From Actinomycetota bacterium (GTDB taxonomy: Bacteria > Actinomycetota > Acidimicrobiia > Acidimicrobiales > WLNW01), in NCBI GenBank assembly GCA_009699605.1, contig WLNW01000006.1, forward strand, positions 1-47,209: a stretch of DNA of 47,209 nt, given 5' to 3'. Positions 1-47,209 of this stretch are shown one piece after another. Each line of letters opens with the position of its first letter. Position 1 is the first letter of the stretch. The position numbers and the translations under genes were made by a program. The notes below the pieces were generated by a model. The model saw nothing but the letters and a program-made list of their open reading frames with translations. It had not been told where the DNA came from and ran no database searches.

Positions 1-264
1 GGCCGCGACTACTACGGGATCCTGCGCAACGCGGCCGGCGTGCCGAGCGCGCTCGCCGAGCTCAGCTACCTCACGGACGCGGCCGAGGAAGCGTTGCTGA
101 AGACCCCCGAGTTCCAAAAGCTCGAGGGCGCGGCGGTGGCCCGCGGCATCTTGCGCTACCTCACCACCGACGACCCGGGCTCGGGCTTCGTCGGTGCCTC
201 AAAACGAACCGACGCCACTACCGGCGGTGGATCGACAATCTGTGTCGATCCACCGCTGCAGTAG
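1..264 (+). CDS. N-acetylmuramoyl-L-alanine amidase (Amidase_3), C-terminal fragment
   Basis: The window opens inside this gene, in frame from base 1, and only the last 87 residues are present. The fragment contains VLRNAAG-type sequence reading ILRNAAGVPSALAELSYLT, followed by an AEEALL stretch and a final helix ending GILRYL. This matches the end of Amidase_3 peptidoglycan amidases, in which a catalytic Glu lies in the conserved vPavLvElgFl strand (here E in ALAEL). The family cleaves the bond between muramic acid and the stem peptide, normally outside the membrane. The last ~20 residues are a non-conserved tail read through a perfect hairpin. Signal peptide and zinc ligands lie outside the window, so activity cannot be judged. 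Confidence 0.8.
   Translation, partial: GRDYYGILRNAAGVPSALAELSYLTDAAEEALLKTPEFQKLEGAAVARGILRYLTTDDPGSGFVGASKRTDATTGGGSTICVDPPLQ
224..256 (+). terminator. Perfect 14-bp hairpin at the amidase 3' end
   Basis: Bases 224-237 (GCGGTGGATCGACA) are exactly complementary to 243-256, with a 5-nt loop. The hairpin lies just inside the reading frame and ends 5 bases before the TAG stop. There is no T-run, so it would be an atypical intrinsic terminator; it may instead protect the 3' end or separate this gene from the convergent gene at 295-750. Confidence 0.55.
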
Positions 265-294
265 CGGCGCGAAAATCAGCTCAGTGTGGAATGG

Positions 295-750
295 TCAGAA
301 CGCGGTGGGCGGCGCAGAGCTCGCGCTGGATCCATCGACCTGCTTGGTAGCGAACCCGCCGTAGACGAGACCACCGGCGAGCAGGATCCCGAGGTATGCG
401 CCGAAGCCGAGGAAGTCGGTCTCGGCGACGAGCTTGATCAGCAGCAGCACCAACGTCGCGATGGATCCGTAGAACAACGCGTCGGCCCAGCTGATGGGCA
501 GGTCGGGGAGCTTGACGGTGGTGAGCCGCCGGATGATCACAACCGCCAGAATGGCGAGCACGAGCAGCAGCGCCAGAACGCCCCAGAACGAGTTAGGTGA
601 CTGGATGCCCGATCGACTCTGGCTCGCACTGCCGAGCGGACCGAAGTTGATGTCGATCTTGTGCCAGGGGAAGAACAGCAGGTCGATGACCAGAGCGAGG
701 GCACAACCGCCCAAGATCCAGTCGGGCGTGCGCATCTTCGACAAATCCAT
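295..750 (-). CDS. Small four-helix membrane protein of unknown function
   Basis: A 151-residue protein with about four hydrophobic segments (roughly residues 12-30, 55-75, 88-108 and 115-135) and a polar Ser/Ala-rich C-terminus. The start is supported by a GGAGG Shine-Dalgarno sequence 5 nt before the ATG. No catalytic motif is visible. It is convergent with the amidase and divergent from purN. From memory, a membrane-protein gene also lies beside purN-purH in mycobacteria, but I cannot show that the two are homologous. Function unknown. Confidence 0.75.
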   Translation of the reverse strand: MDLSKMRTPDWILGGCALALVIDLLFFPWHKIDINFGPLGSASQSRSGIQSPNSFWGVLALLLVLAILAVVIIRRLTTVKLPDLPISWADALFYGSIATLVLLLIKLVAETDFLGFGAYLGILLAGGLVYGGFATKQVDGSSASSAPPTAF

Positions 751-928
751 TTCCGCCTCCAGCGGTCGTTATTGGTACTGCAGGAGTCGTGACTTGTCGC
801 CCCCCCCACAGGTCCGCAAAATCGGCCGGACGGGCAAACCGTAGTTCACTACCCGATGAGCGCGCGACAGAGTCTTCGCGCCGCAACAAACCTGGACGAC
901 CACCCTGCCGGATCGCGTCGGCGCCCAC

Positions 929-934
929 TAGGTT
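929..934 (+). promoter_or_regulatory. -10 element for leaderless purN
   Basis: TAGGTT ends 7 nt before the purN GTG at 942, which would put the transcription start on or next to the start codon. No convincing -35 is seen. The spacing matches nine other genes in the window. Confidence 0.5.
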
Positions 935-941
935 TCGTCCA

Positions 942-1505
942 GTGCGGATCGGCGTGTTGGCATCAGGAAACGGCACCTTGCTCGAGGCCATGCTCGACGC
1001 GGGGCTACCGGTGCACCTCGTGCTCTTCGATCGGCCCTGCGCGGCCGCCGCCGTTGCGGACCGCGCCTCACTTCCCACCGCGTTCGTCGAGCGAACGTCG
1101 TTCGGCGACGCGTTCGACCGCCGCGCGTACACGGCCCGGGTGATCGAGGCGCTGGCCGAAGAACGCGTCGACCTCGTTGCTATGGCCGGCTTCGGCACGG
1201 TGCTCGGGCCTGCCCTCTTCGAGGCGTATCCCGACCGCGTCCTCAACACGCATCCGGCGCTGCTTCCCGCGTTCCCGGGGTGGCACGCGGTGCGTGACAC
1301 GCTGGCCTACGGCGTGCTGGTCAGCGGGTGCACCGTGCACCTCGCCACGCCCAACGTCGATCACGGCCCGATACTCGCCCAGGAGGCGGTGCCGGTGGTT
1401 CCCGGCGATACCGAGACCACACTGCACGAACGAATCAAGACCGTCGAACGGCGGGTCTACGTGCGAACCATCCAAGACATCCTAAAAAGGGGCACGGTCC
1501 TATGA
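942..1505 (+). CDS. purN: Phosphoribosylglycinamide formyltransferase (GAR transformylase)
   Basis: Transfers a formyl group from 10-formyl-THF to GAR, step 3 of purine synthesis. The 187-residue protein begins with the glycine-rich phosphate loop (VLASGNGTLLEAM). It carries the catalytic triad: N and H in NTHPALLPAFPG and D in VDHGPIL. The reading frame is open upstream to 789, but the GTG at 942 is chosen because the first beta strand (VRIGVLAS) starts there and a TAGGTT hexamer lies 7 nt upstream, suggesting a leaderless transcript. The stop overlaps the purH start (ATGA), so the two are translationally coupled. The usual SGNGSN loop reads SGNGTL here, a mild deviation. Confidence 0.93.
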   Translation: MRIGVLASGNGTLLEAMLDAGLPVHLVLFDRPCAAAAVADRASLPTAFVERTSFGDAFDRRAYTARVIEALAEERVDLVAMAGFGTVLGPALFEAYPDRVLNTHPALLPAFPGWHAVRDTLAYGVLVSGCTVHLATPNVDHGPILAQEAVPVVPGDTETTLHERIKTVERRVYVRTIQDILKRGTVL

Positions 1506-3031
1506 ACACGCACAAGCGTGCGTTGTTGTCCGCCTACGACAAGTCAGGCATCGTCGAGCTCGCCCAGGGGCTCGTCGAGCTGGGTTGGCAGTTGGTCTCC
1601 TCGGGAGGCACCGCGAGCGCGATCGCGGCGGCCGGGATACCGGTGGAGGATGTGGCGGCGGTGACCGGTTCGCCGATCATGCTCGGCCATCGCGTGGTGA
1701 CGCTGCATCCCAAGGTGCACGGCGGCATCCTCGCCGACCTCGATGACGAGACGCACCTTGTCGACCTCGCCACGCACGGCATCGAGCCGTTCGGTCTCGT
1801 CGCGGTGAACCTCTACCCGTTCACGAGCGAGCCCGGCATCGAGCTCATCGACATCGGCGGGCCCACCATGGTGCGCGGCGCAGCGAAGAACCACGCGCAC
1901 GTCGGCGTGCTCGTCGATCCGGCCGACTACCCGCGCGTGCTCGACGAGTTGCGCGCGAACGGTGAGCTGGGTGCCGACATGCGTCGGTCGCTCGCCCGCA
2001 AGGCGTTCGCGCACACCGCGGCCTACGACGCGGCCATTGTCACGTGGTTCGACGAAGTCGATCGTGTCGCCGCCGGCGACGACGCCGACCCGCTGCCCAC
2101 CTCGTTGCACTACGCGCTCGACCGGGCCCAAGACCTTCGTTACGGGGAGAACCCGCACCAGGTCGGCGCGCGGTACCGCCATCATGGACGGGGCGGCTGG
2201 TGGGACACCGCGATCCAACATGGCGGCAAGGAGCTGTCGTACCTCAACCTCTACGACACCGAGGCCGCATGGCGCCTCGTGCAGACCCTGGGCGACGGGC
2301 CGGCGGTCGCGGTGATCAAGCATGCGAACCCATGTGGTGTCGCGGTGCACGACGACATCACCGAGGCGTACATCCGCGCGCACCAATGCGACGAGATCTC
2401 CGCGTTCGGCGGCATCGTGGCGATCAACCGCATCGTGCCCAAGTCGTTGGCCGAGGCATTGGCGACGGTGTTCACCGAGGTGGTCGTCGCTCCGGGCTTC
2501 GAACCCGATGCGCTCGACGTGCTCACCAAGAAGAAGAACCTGCGGGTGATCGAGGCCAAGCCGCCGACGTGGCCCACGCTCGATGTTCGCTCCATCGACG
2601 GAGGGTTCCTCGTGCAAACCCTCGATCGCGTTTCGCTCGACCGCGCCAACTGGCGCGTGGTCACCGAGCGGTCACCGTCCGACACGGAATGGGTCGATCT
2701 CGAGCTGGCCTGGAAGGTCGCCGCGCGTGTCACCTCGAACACCATCGTGCTCGTGAAGGACGGCCAAGCTGTCGGCATCGGTGCCGGGCAGCAGAACCGC
2801 CGCGACTCGGGTCGCATCGCCGCCGAGAAGGCTGCGGGTCGTGCGCAGGGCGGGGCCTGCGCGAGCGACGCGTTCTTCCCGTTCCGCGATGGTCTCGATG
2901 CCGCCGCCGAGGCCGGCGCCACCGCGATCATCCAGCCCGGCGGGTCCGTACGTGACCAAGAAGTGATCGATGCCGCCAACGACTACGGCATGGCCATGGT
3001 GTTCACCGGCGAACGTCACTTCCGTCACTGA
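1502..3031 (+). CDS. purH: Bifunctional AICAR formyltransferase / IMP cyclohydrolase
   Basis: Catalyses the last two steps of IMP synthesis. The protein has 509 residues, close to the family norm. The N-terminal ~140 residues form the MGS-like IMP cyclohydrolase domain (SAYDKSGIVELA, then SGGTASAI). The C-terminal part is the AICAR transformylase, with RYGENPHQ, KHANPCGVA (the catalytic Lys-His region), SAFGGIVA and SDAFFPFRDG. The chosen ATG at 1502 overlaps the purN stop by 4 nt and has an AAGGGG purine stretch upstream; the open frame extends further 5' only as antisense-like sequence. It is followed 55 nt later by folD, whose product interconverts the folate used by PurN and PurH. Confidence 0.96.
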   Translation: MNTHKRALLSAYDKSGIVELAQGLVELGWQLVSSGGTASAIAAAGIPVEDVAAVTGSPIMLGHRVVTLHPKVHGGILADLDDETHLVDLATHGIEPFGLVAVNLYPFTSEPGIELIDIGGPTMVRGAAKNHAHVGVLVDPADYPRVLDELRANGELGADMRRSLARKAFAHTAAYDAAIVTWFDEVDRVAAGDDADPLPTSLHYALDRAQDLRYGENPHQVGARYRHHGRGGWWDTAIQHGGKELSYLNLYDTEAAWRLVQTLGDGPAVAVIKHANPCGVAVHDDITEAYIRAHQCDEISAFGGIVAINRIVPKSLAEALATVFTEVVVAPGFEPDALDVLTKKKNLRVIEAKPPTWPTLDVRSIDGGFLVQTLDRVSLDRANWRVVTERSPSDTEWVDLELAWKVAARVTSNTIVLVKDGQAVGIGAGQQNRRDSGRIAAEKAAGRAQGGACASDAFFPFRDGLDAAAEAGATAIIQPGGSVRDQEVIDAANDYGMAMVFTGERHFRH

Positions 3032-3086
3032 TGAACCGCTCGAACCAACCATCCAGCACGCCGTCCCGAGCCGCGAGGAGATCGCG

Positions 3087-3944
3087 ATGACCGCACAGTT
3101 CTTGGCCGGTGGGCCGGTGGCCGACGCCGTGCTGGCCGATGTGCGCGCGCGTGTCGCCGCATTGGCCCGCAAGGGCATCACGCCTGGGCTCGGCACTATC
3201 CTCGTAGGTGAGGACGGAGCGAGTGCGGGCTATGTCCGCAAGAAGCACGAGACCTGCGAGCAGGTGGGCATCAACTCGTTCCACATCGGGCTGTCCGCCG
3301 ATGACGGGCAGCATGCGCTGATGGACGCGGTGGCCCAGTTCAACCGCGACCCTGCGGTGCATGCGTACATCGTGCAGCTGCCGGTGCCCGAGGGCTATGA
3401 CTCCACCGCGGCGCTGCTCGCGATGGACCCGGCCAAAGACGCCGATGGGCTGCACCCGGTGAACCTCGGCAAGCTGGTCTTGCAGGAGGATGGTCCGGTG
3501 CCATGCACGCCGGCCGGCATACAGGCGATCTTCGTGCACTACGGCGTCGAGATCGCCGGGCGCGAGGTGTGCGTCGTCGGCCGCGGGCCCACGCTCGGAC
3601 GGCCTCTGTCGTTGCTCCTCACGATGAAACGGCCCGGCGCGAACGCCGCGGTCACCGTGGTGCACACCGGCGTGAAGAACCTCGCCGACTACACCCGTCG
3701 CGCGGACATCGTGGTGGCCGCGGCGGGCGTGCCGAGCTGTGTCACCGGTGACATGGTGAAGCCGGGAGCGATCGTGGTCAGCGGGGGCATCTCGTGGGAG
3801 GGACGCAAGCTGCTCGCCGACGTCGACGAGTCGGTGAACGACGTGGCGTCGTGGGTCACCCCGCGGCTCGGTGGCGTGGGCCCCACGACGGTGGCGATGC
3901 TCCTGCGCAACACCGTCGAGGCCGCGGAACGCTCGACCTTCTAG
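3087..3944 (+). CDS. folD: Methylenetetrahydrofolate dehydrogenase / cyclohydrolase
   Basis: Interconverts 5,10-methylene-THF and 10-formyl-THF, feeding PurN and PurH just upstream. The 285-residue protein has the catalytic YVRKK motif (Y-x3-K), QLPVP, DGLHPVN, PCTPAG, a dinucleotide-binding loop GRGPTLGRP and the C-terminal GGVGPTTVAMLL. The start is the ATG preceded by GAGGAG, 8 nt upstream; the longer open frame back to 2970 overlaps purH and is rejected. The loop reads GRGPTLG where GRSxxVG is common, a small deviation that leaves the fold intact. Likely cotranscribed with purN-purH. Confidence 0.95.
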   Translation: MTAQFLAGGPVADAVLADVRARVAALARKGITPGLGTILVGEDGASAGYVRKKHETCEQVGINSFHIGLSADDGQHALMDAVAQFNRDPAVHAYIVQLPVPEGYDSTAALLAMDPAKDADGLHPVNLGKLVLQEDGPVPCTPAGIQAIFVHYGVEIAGREVCVVGRGPTLGRPLSLLLTMKRPGANAAVTVVHTGVKNLADYTRRADIVVAAAGVPSCVTGDMVKPGAIVVSGGISWEGRKLLADVDESVNDVASWVTPRLGGVGPTTVAMLLRNTVEAAERSTF

Positions 3945-3957
3945 GCGTACTCGGCCA

Positions 3958-4332
3958 TCAGGTCACTGCGCCTCCCGCGGCGGATGCGTTGAACTTCGCG
4001 ATCACGGGACGCGTCACGGTGTAGACGTTCGCAGCGATCGGCCAGCCGGCATAGTGCGCGAGATGGACGATCCAGGCTTCGATCGCTGCGACGTCGAGGT
4101 CGCCGCTGACGAGTGCGTTCTCGACGTGGATCGCGAGCGCCGGACCGGGCGAGAACGCAGTGCACGTGAGCGAGACGAGTCGACGGTCGCGCACCGACAG
4201 CTCGGGACGGCTCCAGATCTCGCCGAAGACATGGTCCTTGGTGAGGTCGAGGAACCCGCCCTCGTCGGTGCGCGACGGCGGAGCGCTGTTCATGACCTGA
4301 CGCCACATCTCGTCGCCCACTGCCTTGTCCAT
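3958..4332 (-). CDS. Carboxymuconolactone decarboxylase-like (AhpD-fold) protein
   Basis: A 124-residue protein with the family core: W-x-RPELSVRDRRLVSL, then IHVENAL and HLAHYAGWP. This matches gamma-carboxymuconolactone decarboxylases rather than AhpD peroxidases, because there is no CxxC pair (a single Cys, in LTCTAF). The substrate cannot be inferred; no other protocatechuate-pathway gene is near. Start: ATG at 4332 has a run of six G upstream; an in-frame ATG at 4362 would add 10 residues and leave only 26 nt to the divergent metF. It is convergent with folD (13-nt gap). Confidence 0.78.
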   Translation of the reverse strand: MDKAVGDEMWRQVMNSAPPSRTDEGGFLDLTKDHVFGEIWSRPELSVRDRRLVSLTCTAFSPGPALAIHVENALVSGDLDVAAIEAWIVHLAHYAGWPIAANVYTVTRPVIAKFNASAAGGAVT

Positions 4333-4371
4333 CACGGCCCCCCGGATACTCGTGTGCCGCATCCTAGGGAA

Positions 4372-4381
4372 GCTCTAGCCT
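4372..4381. promoter_or_regulatory. Overlapping divergent -10 elements (CMD-like / metF)
   Basis: TAGCCT (4376-4381, plus strand) ends 7 nt before the metF GTG, giving a leaderless transcript. On the minus strand, TAGAGC (4377-4372) could serve the divergent CMD-like gene. The two hexamers overlap, so the two promoters may compete. The minus-strand element is the weaker claim. Confidence 0.4.
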
Positions 4382-4388
4382 GCTCGAC

Positions 4389-5237
4389 GTGACCAAGATC
4401 CGTGACTTGCTGGCCGCGGGCCCGACAATCTCGTTCGAGTTCTTCCCGCCCAAGACCGACACCGCGATGCGTGCGCTCGACGCCGCGCTCGAGGAACTCA
4501 GCCTCGTCGAGCCGTCGTTCGTGTCGGTCACCTACGGGGCTGGTGGGTCGACGAAGGATCGCACTCGCTCGATCGTTCTCGGGATCAATGAAACCCGACC
4601 TTTCCCCGCGATGCCGCACCTCACATGCATGAGCCACACCAAGGCCGAGGTCATCGACCTGCTCGATGACTACGCCGACCATGGCATCGAGAACGTCCTC
4701 GCGTTGGCCGGCGATCCGCCCACCGACGCCGACACACCGCTCGGTGAGTTCCGGTATGCCCTCGAGCTCGTCGAACTGGTGCGCGACAAGGGCGATTTCT
4801 CGGTCGGGGTGGCGGCGTTCCCCGAACTGCACCCGCGCTCGCAGGGCCGTTCGGCCGACGATCGTCAGCACCTCGCGGCCAAGCTCGAGGTGGCCGACTT
4901 CGCTATCACCCAGTTCTTCGCCGACGCCGACGACTACGGACGCCTCCTCGATGATCTCGACGCCCTCGGGGTCACCAAGCCGGTGCTGCCGGGAATCATG
5001 GCGCCCAACAACCCGGCGGGATACCGGCGCATGGCCGCCATGAACGGCACGCGTGTCCCCGAGGCCTTGCTCGCCCGCATCGACGCGGCCGACGCGGCCG
5101 ACGCGATCTCCCTTGCGGTTGAGGCCACGACTCAGCAGTGCTTGCGACTGCGGGAACTGGGCGCGCCTGGGTTGCACTTCTACACGCTCAACCGGTCCGA
5201 GCTCACTCGTCGCGTGCACGCCAACCTGGTGGGCTGA
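4389..5237 (+). CDS. metF: 5,10-methylenetetrahydrofolate reductase
   Basis: Reduces methylene-THF to 5-methyl-THF for methionine synthesis, using FAD in a TIM barrel. The 282-residue protein shows the N-terminal SFEFFPPK motif, the VTYGAGGST loop, HLTCMSHT, NVLALAGDPP, the ITQFFAD strand, LPGIMAPN and the C-terminal GLHFYTLN. It starts at GTG 4389 with essentially no leader after a TAGCCT hexamer. Length and motifs match bacterial MetF. It completes a one-carbon block with purN, purH and folD, but has its own promoter. Confidence 0.95.
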   Translation: MTKIRDLLAAGPTISFEFFPPKTDTAMRALDAALEELSLVEPSFVSVTYGAGGSTKDRTRSIVLGINETRPFPAMPHLTCMSHTKAEVIDLLDDYADHGIENVLALAGDPPTDADTPLGEFRYALELVELVRDKGDFSVGVAAFPELHPRSQGRSADDRQHLAAKLEVADFAITQFFADADDYGRLLDDLDALGVTKPVLPGIMAPNNPAGYRRMAAMNGTRVPEALLARIDAADAADAISLAVEATTQQCLRLRELGAPGLHFYTLNRSELTRRVHANLVG

Positions 5238-5260
5238 CCACTCCGCACTTGTCTGCAACA

Positions 5261-7552
<2,292 letters not shown>

Positions 7553-7583
7553 CCCGGTTGGGCCGAGGCCCAAGGCCCATCGG

Positions 7584-7589
7584 TAATCT
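7584..7589 (+). promoter_or_regulatory. Candidate mdh -10 element
   Basis: TAATCT lies about 37 nt before the mdh start, in the icd-mdh gap. A TTGGGC at 7558-7563 is the only -35-like match and its spacer (20 nt) is long, so this is a weak call. Confidence 0.3.
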
Positions 7590-7626
7590 CAACCTGCAAA
7601 CCCCCCACGTCTATCAGGAGCCTCCC

Positions 7627-8616
<990 letters not shown>

Positions 8617-8716
8617 CCCCCCGTCACGCACCCACACACCGGGCTTGCGCCGGCCGCGGCCGAAGTCATGGGTCAGTCGTTCGGCGTGGGCTCGCACCTC
8701 GGGCAGCTCCGGCATG

Positions 8717-9079
8717 TCACCACTCGGTGGACGAGCGCACCTCGGCGAAGGCGTCGCTGATGCCGCGCAGCGCGGGCTGGGCGTGGGCGAGGGCCAACGT
8801 GTCGCCCTCGATGGCCAACTGGCCGTTCATGAACGCGCGTTGGGCGCTGAGTTCGCCGCGGGCGATGGCCGTTGCGGTGTCGCGGTCGGCGACAAGCCGC
8901 ACGTTCGGGTCGGTGGCCGCACCGGTGCGGTACCGCACCCGACCGTCGCGGTAGGACACGTGGTAAGTGAACGAGTCGACGACGTGCTCGACGCACAACT
9001 CGAGCTGGCCGCTCACGGCTAGCGGCGCTGCTGCAGCATCGAGGGCGTCGACCCATTGGTCGGTCAGAAACCTGGCCAT
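8717..9079 (-). CDS. SCP2-like sterol/lipid-carrier domain protein
   Basis: A 120-residue single-domain protein: helix (TDQWVDALDAAAA), a beta sheet with YHVSYRDGRVRYRTG, VRLVADRDTATAIARGEL, then FMNGQLAIEGD. The last two blocks are typical of SCP2 lipid-transfer domains, in which a hydrophobic tunnel binds acyl chains or sterols. The true start is the ATG at 9079; the open frame extends far upstream only as antisense of the next genes. Ligand unknown. It is divergent from the uncharacterised gene at 9143. The ~100 nt between it and mdh show no gene. Confidence 0.75.
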   Translation of the reverse strand: MARFLTDQWVDALDAAAAPLAVSGQLELCVEHVVDSFTYHVSYRDGRVRYRTGAATDPNVRLVADRDTATAIARGELSAQRAFMNGQLAIEGDTLALAHAQPALRGISDAFAEVRSSTEW

Positions 9080-9142
9080 CGAATAAGCGTGCCACGTCAC
9101 GTCGGTGTTCCCTCGATCGTGCGAGCGTGCGAAGCTGACCGC

Positions 9143-9910
9143 ATGACGCGCGCCCTGGGCCCGGCCGACGAGAAGCGGCACGTGCCACTGGACGATCCGG
9201 GGTGGTGCGAGGCCTTCACGTTCGACTTCGTGGCCGACGACGCGACCATCGCAGGCGCGCTCGGACTCGTGCTGTTCCCGGCGTTCGCGCGTTGCACGTT
9301 CTGGACGTGCCTCGCCGGGGACCGCCAGTTCCTCACCATCGTCGAGTCCGACCTGGCGATGCCGCGCGACCTCGAACTGCGCGCCCCCGGACTCTGGTTC
9401 GAGATCCAGGTGCTCGTGCCCGGGGACCACGCGATGGTCGGGCTCGAAGCGTTTGCCGTTGGCCTCGATGACCCGGCGGACGCGCTCGGTCGATTGTGGG
9501 GCGACCGCGTGCCGTTCGGCCTCGACCTGGAGTGGGACGGCGGTTTGTCGCCGATCGACCAGCCGTTGGTGGGGACCGACGGCTACGAGCTCATGTGTCG
9601 AGTGCACGGCGAGGTGCTGGTGGCCGAATCCCGCATCGAGTTCGACGGGTTCGGCTCGCGGTCGCACACCTGGGGCACCCCGCACCCATGGACGCGTCCT
9701 TGGCAACGGATCGTGCACGGGGACGCGGTCGCGTGGCCGCAACAGGTCCCCGGTCAGGCGACGGTGCTCGCGAACGCACCGATGCGGGTGTCGTTCCCCG
9801 ACGGGACCTCGTGCCAGGTCGACCGGGCGCTCGCCACCGTTGCGGTCCCGGGCTCGCCGTCGGGCACCCCTCGCCAACCCGCCTGGATCGAACGGAACCT
9901 CCCATGTTGA
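9143..9910 (+). CDS. Uncharacterised actinobacterial protein (DUF7064/7065-like by appearance)
   Basis: A 255-residue soluble protein. No catalytic signature is recognised. Repeated beta-strand patterns (WTCLAGDRQFLTIVES, LWFEIQVLVPG, VHGEVLVAESRIEFDGFGSRSHTWG) suggest a lipocalin-like beta-barrel, in which a GFGSRSHTWG-like turn is conserved in a family I associate with lipid or carotenoid handling; that is recall, not proof. A GAAGCT hexamer 6 nt before the ATG resembles the leaderless pattern but lacks the first T. Its 3' end overlaps the hydrolase start by 7 nt, so the two are coupled. Confidence 0.65.
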   Translation: MTRALGPADEKRHVPLDDPGWCEAFTFDFVADDATIAGALGLVLFPAFARCTFWTCLAGDRQFLTIVESDLAMPRDLELRAPGLWFEIQVLVPGDHAMVGLEAFAVGLDDPADALGRLWGDRVPFGLDLEWDGGLSPIDQPLVGTDGYELMCRVHGEVLVAESRIEFDGFGSRSHTWGTPHPWTRPWQRIVHGDAVAWPQQVPGQATVLANAPMRVSFPDGTSCQVDRALATVAVPGSPSGTPRQPAWIERNLPC

Positions 9911-10743
9911 TCGACGTCAACGGCCTCGAGTTGTGGGTCGAGGACCACCCGCCCTCCAGCGCCGGCCTGCACGAGGTACCGATCCTTCTGCTTTCGGGCA
10001 GCGACGCGACCACGTTGCGTTGGCCGCCCGCGCTGATCGACGCGCTCAGCAACGCCCGCCACCGGGTGGTGGCCTTCGACCCGCGCGACTGCGGGGCCAG
10101 CACCAAGATCGACCCAGACACGCCGTACCGACTCGACGCGCTCGCGGCCGACGCGCTCGGCGTGCTCGACGTGCTCGGTATCGCCCGGGCTCACGTGGTC
10201 GGCTACTCGATGGGCGGCGCAGTCGCGCAGGTGCTCGCGTTCGATGCGCCCGAGCGCGTGGCGACGCTCACGCTCGTATCGACCACTCCCGGCCTCGGTG
10301 ACGATCGATTGCCGTTCGCGTCCGACTGGTTCGTCGAGCGCATGACTGAGCGGCTCTTCGCGGCGCCGCCGCGCACGACCGACGAACGCATCGCATGGAT
10401 CGTCGATCTCTACCGGCTGCTTGCCGGCACCCGTCACCCGTTTGACGAGGAAGGCCAGCGGGCGCTCGCCGCGGCCGAGCTCGAGCGTTGCTGGTATCCC
10501 GAGAGCGGCCACGGGCTCGCGGTGGGGGCATCGCCCTCACGCCTCGATCGGCTGGGCGAGATCGGCGCGCCGACGCTCGTGATCCATGGCAGCGCCGACC
10601 CGGTGTTCGCGCCCGCGCACGGCCATGCGCTCACGGCCGGGATCCCCGACGCGCGCCTTGTCACCATCGACGGCTTGGGCCACGAGGTGTCGGCCCAGGA
10701 TCTCGCGAGCCTGCTCCTCGCTCACGTCGCCCACTTCTCGTGA
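9904..10743 (+). CDS. Alpha/beta hydrolase
   Basis: A 279-residue alpha/beta-fold hydrolase. The nucleophile elbow is GYSMGG, the acid is D in HGSADPVF, and the base is H in GLGHEV near the C-terminus. The oxyanion region is LLLSGSDATT. A cap follows the strand LTLVSTTPG. The overall pattern resembles the esterase / epoxide-hydrolase / proline-iminopeptidase-like group; substrate unknown. The start overlaps the stop of the preceding gene (ATGTTGA), which implies a two-gene operon. The 3' end is 10 nt from the convergent sdhB. Confidence 0.85.
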   Translation: MLIDVNGLELWVEDHPPSSAGLHEVPILLLSGSDATTLRWPPALIDALSNARHRVVAFDPRDCGASTKIDPDTPYRLDALAADALGVLDVLGIARAHVVGYSMGGAVAQVLAFDAPERVATLTLVSTTPGLGDDRLPFASDWFVERMTERLFAAPPRTTDERIAWIVDLYRLLAGTRHPFDEEGQRALAAAELERCWYPESGHGLAVGASPSRLDRLGEIGAPTLVIHGSADPVFAPAHGHALTAGIPDARLVTIDGLGHEVSAQDLASLLLAHVAHFS

Positions 10744-10753
10744 GCGACGCGGG

Positions 10754-11527
10754 TCAGGACTGGCTGGCGAGCTTTCGGTTCTTGACCTTCGCCTTGATGT
10801 AGTCGCGGTTCAGGTACGCGATGAAGTCGAGGCTGATCTCCTTGGGGCACGCGTCATGGCACTCGCCATGGTTGGTGCAAGAGCCGAAGTACTCCTCCAT
10901 GGTCTCGACCATGGCCTCGGTGCGCTTCCAGCGTTCGGCCTGGCCTTGGGGCAACAGGTTGAGGTGCTGCACCTTGGCCGCGGTGAACAGCTGACCGGCC
11001 GAGTTGGGACACGCGGCCACGCACGCGCCGCACCCGATGCAGGCTGCGGCGTCCATGGCCGCGTCGGCCACGGACTTCGGCACCGGCGTGATGTTGGCCT
11101 CGGGTGCCGCACCGGTGTTCACCGAGATGAAGCCGCCGGCCTCGATGATGCGGTCGAGCGCGCTGCGGTCGACCGCAAGGTCGCGGATGACCGGGAAGGC
11201 CCGGGCCCGGAACGGTTCGATGGTGATGTGGTCACCATCGCTGAACTTGCGCATGTGGAGCTGACACGTCGCGGTGCCCTTCTCCTTGCCGTGTGGCATG
11301 CCGTTGATGGTGAGGGAGCAGGTGCCGCAGATGCCTTCGCGGCAATCGCTCTCGAAGGTGATCGGTTCTTTGTTCTCGCCGATGAGTCGCTCGTTCACGA
11401 CATCGAGCATCTCGAGGAACGATGCGTCGTCGGCGATGCCGCGGGCTTCGTAGGTCTCGAAGCGACCCTGCGCGTCGGGGCCGTCCTGTCGCCAGACCTT
11501 GAGCGTGAGGTTGAGGTGCTTAGACAT
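10754..11527 (-). CDS. sdhB: Succinate dehydrogenase / fumarate reductase iron-sulfur subunit
   Basis: The electron-transfer subunit between SdhA flavin and membrane heme/quinone. The 257-residue protein binds [2Fe-2S] through CREGICGTC plus a later Cys (TATCQLH), [4Fe-4S] through [12 protein letters not shown], and [3Fe-4S] through [12 protein letters not shown]. An AGAGG precedes the ATG by 8 nt. It is the third gene of sdhC-sdhA-sdhB, 11 nt after sdhA. The sequence resembles the SdhB that partners type B (single, diheme) membrane anchors. Confidence 0.95.
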
Positions 11528-11538
11528 GATCGAAACCT

Positions 11539-13458
<1,920 letters not shown>

Positions 13459-13459
13459 G

Positions 13460-14293
13460 TCAGTGCCCCGCTTCCTTCTCGGTTGAAGCGCCTTCGGTTC
13501 CGCTGCACACCTTGAGGTGGCCTTCCTGGGCGGCTGCGCGCGGCTTGCAGTTGTTTTCGTTGAAGAACCCGGTCATGGCGGCGATGGGGAAGCTCAAGTT
13601 CCCGATGAGGATGACCGTTGCGAAGCCGCCGGCGAGGTTGCGTCGCACCTTGTTGATGGACGGGCTGTTGATCCCGAGGCTCTGGAACATCGAGTAGACG
13701 CCGTGGAAGATGTGGATGGACAGCGCCACGTTGGCCACGATGTAGATGATCGCGACGGGGATGGTGCTCAAGCTCTCGGTGAGGTTGTGGTAAACGTCGC
13801 CCCGGACGTACGTGTCGCCGAGGAACACGCCCCAGGTGAGGTCCATGATGTGGAACACCAGGTACAGGGCGATGATGGTTCCGGTCCAGCGCATCGAGCG
13901 GCTGGCGAAGTTCGCGGCGGCGTAGTTACGCGGGCTTTGGTACTTGCTGTTCGACAACATGTTCATGCGGGTGAGCGTGACGGCCGAGTGGATGTGCAAG
14001 GCGAACGCGCCCATGAGGCCGAGGCGCATGATCCACAGGACGAACGTCCGGGGGGCGAGATGGCCGCCGAGTTCACGGAGCGCCTCACCGTAGGCGTTCA
14101 CCTGGTTCGGCCCCTCGTACATGTGGAGGTTGCCGATCATGTGCACGAGGACGAACCCGAGCAGCGCGGCGCCCGTGAGCGCCATCACCCACTTCTTGCC
14201 GATCGCCGTCTGGTAGATGCTCAGCGGGAAGGGGAGCGGGCGCGCCTTCTGATGAATGGGATCGACCCGACCGGGCCGCAAAGTCTGGGACAT
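13460..14293 (-). CDS. sdhC: Succinate dehydrogenase cytochrome b subunit (type B, diheme anchor)
   Basis: A 277-residue membrane anchor with five hydrophobic helices (roughly residues 33-55, 80-105, 128-150, 170-195 and 218-240). His residues sit in [35 protein letters not shown] and [12 protein letters not shown], consistent with four ligands for two b hemes in type B succinate:quinone oxidoreductases. A polar, Cys-containing tail follows the last helix. The start is an ATG 9 nt after GGAGG; the in-frame extension to 14350 is not SdhC-like. First gene of the sdhCAB operon. Confidence 0.9.
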
Positions 14294-14407
14294 AGGGCAG
14301 GATCCTCCGAAGCGTGCACTAGCACCCTGGCGAGGCGAGCCGCATGGCATCGGCCGTCAGGCGCTTAGCGATGGCGAAGTTACCCGGGGAACCGCCGACA
14401 CGACGAA

Positions 14408-16525
14408 CTAAGCGGGTCGGTGATGCCGAAGACCGATGACGCTGCGGTAGCGGTTGGTCACGAGGAGGTCGTCAACTGCGAGCTCGAGCTCGAGGGTGAC
14501 CGGCCCGACGGTGCTCGGCACGATCCACTCGATCTGCCCGATCCGGGTGCAGTCGTCGGCTGCGATGTCACCCGTCCACTCCCATCTGCGCGGACCGAGG
14601 GGGGTATCGATCCGAGCCCGGACGACCCCGGCGGGGCGCCCCGAGCGCTCGTCGCTCACCACGTGCACCTCGAGCACGATCTCGTCGCCCGGTTTGAGGA
14701 GCGGGGGGAGAAGGTCGGCGACGACGATCACCGGCCGGCACGCGGCGACGAACGCGTGCCACGCGAGCTTGGCGCCACCCGTGGCGTCGAGCAGGCCGAA
14801 GCCGATCTGCGGCGTGACGTCCTGCCAGCGGTACGCACAGAAGCCGCCCGTGGGCTTGTACTTGAGGCGGCGCAGCGTCTCGATGGTTCGGGCCACCACC
14901 TCGGCCTGGTGGACCTGGGTTGCGTCGCGCCACGCGTCGTAGCTCGCGTAGGAATCGGGGGGCACGACCCGCACCATGGTGTCGACGTCGAGGCCGTGGT
15001 GTTGGGCCAGGTAGGCCCAATCGAGGTTCGGCCAGAACTCGTCCGCGACGAAGGGCCGCGTGTCGGGCGCGGCCTGAGCGCCGAACGCCGACACGAACCG
15101 CACATGCCGGGGGATGCGTCGCGCGAAGCGTGCGAGGTCGGCCGCTTGCCCGTGATACCAGCCGAACCAGAGATGGGCATCGGTGCCGTCGAGTTGCGGG
15201 AGGTGCGGGGCGACGCCCGAATGGGCGATGACCGGTCGTGACTGGTCGTTCCGCTGGAGCACCCGTTTCAGTGAGCGATCGAGGACGGTGCGGTTCCACG
15301 TCGGGAGCTGCTGACGAAGGAATCCGGGACTGACCGCGGCGTCGCGGGGCTCTTCGGCGAGGTAGGGCTCATCGTGCGCGCACCAGAGGAACACGGACGG
15401 GTGATGGCCGAGCAGGTCGACCGCCTCGCGGGCTTGGCGCGCCGCCTGGGTGCGCACACCGCGCGAGTAGCGGTGCACGAGCGGGAGGTCCTGCCAGACG
15501 AGCAGGCCCAGCTCGTCGGCGATGTCGTAGAAGTCGGGGCGGGTGATGTGGGCGTGCACGCGCACGAGGTCGAGTCCGGCGTCGCGAATGGCCCGCAACG
15601 TGCTCACAATCTCCTCGCGTGGCACGTGGGCCAGATCTGTGCGTAACGGCGAGAGGGCGACCCCCTTGAGGAAGAGGAGCTCGCCGTTCACGCTCGCGCG
15701 CCAGTTCCGTAGCTCGACGGTGCGGAAGCCGGTGCGCCAGCGGCGATGGTCGCTCATCTCGCCGTTGTCGAGCCGGACCTCGACGCGCACGTCGTGCAGC
15801 GCCTGGGTACCGAGCGCGTGCGGCCACCATCGTTCGACCAGCGGCACGTTGACCGACCACTCGATCTGGTTCTCGCCGGTGGCGAGTGACACGGCGTGCT
15901 CGTGCTCGATGCCCGCCACGAGGGTGTGCAGCGTGACGGTGCGAGCCTCGACGGTGTCGACCACGAGGCGCATGGCCAACGCGCCGCGCTCCTCGTTGGC
16001 GTCGGCGCAGATCACCCGCCCGTGACGGATCGCTACGGGGCCGGTCTCGACGATCCGTACCGGTTGCCAGATGCCTGCGGGGTTCCAGCTGCGGGGGAGG
16101 TGGTCGCCGTCCTGGAATGCCCCGGTGAGCGAGCGCTTCTCGCCCGGGTCATTGACGGGCGGGCAGCTGACCTCGACCGCGAGCACGTGGGCCGTGTGCT
16201 CGTGGAGCTGGTCGGTTATCTCGAAGCTGTGGGTGAAGAAGTAGCCGTCGGTGTCGCCGATGTAGGAACCGTCGAGCCAGACATCGCCCTGGGCGAACAC
16301 GCCGTCGAGTTCGATCCATGCTCGTGATTCCGGAGCCGGTGCCGGGTGCTCGAAGCGGTGGCGGTAGAGGAGCGGCCCGTCGGTGCTCGCGAACTCGGCG
16401 GTAGTCCGCCAATGTCCCGGTATGTCGATCGCCGGCCAACCGGTGTCGTCGAACTCGTTCAGGTGAAACACGCGCCGGAGGTCCTCGTCGGCGAGTTGAG
16501 CCCTCCAGAGGCCGGACAGATCCAC
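14408..16525 (-). CDS. Glycoside hydrolase family 2-like protein, catalytic nucleophile apparently missing
   Basis: A 705-residue protein with the GH2 layout: N-terminal jelly-roll sugar-binding domain (LSGLWRAQL, then WIELDGVFAQGDVWLDGSYI), an Ig-like domain (~170-285), a TIM barrel (GVALSPLRTD to ~610) and a C-terminal beta domain. The acid/base Glu is kept in FLWCAHDEP (E386), though the usual N before it is D. The nucleophile motif of related beta-mannosidases (FVSEFGxQS) reads FVSAFGAQA, with Ala480 (codon 15086-15088) at the nucleophile position. If so, it cannot be a normal retaining glycosidase. No signal peptide is seen. Start: GTG 16525, 7 nt after TACCCT and right before the first conserved strand; ATGs at 16594 and 16552 are alternatives. 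Confidence 0.8.
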   Translation of the reverse strand: MDLSGLWRAQLADEDLRRVFHLNEFDDTGWPAIDIPGHWRTTAEFASTDGPLLYRHRFEHPAPAPESRAWIELDGVFAQGDVWLDGSYIGDTDGYFFTHSFEITDQLHEHTAHVLAVEVSCPPVNDPGEKRSLTGAFQDGDHLPRSWNPAGIWQPVRIVETGPVAIRHGRVICADANEERGALAMRLVVDTVEARTVTLHTLVAGIEHEHAVSLATGENQIEWSVNVPLVERWWPHALGTQALHDVRVEVRLDNGEMSDHRRWRTGFRTVELRNWRASVNGELLFLKGVALSPLRTDLAHVPREEIVSTLRAIRDAGLDLVRVHAHITRPDFYDIADELGLLVWQDLPLVHRYSRGVRTQAARQAREAVDLLGHHPSVFLWCAHDEPYLAEEPRDAAVSPGFLRQQLPTWNRTVLDRSLKRVLQRNDQSRPVIAHSGVAPHLPQLDGTDAHLWFGWYHGQAADLARFARRIPRHVRFVSAFGAQAAPDTRPFVADEFWPNLDWAYLAQHHGLDVDTMVRVVPPDSYASYDAWRDATQVHQAEVVARTIETLRRLKYKPTGGFCAYRWQDVTPQIGFGLLDATGGAKLAWHAFVAACRPVIVVADLLPPLLKPGDEIVLEVHVVSDERSGRPAGVVRARIDTPLGPRRWEWTGDIAADDCTRIGQIEWIVPSTVGPVTLELELAVDDLLVTNRYRSVIGLRHHRPA

Positions 16526-16532
16526 CGACGTG

Positions 16533-16538
16533 AGGGTA
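16533..16538 (-). promoter_or_regulatory. -10 element for leaderless GH2-like gene
   Basis: TACCCT on the minus strand ends 7 nt before GTG 16525. It supports that start over the upstream ATGs. No clear -35. Confidence 0.4.
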
Positions 16539-16717
16539 GTCGGCGCCCGCATGAGCCCTGCGTACCCCGCAGAACGGGCTGTTCGGTCCGTCAAGTCGAC
16601 GAACGGCGTTCATCGTCCGACGCCATTGCCCCCACGACCTCGACGACTTCATGTCGTTTCTGCTCGAAGGCCGGCAGGTACCCGCGGCGCTGATCCTGGT
16701 CGAGGCACGCGCGGCAC

Positions 16718-16723
16718 TAGCGT
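16718..16723 (+). promoter_or_regulatory. -10 element for leaderless AAA+ ATPase gene
   Basis: TAGCGT ends exactly 6 nt before ATG 16730. CTGGTC at 16696-16701 is a possible -35 with a 16-nt spacer. No Shine-Dalgarno sequence is present between the hexamer and the ATG. Confidence 0.55.
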
Positions 16724-16729
16724 GACCTC

Positions 16730-18139
16730 ATGACGAACCATCCGAGCACCCTCGGCGCGCTACGCGCCTCTGGTTGGCAGTCCCGTCCGGTCAAGGCCGA
16801 GCTGCGGCGCAACGCCATCGAGCGCATCCGCGCCGGCGAGCCGCTGTTCCCCACGGTGCTCGGGTACGAGCACACCGTGCTCCCGCAGCTCGAGAACGCG
16901 CTGCTCGCGGGACACGACGTCATCTTCCTCGGCGAGCGCGGGCAGGCCAAGACCCGCATGATCCGATCGCTCACCTCGTTACTCGACGAGTGGATGCCGA
17001 TCGTCGCCGGTTCGGAGATCAACGACGATCCGTACGCCCCGATCTCGCGGCACGCTCGAGACCTCATCGCGGCCGAGGGCGACGACACGCCCATCGATTG
17101 GGTGCACCGCGAGAACCGCTACGGCGAGAAGCTGGCCACCCCCGACACGTCGATCGCCGACCTCATCGGCGAGGTCGACCCCATCAAGATCGCCGAAGGC
17201 CGTTACCTCTCCGATGAGCTGGTGCTGCACTACGGCCTCGTGCCGCGCACCAACCGCGGCATCTTCGCCATCAACGAGTTGCCGGATCTCGCGGAACGCA
17301 TCCAGGTGGGTCTGCTCAACGTGCTCGAAGAACGCGATGTGCAGATCCGCGGCTTCAAGGTGCGGCTGCCGCTCGATGTGATGCTCTTCGCGTCGGCGAA
17401 CCCTGAGGACTACACCAATCGTGGGCGCATCATCACGCCATTGAAGGACCGCTTCGGCGCCCAGATCCGAACGCACTACCCGCTCGATGCCGCCACCGAA
17501 CTCACCATCGTCGAGCAAGAGGTCGAGCTACCCGACGACATCGCGGTCAGCGTGCCCGAGTTCATGGGCGAGATCATCGCGACGTTCAGCCAACTCGCCC
17601 GGGCCAGCTCGCACGTGAACCAACGCTCGGGCGTGTCAGTGCGCTTGTCGGTGGCCAACTACGAGACGCTCGTTGCCAACGCCATGCGCCGTTCGCTCCG
17701 CACCAACGAGCGACTCGTCGTGCCGCGCGTCTCCGACCTCGATGCGCTCGCGTCGTCCACCACGGGCAAGATCGAGTTCGAGACCCTCGGCGACGGCCGC
17801 GAAAGCGAGATCCTCGAACACCTGGTGCGCGCCGCAGTGCTCACCGTATTCAAGGACTCCGTGCCGCCGATCACCCATCGCGCGGTGATCGAAGCGTTCG
17901 ACAACGGGGTCAGCGCCAGTGCCGGAGAGGACATCTCCTCGGCCGACTACCTCGCCTTGCTGAAGTCGATGCCCGCGCTCGATGCCCCCGTGCAGGCGTT
18001 GCTCGCCGATGAGCCCGACGCCGAGGCGCCCGAGGTGGTGGCCAGCGCTATCGAGTTCGTGCTCGAGGGCCTGCACCTCTCGAAGCGGCTCAACAAGGAC
18101 GCGGCCGGCGGCCGCGCCCAGTACCGCTCCCGCGGCTGA
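16730..18139 (+). CDS. MoxR/BchI-like AAA+ ATPase (magnesium chelatase subunit I-type)
   Basis: A 469-residue AAA+ protein. Walker A is GERGQAKTR (residues 68-76); the Walker B/sensor region is GIFAINELPDL (~178-188), followed by LLNVLEERDVQIRG and FASANPEDYTNRGRI, all typical of the BchI/MoxR helix-2-insert clade. A C-terminal lid and a helical tail end in AGGRAQYRSRG. There are no chlorophyll or cobalamin genes nearby, so a remodelling or maturation role with a VWA partner is more likely than Mg chelation. The likely partner is the VWA protein at 23409. From memory, mycobacterial Rv0958 (~459 aa) and Rv0959 (~672 aa) next to purN-purH look like the same pair. Confidence 0.88.
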   Translation: MTNHPSTLGALRASGWQSRPVKAELRRNAIERIRAGEPLFPTVLGYEHTVLPQLENALLAGHDVIFLGERGQAKTRMIRSLTSLLDEWMPIVAGSEINDDPYAPISRHARDLIAAEGDDTPIDWVHRENRYGEKLATPDTSIADLIGEVDPIKIAEGRYLSDELVLHYGLVPRTNRGIFAINELPDLAERIQVGLLNVLEERDVQIRGFKVRLPLDVMLFASANPEDYTNRGRIITPLKDRFGAQIRTHYPLDAATELTIVEQEVELPDDIAVSVPEFMGEIIATFSQLARASSHVNQRSGVSVRLSVANYETLVANAMRRSLRTNERLVVPRVSDLDALASSTTGKIEFETLGDGRESEILEHLVRAAVLTVFKDSVPPITHRAVIEAFDNGVSASAGEDISSADYLALLKSMPALDAPVQALLADEPDAEAPEVVASAIEFVLEGLHLSKRLNKDAAGGRAQYRSRG

Positions 18140-18148
18140 CCACTGCGC

Positions 18149-18166
18149 CCGACCCGGGCGGGTCGG
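18149..18166 (+). terminator. GC-rich hairpin after the AAA+ gene
   Basis: CCGACCC (18149-18155) pairs perfectly with GGGTCGG (18160-18166) across a 4-nt loop, 10 nt past the stop. No T-tract. The rest of the 186-nt gap before the convergent GH1-like gene shows nothing else. Confidence 0.5.
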
Positions 18167-18325
18167 CCGGCCCACTCGCGGCCGTCATCGGATGACCACC
18201 GAGCTCACCCCAGTGGCGTGGGCGCGACCTCGGGGAGGGTGCAGGTGCCCGCCGCGCTGACGCATGGGCCTACAGATCGCTGGCCAGATCAATCATCTCG
18301 CCGAAGGCGTCCCGGATGCAGGCGG

Positions 18326-19531
18326 TCATGTCGTGAGGAGTGCCTGCAGGTAGTGGCCGCTGGCCTTGATCTTGCGGTCGCGATCGATGAGCCCCCGTGG
18401 CGCGTTGAAGCCGTACAGCCACTCGTAGGCATCGATGCCGGTGTCGTACAGGTAACCCGTGAGCGGAACTCCATCGGCGATCGCCCGCTGCATCTCGATC
18501 ACGGTCGACCGCAGCAGCTCTTCGCGCCACTCGTCGTCGGTGGTGGTCACCCCATCGGCGGCAATCATGAGTGGCGTGGCGGGGGCCAGCTCACCCAGGC
18601 GGCGCACGACCTCGCCAAGCTCCTCGGCGTTCGGGGCGAAGCCGGTTGCGTCGGTGCGCGCGGTGGCCGGGTACGGGCCGAGTTGGAGATCTTCGCCGAG
18701 TAACAATGGCGGGCGGTATGCGACACCGATGATGTCGAACGCGCCGGCCATCTCGGGACGGTCAAGCGACGCGCCACCCGGAACGTCGAGAACGCCTTCG
18801 CGGCGCGAGCGCAGGAAAAGGTCCCACATGACCGAATCCCAATGCTTGGCCTCGTTGCGCGCCTCGAGGGAGTTCACGGCGCGGACGGTGGAGAGGCCCA
18901 GCACCACCATCACCGGCGCTTCGCCGCCCTGGAGCAGTTTCCACGCCGCTTGGTTCGCCTCGATCGCGCCGACGATCGCCTCGCGGGCTTGGTCGGGTCG
19001 GCGGCGACCAGGGGGGCGCGTGCCCATCAGGTACCCGCGGGTGGCCCACCCGATCGGGTCTTCGATCGGCACCCACCCGGCGACGAGATCCTCGAACCAC
19101 TCGGCGCACCGGTCGACGTGGCGCGGCCAGAAGTACCCGCGTGCCTTGGCGTCGCGGAAGCCGCCCTCGTCGTCGTGGAACCAGCCGGGAAGCGAACCGT
19201 TGTGCAACGTGATCCACGGCGCGAGGCCGGCGGCGCGGATGTCGCGGAGCACCTGCCGTTCGTGGGCGACGCGATCCGTGTCGATGATGCCGTCGCGGAT
19301 CTCGAGGCGCGCCCACTCGATCGTGACGCGCACCGCGTTGGTGCCGAGCGTGGCGAGCAACGCCGCGTCGTCCGCGTAGTTGGTCGCCCAGCCATTTCCG
19401 TCGGCCGAGCGCGGGGCGTCGTTGTCGCGCTCCCAGGCCGACCAGTCGGCATTGGGCGCAACGCCTTCCGAACCAACGGACGACGACGTGGTTCCCCAGA
19501 CGAACGTGTCGGGGAACCCCGCGGCGCTCAC
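18326..19531 (-). CDS. Glycoside hydrolase family 1-like protein lacking both catalytic glutamates
   Basis: A 401-residue protein with GH1 TIM-barrel landmarks: FVWGTTSSSVGSEG at the N-terminus, AVRVTIEWARLE, TLHNGSLPGWF, GYLMGTRPPG, and a C-terminal GYLYDTGIDAYEW aligned with the usual GYfxWSLxDNFEW. The acid/base motif (xNEP) reads PIEDP (E157-D158). The nucleophile motif ITENG reads IAADG, so Ala325 (codon 18557-18559) replaces the nucleophile. The HW pair before LP is also NG. The fold is therefore kept and the active site lost. GTG start overlaps the MaoC stop (GTGA), so it belongs to the acyl-CoA operon. A lipid- or glycan-binding role is only a guess. Confidence 0.8.
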   Translation of the reverse strand: MSAAGFPDTFVWGTTSSSVGSEGVAPNADWSAWERDNDAPRSADGNGWATNYADDAALLATLGTNAVRVTIEWARLEIRDGIIDTDRVAHERQVLRDIRAAGLAPWITLHNGSLPGWFHDDEGGFRDAKARGYFWPRHVDRCAEWFEDLVAGWVPIEDPIGWATRGYLMGTRPPGRRRPDQAREAIVGAIEANQAAWKLLQGGEAPVMVVLGLSTVRAVNSLEARNEAKHWDSVMWDLFLRSRREGVLDVPGGASLDRPEMAGAFDIIGVAYRPPLLLGEDLQLGPYPATARTDATGFAPNAEELGEVVRRLGELAPATPLMIAADGVTTTDDEWREELLRSTVIEMQRAIADGVPLTGYLYDTGIDAYEWLYGFNAPRGLIDRDRKIKASGHYLQALLTT

Positions 19532-20394
19532 GCGAACGTCATCGTGCCGGCATCGAACACCAGGCGATCAGCGACGAATGTCTGGAACGTGGCGGTGTTG
19601 TCGTTCTCGATCCAGATCTTCACCTCGAGCGCCTCGCCCGGGATGACCGGCGAGGCGAACCGACCCGCCATGCCGACAAAGCGCGTCGGATCGCTGCCGC
19701 ACACCGCGTGCAGCAACGCTCGGCCGGTGAATCCGTAGGTGCACAGGCCGTGCAGGATCGGGGTGTCGAAGCCGCCGAGCGCAGCGAACTGCGGATCACT
19801 GTGCAACGGGTTGCGATCGCCGTTCAGCCGGTACACCAGGGCTTGATCGGTGCGGGTCTGGTAGGACACGACGTGATCGGGGGCGCGCTCGGGGGCGACG
19901 AACTTGGCCGATGGGCCGCGATCGCCACCCCAACCACCTTCGCCGCGGATGAACATCGATGACGACGTCGTGAACAGCTTCTCGCCGGTGTTGATGTCAG
20001 TGGCCGTGGATTCCATGACCACGACTGCGGCCTTGCCCTTGTCGTAGATCGCGGTGATGCGCGACGACGCCGATGCGGCGCCGGTGACGGTGAGCGGCTT
20101 GTGCAGCGTGAACGACTGCTCGCCGTGGACCAGCATGGCCGGGTTGAACGAGCCGAGCGCCGCCAACGGGCCGGCGCCTTTCATCTCGCTGCGCAGGGAC
20201 AGCACCACCACCATCGAGGGCAGGGCCTGCTGCTCGACTCCGTGCGAGTTCTCGGTCGTGAACTCGAGCTCGAAGCCGGTCGGGTCGGTCATGCCCGCAC
20301 CGACGCCCAACGCGTAGAGGATGCTCGAGGTGGAATCCCAACTGAAGGTGGAGGGGCTGCCTTCGGCGCCTACGGCGTCAGGGTTGATTGGCAT
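19528..20394 (-). CDS. MaoC-like (R)-specific enoyl-CoA hydratase (hydratase 2, double hot-dog)
   Basis: A 288-residue protein with an N-terminal pseudo hot-dog half and a C-terminal half bearing the hydratase-2 motif YRLNGDRNPLHSDPQFA, where the Asp and His are the catalytic pair, followed by GFDTPILHGLCTYGF. This is the layout of MFE-2-type hydratases acting on long-chain or steroid side-chain enoyl-CoA esters. GAGGA lies 6 nt before the ATG. It sits 60 nt after the fused acyl-CoA dehydrogenase and would hydrate that enzyme's product. Its stop overlaps the GH1-like start by 4 nt. Confidence 0.92.
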   Translation of the reverse strand: MPINPDAVGAEGSPSTFSWDSTSSILYALGVGAGMTDPTGFELEFTTENSHGVEQQALPSMVVVLSLRSEMKGAGPLAALGSFNPAMLVHGEQSFTLHKPLTVTGAASASSRITAIYDKGKAAVVVMESTATDINTGEKLFTTSSSMFIRGEGGWGGDRGPSAKFVAPERAPDHVVSYQTRTDQALVYRLNGDRNPLHSDPQFAALGGFDTPILHGLCTYGFTGRALLHAVCGSDPTRFVGMAGRFASPVIPGEALEVKIWIENDNTATFQTFVADRLVFDAGTMTFA

Positions 20395-20454
20395 GTGCGG
20401 TCCTCGCGAATGTGAGGTGGATGCGGGCGAGGTCGCAGCGTAGCGGTCGGCCGA

Positions 20455-22596
20455 TCACGCGAGCATGGGTTCGCGTGGCAGGCCGAGCAGCCGCTCGGCG
20501 ATCACGTTGCGCAGCACCTGTGACGTTCCGCCGGCGATCGAGAGTGCTCGGCTGAACAGGTAGCTGTTCGTCCACATCGCGAGATGATCGTCGTCGAACA
20601 CGGCGTCGGGACCGGCGATGCGCATCGCCAGGTCGGTCACCCGCTTGTCGTGTTCGCTCCCGAGGAGCTTGCCGACGTTGCCCTCTGCTCCGGGCTCGGC
20701 GCCTTCGAGTGCCTTGCCCACCCGGCGCAGACCGAGCAGGTCCATCGCCTGGTGATGCGCAACGAGTGCGCCGATCTCCTGGCGCACCGAGACATCGCCG
20801 GGGCAGTGGCGCGCCGCGAGGGCGAACAACCCGCGCGCGCTGGTCGCGAAGGCTGCGGTGCCCGCGCCGGACAACGACACGCGCTCGTTGGCGAGCGTGG
20901 TCCGCGCGGCCGACCAGCCGTGGTCGAGCTCGCCGATGAGCGCGTCATCCGGTAGGAAGACGTCGTTGAAGAACACCTCGTTGAACGTCGGGTGACCGGT
21001 GAGCTCGCGCAGCGGTCGAACATCGAGCCCGGGCGCCGACATGTCGACCACGAAGCAACTGATGCCTTGGTGCTTCGGTGCGTTCGGGTTGGTGCGCGCC
21101 ACGCACAAGCCGACGTTGGCGAGGTGCGCGATCGACGTCCACACCTTCTGACCGTTGAGCCGCCATCCGCCGGGAACCTTCTCGGCGCGCGTCGTGAGCG
21201 ACGCGAGGTCGCTGCCCGCATCGGGCTCGCTGAACAGCTGGCACCACATGAACTCGCCGCGCAGTGATCCGCCGACCCACTTCTCCTGTTGTTCGGGCGT
21301 GCCATACGCGATGATGGTGGGGAGGTTCCACGACGCGAGGCCCATGTTTGGCTTACGTACTTTGCCGCGCAGCTCCTGTTCCACGACGAGTTGCTCGACC
21401 GGGCCCGCGCCGCGACCCCACGGTTCGGGCCAGTGGGGGAACAGGTAGCCGCTGTTGGCCAACGCGTCCGGCTTGTCGTCGGACGCCAGCGCGGCATACC
21501 GCTCGACGAAAGCCCGCACCTGCGCGCGGAACGCGTCGGCAGCGGCACCGAGGTCGACCTCGGCGCCGCGAACGACCCCGCGCTCCGCGAGCTCGGCCGT
21601 GGCCGCGCGGTGGGTATTGATCGTGCCGAACGTGGCCGTGAGCGCTGTGGCGCGCCGGAACCACAGGTGTGCGTCGTGCTCGTAGGTGCAGCCGATGCCA
21701 CCGTGCACCTGGATGTTCGTCTTCGCGCAGTTCTCGTAGGCCTCGAGCGCCACCGACCCGGCGACCGCACACGCAAACGCGGCCTGTTCGTCGATGCGGA
21801 TGTCGGCGGCGGCATCGAGCGCGCGCACCGCGTCCCACGCGACGGCCGTGGCCAGCTCGGCTGAGGCCAGTGCATCGGCCAAGAGGTGCTTGACCGCCTG
21901 GAAGGATCCGATCACCCGACCGAACTGCACCCGCTGCTTCGCATACGCGGTGGCGAGCTCGACGCAGGCCCGCGAGCCGCCGGCGGCTTCGGCCGCGCCG
22001 AGGGCGACACCGACGCGTTCGACGATGGCGGCGGCACCCTCGAGTCGTATGGCCGACGCAAGGGCGGCCGGGTCAAGTCCAACGTGCGCGCTGCGTCGCG
22101 TGCGGTCGATGTTGCCGCGCTCGGTGATCGTCACCCCTGGCGCACCGGTCGTGACGACGAGCGCGTCGTTCCCGTCGATCAGGACGAGCGTGTGCGCGTG
22201 CGTCGCGCCCAGGACGGCCCCGCCGACCCGGCCCACGCCGCCTATGCGCGAGCCGTCGGCGAAGCCGGGCAGCAGCGCAGCACGCGTGGCGTCGTCGCCG
22301 GCCTGCGCGATTACGTACGACGCAAGCACGGTGGGCAAGAACGGACCGGGCAATAGCGCGGCACCTGTGGCCTCGAGCACCACGGCGAACTCGGCCAGCC
22401 CGTAACCCGAACCGCCGTACTCCTCGGGCAGGTGAAGCCCGAGCCATCCGAGTGCCGCCATGTCGGTCCACAGCGGCGTGCCGTCGGTGTCCGCGTCGCG
22501 CGTGGCCCGAGCGAGCCCGAGCGCGTCGCGGCGTATGCAGAAGTCGGTGGCCACCGCGGCCAGCGCGCGATGATCCTCGGTGATGGCGATCGCCAT
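20455..22596 (-). CDS. Fused two-module acyl-CoA dehydrogenase (FadE34-like)
   Basis: A 713-residue protein made of two tandem acyl-CoA dehydrogenase modules. Module 1 (~1-340) has LGLHLPEEYGGSGYG, QRVQFGRVIGSFQAVKH and VHGGIGCTYEHDAHL. Module 2 (~365-713) has QLFSEPDAGSDLA (FAD/substrate loop), GWRLNGQKVWTS, and the C-terminal SIAGGTSQVLRN. In mycobacteria most steroid side-chain dehydrogenases are heteromers of two such chains, whereas FadE34 is a natural fusion of this size; this gene has the same build. The likely role is alpha,beta-dehydrogenation of a branched or steroid side-chain acyl-CoA. AGGGGAAA precedes ATG 22596; a further ATG at 22632 is less supported. First gene of the dehydrogenase-hydratase-GH1-like operon. 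Confidence 0.9.
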   Translation of the reverse strand: MAIAITEDHRALAAVATDFCIRRDALGLARATRDADTDGTPLWTDMAALGWLGLHLPEEYGGSGYGLAEFAVVLEATGAALLPGPFLPTVLASYVIAQAGDDATRAALLPGFADGSRIGGVGRVGGAVLGATHAHTLVLIDGNDALVVTTGAPGVTITERGNIDRTRRSAHVGLDPAALASAIRLEGAAAIVERVGVALGAAEAAGGSRACVELATAYAKQRVQFGRVIGSFQAVKHLLADALASAELATAVAWDAVRALDAAADIRIDEQAAFACAVAGSVALEAYENCAKTNIQVHGGIGCTYEHDAHLWFRRATALTATFGTINTHRAATAELAERGVVRGAEVDLGAAADAFRAQVRAFVERYAALASDDKPDALANSGYLFPHWPEPWGRGAGPVEQLVVEQELRGKVRKPNMGLASWNLPTIIAYGTPEQQEKWVGGSLRGEFMWCQLFSEPDAGSDLASLTTRAEKVPGGWRLNGQKVWTSIAHLANVGLCVARTNPNAPKHQGISCFVVDMSAPGLDVRPLRELTGHPTFNEVFFNDVFLPDDALIGELDHGWSAARTTLANERVSLSGAGTAAFATSARGLFALAARHCPGDVSVRQEIGALVAHHQAMDLLGLRRVGKALEGAEPGAEGNVGKLLGSEHDKRVTDLAMRIAGPDAVFDDDHLAMWTNSYLFSRALSIAGGTSQVLRNVIAERLLGLPREPMLA

Positions 22597-22711
22597 GGCA
22601 GTTTCCCCTGGAAGTCGTCGGGCACTCGACATGTTGCGTTGGTCCGCCGACGGTACCCTCTCGCCCGGTACTCGTCAGCAGACGGCGTGTCCGAACACGG
22701 CAGGGGAGCGC

Positions 22712-23395
22712 ATGGCTGAGCCGCATCTGAACCAGCCGGGTGGTCTGCATCGGTCGTCGACGCACCCGCGCATCGCGGGCCGCGAGCTCGAGCTTCGTTC
22801 GATGGCCGACGCCATCCGCCGACTCATCGCGCTCACCGTGGACAGCGATGCTGGCACGGCGACCACGGCGAGCGCAGCGGCGCGCCTGCATGCGTTGGCC
22901 GACGAGCTCGCGCCGATGGTGCGCGAAGTGCATCCTCCGAAGCACAGCGGCATAGCGAACGACGGCGACGAGTCGAACCCGCATGATCACTTCCAGTTCG
23001 ACGTGATGCTCGGCATCTACAACCCGCTCGCCCTGCCGGTCGAGATGACCTGGGAGCCGCCGGTGGCTCGTGGCCGGGCCACGTTCACCTCGCCGTACGA
23101 GGGTCCACCCAACTGCGTGCACGGGGCGGTCATCGCTGGCGCGTTCGATCAGGTGTTCAACGTGGCGAACTTGAAGACCGGTGTGGCTGGCCCGACCGCC
23201 TATCTCCACGTCGACTACCGGCGCCCCACGATGCTGCTTCGGCCGCTGCTGTTCGAGGGCTGGGTCGACCACACCGAGGGCCGCAAGTCGTATTGCAAGG
23301 GGCGCATCATTCAGGACGATGTCGTCACCTGCGAGGCCGAGGGGCTCTTCATCCAGGTCGATCCCGCGCGCATCCGCAACCTGGGTGGTGTCTGA
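22712..23395 (+). CDS. PaaI/hot-dog-fold thioesterase family protein
   Basis: A 227-residue protein. The N-terminal ~100 residues are helical and polar; the hot-dog domain follows, with NCVHGAVIAGAFDQ (the HGG-type motif with A for the second G and the catalytic-position Asp) and AYLHVDYRRPTML. It probably hydrolyses an acyl-CoA ester, fitting the divergent acyl-CoA dehydrogenase gene. ATG 22712 follows a GGGGAG. A TACCCT at 22654-22659 in the divergent gap may be its -10, giving a leader of about 45 nt. It is followed within 13 nt by the VWA gene, which has its own leaderless-type element. Confidence 0.82.
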   Translation: MAEPHLNQPGGLHRSSTHPRIAGRELELRSMADAIRRLIALTVDSDAGTATTASAAARLHALADELAPMVREVHPPKHSGIANDGDESNPHDHFQFDVMLGIYNPLALPVEMTWEPPVARGRATFTSPYEGPPNCVHGAVIAGAFDQVFNVANLKTGVAGPTAYLHVDYRRPTMLLRPLLFEGWVDHTEGRKSYCKGRIIQDDVVTCEAEGLFIQVDPARIRNLGGV

Positions 23396-23396
23396 G

Positions 23397-23402
23397 TAGC
23401 CT
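23397..23402 (+). promoter_or_regulatory. -10 element for leaderless VWA gene
   Basis: TAGCCT begins 1 nt after the thioesterase stop and ends 6 nt before ATG 23409. There is no room for a ribosome-binding site. The hexamer is identical to those of metF and icd. Confidence 0.5.
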
Positions 23403-23408
23403 TTGGCC

Positions 23409-25436
23409 ATGAGACTGCGTCGTCGCGAGGTCCCCGATCCGTTGCGGTTCCGGTATTCGCGCTGGGACGGCCAGCAGCAGGGGTTCGAGCTCACCCCCGA
23501 CGACATCCTCAGTCAGCTCACCGACGATCTGCTGTACCACGGCGATGTCAATGCAGCCCTGCGGCGCATGATGCAGAGCGGGTTCGACGACCGCAACGGC
23601 GAGCGCATCCAAGGCCTGCGCGAGATCCTCGAGAAGCTCCGGAAGGAACGCAAGGAGCGGCTGGAGAACCACGATCTCGGCGGCGTCTACGACGAGATCG
23701 CTCAGGAGTTGCGCGACGTGCTCGACCGCGAGCGCGACGCCCTCGACCAGTACCAGCGCGACGCTGAGCAATCGGGCGATCAGCGGCGCGAAGAGATCGC
23801 GCAGAGCGTCTCCCAAGAGCGCAACCTCGAGCTCGACATGTTGCCCAACGACCTCGCGGGGCAGGTGCGTGGCCTGCAGAACTACGAGTTCGTGTCGCCC
23901 GAGGCGCGCCAGCAGTTCGAGGACCTCATGGATCGGTTGCGCCAGCAGCTGATGCAGCAGTCGCTCGACCAGATGACCGACGCCATGCAGAACATGTCGC
24001 CCCAGGACATGCAGCGCATGAAGGACATGCTCGCCGAGCTCAACAACATGTTGCAGCAACGCCAACAGGGGCAGGAGCCGGACTTCGCAGGCTTCATGGA
24101 GCGCTACGGCGACTTCTTCCCCGAGAACCCCGAGACGCTCGACGAGCTCCTCGAAGTCATGGCGCAGCGCATGGCGGCCATGCAGCAGATGCTGAACTCG
24201 ATGACTCCCGAGCAGCGCTCGCAGCTCCAGCAGCTGAACGAGACGCTCATGGAGGACATGGATCTGCGCTGGCAGATGGATCAGCTCGGCGACAACCTGC
24301 GCCAGATGTTCCCGCAGATGGGCTGGGAGCGCAGCCAGAACTTCCAGGGCGGCCAGCCGCTCGGCTTCTCCGAGGCCATGGAGATGATGCAAGAGCTCGG
24401 CGACCTCGATCAGCTCGAGCAGATGTTGCGCGGCACGTCCAATCCGGGCGCCCTCGCCGAGGTCGACACCGATCGGGTGCGCGAGCTCTTGGGCGACGAC
24501 ACCGCGCGGTCGCTCGAACGTATGAGCGAAGTGGCCCGCCAGCTCGAAGAGGCCGGTCTCATCGAGAACAAGGAAGGCCGCTACGAGCTCACCCCGCGGG
24601 CGGTGCGCAAGATCGGCCAGAACGCGTTGGGCGACATTTTCAAGCGGCTGTCGAAGGATCGCGTCGGGCGCCACGCGATCGAACGCACCGGCATCGGCCA
24701 CGAACGCGACTACGACACCAAGCCCTACGAGTTCGGTGATCCGTTCAACCTCAACATCGAACGCACCGTCCGCAACGCGATCACCCGGGCCGGCTCCGGT
24801 ACCCCGGTCCGCCTCACGCCCGAGGACTTCGAGGTCGAACGCACAGAGCACCTCGTGCGCTCGTCCACGGTGCTCATGCTCGACCTGTCGCTGTCGATGC
24901 CCATGCGCGACAACTTCCTCCCGGCGAAGAAGGTGGCGATGGCGCTGCACTCGCTCATCTCGAGTCAGTACCCGCGCGACTACCTCGGCATCGTCACCTT
25001 CAGCGAGGTGGCACGCGAGATCAAGCCCGAGCGCCTACCCGAGGTGTCCTGGGACTACGTGTACGGCACCAACATGCAGCACGGGTTCATGCTGGCGCGC
25101 GCCATGCTCGCGAAGCAGTCGGGCACCAAGCAGATAATCATGATCACTGATGGTGAGCCCACCGCCCACATCGATGCGCAGGGTCACCCGCACTTCTCGT
25201 ACCCGCCGACGCACGAGACGGTCGACCTCACGCTGCGCGAAGTCATGCGGTGTACGCGAGATGGCATTCGCATCAACACCTTCATGCTCGATGCCACGAG
25301 CTACCTCACCACGTTCATCGAGAAGATCTCCAAGATGAACGGCGGGCGCGCGTTCTTTACCACGAACGAGACCCTCGGCGACTACGTGCTCGTCGACTTC
25401 GTCGAGCAACGGCGCAAGCTGTTGAAGGGCGCCTGA
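23409..25436 (+). CDS. VWA-domain protein, probable partner of the AAA+ ATPase
   Basis: A 675-residue protein. Residues ~40-300 are highly charged, helical and very rich in Met and Gln (for example MTDAMQNMSPQDMQRMKDM), suggesting a coiled-coil scaffold. Residues ~480-675 form a von Willebrand A domain with an intact MIDAS: DLSLS (D492), a Thr in GTNMQHG and D in MITDGEP. Such VWA proteins work with MoxR/BchI ATPases, as BchD works with BchI. The start is ATG 23409, immediately after a TAGCCT; a TTG two codons upstream is less likely. The matching ATPase is 5.3 kb upstream, separated by an operon on the opposite strand. Confidence 0.88.
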   Translation: MRLRRREVPDPLRFRYSRWDGQQQGFELTPDDILSQLTDDLLYHGDVNAALRRMMQSGFDDRNGERIQGLREILEKLRKERKERLENHDLGGVYDEIAQELRDVLDRERDALDQYQRDAEQSGDQRREEIAQSVSQERNLELDMLPNDLAGQVRGLQNYEFVSPEARQQFEDLMDRLRQQLMQQSLDQMTDAMQNMSPQDMQRMKDMLAELNNMLQQRQQGQEPDFAGFMERYGDFFPENPETLDELLEVMAQRMAAMQQMLNSMTPEQRSQLQQLNETLMEDMDLRWQMDQLGDNLRQMFPQMGWERSQNFQGGQPLGFSEAMEMMQELGDLDQLEQMLRGTSNPGALAEVDTDRVRELLGDDTARSLERMSEVARQLEEAGLIENKEGRYELTPRAVRKIGQNALGDIFKRLSKDRVGRHAIERTGIGHERDYDTKPYEFGDPFNLNIERTVRNAITRAGSGTPVRLTPEDFEVERTEHLVRSSTVLMLDLSLSMPMRDNFLPAKKVAMALHSLISSQYPRDYLGIVTFSEVAREIKPERLPEVSWDYVYGTNMQHGFMLARAMLAKQSGTKQIIMITDGEPTAHIDAQGHPHFSYPPTHETVDLTLREVMRCTRDGIRINTFMLDATSYLTTFIEKISKMNGGRAFFTTNETLGDYVLVDFVEQRRKLLKGA

Positions 25437-25450
25437 GTACGGGATCTCCG

Positions 25451-25489
25451 CGACCCTGTTGCGGCCGGATTGCGACCCGACAGGGGTCG
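25451..25489 (+). terminator. Imperfect hairpin after the VWA gene
   Basis: CGACCCTGT (25451-25459) pairs with ACAGGGGTCG (25480-25489) with one bulged base and a 20-nt loop. It lies between the convergent VWA and lipoprotein genes. No gene is supported in the 183-nt gap. Confidence 0.35.
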
Positions 25490-25619
25490 AAGCGCTGGTA
25501 TCCATGTTGAAGAGCATGTTCAACGTGGACGCCTCGGCGGTCCTGCGGTGCCCCGAGGGCGTCCTCAACGTCGGTTCGCTCGGCGCCCAAGTAGGTCGGC
25601 GAGTGTCAGCAGCGGCTGA

Positions 25620-26075
25620 CTACTTCGGGACAGTCAGGTTGGCGTGGCCGAGTAGGTACCACTTGTCGCCAACCTTGATGAACGTGCTCAGGTAGGGCGA
25701 CGGGGTGCCCGGGAATTTCGTACCGTCAACGACAAGGTCGGCCGTTATGACGGAAGCGACAGCCATCGAACCGTGATACTCGCGAGCTTGGACTTGCTCG
25801 ATCTTGTAGCTGCGTAGTTCCGGTAACCCGCCGAGGTACTCGTCCTTGGTCAACGGCTTGCCGACTGTGCGCTGAATTTGCCAGTTCGGGGCTAGAAACT
25901 TTTCAAGGTCGGCCTTGTTCTTTGTCTTGACGTCCTCGAAAAAGCGCGTGACTAGCTCTGTGCCTTCGCTGTTGGCTTCGGTCGCGCTGCCGGTCGCGTC
26001 GTAGCTCGAGCTTCCGCATCCGGCGATCGAGATAGCGGCAATTAGCACGGCTGCGCTGATCCTGCGTTTTGTCAC
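25620..26075 (-). CDS. Lipoprotein with an NTF2/SnoaL-like domain
   Basis: A 151-residue secreted lipoprotein. A short basic N-terminus (TKRR) is followed by a hydrophobic stretch and the lipobox ISIAGC, so it should be acylated at the Cys and held on the outer face of the membrane. The mature part (ELVTRFFEDVKTKNKADLEKFL, then YLSTFIKVGDKWYLLG) resembles NTF2-like small-ligand or scaffold domains. Start: GTG 26075, because TACGGT ends exactly 6 nt upstream and the signal peptide begins there; a longer frame to 26114 is less likely. It is divergent from the photolyase. Confidence 0.82.
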   Translation of the reverse strand: MTKRRISAAVLIAAISIAGCGSSSYDATGSATEANSEGTELVTRFFEDVKTKNKADLEKFLAPNWQIQRTVGKPLTKDEYLGGLPELRSYKIEQVQAREYHGSMAVASVITADLVVDGTKFPGTPSPYLSTFIKVGDKWYLLGHANLTVPK

Positions 26076-26081
26076 CAATTG

Positions 26082-26111
26082 ACCGTATAGGGGTTTGCCA
26101 CGCGCGTACAA
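26082..26111 (-). promoter_or_regulatory. Lipoprotein gene promoter (leaderless)
   Basis: On the minus strand, TTGTAC (26111-26106) and TACGGT (26087-26082) are separated by 18 nt, and the -10 ends 6 nt before GTG 26075. This is the best -35/-10 pair among the leaderless candidates. Confidence 0.55.
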
Positions 26112-26129
26112 CACGTTCTTGGTGCGCCG

Positions 26130-26135
26130 TACGAT
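26130..26135 (+). promoter_or_regulatory. -10 element for leaderless photolyase gene
   Basis: TACGAT ends 6 nt before GTG 26142. GGAG lies inside those 6 nt but is too close to the start to act normally as a Shine-Dalgarno sequence. Shares a short divergent region with the lipoprotein promoter. Confidence 0.5.
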
Positions 26136-26141
26136 TCGGAG

Positions 26142-27638
26142 GTGCAGACGGCGTGGGTGTTCGGTGATCAGCTGAACCGCAACTTGGGTGCGCTACGGCA
26201 GGCAACCCCCGGATCGACTCGGGTGCTGTTGGTCGAGAGCCGAGCCAAGCTGCGCTCGAAACGCTGGCACCAACAGCGAGCGCACCTCGTGGTCGCATCC
26301 ATGAGGCGATTCGCCGAGGAGTTGCGTGCCGAAGGGTTCGCCGTAGACGAGCGCCGGGCGGCCTCACTGGCGGAAGGGTTGCGGGCTCATCGCGCGGAGT
26401 TCTCACCTTCTGCAGTCGTCGCGATGGAGCCGGCGTCGTGGGACGGATTGGCACTACTGCAACGCGAAGGGGTCGACGTCGTCGCGTCCGAACAGTTCCT
26501 GTGTTCCCGCGACGAGTTTGCTGCATGGGCCGGCGAGCGCAAACAACTCACGATGGAGACTTTCTATCGATGGCAGCGACGGCGGCTCGGGTACCTGATG
26601 GACGGCGATCAGCCGGCGGGCGGGCGTTGGAACTTCGATCACGACAATCGCCAGCCGCCGCCGCGCGGTGCACACGATTGGCCCGAGCCGGTGGTCCACG
26701 AGCTCGACGACCTCGACCGAGCGGTGATGGCGGATCTGCGCGCTACCTGTGGTGACCGGCTTTGGGGCGAACCTCCCAGCGGCATCTGGGCGACGTCGCG
26801 CGCCGAGGCGCTGCGGCGACTCGACCACGCGGTTGTCGAGGTGTTGCCCCGTTTCGGTCCTCACGAGGACGCCATGGTTTCGACGAGCTGGCATCTCGCG
26901 CACACCCTCTTGTCGCCCTATCTCAACCTCGGTCTGCTTGAGCCCGCAGAGGTTTGCGACGCCGTTGAGTCTGCGTATCGCGCCGGCGATGTTCCGCTCG
27001 CCTCGGCGGAGGGTCTCATCCGTCAGATCATCGGCTGGCGTGAGTATGTACGGGGGCTGTACTCGTTGTGGATGCCCGAGTATCGCGCCGAAAACGCGCT
27101 CGGGGCCGAACGTGCGCTGCCGCCGCTGTTCATCACGGGACGCTCCGAAATGCGTTGTGTGCAGCACACGTTGGGCGACGTGGCGGCCTACGGCTGGACG
27201 CATCACATCCAACGGTTGATGGTGCTGGGCAACCTGTGTCTGTTGAGCGGCGTTCGCCCGAGCGAGCTCGTCGAGTGGATGTGGGCCGGGTTCGTCGACG
27301 GCGCGGAGTGGGTGATGCTCCCCAATGTCATCGGCATGGCGTTGTACGCAGACGGCGGTCGCATGGCGACCAAGCCCTATGCGTCGGGCGGTGCGTACAT
27401 CGACCGGATGAGTGATTACTGCAAGGGATGTCGATTCGATCGCACCAAGCGGGTCGGGCCGGACGCGTGTCCGTTCACGACGCTCTACTGGTCGTTCCTC
27501 GACACCAATCGCGAGCGCTTCGCGCGCAACCCGCGCACCGCGCAGCAGGTGCGCGGCCTCGATCGACTGGGCGATCTCGATGCGGTCCGGAACCGCGCCG
27601 GCGAGGTCCTTGCCGCGCTTGATGCAGGTGTGTTGTGA
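26142..27638 (+). CDS. Iron-sulfur bacterial cryptochrome / (6-4) photolyase (FeS-BCP, PhrB-like)
   Basis: A 498-residue flavoprotein of the prokaryotic FeS-BCP class, which uses blue light to repair (6-4) photoproducts with FAD, a lumazine antenna and a [4Fe-4S] cluster. The N-terminus is the antenna Rossmann domain (WVFGDQLN); the C-terminal half is the FAD domain. The four cluster ligands are visible as C339 (EMRCVQ), C427 and C430 (YCKGC) and C443 (ACPF). Their spacing (88-3-13) is the same as I recall for Agrobacterium PhrB (C350/438/441/454). The AYGWTHHIQRL motif carries the conserved His pair. Its stop overlaps the next start (GTGA); it heads a light-stress-type operon. Confidence 0.93.
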   Translation: MQTAWVFGDQLNRNLGALRQATPGSTRVLLVESRAKLRSKRWHQQRAHLVVASMRRFAEELRAEGFAVDERRAASLAEGLRAHRAEFSPSAVVAMEPASWDGLALLQREGVDVVASEQFLCSRDEFAAWAGERKQLTMETFYRWQRRRLGYLMDGDQPAGGRWNFDHDNRQPPPRGAHDWPEPVVHELDDLDRAVMADLRATCGDRLWGEPPSGIWATSRAEALRRLDHAVVEVLPRFGPHEDAMVSTSWHLAHTLLSPYLNLGLLEPAEVCDAVESAYRAGDVPLASAEGLIRQIIGWREYVRGLYSLWMPEYRAENALGAERALPPLFITGRSEMRCVQHTLGDVAAYGWTHHIQRLMVLGNLCLLSGVRPSELVEWMWAGFVDGAEWVMLPNVIGMALYADGGRMATKPYASGGAYIDRMSDYCKGCRFDRTKRVGPDACPFTTLYWSFLDTNRERFARNPRTAQQVRGLDRLGDLDAVRNRAGEVLAALDAGVL

Positions 27639-28402
27639 AGCCGAGGCTCGAGCCGATCACCGCTGGCGCACCCCACGACATCGCGCGCTCGGTGATGCTG
27701 CAAGGCTGGCACGATCTGACCGCACTGCATTGGCGCTACGAGCCGGCCGAGGTGCAGGCCCTGCTGCCGGAGGGGTTCGTCGTCGACACCTTCGACGGCT
27801 CAGCGTGGGTGGGACTGATCCCCTTCCGCATGCGCCGCATCCGCCTGCCGGGCCTGCCGCCGTTCGGTCCACTGTCGAGCTTTCCCGAAACGAACATTCG
27901 CACCTACATCGTGGACCCCACGGGTCGACGCGGTGTGTTCTTCTTCAGCCTCGACATTTCGCGACTGCTCCCGACCGTCGTAGCTCGGCTCGGCTATCGC
28001 CTGCCCTACTGCTGGTCGGTGATGTCGATCGACGGCGACGGTCACGGCTCCGGCGCAACGCGTCGGTACAGCTCGCGGCGACGGTGGCCTCGCGGTACCG
28101 CGACGAGCCAGGTCGAGATACAGGTCGGTCACCAACTCACCGGTTCCGACATCACCGAGCTCGATCACTTTCTCACCGCGCGCTGGGCGCTCGGCACCAC
28201 GTTCGGGCGGCGGCTGATGTGGGCCAAGGTCAGCCATCCACCGTGGCCGATCCACACGGCCACGGTGCTCGAATGCGACGAGTCGCTCCTCGCTGCAGCC
28301 GGGCTCGGGCCGCCTCGCGGCGAGCCCGTTGTGCGCTGGTCGCCCGGGGTCGAGGTACGCATCGGTATCCCGCGATCGATCCGAAGGAGTAGCTGCAGAT
28401 GA
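27635..28402 (+). CDS. DUF2071 (YqjF-like) protein
   Basis: A 255-residue protein of the DUF2071/YqjF family: WHDLTALHWRYEPAEVQALLP near the N-terminus, then WVGLIPFRM, FFFSLDISRL and the C-terminal repeat-like strand regions. The family has no settled biochemical role but often travels with photolyase and flavin or SDR genes. It uses a GTG that overlaps the photolyase stop, and its own stop overlaps the SDR ATG, so it is embedded in a coupled operon. The last ~10 residues are basic and non-conserved. Confidence 0.85.
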   Translation: MKPRLEPITAGAPHDIARSVMLQGWHDLTALHWRYEPAEVQALLPEGFVVDTFDGSAWVGLIPFRMRRIRLPGLPPFGPLSSFPETNIRTYIVDPTGRRGVFFFSLDISRLLPTVVARLGYRLPYCWSVMSIDGDGHGSGATRRYSSRRRWPRGTATSQVEIQVGHQLTGSDITELDHFLTARWALGTTFGRRLMWAKVSHPPWPIHTATVLECDESLLAAAGLGPPRGEPVVRWSPGVEVRIGIPRSIRRSSCR

Positions 28403-29082
28403 CCACGAACCTCGATGGCGCAGTCGTCGCCGTCGTCGGCGCGAACGGCGGTCTGGGGGCACCGATTGCTCGCCTGCTCGCCGAGCGAGGCGCCCGCCTG
28501 GTACTCGCCGCGCGGCGAACAGAGCGACTCGCCGCGCTTGATATCGAAGGTGCCTCAATCGTTGCGCTCGACGTGCGTGACGTCGGCGCCGGCGACGCGC
28601 TCGTCGCTGCTGCGCACGACACGTTCGGTCGACTCGACGGCGTCGTCAACGCGGCGGGCGTCGTGGCGTTCGGACTGTTGACTGACACTGACGACGTGGT
28701 GCTCGAAGAGTTGTTCCTGACGAATGTTCTCGGACCGCTCTGGCTGATGAAGCGCGTCGTTCCCGCGCTCGCCGCGACACGCGGTTTTTTCGTGAACATC
28801 AGCGCCGTCGTGGCCGACATGCCGATGCCGGGCATGGTTGCGTACTCCGCGTCGAAGGCCGCGTTGACGGGCGCGGATCGCGCGTTGGTCCGCGAGTTGC
28901 GGCGGGTGTCCGTTCGGCTGTGCGATGCCCGCCCACCGCATACCGAAACGGGACTCGCCAACCGTCCACTCTCCGGGGTGAGCCCGGCGCTCCCGCATGG
29001 GTTGTCGCCCGAACGGGTCGCTGCGCGCATCGTGGCCGCTATTGAGGCCGACGAGACCGACGTGGCGGCGGATCAGTTTTGA
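28399..29082 (+). CDS. Short-chain dehydrogenase/reductase
   Basis: A 227-residue classical SDR. The cofactor loop is GANGGLG, the structural motif is NAAG, and the catalytic residues are S in NISAVVAD, Y and K in YSASK. The Arg pair after the second strand (AARRTER) suggests NADP preference. The substrate is unknown. ATG overlaps the DUF2071 stop (ATGA). The C-terminus ends without an extension, and a 387-nt stretch follows before the next clear gene. Confidence 0.9.
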   Translation: MTTNLDGAVVAVVGANGGLGAPIARLLAERGARLVLAARRTERLAALDIEGASIVALDVRDVGAGDALVAAAHDTFGRLDGVVNAAGVVAFGLLTDTDDVVLEELFLTNVLGPLWLMKRVVPALAATRGFFVNISAVVADMPMPGMVAYSASKAALTGADRALVRELRRVSVRLCDARPPHTETGLANRPLSGVSPALPHGLSPERVAARIVAAIEADETDVAADQF

Positions 29083-29212
29083 CGCATCGCGTGGTCATGT
29101 CGGCGGAAGCCTTGACCGCAGTTCTCCTCGTCTTGGCGCGGCCGACCGGTCTCGGGCGTGTATTCCCTCCTTGTGGGCATCTCTTGATCCTTCCAGGGAC
29201 TGGGAGGACCTG

Positions 29213-29419
29213 ATGCAAAACCCCGGCCGAGTCGGTCCTACCATGATGTCGGCCGACACGGTGAGCGGATGGAACCTCTCCCTGACGCTCAAGTCGCGAA
29301 AGCTGTGGACGGAACTCGGCCTCATACCTCGCTACCCCAGCGTCGTGGAAGGAATCCCGGCGACGCTCGACGGATTCGTCGCCTTCCGTTGGCGGCACCC
29401 GCTGTTCGACCGTTCATGA
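29213..29419 (+). CDS. Possible small protein of unknown function
   Basis: A 68-residue reading frame in the otherwise empty 387-nt gap (29083-29469). It is supported by a strong Shine-Dalgarno (GGGAGG, 6 nt before ATG 29213) and by a GC bias at third codon positions like that of its neighbours. The sequence (SGWNLSLTLKSRKLWTELG, then a WRHP-containing tail) matches nothing I know and has no signal peptide or membrane helix. It could be a real gene or a decayed remnant. The flanking 29083-29212 shows no other feature. Confidence 0.4.
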   Translation: MQNPGRVGPTMMSADTVSGWNLSLTLKSRKLWTELGLIPRYPSVVEGIPATLDGFVAFRWRHPLFDRS

Positions 29420-29469
29420 ACGACACCGACCGGGGCGCGAGCTGCATGCGCCAGATTGGATGAGAGCCT

Positions 29470-30960
29470 GTGAACCCCGATGACAACAACGACGAGACTT
29501 CCGATCGCGATGTCGTAGCAACGCCTGTACGAGTACTCGTTACCGGAGGGTCGGGCTATGTCGGTGGGCGCCTCGTGCCCGCGCTGCTCGAGCGGGGGCA
29601 CCGCGTGAGGTGCGTCGCGCGGAACCCGCGCAAGCTCGACCCAGCAACATGGTCCGAGCAGATCGAGGTGGTGCAGGCTGATATCGCCGACGATCTCCGC
29701 GAGGCAATGGCCGGGATCGAGGTCGCAGTATTCCTGGTTCACAGCATCGGCGAAGGCAACGACTGGGTCGCCCGCGAACGCGCCATCGCGGAGAACTTCC
29801 GACGGGCCGCCGAAGCGGCGGGTGTGCGCCGAATCGTGTACCTCGGCGGGCTCGGCGACGACCACAGCGAACTCAGTGTGCACCTCCGGAGCCGCCACGA
29901 GGTCGGCGTCGTGCTGGCCGCGGGCCCCGTCGAGACGGTTGAGCTTCGGGCCGCTGTCGTGATCGGCGCGGGTTCAGCGAGCTTCGAAATGCTGCGCTAC
30001 CTCACCGAAGTCCTTCCGGTGATGGTCACGCCCAAGTGGGTAGACACGCGGTGTCAACCGATCTCGATCCGCGACGTGCTTCGCTACCTTGTTTCGGTGA
30101 TCGAAGCGCCGGGTGCGCTCGCCGGCGTGCTCGAAATCGGCGGACCCGATGTCGTTTCTTACGCCAAGATGATGGCGATCTACGCGCAAGAAGCGGGACT
30201 CAAGAAACGGCGCTTGATTCCCGTTCCTGTGCTCACCCCTCGACTGTCGTCGTTGTGGGTGGGGCTCGTCACGCCGGTGCCGGCGCAGCTGGCGCGACCG
30301 CTGGTCGATTCGCTCGTGAACTCGGTGGTTGTCACCAACCATCGCGCCGAAAAACTCTTCCCGTTCGAGCGGTTTCCGCTCGCCGCGTCCATCCACCACG
30401 CCATAGGACGAACCGCCGTCGGTGACGTTCCTACAAAGTTCGACGATGCGTCCTCTCCGGTGTGGCAGTCCGCGGCGACCGACCCGAGCTGGACCGGCGG
30501 CACCGAGTTCACCGACGTGCGGACCATGGTGGTAGCTGCCGATCCGCATCACACCTGGCAAGCCGTGTGCCGAGTCGGCGGCGAACAAGGCTGGCACCGA
30601 GGCGAGTTCCTCTGGAAGCTGCGCGGGCTGGCCGATCAACTCGCGGGCGGACCGGGCCTGCGACGCGGCCGACGCCACCCGGACCGCCTTTCGGTGGGCG
30701 AGCCGGTCGACTTCTGGCGGGTCGAGGACCTCGAGACCGATCGCCTGCTCGTGCTGGTTGCCGAGATGCGACTCCCGGGAAAGGCCTGGCTGCAATGGAC
30801 CGTCGAACCCGTATCCGCGGGAACGCTGCTGGTCCAGACCGCTCGCTTTCGCCCGCGCGGGCTGTTCGGGCGCGCCTACTGGTATCTGGTCGCGCCGTTC
30901 CACGGGCTGGTATTCCCGGGTCTCATCAAGGGAATCGCTCGTTCCGCGGTCGAGGAATGA
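29470..30960 (+). CDS. NAD(P)-binding SDR-like protein with DUF2867 C-terminal domain
   Basis: A 496-residue two-domain protein. The N-terminal ~300 residues are an atypical/NmrA-like SDR: VLVTGGSGYVGGRL cofactor loop, ARNPRKL, VYLGGLGDDHSELSVHL. The last ~150 residues match DUF2867, with a lipid-like-pocket pattern (FWRVEDLETDRLLVL, EMRLPGKAWLQW). This arrangement is common in actinobacterial genomes and the function is unknown; a binding or redox role for quinone- or lipid-like molecules is a guess. GTG start. Its stop overlaps the next gene (ATGA). Confidence 0.87.
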   Translation: MNPDDNNDETSDRDVVATPVRVLVTGGSGYVGGRLVPALLERGHRVRCVARNPRKLDPATWSEQIEVVQADIADDLREAMAGIEVAVFLVHSIGEGNDWVARERAIAENFRRAAEAAGVRRIVYLGGLGDDHSELSVHLRSRHEVGVVLAAGPVETVELRAAVVIGAGSASFEMLRYLTEVLPVMVTPKWVDTRCQPISIRDVLRYLVSVIEAPGALAGVLEIGGPDVVSYAKMMAIYAQEAGLKKRRLIPVPVLTPRLSSLWVGLVTPVPAQLARPLVDSLVNSVVVTNHRAEKLFPFERFPLAASIHHAIGRTAVGDVPTKFDDASSPVWQSAATDPSWTGGTEFTDVRTMVVAADPHHTWQAVCRVGGEQGWHRGEFLWKLRGLADQLAGGPGLRRGRRHPDRLSVGEPVDFWRVEDLETDRLLVLVAEMRLPGKAWLQWTVEPVSAGTLLVQTARFRPRGLFGRAYWYLVAPFHGLVFPGLIKGIARSAVEE

Positions 30961-31916
30961 TGCGGGTCGTGGTGATCGGCGCCGGGATGGCGGGGCTCAC
31001 TGCGGCGCGGCTGATCGGCGCTGGGGGACACGACGTCACGGTGCTCGACAAAGGCCGTCGCCCCGGGGGCCGCATGGCTACTCGGCAGCTCGACGGTGGC
31101 GCATCCGCAGACCACGGCGCGCAGTTCTTCACTGTTCGCACCGAGGAGTTCGCCGCCGTGGTCGCGGGGTGGCTCGCTGACGGCACGGTTCGCGAGTGGT
31201 GCCGCGGCTTTTCATCCGACGACGGCCATCCTCGATTCGCCGCCGCGCACGGCATGGCAGAGTTGGCCGCACGCATGTGCGTGGGTCTCGATGTCCGTGC
31301 TTCGGTGCACGTCGATTCGGTCCGTAGCGCCGGACGCCGTTGGATGGTGAGCTGGCCGGCAACGCCTCGGGGTCCGGGCGGCGCAATTGAGGCCGATATC
31401 GTCGTGCTGACTCCTCCGATTCCACAATCGGCTGCGTTGGTTGCCGGTGTGGTGGCGCTTCCCGAATGGAATTACGAGCCGATGATCTCGTTGCTGGTCG
31501 CGCTCGACGACCGACCGGCAGTTTCGCACCCGGGAGGAATCCAGTTCGACGACGACCCGACTTGGTCGTGGATCGGCGACAACGTGGCCAAGGGCGTTTC
31601 TGCTCTTCCGGCTGTCACGCTGCACACCCGCGCCGACGTCGCGGTTGCTCGCTGGGACGAGGACGACGAGGTGCTGCGCGAGGATCTGTTGCTCGCGGCA
31701 GCACCGTGGCTCGGTGCCGCGAAGATCATCGATGTGCACATGCATCGTTGGCGGTACGCGACCCCGGTCGGGTCGCATCCCGCACGGTGTTTGTCGAAAG
31801 CCGACGGCCGGTTGGTGTTCGCCGGTGACGCGTTCGGCGGTCCGCGCATCGAAGGCGCGTTCCTTTCGGGGCGAGCAGCCGCAGCCGCCGTGTTACATGC
31901 GGGCGAAACGTCGTGA
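30957..31916 (+). CDS. Renalase-like FAD-dependent oxidoreductase
   Basis: A 319-residue flavin amine-oxidase-type protein. The N-terminus is the FAD-binding VVVIGAGMAGLTAARL with the acidic strand end VLDKGRRPGGRMATR; the C-terminal FAD contact is LVFAGDAFGGPRIEGAFLSG. Size and the HGAQFFTVRT strand match the renalase family, whose bacterial members oxidise wrong-isomer dihydro-NAD(P) back to NAD(P). Two ATGs in tandem (30957, 30960) overlap the upstream stop. Similar FAD proteins occur in light-responsive photolyase clusters. Confidence 0.86.
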   Translation: MMRVVVIGAGMAGLTAARLIGAGGHDVTVLDKGRRPGGRMATRQLDGGASADHGAQFFTVRTEEFAAVVAGWLADGTVREWCRGFSSDDGHPRFAAAHGMAELAARMCVGLDVRASVHVDSVRSAGRRWMVSWPATPRGPGGAIEADIVVLTPPIPQSAALVAGVVALPEWNYEPMISLLVALDDRPAVSHPGGIQFDDDPTWSWIGDNVAKGVSALPAVTLHTRADVAVARWDEDDEVLREDLLLAAAPWLGAAKIIDVHMHRWRYATPVGSHPARCLSKADGRLVFAGDAFGGPRIEGAFLSGRAAAAAVLHAGETS

Positions 31917-31996
31917 ACGAAGCGTTTTCGTCGCGGACGGCCCGCTCAGTTCCACAATCGGTGTCCGCCGCGGGTCCGTTCTGCGAGGATGGGCTC

Positions 31997-32470
31997 GTGC
32001 CACGATCACCGGTGAGCGTCGAGATCCGATCGGGCCCTTGGGACCTCGCCGCTATCGAAAGTTTCCTCGATTCCGCAGTGATCCCCCTGCGGTTGGCGAC
32101 CCAGGGTTCGTCGTGGCCGCTGGTTCAGTCGCTGTGGTTCCTCTTCGATGGGTCGGCCTTGTGGTGCTGCACGCAACGCGACTCGGTTGTCGCGAAGCGT
32201 CTGCGGAAAACGCCCCAGTGTGCCTTCGAGATCGCAGCCGACGCTCCGCCCTATCGAGGCGTTCGAGGGAGGGGAATTGCTGCGCTCGATCCCGAGCCCG
32301 CAGCTGATCTGCTCGAGCGTCTCATCGCAAGGTATCTCGCCGGACGTGATTCGTCGCTGGCCGCCTGGTTGCGGGCGAGGGTCGCCGACGAAGTCGCGAT
32401 TCGGATCGACACGCTCGCGGTCACGTCGTGGGACTACTCGGCACGCATGAAGCGGCCCTCGACCGCCTGA
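31997..32470 (+). CDS. Pyridoxamine 5'-phosphate oxidase-fold (FMN/F420-binding) protein
   Basis: A 157-residue split-barrel protein. WPLVQSLWFLFDGSALWCCT followed by RDSVVAKRL and CAFEIAADAPPYRGVRGRG is the typical barrel core that binds FMN or F420. Start is uncertain: GTG 31997 has GAGGA 7 nt upstream and directly precedes the domain; GTG 31913 overlaps the renalase-like stop (GTGA) like the other junctions of this operon and would add 28 residues. In actinobacteria this fold includes F420-dependent reductases, which cannot be told apart here. Last gene of the photolyase operon. Confidence 0.78.
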   Translation: MPRSPVSVEIRSGPWDLAAIESFLDSAVIPLRLATQGSSWPLVQSLWFLFDGSALWCCTQRDSVVAKRLRKTPQCAFEIAADAPPYRGVRGRGIAALDPEPAADLLERLIARYLAGRDSSLAAWLRARVADEVAIRIDTLAVTSWDYSARMKRPSTA

Positions 32471-32885
32471 GGCGAGCCGCTCTCCGGGTGCTTCGGATCG
32501 TGGCGAAGGAATCCGCTCCGCGCCGCGCCTGCGACCTGTCGACGAGCTTTGCCGTCGCATACATCGCACAACTCGTCTGTCGCCGGTTCTGGCATTGCGG
32601 CCACGAATCTCGCGATGACCTTTGCCCCGCTTGGCGTTGCGGTCGACCACCGCTGAGCGACCCCGCCGGCCGTCTCGCGCCTCTCGCGGCGCGCTACAAA
32701 ACGCGGAATTCCTCCCCGCTCTGGACAACATCTCACGTCAGTGGTGTAATTACACGGATGGTATTTCAGCCTCATCCCCGTGGCCCCCGCCGGTCCGGCT
32801 CATCGTGCGGCTCCCTCGCCGCATCGGTGCGCTGCGGCGGCGCGACGCGCACGGGCACGGCGAGTTCCGGCCTGGGGGCCTATTC
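32471..32885. other. 415-nt intergenic stretch upstream of whiB
   Basis: No gene is supported. The first ~250 nt show no clear signal; a minus-strand frame of 113 codons crosses it (32434-32775) but its third-position GC is lower than that of neighbouring genes. The last ~160 nt hold the whiB promoter and an unusually long leader (about 130 nt). Confidence 0.5.
32722..32755 (+). promoter_or_regulatory. whiB promoter with perfect 12-bp palindrome over the -10
   Basis: TGGACA (32722-32727) and TGTAAT (32745-32750) are separated by 17 nt, close to a textbook promoter. The -10 is embedded in the perfect palindrome GTGTAATTACAC (32744-32755), which looks like a dimeric repressor site; a protein bound there would block RNA polymerase. 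Confidence 0.6.
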
Positions 32886-33176
32886 ATGCGAATCGCATTG
32901 AGCAACAGCGAAGATACTTCCTGGCAGGATCTGGCGAACTGCCTCGGTGTCGATCCCGACCTTTTCTTCCCCGAGCGTGGCGCGTCCACCCGCGAAGCCA
33001 AAGAGGTCTGTCGGGGCTGTGTCGTGCGCGAAGACTGCCTCGAGTACGCACTGCGCAACGGCGAGAAGTTCGGTATCTGGGGTGGCATGAGCGAGCGCGA
33101 ACGCCGCCGCATCCGCCGCCAGCGCACCGTAGCCCGGGTCGCCGGTCTGCTCGAGCAGCCGTCCGCTTCCGCCTGA
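32886..33176 (+). CDS. WhiB-family Fe-S transcription factor (WhiB2/WhmD-like)
   Basis: A 96-residue WhiB-like protein. Four Cys ligands of the [4Fe-4S] cluster are seen in NCLGV, EVCRGC and EDCLEY, followed by the GIWGG turn and the basic SERERRRIRR DNA-binding segment. The EYALRN-x-EKFGIWGGMSERERRR run looks most like WhiB2/WhmD, which acts in cell division and septation. GGGGG lies 7 nt before the ATG. Its promoter carries a 12-bp palindrome and it has a long leader. It is tail-to-tail with a second whiB gene. Confidence 0.92.
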   Translation: MRIALSNSEDTSWQDLANCLGVDPDLFFPERGASTREAKEVCRGCVVREDCLEYALRNGEKFGIWGGMSERERRRIRRQRTVARVAGLLEQPSASA

Positions 33177-33258
33177 CGTTCCCTCCCACCGGACAAGCGG
33201 GATCAACCGCGAGGCGGCGGAGCGCGGGGATCGGAGAGCGGGCGACCGCAGTTGATCC

Positions 33259-33504
33259 TCAGCGGGTGGCGCTCAGCGCCAAGTCACGACGACGTTTGAG
33301 AATGCGTCGGCGTTCGCGTTCGGAGCAACCGCCCCATACGCCGTGGTCGATGCGGCTCTCGAGTGCGTGCTCGAGGCACTGGTCTTTGACAGGACAGGTA
33401 CCGCAGATGCGGCGTGCCACTTCGACGCCGACACCGTCGCTCGGGAAGAACGTGGACGGGGGTGCGTCGGCGCAGTTTCCCTGTGCCATCCAGATTGTGT
33501 CCAT
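33259..33504 (-). CDS. WhiB-family Fe-S transcription factor (second copy)
   Basis: An 81-residue WhiB-like protein with four Cys ligands (GNCADA, RICGTC, DQCLEH), GVWGG in place of GIWGG, and the basic tail SERERRRILKRRR. Divergent enough from the neighbour at 32886 that it is not a recent tandem copy. GGAGG lies 5 nt before ATG 33504; the longer frame to 33675 covers intergenic DNA. The two genes are convergent with an 82-nt gap that shows no strong terminator. Confidence 0.92.
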   Translation of the reverse strand: MDTIWMAQGNCADAPPSTFFPSDGVGVEVARRICGTCPVKDQCLEHALESRIDHGVWGGCSERERRRILKRRRDLALSATR

Positions 33505-33638
33505 GACAACCTCCGATTCGCCTCCTAGTACGTCCAGACCGGGCCGAAAGCTGCGCGAAAGTGCACCCGCCATCCGGTGAGAATTTGGTTCGGAAGGACC
33601 ACGGGCCGGCAGCCGAGGCCACGGGAGCCCCCGGCCGC

Positions 33639-33644
33639 TACAAT
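33639..33644 (+). promoter_or_regulatory. -10 element of the small gene at 33674
   Basis: TACAAT, the best -10 match in the window, about 29 nt before the ATG, leaving room for the GAGGAG ribosome-binding site. Confidence 0.45.
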
Positions 33645-33673
33645 CGTCGGGCCAGCCACTCGAGGAGCGTGCC

Positions 33674-33940
33674 ATGAGCGATGTTCAGACCGAAGTCCAA
33701 CCGCCCGTCGCCGCGGCGCGGGTGGTGTACCTCGGCCCGGTCGCGCCGCACTGGGAGGTGCGGGGGGTGCACGGCGAGCGCTCGGTGGTCGACGGCTTCC
33801 GCGATCGCGTCAACGCGCGGCTCCTGCTCCTACCGCCGCACGATCCGCAGTTTCGCCGCAACCGTGAGCGAGTGAACCGCGACGCAGAGCGCGAGCGCAT
33901 CGCCATCGATTGGGACCTCGGGTACGACGAAGGCTCCTGA
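33674..33940 (+). CDS. Small conserved-looking protein of unknown function
   Basis: An 88-residue soluble protein. The first ~45 residues contain beta-strand-like VVYLGPVAPHWEVRG, and the rest is charged and helical (RRNRERVNRDAERERIAIDW). No motif is recognised. A GAGGAG 6 nt before the ATG and a TACAAT promoter support expression, and a hairpin starts right at the stop codon. It lies between whiB and ppk with its own transcription signals. Confidence 0.7.
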   Translation: MSDVQTEVQPPVAAARVVYLGPVAPHWEVRGVHGERSVVDGFRDRVNARLLLLPPHDPQFRRNRERVNRDAERERIAIDWDLGYDEGS

Positions 33941-33964
33941 GCCGGTCGCGGGCCGGGGACCGGC
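33941..33964 (+). terminator. Hairpin immediately after the small gene
   Basis: GCCGGTC (33941-33947) pairs perfectly with GACCGGC (33958-33964), loop 10 nt, starting on the base after the stop codon. No T-run. Confidence 0.45.
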
Positions 33965-34001
33965 CTGACGAACCCACTGGGGACCGCAACGGGGTGTGCT
34001 G

Positions 34002-36104
34002 ATGCATGATTCTTCTTCTGCTGCGCCTCTCGCCGTCGGCGGTTGGGACGTAGGCGAGGGCTATCTCAATCGCGAGCTGTCGTGGTTAGCGTTCAACGCT
34101 CGTGTCCTCGCGCTCGCCGCCGATCCGGCGCGACCATTGCTCGAGCGGGTCCAGTTCTGCGCGATCTTCAGTGGCAACCTCGACGAGTTCTTCCAGGTCC
34201 GGGTGGCCGGCCTGGCTGACCAAGTGGCAGCCGGCATCGAAGGCAGCTCGCCCGACGGTCGCAGCGCCGAGACGCAGGTTCGCGAGATCCACGCAGTGGT
34301 CGAACAACTGCTGCACGAGCTGGATGAACTGTGGCGCAACGACGTGGCCCCCGCCATGGCCGAAGCCGGTATCCGCGTGGTGCGCTGGATCGACCTCACG
34401 GTCGGCGAGCGCGACGAACTCGGGTACATCTTCCGGTCGCGGATCTTTCCGGTGCTCACCCCGCTCGCCATCGACCCTGGGCATCCGTTCCCCTATATCT
34501 CCGACCTCTCGCTCAACCTCGCGGTGGTGCTGCGCGACCCGGCGATCGACCACAACCTCTCCGCCCGCGTCAAGGTGCCAGCGCGGTCGCCCCGCTTCCT
34601 GCGCGTCGGTGACACCGACCAGTGGGTACCGCTCGAAGAGGTGATCGCGTCCCACCTCCACCTGCTGTTCCCCGGTTTAGTGGTGCTCGAGCACCACGTC
34701 TTCCGCGTCACCCGAAATGCCGATCTCACGGTGCGCGAAGCCGAGGCCGACGACCTTCTCGCGGCCGTCGAGTCCGAGCTCCGGCGCCGGAGGTTCGGCC
34801 GTTCGGTGCGCCTCGAGATCGCGGCCACTATGAGTTCGGACGTGCGAGCGATGCTCGTGCGCGAGCTCGACCTCGGCGACGAGGACGTCTATCCGATCTC
34901 GACGTTGGTCGACCTCAGCTCGTTGTCGCAGCTTGCCGGGCTGCGCCGTCCGGACCTCAGCGATCGGGTGTGGGTGGGCATCACCGAACCACGCCTCGTG
35001 GTCGACCCCGAGAACCCGCGCGACATCTTCGAGACGATACGCGGCGGCGACGTGCTGGTGCACCACCCCTACTCGTCGTTCTCGCGATCGGTCATCGAGT
35101 TCATCCGCCAGGCCGCCGACGATCCGCTCGTGCTCGCGATCAAGATCACGATCTATCGCACCTCCGGCGACAGCCCCATCATCGAGGCGTTGATCGATGC
35201 GGCCGAGAACGGCAAGCAGGTCGCAGTACTCGTCGAGCTCAAGGCGCGCTTCGATGAGCGGGCGAACATCGAGGCGGCGCGCCGCCTCGAACAAGCCGGG
35301 GTACACGTCGCGTACGGCCTCGTCGGCTACAAGATCCACACCAAGGTCTGCCTCGTCATCCGCGACGACCCCGATGGTGTGCGCAGTTACTGCCACGTGG
35401 GTACCGGCAATTACAACCCGCGTACGGCCCGGCTCTACGAGGACATCGGACTCTTCACCGCCGACTCCGACATCGGCGAGGACTGCACGCACCTTTTCAA
35501 CTCGCTCACGGGCTACGGCCTCTCGGTCGAGTACAAGCGACTGCTCGTCGCGCCTCGCACGTTGCGGGGCGGTCTGGTGGCCCGCATCGAGAACGAGATC
35601 GAACTCGGTGGCCGCATCGTGCTGAAGATGAACAGCCTGGTCGACGCCGAGCTGATCATGCTGCTTCAGCGAGCGTCGCAGGCCGGTGTCGAGATCGATC
35701 TCATCGTCCGCGGCATCTGCTGTCTTCGCCCCGGTGTGCCCGGCGTGTCCGACAACATCCGCGTGCGGAGCATCGTCGGCCGCTACCTTGAGCACTCGCG
35801 AATGTTCTTCTTCGCGAACGGGGCCGGCGTCGGCGAGCCCGAGTACCTCATCGGGTCGCCCGATCTCATGCCACGCAACCTCGATCGTCGCGTCGAGGCC
35901 TTGGTGCCGGTGACCGATCCGCTGCTGGTCGAACGGCTCGCCGAGATCCTCGCGGTCAGCCTGGCCGACGACACCCTTGCCTGGACCCTTGACGCCCATG
36001 GTGTCTGGACCCGCCTCGCCGGGGGAACCCTCGAGTCACACGTCGAGTTCCAACGACTTGCGCTCGCCCGCGTCGCCGGCCTGAGCGCGGCCGTTGTCCA
36101 CTGA
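34002..36104 (+). CDS. ppk: Polyphosphate kinase 1
   Basis: Makes and breaks long-chain polyphosphate using ATP/ADP. The 700-residue protein starts with the N-domain motif LNRELSWLAFNARVL and keeps SGNLDEFFQVRV. The autophosphorylated His is probably H446 in YKIHTKVCLV, and a second PLD-like motif is CHVGTGNYNPRTA. HHPYSSF (substrate channel) and the C-terminal ARMFFF-like region (SRMFFFANG) are present. The start is ATG 34002, two codons after a GTG. It is followed closely by a NUDIX gene and then by phoU-surE-senX3-regX3, forming a phosphate-related block. Confidence 0.95.
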   Translation: MHDSSSAAPLAVGGWDVGEGYLNRELSWLAFNARVLALAADPARPLLERVQFCAIFSGNLDEFFQVRVAGLADQVAAGIEGSSPDGRSAETQVREIHAVVEQLLHELDELWRNDVAPAMAEAGIRVVRWIDLTVGERDELGYIFRSRIFPVLTPLAIDPGHPFPYISDLSLNLAVVLRDPAIDHNLSARVKVPARSPRFLRVGDTDQWVPLEEVIASHLHLLFPGLVVLEHHVFRVTRNADLTVREAEADDLLAAVESELRRRRFGRSVRLEIAATMSSDVRAMLVRELDLGDEDVYPISTLVDLSSLSQLAGLRRPDLSDRVWVGITEPRLVVDPENPRDIFETIRGGDVLVHHPYSSFSRSVIEFIRQAADDPLVLAIKITIYRTSGDSPIIEALIDAAENGKQVAVLVELKARFDERANIEAARRLEQAGVHVAYGLVGYKIHTKVCLVIRDDPDGVRSYCHVGTGNYNPRTARLYEDIGLFTADSDIGEDCTHLFNSLTGYGLSVEYKRLLVAPRTLRGGLVARIENEIELGGRIVLKMNSLVDAELIMLLQRASQAGVEIDLIVRGICCLRPGVPGVSDNIRVRSIVGRYLEHSRMFFFANGAGVGEPEYLIGSPDLMPRNLDRRVEALVPVTDPLLVERLAEILAVSLADDTLAWTLDAHGVWTRLAGGTLESHVEFQRLALARVAGLSAAVVH

Positions 36105-36126
36105 CCAGCCGGGCCGAACCGAGCCG

Positions 36127-36525
36127 GTGCGCGAGGTGAACGCGGCCGGCGGGGTCGTCCGCCGGGACTTGGTCCGCGGTACCCAAGTGCTGCTCATCCA
36201 CCGGCCGCGCTACGACGACTGGTCGCTGCCGAAGGGCAAGGCCGACGGACACGAGTCGCCGGCCGAGACCGCTCACCGGGAGGTGCTCGAAGAAACCGGC
36301 TATCACTGTATCGTTGGCCCCGAGATCTCGGTGGTCCGTTACGTCGACCGACGCGGCCGACCAAAGGTGGTCCGGTACTTCGCCATGCGGGCCGAGCAGG
36401 GCGCGTTCGTGGTCAACGACGAAGTCGATGAGGTGTCCTGGTGCACGCCAGCGGTCGCGGCGCGGCGTTTGAGCTACCCACGCGACCATGACGTTGTACG
36501 AGCTGCGCTCGCTGTCACGTGGTGA
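36127..36525 (+). CDS. NUDIX hydrolase (MutT-like)
   Basis: A 132-residue NUDIX protein; the box is GKADGHESPAETAHREVLEE followed by TGY, with all catalytic Glu residues. AAGGVV at the start and LPKGK before the box resemble actinobacterial MutT1-type enzymes or diadenosine-polyphosphate hydrolases, without the His-phosphatase domain of mycobacterial MutT1. The start is uncertain: GTG 36127 directly precedes the domain, while TTG 36094 would overlap ppk by 11 nt and imply coupling. Placement after ppk suggests a housekeeping role in nucleotide or polyphosphate metabolism. Confidence 0.88.
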   Translation: MREVNAAGGVVRRDLVRGTQVLLIHRPRYDDWSLPKGKADGHESPAETAHREVLEETGYHCIVGPEISVVRYVDRRGRPKVVRYFAMRAEQGAFVVNDEVDEVSWCTPAVAARRLSYPRDHDVVRAALAVTW

Positions 36526-36553
36526 CGAGGCCTGAGCTGGCAAGATGACGGGC

Positions 36554-36579
36554 GGATGCACCACAGGTGCTGTGCATCC
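36554..36579 (+). promoter_or_regulatory. 8-bp inverted repeat upstream of phoU
   Basis: GGATGCAC (36554-36561) and GTGCATCC (36572-36579) are perfect inverted repeats around 10 nt. It lies 28 nt before the phoU GTG, after the NUDIX stop. It may be a terminator for ppk-NUDIX or a binding site for phoU-operon control. Confidence 0.4.
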
Positions 36580-36607
36580 ACCACGAGCAAAGGGAGTAGG
36601 GGAGATC

Positions 36608-37324
36608 GTGCCCGAGGAGTCGCGGAAGAGCTTCCATCACGCACTCGACGACGTGAAGGGCGAGATCGTGCAGCTTGCGGCGCTCGTCACCGAGTCCATT
36701 CCTCGAGCCACCAAGGCCCTCCTCGACATGGATCTGCAGGCCGCCCAGCGCGTGGTCGACCACGACGACGTTCTCGACCAGAAGTCCGTCGAGATCGAAG
36801 CGCGTTGCCATCGGTTGCTCGCGTTGCAGCAGCCGATGGCCAGTGACCTGCGGGCGCTCATCACCGCGGTCAAGCTCAACTGGGAGCTCCAGCGGTCGGG
36901 CGACCTGAGCGTCAATATCTGCAAGACGGTGCGCCGCATCTATGGCTCGACCATCGATCCTCGCCTGCGTGGGCTCATCGAGCAGATGGGCGAGCAGGCC
37001 CATCTACTCACGAGACGCGCGGTCGATGCGTACGCCACGAACGATGCGACGCTTGCCGCGGCTCTCGACGACATGGACGACGCGCTCGACTCGCTCCAGG
37101 CCGAGTACATCCAGGCGATCATGCGCGCCAACGAGAGCGCGACCGTTCCGCTCAACACTGCGGTGCAGTTGGCCTTGGTGGGCCGCTACTACGAACGTAT
37201 CGGCGACCACGCGGTCAACATCGGCGAGCGCACGCAGTACATGATCACCGGATGGTTGCCCGAGCACAAGGGAGCGGCACGAGCGTTGGCGAAGGCTCAA
37301 CACCTCGATGTCGAGGAGCTCTGA
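36608..37324 (+). CDS. phoU: Phosphate signalling protein PhoU
   Basis: A negative regulator that couples the Pst transporter to the sensor kinase. The 238-residue, all-helical protein has the two repeated metal-binding helices: VKLNWELQRSGDLSVNI and LVGRYYERIGDHAVNIGE. The start is GTG 36608 with GGGGAG just upstream; the longer frame from 36545 would run through the inverted repeat. No pst genes are in the window, but senX3-like and regX3-like genes are two genes downstream, as expected for the Pho regulon. Confidence 0.94.
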   Translation: MPEESRKSFHHALDDVKGEIVQLAALVTESIPRATKALLDMDLQAAQRVVDHDDVLDQKSVEIEARCHRLLALQQPMASDLRALITAVKLNWELQRSGDLSVNICKTVRRIYGSTIDPRLRGLIEQMGEQAHLLTRRAVDAYATNDATLAAALDDMDDALDSLQAEYIQAIMRANESATVPLNTAVQLALVGRYYERIGDHAVNIGERTQYMITGWLPEHKGAARALAKAQHLDVEEL

Positions 37325-37332
37325 TCGCGCGC

Positions 37333-38082
37333 ATGCGGGTATTGGTCACCAATGACGACGGCGTGCACGCTCCTGGCATCGTGGCGCTGGCGTGCGCGAT
37401 GCGCGACGCCATGTTCGACGTGATCGTGGTCGCGCCGCGCGGCGAGATGAGCGGCAGCTCCGCCTCGATGGCGGCCCACAACGACGAGGTCCATTACGAG
37501 CGGGTCACCGTCGAGGGTTGGTCCGACGATGCATACGCGCTCGATGGCGCGCCCGCGTTGTGTGTGATCGCCGGCTTGCTCGGTGCGTTCGGCCCGCCCC
37601 CCGATCTCGTGGTGTCGGGCGTGAACCCCGGGTTGAACACCGGCCGCTCTACCTTGCACTCGGGCACCATCGGCGCCGCGCTCACCGCCGCGGCGTGGGG
37701 TGCGTCAGGACTCGCGGTCAGCATCGACACCGGGCATCACATCCGTTGGGGCACCGCGACCGATCTTGCGCGCCAGGCTGCCGTCTGGCTCGCGGGCGCG
37801 CCGAAGCGCACCGCGATAAATCTAAACGTGCCGAACGTCGAGCCGCACGAGCTGCGCGGCGTTCGCCAAGGCGCGCTCGCGCCGTTCGGGGCGATGCGAA
37901 CATCGATCGCCGAGCACATTCCCGGGCTGATCAAGTTGCAACTCCTCCCCAACGCGGACCCCGTTCCCGACGGCACCGACACCGCCATCGTGCGAGGCGG
38001 CTACGCGTCCGTGTCACTGCTCACGCCACCAACGGCGCTTCTCGACGCCTCGGTGCTCGTCGCGTTCGGTGAGGTGGGCTGA
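37333..38082 (+). CDS. surE: 5'-/3'-nucleotidase SurE
   Basis: A metal-dependent survival phosphatase acting on nucleoside monophosphates and possibly short polyphosphate. The 249-residue protein starts MRVLVTNDDGV (metal-binding DD), with SGSS (APRGEMSGSS), VVSGVNPGLNTG (metal Asn) and HSGTIGAALTAA. It begins 8 nt after the phoU stop and ends 2 nt before the sensor kinase, so it is embedded in the phoU-senX3-regX3 operon, which is not the usual place for surE. Confidence 0.94.
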   Translation: MRVLVTNDDGVHAPGIVALACAMRDAMFDVIVVAPRGEMSGSSASMAAHNDEVHYERVTVEGWSDDAYALDGAPALCVIAGLLGAFGPPPDLVVSGVNPGLNTGRSTLHSGTIGAALTAAAWGASGLAVSIDTGHHIRWGTATDLARQAAVWLAGAPKRTAINLNVPNVEPHELRGVRQGALAPFGAMRTSIAEHIPGLIKLQLLPNADPVPDGTDTAIVRGGYASVSLLTPPTALLDASVLVAFGEVG

Positions 38083-38084
38083 CC

Positions 38085-39305
38085 ATGGGATATGTGCTCG
38101 CCGCGATCGCGTTCTCGGTCGCGCTCGCAGTGGCAATCGTCGCGCGGCGCATGCAGCAACGAACGGTGCGCCGACTAATCGACGTGGTCGAACACCTCGG
38201 CGAGGCGGCTCCCGGTCGACCGCGGGGCGATCTCGCTATGGCCCGGCTCGAGCGATCGGTGCAGCGGGTGCGCGAGCGGGACGACCGCGTGCAGCGGGCC
38301 GAGCTACGGCTCGAGCTCGCGCTGAGCGAGATGACGCAAGGTGCCGTGGTCTGCGACGAGCAGGGCATCGTGGTGTTCCGCAATGCGTATGCGCAATCGT
38401 TCGTCGGCGCCCGCCACGGCGAGGCGCTGGTCGAGGCCGCAGTCAGAGAGCTCCTCGAGATGGCGCGTGGCGGTGTCCCGTGTGATCGTGAGGTCGAGCT
38501 GTACGGCCCACCGCGCCGCACGCTCGTGGTGCACGCCACGCCGTTGCGCAGCGGTGTTGGTCTGCTGGGGGCCATCGCGGTCATCGACGACGTCACCGAG
38601 ACGCAGCGCATCGACTCGATCCGTCGGGATTTCGTGGCCAACGTAAGTCACGAGCTGAAGACGCCGATCGGCGCGTTGGCCTTACTCGCCGAAACTCTGG
38701 CCGGCGAGTCCGACGTGGGCATCGTGCAACGATTGTCGGAGCGGGTGCGCATGGAGTCGTTCAGGGTCAGCAACATGGTTGACGACCTCCTCACGCTTAG
38801 CCGCATCGAGGGCAACGATGCACCGAACATCGACGAGTTCGGCATCGATCTGCTCGTGCGCGAAGGCGTCGATCGGGTGCACCCCGTCGCCGAGCAACGC
38901 TCGGTCACGATCACCGTCGGCGCCATCGACGGTTCGCTGCGGTTCATAGGCGATCGGCGCCAGATCTCCTCGGCGTTGTCGAACCTGCTCGAGAACGCCG
39001 TCAAGTACTCCGAGCCGGGCGCGACGGTCGACGCGCGCGTCGTCACCAATGAGCACGAGATGGCGATCGTCGTGCAGGATCAGGGCATCGGCATCCCCAG
39101 GTCCGAGCTCGAGCGCATCTTCGAACGCTTCTATCGGGTGGACAAGGCACGCTCGCGCGAAACGGGTGGAAGCGGACTAGGCCTGTCAATTGCTCGACAC
39201 GTCGCCCGCAACCACGGTGGCGACGTCACGGTGGTCTCGCGCGAGGGCGAGGGTTCGACCTTCGCCCTGCTGCTGCCGCGCCCCGTCCAAGGTGACCACC
39301 CATGA
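38085..39305 (+). CDS. Sensor histidine kinase, SenX3/PhoR-like
   Basis: A 406-residue membrane kinase. A single N-terminal transmembrane helix (~residues 3-22) is followed by a linker coil and a PAS domain (TQGAVVCDEQGIVVFRN). The H-box is FVANVSHELKTP with phospho-acceptor H189; the N-box is LLENAVKYS; the G-boxes are DQGIGIP and GGSGLGLS. This is the build of mycobacterial SenX3, which senses phosphate status through PhoU rather than a large periplasmic domain. Its stop overlaps the response-regulator start (ATGA). Confidence 0.93.
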   Translation: MGYVLAAIAFSVALAVAIVARRMQQRTVRRLIDVVEHLGEAAPGRPRGDLAMARLERSVQRVRERDDRVQRAELRLELALSEMTQGAVVCDEQGIVVFRNAYAQSFVGARHGEALVEAAVRELLEMARGGVPCDREVELYGPPRRTLVVHATPLRSGVGLLGAIAVIDDVTETQRIDSIRRDFVANVSHELKTPIGALALLAETLAGESDVGIVQRLSERVRMESFRVSNMVDDLLTLSRIEGNDAPNIDEFGIDLLVREGVDRVHPVAEQRSVTITVGAIDGSLRFIGDRRQISSALSNLLENAVKYSEPGATVDARVVTNEHEMAIVVQDQGIGIPRSELERIFERFYRVDKARSRETGGSGLGLSIARHVARNHGGDVTVVSREGEGSTFALLLPRPVQGDHP

Positions 39306-40030
39306 CCGTTCGCCCCGCCGCCGCCGGCGTCCCGCACCTGCTGGTCGTCGAGGACGAGCCGTCATTCTCGGACGCGCTCGCCGTGGGCTTTGCCCGCGAG
39401 GGGTTCCGCGTCACCGTTGCCGCCGATGGCGCGGCCGCGCTCGAGGAGTTCCGGCGCGACCCGCCCGACATCGTGCTGCTTGACGTGATGCTGCCCAAGC
39501 TCTCGGGCCTCGATGTGTGTCGCATCATGCGTGCCACCTCGAGCGTGCCGATCATCATGGTCACCGCGAGAAGCGAGGAGGTCGATGCAGTGGTCGGTCT
39601 CGAGGTCGGCGCCGACGACTACGTCACCAAGCCCTACCGGCTCCGTGAGCTCGTGGCGCGGGTGCGGGCCAACCTCCGACGACTCGAAAGCCGCCCACAG
39701 GGCGAACGGGATCTGCCCGTCGAGGTGGTGCGGGTGCGCGGCGTGGCCGTCGACCATGCGCGGCATGAGGTGCGCGTCGATGGCGAGCTCGTCGAACTCA
39801 CCCGCAAGGAGTTCGACGTGCTGGCGTTGCTGCTGGCAAACGCCGGTCGGGTCGTCACCCGCGACACGCTCATCAACCGCGTGTGGGGCGAGGATTACTT
39901 CGGCGACACGAAGACCCTCGATGTCCACGTCAAGCGCCTGCGGGCCAAGATCGAGCGCAGCGGCGGCGAGCCACAACGCATCGGCACGGTGCGCGGGCTC
40001 GGTTACAAGTACGAGGACCCGAACGGCTGA
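39302..40030 (+). CDS. Response regulator, OmpR/PhoB family, RegX3-like
   Basis: A 242-residue DNA-binding regulator. The receiver domain has the acidic pair in VVEDEPSF, the phospho-acceptor D61 in VLLDVMLP, T in MVTARS and K in VTKPYRL. The winged-helix output domain ends LDVHVKRLRAKIERSGG and IGTVRGLGYKYE. Pairs with the upstream kinase by overlap. It likely controls phosphate-starvation genes, possibly including ppk and phoU here. Confidence 0.94.
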   Translation: MTVRPAAAGVPHLLVVEDEPSFSDALAVGFAREGFRVTVAADGAAALEEFRRDPPDIVLLDVMLPKLSGLDVCRIMRATSSVPIIMVTARSEEVDAVVGLEVGADDYVTKPYRLRELVARVRANLRRLESRPQGERDLPVEVVRVRGVAVDHARHEVRVDGELVELTRKEFDVLALLLANAGRVVTRDTLINRVWGEDYFGDTKTLDVHVKRLRAKIERSGGEPQRIGTVRGLGYKYEDPNG

Positions 40031-40053
40031 AGCGCTGCCATCAGCCGGGCACG

Positions 40054-40068
40054 GCCCGCCGGGCGGGC
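40054..40068 (+). terminator. GC-rich palindrome after the response regulator
   Basis: GCCCGCC (40054-40060) and GGCGGGC (40062-40068) are perfect inverted repeats around one base; in RNA a 5-bp stem with a 5-nt loop. It marks the end of the phoU-regX3 operon. No T-run. Confidence 0.4.
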
Positions 40069-40139
40069 TCTGCCAGCCTCGATGCCCAGCCGGTGATGAA
40101 GGCCGACCACCGCGGCGCGCCGGGTCGACGCACGACACC

Positions 40140-40145
40140 TACCAT
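40140..40145 (+). promoter_or_regulatory. -10 element for leaderless transporter gene
   Basis: TACCAT ends 7 nt before GTG 40153. An ATG at 40144 overlaps the hexamer itself, which argues for the GTG as start. Confidence 0.4.
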
Positions 40146-40152
40146 GGCCCGC

Positions 40153-41709
40153 GTGACCAACACCGGCTGGCGCCCGCTCGAGAAACCCACTCGTGCCAAG
40201 CCGCCGGTGAGCATCGCGGCCACACCGTTCACCCGGTTCGCGCGGGTGCACACCTTGTCGTCGGTGGGCGACGGTCTGGTCACCATCGCGCTGGCCGGCT
40301 CGATCTTCTTGGCGGTCGACCCGCGCGCGGCACGCGAGAAGGTGGCCCTGTACCTGTTCCTCACCATCGCGCCGTTCGCCGTGGTCACCCCGCTGATCGG
40401 CCCGGCGGTCGATCGCGCTCGCGGCGGCCGCCGCACGATGGTGCTGGCTTCCACCTTCGGCCGAGCGGTCGTCGCGTTCTTGATGGTGGGCCACATACAC
40501 AGCCTGCTGTTGTTCCCCGAAGCCTTCGTGATGCTCGTGCTCCAAAAGACGTATGTCATCGCCAATCGAGCCCTCGTGCCGAAGCTCGTGGATTCCGAGC
40601 GTCAGCTCGTCGAGGCCAACTCGAAGCTGGCCCTGCTCTCCGCTGCCGGTTCCATGGGCGGTGCCGCGTTCGGCGCCTTCCTGGCCTTGATCGGCGGGCC
40701 TGGGTGGTCTGCCGCGCTGGCCTGCATGGTCTTCGTGGTCGCGGGCGTGGCCTCGTTGCAGCTGCCGATGCTCACCGTTGCCGACCACCCCGCAGGCGTC
40801 CAGGAGCAACGTGAGCTCCGTGGATCGGGCATCTTCCTCGCGAGTTCGGCCATGGCGGTGCTGCGCGGCATCGTCGGATTCATGACGTTCCTGCTCGCCT
40901 TCGAGTTCCGTGGCGGAAAAGAAGGCGTCGATGTCAAACCGCTCGGAGCGGCGGTCGGCGCATCCACGGCCATCGTGCGGCGCATCGACATCATCGGCGA
41001 TCCGCGCTCGCCGGCCTGGCACTTCGGCGCGGTCGTGCTCGGCGCGGGTGTCGGTGCACTGGTCGGCGCGCGCATCGCGCCCGCGCTGCGGCGACGGGTC
41101 GCCGAGGAGCGCATCGTGCTCGGCGTGCTCATCGCCGTCGCCCTCGTGGGCCTCGTAGCCACGTGGAACGGTGACCTGCTCGGCGCGTTCCTCCTCTCGC
41201 TCACGGTCGCGCTCGCCGCCGGCGCAGGCAAGCTCGCATTCGACTCACTGGTGCAGCGCGACGCGCCCGATGCCAACTACGGGCGCTCGTTCGCCCGCTT
41301 CGAAGCACGGTTCCAGCTCACGTGGGTCATCGGCGCGTTCATTCCGGTCGTACTGCCCTTCCGTGCCCGCTACGGCTACGCGCTCGTCACGCTCGCCGCC
41401 GCGGGGGCCGCGGTGAGCTACATCGTGGGCGTTCGCACCGCCGGGCGAGCGCCAGCACCCGCCGCGGTGCCCTCGCCGGGTCGGACCGAGCCCGGCGTCG
41501 ACGCGACCGGCGTGCTGACCCGTCCCGACCCCACGCTGATCGCGCCCTGGCCGCCTGAGGATCCGCTTCGGCCGGCCGCTCCGGGCACGCCGCCCGCGGC
41601 GGGGCCATCGGGTGAATGGGGGAGCATCTCGTCGACCCCGGTGGTCAGCGCCGGCGAGGGTGTGCACGTCGAGCGCACCCGGCGTGCGGATGCCGAGCGC
41701 GACGCCTGA
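40153..41709 (+). CDS. MFS-type membrane transporter
   Basis: A 518-residue protein with about twelve hydrophobic segments between residues ~30 and ~430. It has an MFS-like loop (GPAVDRARGGRRTMV) after the second or third helix and a second-half start near ARIAPALRRRVAEERI. The C-terminal ~90 residues are a Pro/Ala-rich, cytoplasmic-looking tail without homology I recognise. The substrate is unknown. GTG 40153 is preferred over ATG 40144 on the basis of the TACCAT hexamer. It is convergent with the zincin-like gene, with a 24-nt gap. Confidence 0.83.
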   Translation: MTNTGWRPLEKPTRAKPPVSIAATPFTRFARVHTLSSVGDGLVTIALAGSIFLAVDPRAAREKVALYLFLTIAPFAVVTPLIGPAVDRARGGRRTMVLASTFGRAVVAFLMVGHIHSLLLFPEAFVMLVLQKTYVIANRALVPKLVDSERQLVEANSKLALLSAAGSMGGAAFGAFLALIGGPGWSAALACMVFVVAGVASLQLPMLTVADHPAGVQEQRELRGSGIFLASSAMAVLRGIVGFMTFLLAFEFRGGKEGVDVKPLGAAVGASTAIVRRIDIIGDPRSPAWHFGAVVLGAGVGALVGARIAPALRRRVAEERIVLGVLIAVALVGLVATWNGDLLGAFLLSLTVALAAGAGKLAFDSLVQRDAPDANYGRSFARFEARFQLTWVIGAFIPVVLPFRARYGYALVTLAAAGAAVSYIVGVRTAGRAPAPAAVPSPGRTEPGVDATGVLTRPDPTLIAPWPPEDPLRPAAPGTPPAAGPSGEWGSISSTPVVSAGEGVHVERTRRADAERDA

Positions 41710-41733
41710 CCGGTTGGCGGCCGAGCACGAGGG

Positions 41734-42930
41734 TCAGTCGGACGGGAGGTCGATGCGGGCGAGCCACAGACCGGGTGCGTCGACCTCGGCGGGTGTCGGC
41801 AGGTTCGTCGCGTCGATCCACAGCCGCGTGAGTCCGGCATCGCCGGCGCGCTCGAGCACACCGGCCACGAAGGAGTTGCCGCGGTCGTACTGCGCCTGCG
41901 TGAGGTTCAGTCCGAGGATGCGCTCGACGAAGCGGTCGGCGCGATCGGTCTCGACGCGATGGCGACGGACCGCTTCGGTGATGCGCCCGTACGCCGGCAT
42001 GAGCGTGGTGCCGATGGTGTCCATGATGTGATCGACGAAGCCTTCGATCACGGCGACGAGTGCTTCGAGGTTGGGCAACATCGCCCGCTGCTGCGCACTC
42101 TGCACGACACCGAGAACCACGTCGGGGTCGGCGAGGCTCTCCTGGATCCGCGCGAGGCCTTCGACCCCGGCCGTCGGGTCGAGATCGCCGATGCGGTCGA
42201 ACAGTGCGCTGGGGTCGGGGCGGAATCCCGAGGCGTACGCGTCGAGCAGATCGTGGAGCGTGGCACCGACGTGGGGAATGCCGAGCACCGCGTGATGCGC
42301 AATCTCGTTGATGCATACCCACAAGCGGAGCTCGTCGATCGGCAGGCTCCACTCGTTCGCGAACTCGTCGACGTTGTGCACGAGCACGAGAAGCTCGTGC
42401 GTGCCGTCGCGCGGAATGGGTAGGTCGAAACCACCGAGACATCGCGTGGCCAACTGGCCGACCATGCTGCCCGCAGTCATGGCCAACATCATCGGCGCCA
42501 TGGCCTGCATCATGGGGGCGAACATGGCGGCCGCAGGGTCCTGAGCGAGATCATCGGGTAGCAATGCCTGATTCGACGACAACGACGTGGCCAGGCGTTC
42601 GAGCAGCGGTCGGTAGGCGTCGAGCGTGCGCTGGGCCCACATGCCGCGAGTGACGGCCGCGATCTCGGGTGACCGACCGCCGATCGAGGTCGACAGACCC
42701 GACGCGTCGGCAACGTGAAGATCGGCGACCCGGCCGAGCTGCTCGAGCGCGATCCGGGTGGCCGGTTCGACGTTGGGTTCGCTTGTGCCTTCGGTTGCGA
42801 CAGTGACCGCGAGCTGGCGGGCCGACTCCCATGCGGACGATGGGGCGGACGACATCATGCGGAACAGGTCACCGAAGAACGGCATTGCGCCGAAGGGGTC
42901 ACCGCCGCCGAGTGGACCATCGTCGCTCAT
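41734..42930 (-). CDS. Zincin-like DUF2342 family protein with NExxH in place of HExxH
   Basis: A 398-residue actinobacterial Zincin_2 / DUF2342 protein (annotated elsewhere as zinc-dependent or F420-associated metallopeptidase). The N-terminus is Met/Phe/Gly rich (FGAMPFFGDLFRMM). The Ala/Met-rich MMQAMAPMMLAMTAGSMVGQLATRCLGGFDLPIP block is split here as APMMLAMTAGSMVGQLATR and LGGFDLPIP. The metal site reads CINEIAHHAVLG: the expected first His is N208, followed by E209 and H212. Some subfamilies may lack this His, so loss of activity is not certain. ATG 42930 lies 6 nt after TACGAT on the minus strand. Confidence 0.85.
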   Translation of the reverse strand: MSDDGPLGGGDPFGAMPFFGDLFRMMSSAPSSAWESARQLAVTVATEGTSEPNVEPATRIALEQLGRVADLHVADASGLSTSIGGRSPEIAAVTRGMWAQRTLDAYRPLLERLATSLSSNQALLPDDLAQDPAAAMFAPMMQAMAPMMLAMTAGSMVGQLATRCLGGFDLPIPRDGTHELLVLVHNVDEFANEWSLPIDELRLWVCINEIAHHAVLGIPHVGATLHDLLDAYASGFRPDPSALFDRIGDLDPTAGVEGLARIQESLADPDVVLGVVQSAQQRAMLPNLEALVAVIEGFVDHIMDTIGTTLMPAYGRITEAVRRHRVETDRADRFVERILGLNLTQAQYDRGNSFVAGVLERAGDAGLTRLWIDATNLPTPAEVDAPGLWLARIDLPSD

Positions 42931-42936
42931 ACGGGC

Positions 42937-42942
42937 ATCGTA
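42937..42942 (-). promoter_or_regulatory. -10 element for leaderless DUF2342 gene
   Basis: TACGAT on the minus strand, ending 6 nt before ATG 42930; identical hexamer and spacing to the photolyase and moaE-like genes. Confidence 0.5.
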
Positions 42943-42988
42943 GGTGCGTGCAGTCTCGATTCCGTCGCGTCGAAAGCCCCCTCACCTC

Positions 42989-44026
42989 GTGAAGATCGTC
43001 GTCACCGGCGCGGCCGGCTTCCTCGGTTCGCGTGTCGTCGAACGGTTGCGCGCCGGGGGTCATGAAGTTGTCGCGGTCGACCGCGTTGCGTCCGGCCTCG
43101 AGCACCGCGCGGCCGAGGCGGTCATCCGCATCGACCTCGCGCATGCCGAGCTGCGCGAGGTGTTCGAAGGCGCAGCCTCGCTCGTGCACCTCGCGGGTGG
43201 GTTCCCGGTCGACGCCGTGTCGCTCGACGGCGCGGCCGACGACATCGACGTCGCGATGCGGGTGCTCGAGCACGCAGCCGGTGTCGGCGTGCGTCACGCG
43301 CTCGTGTTGTCGACCGCGATGGTCTATGGCGCGTGGCCCAACAACCCGATTCCGCTCACCGAGGACGCGCCGGTCCGACCGAATTCCGAGTTCGCGTTTG
43401 CCGTGCAGCGAGCCGAACTCGAACGGCGCGCGTTTGCCTGGCGTGCAGGGTGCCCTGGTGTGAGCCTCGCCGTCCTGCGCCCCACCGTGATCGTGGCCGA
43501 CGGTCTCCCGAGTCGCGTCGCGCGGCTTCTGCGCCAGGTCGCGGCCATCCGCACCGACGAGGATCCGCCGGCGCAGTACCTGCACGTCGACGACCTCGTC
43601 GAGGCAATCGTCGTGGCTACCACCACCGAGGTCGACGCGGTTCTGAACATCGCGCCGGACGGTTGGATCCGCCCGGAGACGCTCAACGCGCTCGCCTGGA
43701 ACCGCCCGCGGCCCCGGGTGTCGCGCTGGGTGCTCAACGCGGTCGCCGAACTGCGTTGGCGTTCGGGCATCGCGTCGGCCCCACCCGGCATCGTCGCGTA
43801 CACCGTGTACCCATGGGTCGTCGCGAACGATCGCATTCGGGCACTCGGTTGGCAACCAAGCAACTCGAATGAGGAAGCGTTCGTCGCCGCGCATGAAGCC
43901 GGTCCGCTAGCGATGATGAACGCCCGGCGCCGTCAACAGATCTCGCTCGGTGTTGCGGGCGGTCTGGTGGCCACCATCGTCGGAGCGATCGGCTGGGTGT
44001 TGTTCAGGCGGCGCGTTCGCCGATGA
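42989..44026 (+). CDS. Extended-SDR (NAD epimerase-like) protein with C-terminal membrane anchor and altered active site
   Basis: A 345-residue protein. The Rossmann loop is VVTGAAGFLGSRVV, and STAMVYG carries the Ser/Thr-containing strand. The catalytic YxxxK appears as FAVQR (F137, R141), with conserved E145 after it, so both catalytic residues look replaced. A hydrophobic segment near residues 319-338 followed by FRRRVRR indicates a single C-terminal membrane anchor, cytoplasmic tail basic. It may bind NAD without catalysing epimerisation. GTG 42989 starts at the first strand; the frame is open back to 42944. Its 3' end overlaps the convergent HtrA-like gene by 23 nt. Confidence 0.82.
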   Translation: MKIVVTGAAGFLGSRVVERLRAGGHEVVAVDRVASGLEHRAAEAVIRIDLAHAELREVFEGAASLVHLAGGFPVDAVSLDGAADDIDVAMRVLEHAAGVGVRHALVLSTAMVYGAWPNNPIPLTEDAPVRPNSEFAFAVQRAELERRAFAWRAGCPGVSLAVLRPTVIVADGLPSRVARLLRQVAAIRTDEDPPAQYLHVDDLVEAIVVATTTEVDAVLNIAPDGWIRPETLNALAWNRPRPRVSRWVLNAVAELRWRSGIASAPPGIVAYTVYPWVVANDRIRALGWQPSNSNEEAFVAAHEAGPLAMMNARRRQQISLGVAGGLVATIVGAIGWVLFRRRVRR

Positions 44027-45221
44027 CTGCGGCGGTCTTCCACCGCTCGCCGGTTCGGGAGATCACCAGCGGGCAGATCGTGCCGGGGAGTGTGGCTAGC
44101 ACCTCGGTGAGCACATCGTCGATCGAGTCGACCTCGTGGCCGCACACTGACAGCAACACGTCACCGCGGCGCACGCCGGCCAGGCCCGCCGGGCTGCCAT
44201 CGACTACGTGGCCGACGGTGGCCCCGGCGTCACGTGACACGCGCCGGGTGGTGTCGGCGGGCGGCGGCGCCTCGACGCCCAGCCAGCCGTGTGAGATCTT
44301 GCCCGTGGTGAGGAACTGCTCGGCGACGGCCAGCACGCGGGAGGCGGGCACGATCGCCCCTTCCAGCACCGAGCCCGAGCTGCCCTGCCTCGCGCTCAGA
44401 TCGACCGACAACATGCCGAGGTAGCCACCGTTGCGGTCGATGATGATCGAGCCCGCAGCCACGGAGGGGAGCAGATCTGTGAGCCAGACGAGCCCGACCA
44501 CTTCGACGAGATCGTTCCGCATGGCATCACCGGTGCTGCGGACGCTGTTCGGCCACGTGCGCAGGCCCGTCCCGAGCCCTCCGCCAAGCGCGGTGACCGG
44601 GTCGCCGACGGCAACGGAAGCCGGCGATGTCGCGACCCACGGGGTGAGCGGCGCGCCATCGGTGCGGATAATGGCCAAATCGTTCATCGCGTCACGGGCG
44701 ACCACGGCACCCTGGCGCGCGATCCCGTTGGTGTCGATGATGCGAACCGAAACGGGGCCGGTGTCGCCAGCGGCGCCGGACGGGACGAGCTGCAAGGAGG
44801 TCATGACGTGCACGCCGTCTTCGAGCACCATGCCGTTGCCCTGGCGTTTCACGGAGCCGGAGTTGACGTCGATCCCGACGATGCCCACACCACTGCGACC
44901 CTCGGGGTTGCCCACCAAGGTTGCGAGCGGTTGGAGGCCGAGCCGTTGCGGCTCGTCGCCGATGCCCCCTGCGGTGAACATCAGGGAACCGGCCAGCACT
45001 GCGCCGCCCACGACCGATACGAACCCGAGTGCCCAGGGATTGCGACGTGACCCGGAAGGCGTCCGAGGCGCCCTGACATGGGTGGGTGTGGCGCGTCCGA
45101 TCTCGGCCGGGTGGCGCCACAGCCGATCGTCGAGCGCTGGCGGTGGCCGACAGTCCAACACCTCGTCGTCGAAGCCATCCTCTACGCCCACGGGACACGA
45201 CACTACCGAGCGGGACGACAT
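44004..45221 (-). CDS. Membrane-anchored HtrA-like protein with PDZ domain, catalytic His and Ser apparently missing
   Basis: A 405-residue protein: cytoplasmic N-terminus with the actinobacterial DDRLWRHPAE motif, one transmembrane helix (~63-84), a trypsin-like domain (~105-300) and a PDZ domain (~310-400; WLGVEAP, DGSPAGLAGVRRGDVLLSV). The protease triad is degraded: the LTNxHVV strand reads MTSLQLV (Q144 for His), the GNSGGPL loop reads VAAGSII (A256 for Ser), and only the Asp in NDLAIIRTD (D181) remains. It is probably a pseudoprotease that binds partners through the PDZ domain. The start is ATG 45221; ATG 45242 is an alternative. Divergent from moaE-like. Confidence 0.83.
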   Translation of the reverse strand: MSSRSVVSCPVGVEDGFDDEVLDCRPPPALDDRLWRHPAEIGRATPTHVRAPRTPSGSRRNPWALGFVSVVGGAVLAGSLMFTAGGIGDEPQRLGLQPLATLVGNPEGRSGVGIVGIDVNSGSVKRQGNGMVLEDGVHVMTSLQLVPSGAAGDTGPVSVRIIDTNGIARQGAVVARDAMNDLAIIRTDGAPLTPWVATSPASVAVGDPVTALGGGLGTGLRTWPNSVRSTGDAMRNDLVEVVGLVWLTDLLPSVAAGSIIIDRNGGYLGMLSVDLSARQGSSGSVLEGAIVPASRVLAVAEQFLTTGKISHGWLGVEAPPPADTTRRVSRDAGATVGHVVDGSPAGLAGVRRGDVLLSVCGHEVDSIDDVLTEVLATLPGTICPLVISRTGERWKTAAVIGERAA

Positions 45222-45277
45222 GATCTTTCGCGGGGCCGCCATGGTGGCCGTTTGGACGGTGTGTCCCACCGGGGTCG

Positions 45278-45283
45278 TACGAT
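45278..45283 (+). promoter_or_regulatory. -10 element for leaderless moaE-like gene
   Basis: TACGAT ends 6 nt before GTG 45290. TTGGAC at 45252-45257 is a possible -35 but with a long 20-nt spacer. It would drive moaE-like, the small membrane gene and mreB. Confidence 0.5.
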
Positions 45284-45289
45284 GACCGT

Positions 45290-45796
45290 GTGGTCCTCGT
45301 TCCTCCCCCCGCTCCGACCGACACATGGCTCGGGGTCTCGGAGTCGCCGTTGCCCGTGGACGCGGCGTCGTGCTGGGCGATACAGCCGCGTTGTGGCGGA
45401 CTCGTCCTGTTCAACGGCACCGCTCGCGATCACGCGGCGGGTCGTCCCGACGTCTCGCTGCTCGAGTACGAGGCCTACGAGGAACACGTTCTCGCTCGAC
45501 TGGCCGTCATCGCCGACGAAGCGCGCGTGCGCTGGCCCACCATTGGCCGCATAGCGATGCTTCACCGCGTCGGTCCGGTCGCGGTCACCGAGTCGGCGGT
45601 CGTGGTCGTCGTGAGCGCGCCACACCGGGACGAGGCGTTCACGGCGGCGCGATTCTGCATCGACACGCTCAAGGCCACCGTGCCCATCTGGAAGCGCGAG
45701 CAATGGCGCAACGGCGAGAGCTGGGGCCTCGAGCCGCAACACATCACCGACGTGACTGCATCTCGCGACCTTCGCTCAGAGAGCTCGCCTCGATGA
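45290..45796 (+). CDS. moaE: Molybdopterin synthase catalytic subunit MoaE-like
   Basis: Part of molybdopterin synthase, which adds the dithiolene sulfurs to precursor Z using MoaD thiocarboxylate. The 168-residue protein has FNGTARDHAAGR, LEYEAYEEHVL, the HRVG-x-V strand, VSAPHR, and the catalytic lysines in LKATVPIWKRE. The start GTG 45290 follows TACGAT by 6 nt. No moaD or other molybdenum genes are in the window. Its stop overlaps the next start (ATGA), tying it to mreB. Confidence 0.92.
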   Translation: MVLVPPPAPTDTWLGVSESPLPVDAASCWAIQPRCGGLVLFNGTARDHAAGRPDVSLLEYEAYEEHVLARLAVIADEARVRWPTIGRIAMLHRVGPVAVTESAVVVVVSAPHRDEAFTAARFCIDTLKATVPIWKREQWRNGESWGLEPQHITDVTASRDLRSESSPR

Positions 45797-46044
45797 GTAA
45801 TAGCGTCGTTTTCCTGCTCATCGCAGTAGGGCTCAGCGGGATCGGCACCACCGCAGTGTGGTGGCACGGTCGTCCGCGCCGCAGCCGAACCGAGAACAAC
45901 GACTTCGGCGCGACCTTGCGCGCCTTGTCGGCCACGCACAAGCCGCCCGCGTCGCGTCCCGGTGCGCAGCCCGCGGATCCCGACACGCCCGGGTTCGCTC
46001 GTCGCGATCCGCGCCCCTTGAGGGAGACTCCTCCTGGCACGTGA
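45793..46044 (+). CDS. Small single-pass membrane protein
   Basis: An 83-residue protein. One N-terminal transmembrane helix (VVFLLIAVGLSGIGTTAVWW) is followed by a basic stretch (HGRPRRSR) and a Pro-rich hydrophilic tail, so the tail is probably cytoplasmic. No family is recognised. Its ATG overlaps the moaE-like stop (ATGA) and its last 11 nt overlap the mreB start, so it is tightly coupled to both. The position suggests, but does not prove, a role with the MreB cytoskeleton. Confidence 0.75.
   Translation: MSNSVVFLLIAVGLSGIGTTAVWWHGRPRRSRTENNDFGATLRALSATHKPPASRPGAQPADPDTPGFARRDPRPLRETPPGT
46021..46026 (+). promoter_or_regulatory. Shine-Dalgarno sequence of the mreB CTG start
   Basis: AGGGAG, 7 nt before CTG 46034. 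It supports initiation at CTG, where no ATG, GTG or TTG is available in frame before the conserved DLGTANT motif. Confidence 0.6.
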
Positions 46045-47038
46045 CCTCGCCATCGATCTGGGTACGGCCAACACATTGGTGTACGCCCGCGGTGAGGGCA
46101 TCGTCCTGAACGAGCCCTCCGTCATCGCGCTCAACAGTCGGACCGGCGATGTGCTCGCCATGGGGCACGACGCCTGGCAGATGATCGGGCGCACACCCAG
46201 TTACATCGTCGCGGTGCGTCCACTGCGCAAGGGTGCCATCACCGACTTCGACGTGACGCAGCGCATGATCCGCATGCTGCTGCAGCGCGTTGGTGTGAGC
46301 CGCTTCAACCGGCCACGCGTCGTGATCTGCGTGCCGTCGGCCATCACGGCGGTCGAGCGTCGAGCGGTCACCGAAGCGGCGCGTCGCGCTGGCGCGGCTG
46401 ATGCACAGCTCATCGAGCAGCCGATGGCCGCGGCGATCGGTGCGGGCCTGCCCATCCACGAACCAGTCGGCAACATGGTCGTCGACATCGGGGGTGGCAC
46501 ATCGGAGACCGCACTTATCTCGCTCGGTGGCGTCGTTGCGCTGCAAGCAGTGCGTGTCGGGTCGTTCGACATCGACGCAGCCATACAGAGCTACGTCCGG
46601 CGCACGTACGGCATCGCGATCGGCGAGCGCACCGCCGAGGAGATCAAGCTCGTGCTGGGTTCTGCCGCGCCGACCGATGACGAGGTTCGCGCCGAGGTCC
46701 GTGGCCGCGAGCTCATGAGCGGGCTTCCGAAAACTGTCGTGCTCACGCCCGATGAGATCCGTATCGCGATCTCCGAACCGGTCACGGCCATGGTCGACTC
46801 GGTCCTGGCCTGCCTCGCGCAAGCACCGCCGGAGCTCGCGCAGGATCTCATCGTGCAAGGGATCAACCTCGTGGGTGGCGGCAGCATGCTGCGCGGCTTG
46901 AGCCAACGCATCGCGGATGAGACCAAGGTGCCGGTGCAGCTCGTCCAAACGCCACTTGAGTGCGTGGTGCTCGGCGCCGGTCACTGCATCGAGTCCTACG
47001 ACTCGCTGCGCGCAATGTTCATGGACTCGCGCCGCTAG
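46034..47038 (+). CDS. mreB: Rod-shape-determining protein MreB (CTG start)
   Basis: Actin-like protein that guides lateral wall synthesis at the membrane. With a CTG start at 46034 it has 334 residues, the family length, and begins ARDLAIDLGTANTLVYARG after the initiator, which holds the phosphate-1 loop. Phosphate-2 is VVDIGGGTSE, and the adenosine region is VGGGSMLRGL. The frame has a stop at 46019-46021; between it and the motif there is no ATG, GTG or TTG, and starting at TTG 46076 would remove the ATP-binding loop. AGGGAG lies 7 nt upstream. It overlaps the preceding gene by 11 nt. No mreC follows on this strand within the window. Confidence 0.93.
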   Translation: MARDLAIDLGTANTLVYARGEGIVLNEPSVIALNSRTGDVLAMGHDAWQMIGRTPSYIVAVRPLRKGAITDFDVTQRMIRMLLQRVGVSRFNRPRVVICVPSAITAVERRAVTEAARRAGAADAQLIEQPMAAAIGAGLPIHEPVGNMVVDIGGGTSETALISLGGVVALQAVRVGSFDIDAAIQSYVRRTYGIAIGERTAEEIKLVLGSAAPTDDEVRAEVRGRELMSGLPKTVVLTPDEIRIAISEPVTAMVDSVLACLAQAPPELAQDLIVQGINLVGGGSMLRGLSQRIADETKVPVQLVQTPLECVVLGAGHCIESYDSLRAMFMDSRR

Positions 47039-47209
47039 CAGGGTGCTGAAAATCGGCTGAGGGTGTTCGCGTTCGGCGCGGAAGTCGAAAAGGCTGTGGG
47101 GTTTGGGCGGAACCCCTGATCCGCAGTCGGCGATGTTGACCTCGTTGAGCGCACCACCCGACACGCCGGCCATCTCGTATGTCGACGGATCTGCGAACGC
47201 GTCGAGGAA
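47039..47209. other. Unresolved right end of the window
   Basis: No gene can be assigned. The minus strand reads open from the right edge with high third-position GC (including DAFADPSTYEMAGVSGG), but that frame has no stop before running antisense through mreB. A plus-strand ATG near 47143 is also open to the edge. Longer sequence is needed to choose. Confidence 0.3.
47098..47116 (+). terminator. Weak hairpin downstream of mreB
   Basis: GGGGTT (47098-47103) pairs with AACCCC (47111-47116), loop 7 nt, about 60 nt past the mreB stop. No T-run. Confidence 0.35.

Follow-up and report, generated by a model that had tools for sequence, protein, structure and literature searches.

The gene at 18326-19531 and its neighbours

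The window analysed here, a 47,209-nt stretch (positions 1 to 47,209) of contig WLNW01000006.1 of an Actinomycetota bacterium, contains a gene for a 401-aa protein with GH1 homology (positions 18326-19531). Its open reading frame runs from a GTG start at 19531 to a stop at 18326, with zero internal stops. The protein matches the Pfam GH1 family (PF00232) with 92.8 bits against a cut-off of 22.6 (E = 2.1e-26), and its best PDB match by sequence is the beta-glycosidase 1vff (E = 4e-35), bearing out the GH1 fold proposed in a preliminary description of this DNA. In contrast, its score of 106.8 bits against TIGR03356, the GH1 beta-glucosidase equivalog, is far below the curated cut-off of 478.5. 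It is the sole GH1 match in the window genome, and a signal or membrane segment is not evident in this single-domain bacterial protein. The surrounding genes are as follows.

10754-14350, minus strand: sdhC, sdhA and sdhB, the end of the conserved block (similarity between loci and reading)
14408-16594, minus strand: GH2-like protein with the nucleophile lost (SAFG for SEFG) and HDEP for HNEP (alignment across loci)
16730-18139, plus strand: MoxR/chelatase-type AAA ATPase, convergent with the GH1 gene, conserved neighbour (Walker A GERGQAKT)
18326-19531, minus strand: putative GH1-fold pseudoenzyme, 401 aa (PF00232, PDB 1vff, orthologues)
19528-20394, minus strand: MaoC-type hydratase with a 4-nt overlap with the GH1 gene, motif GDRNPLH intact (profile match and reading)
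20455-22632, minus strand: two-domain acyl-CoA dehydrogenase (FadE34-like), a neighbour in the window genome only (profile match)
23403-25436, plus strand: 677-aa VWA protein with MIDAS DLSLS, conserved neighbour (locus comparison)

The overlap of the GH1 and MaoC genes reads GTGA, and the two-domain acyl-CoA dehydrogenase lies upstream of MaoC, both as previously described. The GH1 gene is on the opposite strand from the AAA and VWA genes, so it does not share an operon with either. In the AAA ATPase, Walker A is normal and Walker B reads FAINE, with Asn for the Asp of the usual DE.

Catalytic and glycone-site residues

In GH1 motifs, NEP holds the acid/base Glu and TENG holds the nucleophile Glu. 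The corresponding positions and two further features of the window protein are listed here, all on the minus strand.

19055-19063: E157-D158-P159 for NEP, D158 replacing the acid/base Glu (alignment; conserved as Asp in the clade described below)
19007-19039: RGYLMGTRPPG, residues 165-175, with R165 invariant in the lost clade and not in intact orthologues
18551-18562: A324-A325-D326-G327 for TENG, A325 replacing the nucleophile Glu (alignment)
18443-18445: D363 for the glycone-stacking Trp (alignment; usually Asp in the same clade)

An AlphaFold model of the protein built from 4 sequences was poor (pLDDT 47, pTM 0.51) and residues could not be placed in it; with this low-confidence model, the best 50 Foldseek matches were all GH1. 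The active-site comparison therefore rests on alignment to intact orthologues, in place of structural superposition. Orthologues at the same locus align ungapped with the window protein, EDP to NEP and AADG to the nucleophile motif, which confirms the earlier reading that both catalytic Glu are lost and rules out chance or register error as the source of these motifs. It had been allowed that homologues might show the GH1 alignment to be wrong, and they did not. The GYLMGTRPPG landmark reported earlier is present, and a Glu-Trp pair (E370, W371) is kept as well.

In an insect GH1 enzyme, the glycone site consists of Q39, H142, N186, W444, E451 and W452, and the catalytic pair of E187 and E399 (PMC5148593). 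The window protein has G20, N111, E157, D363, E370 and W371 at the glycone positions, and D158 and A325 at the catalytic ones. Of the six glycone-site residues only E370 and W371 are kept; Gln, His, Asn and Trp have been replaced. The loss of two Glu noted earlier was thus correct but incomplete, as the glycone Gln, His and Trp (G20, N111, D363) are lost too. Intact orthologues at the same locus keep the set essentially whole, as QHNEPYEWEW, where one position may be Tyr or Phe. Compared to GH1 beta-glycosidases (1vff; SGR_2426, PMC12369401), the window protein shares whole-length homology and fold class, and has same-locus orthologues with the full catalytic set, but itself has neither the acid/base and nucleophile Glu nor most of the glycone-binding residues of an active glycosidase. 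Because the single changes E187D, Q39A and E451A in the insect enzyme already bring kcat/Km down to 4e-4 to 1e-5 (PMC5148593), the combined residue loss should abolish hydrolysis. Judged from its residues, the window protein has very likely lost glycosidase activity.

Locus conservation, loss and retention

We searched for GH1 relatives over the class, the order, three genera and the phylum and fetched the flanks of 120 matches, making 121 rows with the window; three genera were sampled deeply, so locus counts are not event counts. The whole-phylum search gave five matches with E <= 1e-30 outside the named close group, at only ~30-33% identity. In 93/121 rows, all of them Acidimicrobiia loci, the GH1 gene adjoins an AAA and/or VWA gene, which places it at a MoxR/VWA locus, with the usual order VWA(<) GH1(>) AAA(<) GH2-like(>) sdhC sdhA sdhB. 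Some AAA/VWA loci lack GH1: in at least five Acidimicrobiia loci (L220, L235, L246, L247, L248) VWA is directly beside AAA. The context common to intact and lost GH1 copies is the VWA/AAA pair, the GH2-like gene and sdhCAB, not an acyl-CoA operon; the preliminary description does not mention this context.

Among the 93 loci, 24 keep both catalytic Glu, along with essentially the whole glycone site, and 69 have lost one or both (both gone in 59, acid/base only kept in 9, nucleophile only kept in 1). The apparent pseudoenzyme described earlier thus extends well beyond a single gene. The 28 rows without AAA or VWA in view comprise 27 intact copies and 1 lost copy on a short contig. In two genomes, G473 and G539 (L150/L151 and L155/L156), the GH1 at the VWA/AAA locus is a lost form and a second GH1, located elsewhere, is intact (QHNETYEWEW). 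One group of intact paralogues outside the locus (L069, L070, L073, L074, L151, L156, L174, L175, L176) has NET, not NEP. A further lost lineage (L076, L079, L180, L182, L203, L205) reads xRP or TRT, with Arg in place of the acid/base Glu.

To follow the history of loss, we used a tree built from the adjacent AAA and VWA proteins. On it the intact/lost state requires at least six changes, or about eight losses if loss is irreversible, and the window GH1 falls within a 41-locus all-lost clade with support 96 (SH-aLRT, quick method) that spans eight families (f1, f7, f13, f15, f65, f70, f71, f85). When the key pocket columns are left out, a tree of GH1 itself again unites these loci, now joined by L162, with support 99; there the lost forms cluster together with 2 changes, possibly through long branches. 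The preliminary description had proposed checking whether EDP and AADG are conserved in homologues. Asp replaces the acid/base Glu in all clade members (41/41), and a Gly, Ala or Ser stands in for the nucleophile in 40/41. The stacking-Trp position (363) is Asp in 36/41 and an acidic residue in 38/41. Every member of the clade carries D121, G161, R165 and W231, none of them invariant in intact orthologues, and by alignment the former active-site loops contain most of the strongly conserved switches. At the sugar-binding His, Gln and Glu positions there is free variation within the clade.

The GH1 gene has been long retained under purifying selection without its catalytic residues. Among close pairs, dN/dS is 0.06-0.33 for lost copies and 0.05-0.15 for intact copies by a simple counting method, with saturated dS in some pairs, and GH1 values are somewhat above those of AAA and VWA. 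Internal stops among the matches listed occur in one short fragment only (G091, two stops). The open frames and dN/dS disfavour a pseudogene. Few broken frames, low dN/dS, the clade invariants and the lost copies beside intact paralogues in G473 and G539 together support a retained function. Since related species keep the gene whole, under selection and at the same chromosomal place, the protein has probably taken up a role other than sugar cleavage.

One or both catalytic Glu of the GH2-like neighbour are missing in 25/33 scorable lost-GH1 loci versus 3/16 intact-GH1 loci; by independent pairs this co-loss did not reach significance (of 5 pairs, 1-2 were concordant and none opposite). Four loci with a lost GH1 (L150, L152, L155, L158) keep GH2 intact, so the two genes need not decay in step. 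The GH2-like copy is intact (HNEP / SEFG) in several relatives, which makes the copy in the window a second apparent pseudo-glycosidase at this locus.

Possible roles of the retained protein

The preliminary description had presented the GH1 homologue as coupled to an acyl-CoA operon and proposed looking for the fadE-maoC linkage in homologues. The maoC half of this holds in part: in 26 loci (families f1, f7, f13, f71), all with a lost GH1, a MaoC gene in the same orientation sits directly upstream of GH1. The GH1 start falls between ~-19 and +41 nt relative to the end of MaoC, and the hydratase motif GDRNPLH is kept in 26/26. FadE as a conserved partner was rejected, as it is adjacent to GH1 in the window only. 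No MaoC accompanies 43 lost loci and all 24 intact loci. As just 2 changes on the AAA and VWA tree account for the MaoC linkage, with no independent-pair support, it amounts to roughly one broad lineage and not to repeated evidence. Co-expression of MaoC with GH1 in that lineage is real, but it cannot explain the general retention of lost GH1.

We consider that the GH1 homologue is most plausibly a pseudoenzyme whose retained role is non-catalytic and probably one of binding, although the exact role is suggested by position only. The window lineage gave up the catalytic machinery long ago but retained the protein, whose former pocket has been remodelled: the acid/base position holds Asp, the stacking Trp has usually given way to Asp, and an Arg and a Trp are newly invariant. 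The clade-specific conserved charged residues suggest a ligand or protein interface, and the former active-site face may thus hold a ligand or a partner protein.

The same residues could instead mark a pocket rebuilt as a new enzyme, in which the acid/base-position Asp and the last-strand Asp catalyse another reaction, whether or not its substrate is related to the old one. D158 in every member of the clade, the acid at 363, invariant R165 and W231, switches in former active-site loops and purifying selection on lost copies would all fit. The small residue at the nucleophile position and the free variation of the His, Gln and Glu positions, unlike a working glycosidase, make this unlikely. Along similar lines, one ancient clade may have rebuilt its pocket around the acid/base Asp and the Asp replacing the stacking Trp to give a new non-glycosidase enzyme or a ligand sensor tied to the MoxR/VWA and succinate dehydrogenase locus, which we regard as rather unlikely. 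Membership of acyl-CoA metabolism, as a MaoC partner or a scaffold co-translated with the hydratase, would account for the 4-nt overlap and for the close spacing of MaoC, its hydratase motif kept, to lost copies and never to intact ones. The lost copies without MaoC imply a role that predates or does not need it, and with the linkage going back to so few changes and FadE not conserved, we judge this quite improbable. Decay under relaxed selection after a substrate disappeared, together with the GH2-like neighbour, would match the frequent GH2-like losses beside lost GH1, the loci without GH1 and the broken G091 fragment. It is very improbable given frames that stay full-length across 8 families, a dN/dS well under 1, clade-specific invariants and a GH1/GH2 association that is not significant by independent pairs.

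For the favoured binding role, the partner might be the MoxR/VWA chaperone pair, acting on the adjacent succinate dehydrogenase by analogy with RavA-ViaA, with co-production of MaoC in the MaoC sub-lineage; this identification is a guess, and a doubtful one. At RavA-ViaA and NorQ-NorD loci, an AAA ATPase and a VWA protein likewise share a locus, and the pair in the window adjoins sdhCAB (PMC10585395, PMC9976466). RavA-ViaA acts on and modulates fumarate reductase (PMC10585395), RavA is bound by the enzyme LdcI (PMC10585395, PMC9976466), and RavA-ViaA interacts with complex I (PMC3893208). In contrast to the present loci, a GH1-like protein is not reported with RavA-ViaA or NorQ-NorD in the literature searched, and the link here is drawn from gene position. 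The conserved neighbours invite such a chaperone link and do not prove it. Because at least five loci have AAA and VWA without GH1, GH1 is not an obligatory partner of the pair.

In the literature searched, of partial coverage, we found neither an account of a bacterial pseudo-GH1 nor a description of the GH1 pseudoenzyme in the window. GH1-derived pseudoenzymes are known in animals, where the Klotho co-receptors use GH1-like domains, devoid of the catalytic Glu, for binding (PMC5715364). Klotho proteins differ in being animal membrane proteins with two GH1-like repeats, and the single-domain bacterial protein is not a Klotho member. With active and dead orthologues at one conserved locus, repeated losses and a GH2-like neighbour that also loses catalytic Glu beside the GH1 loss, these bacteria would permit a before-and-after comparison of why a fold is kept without catalysis.
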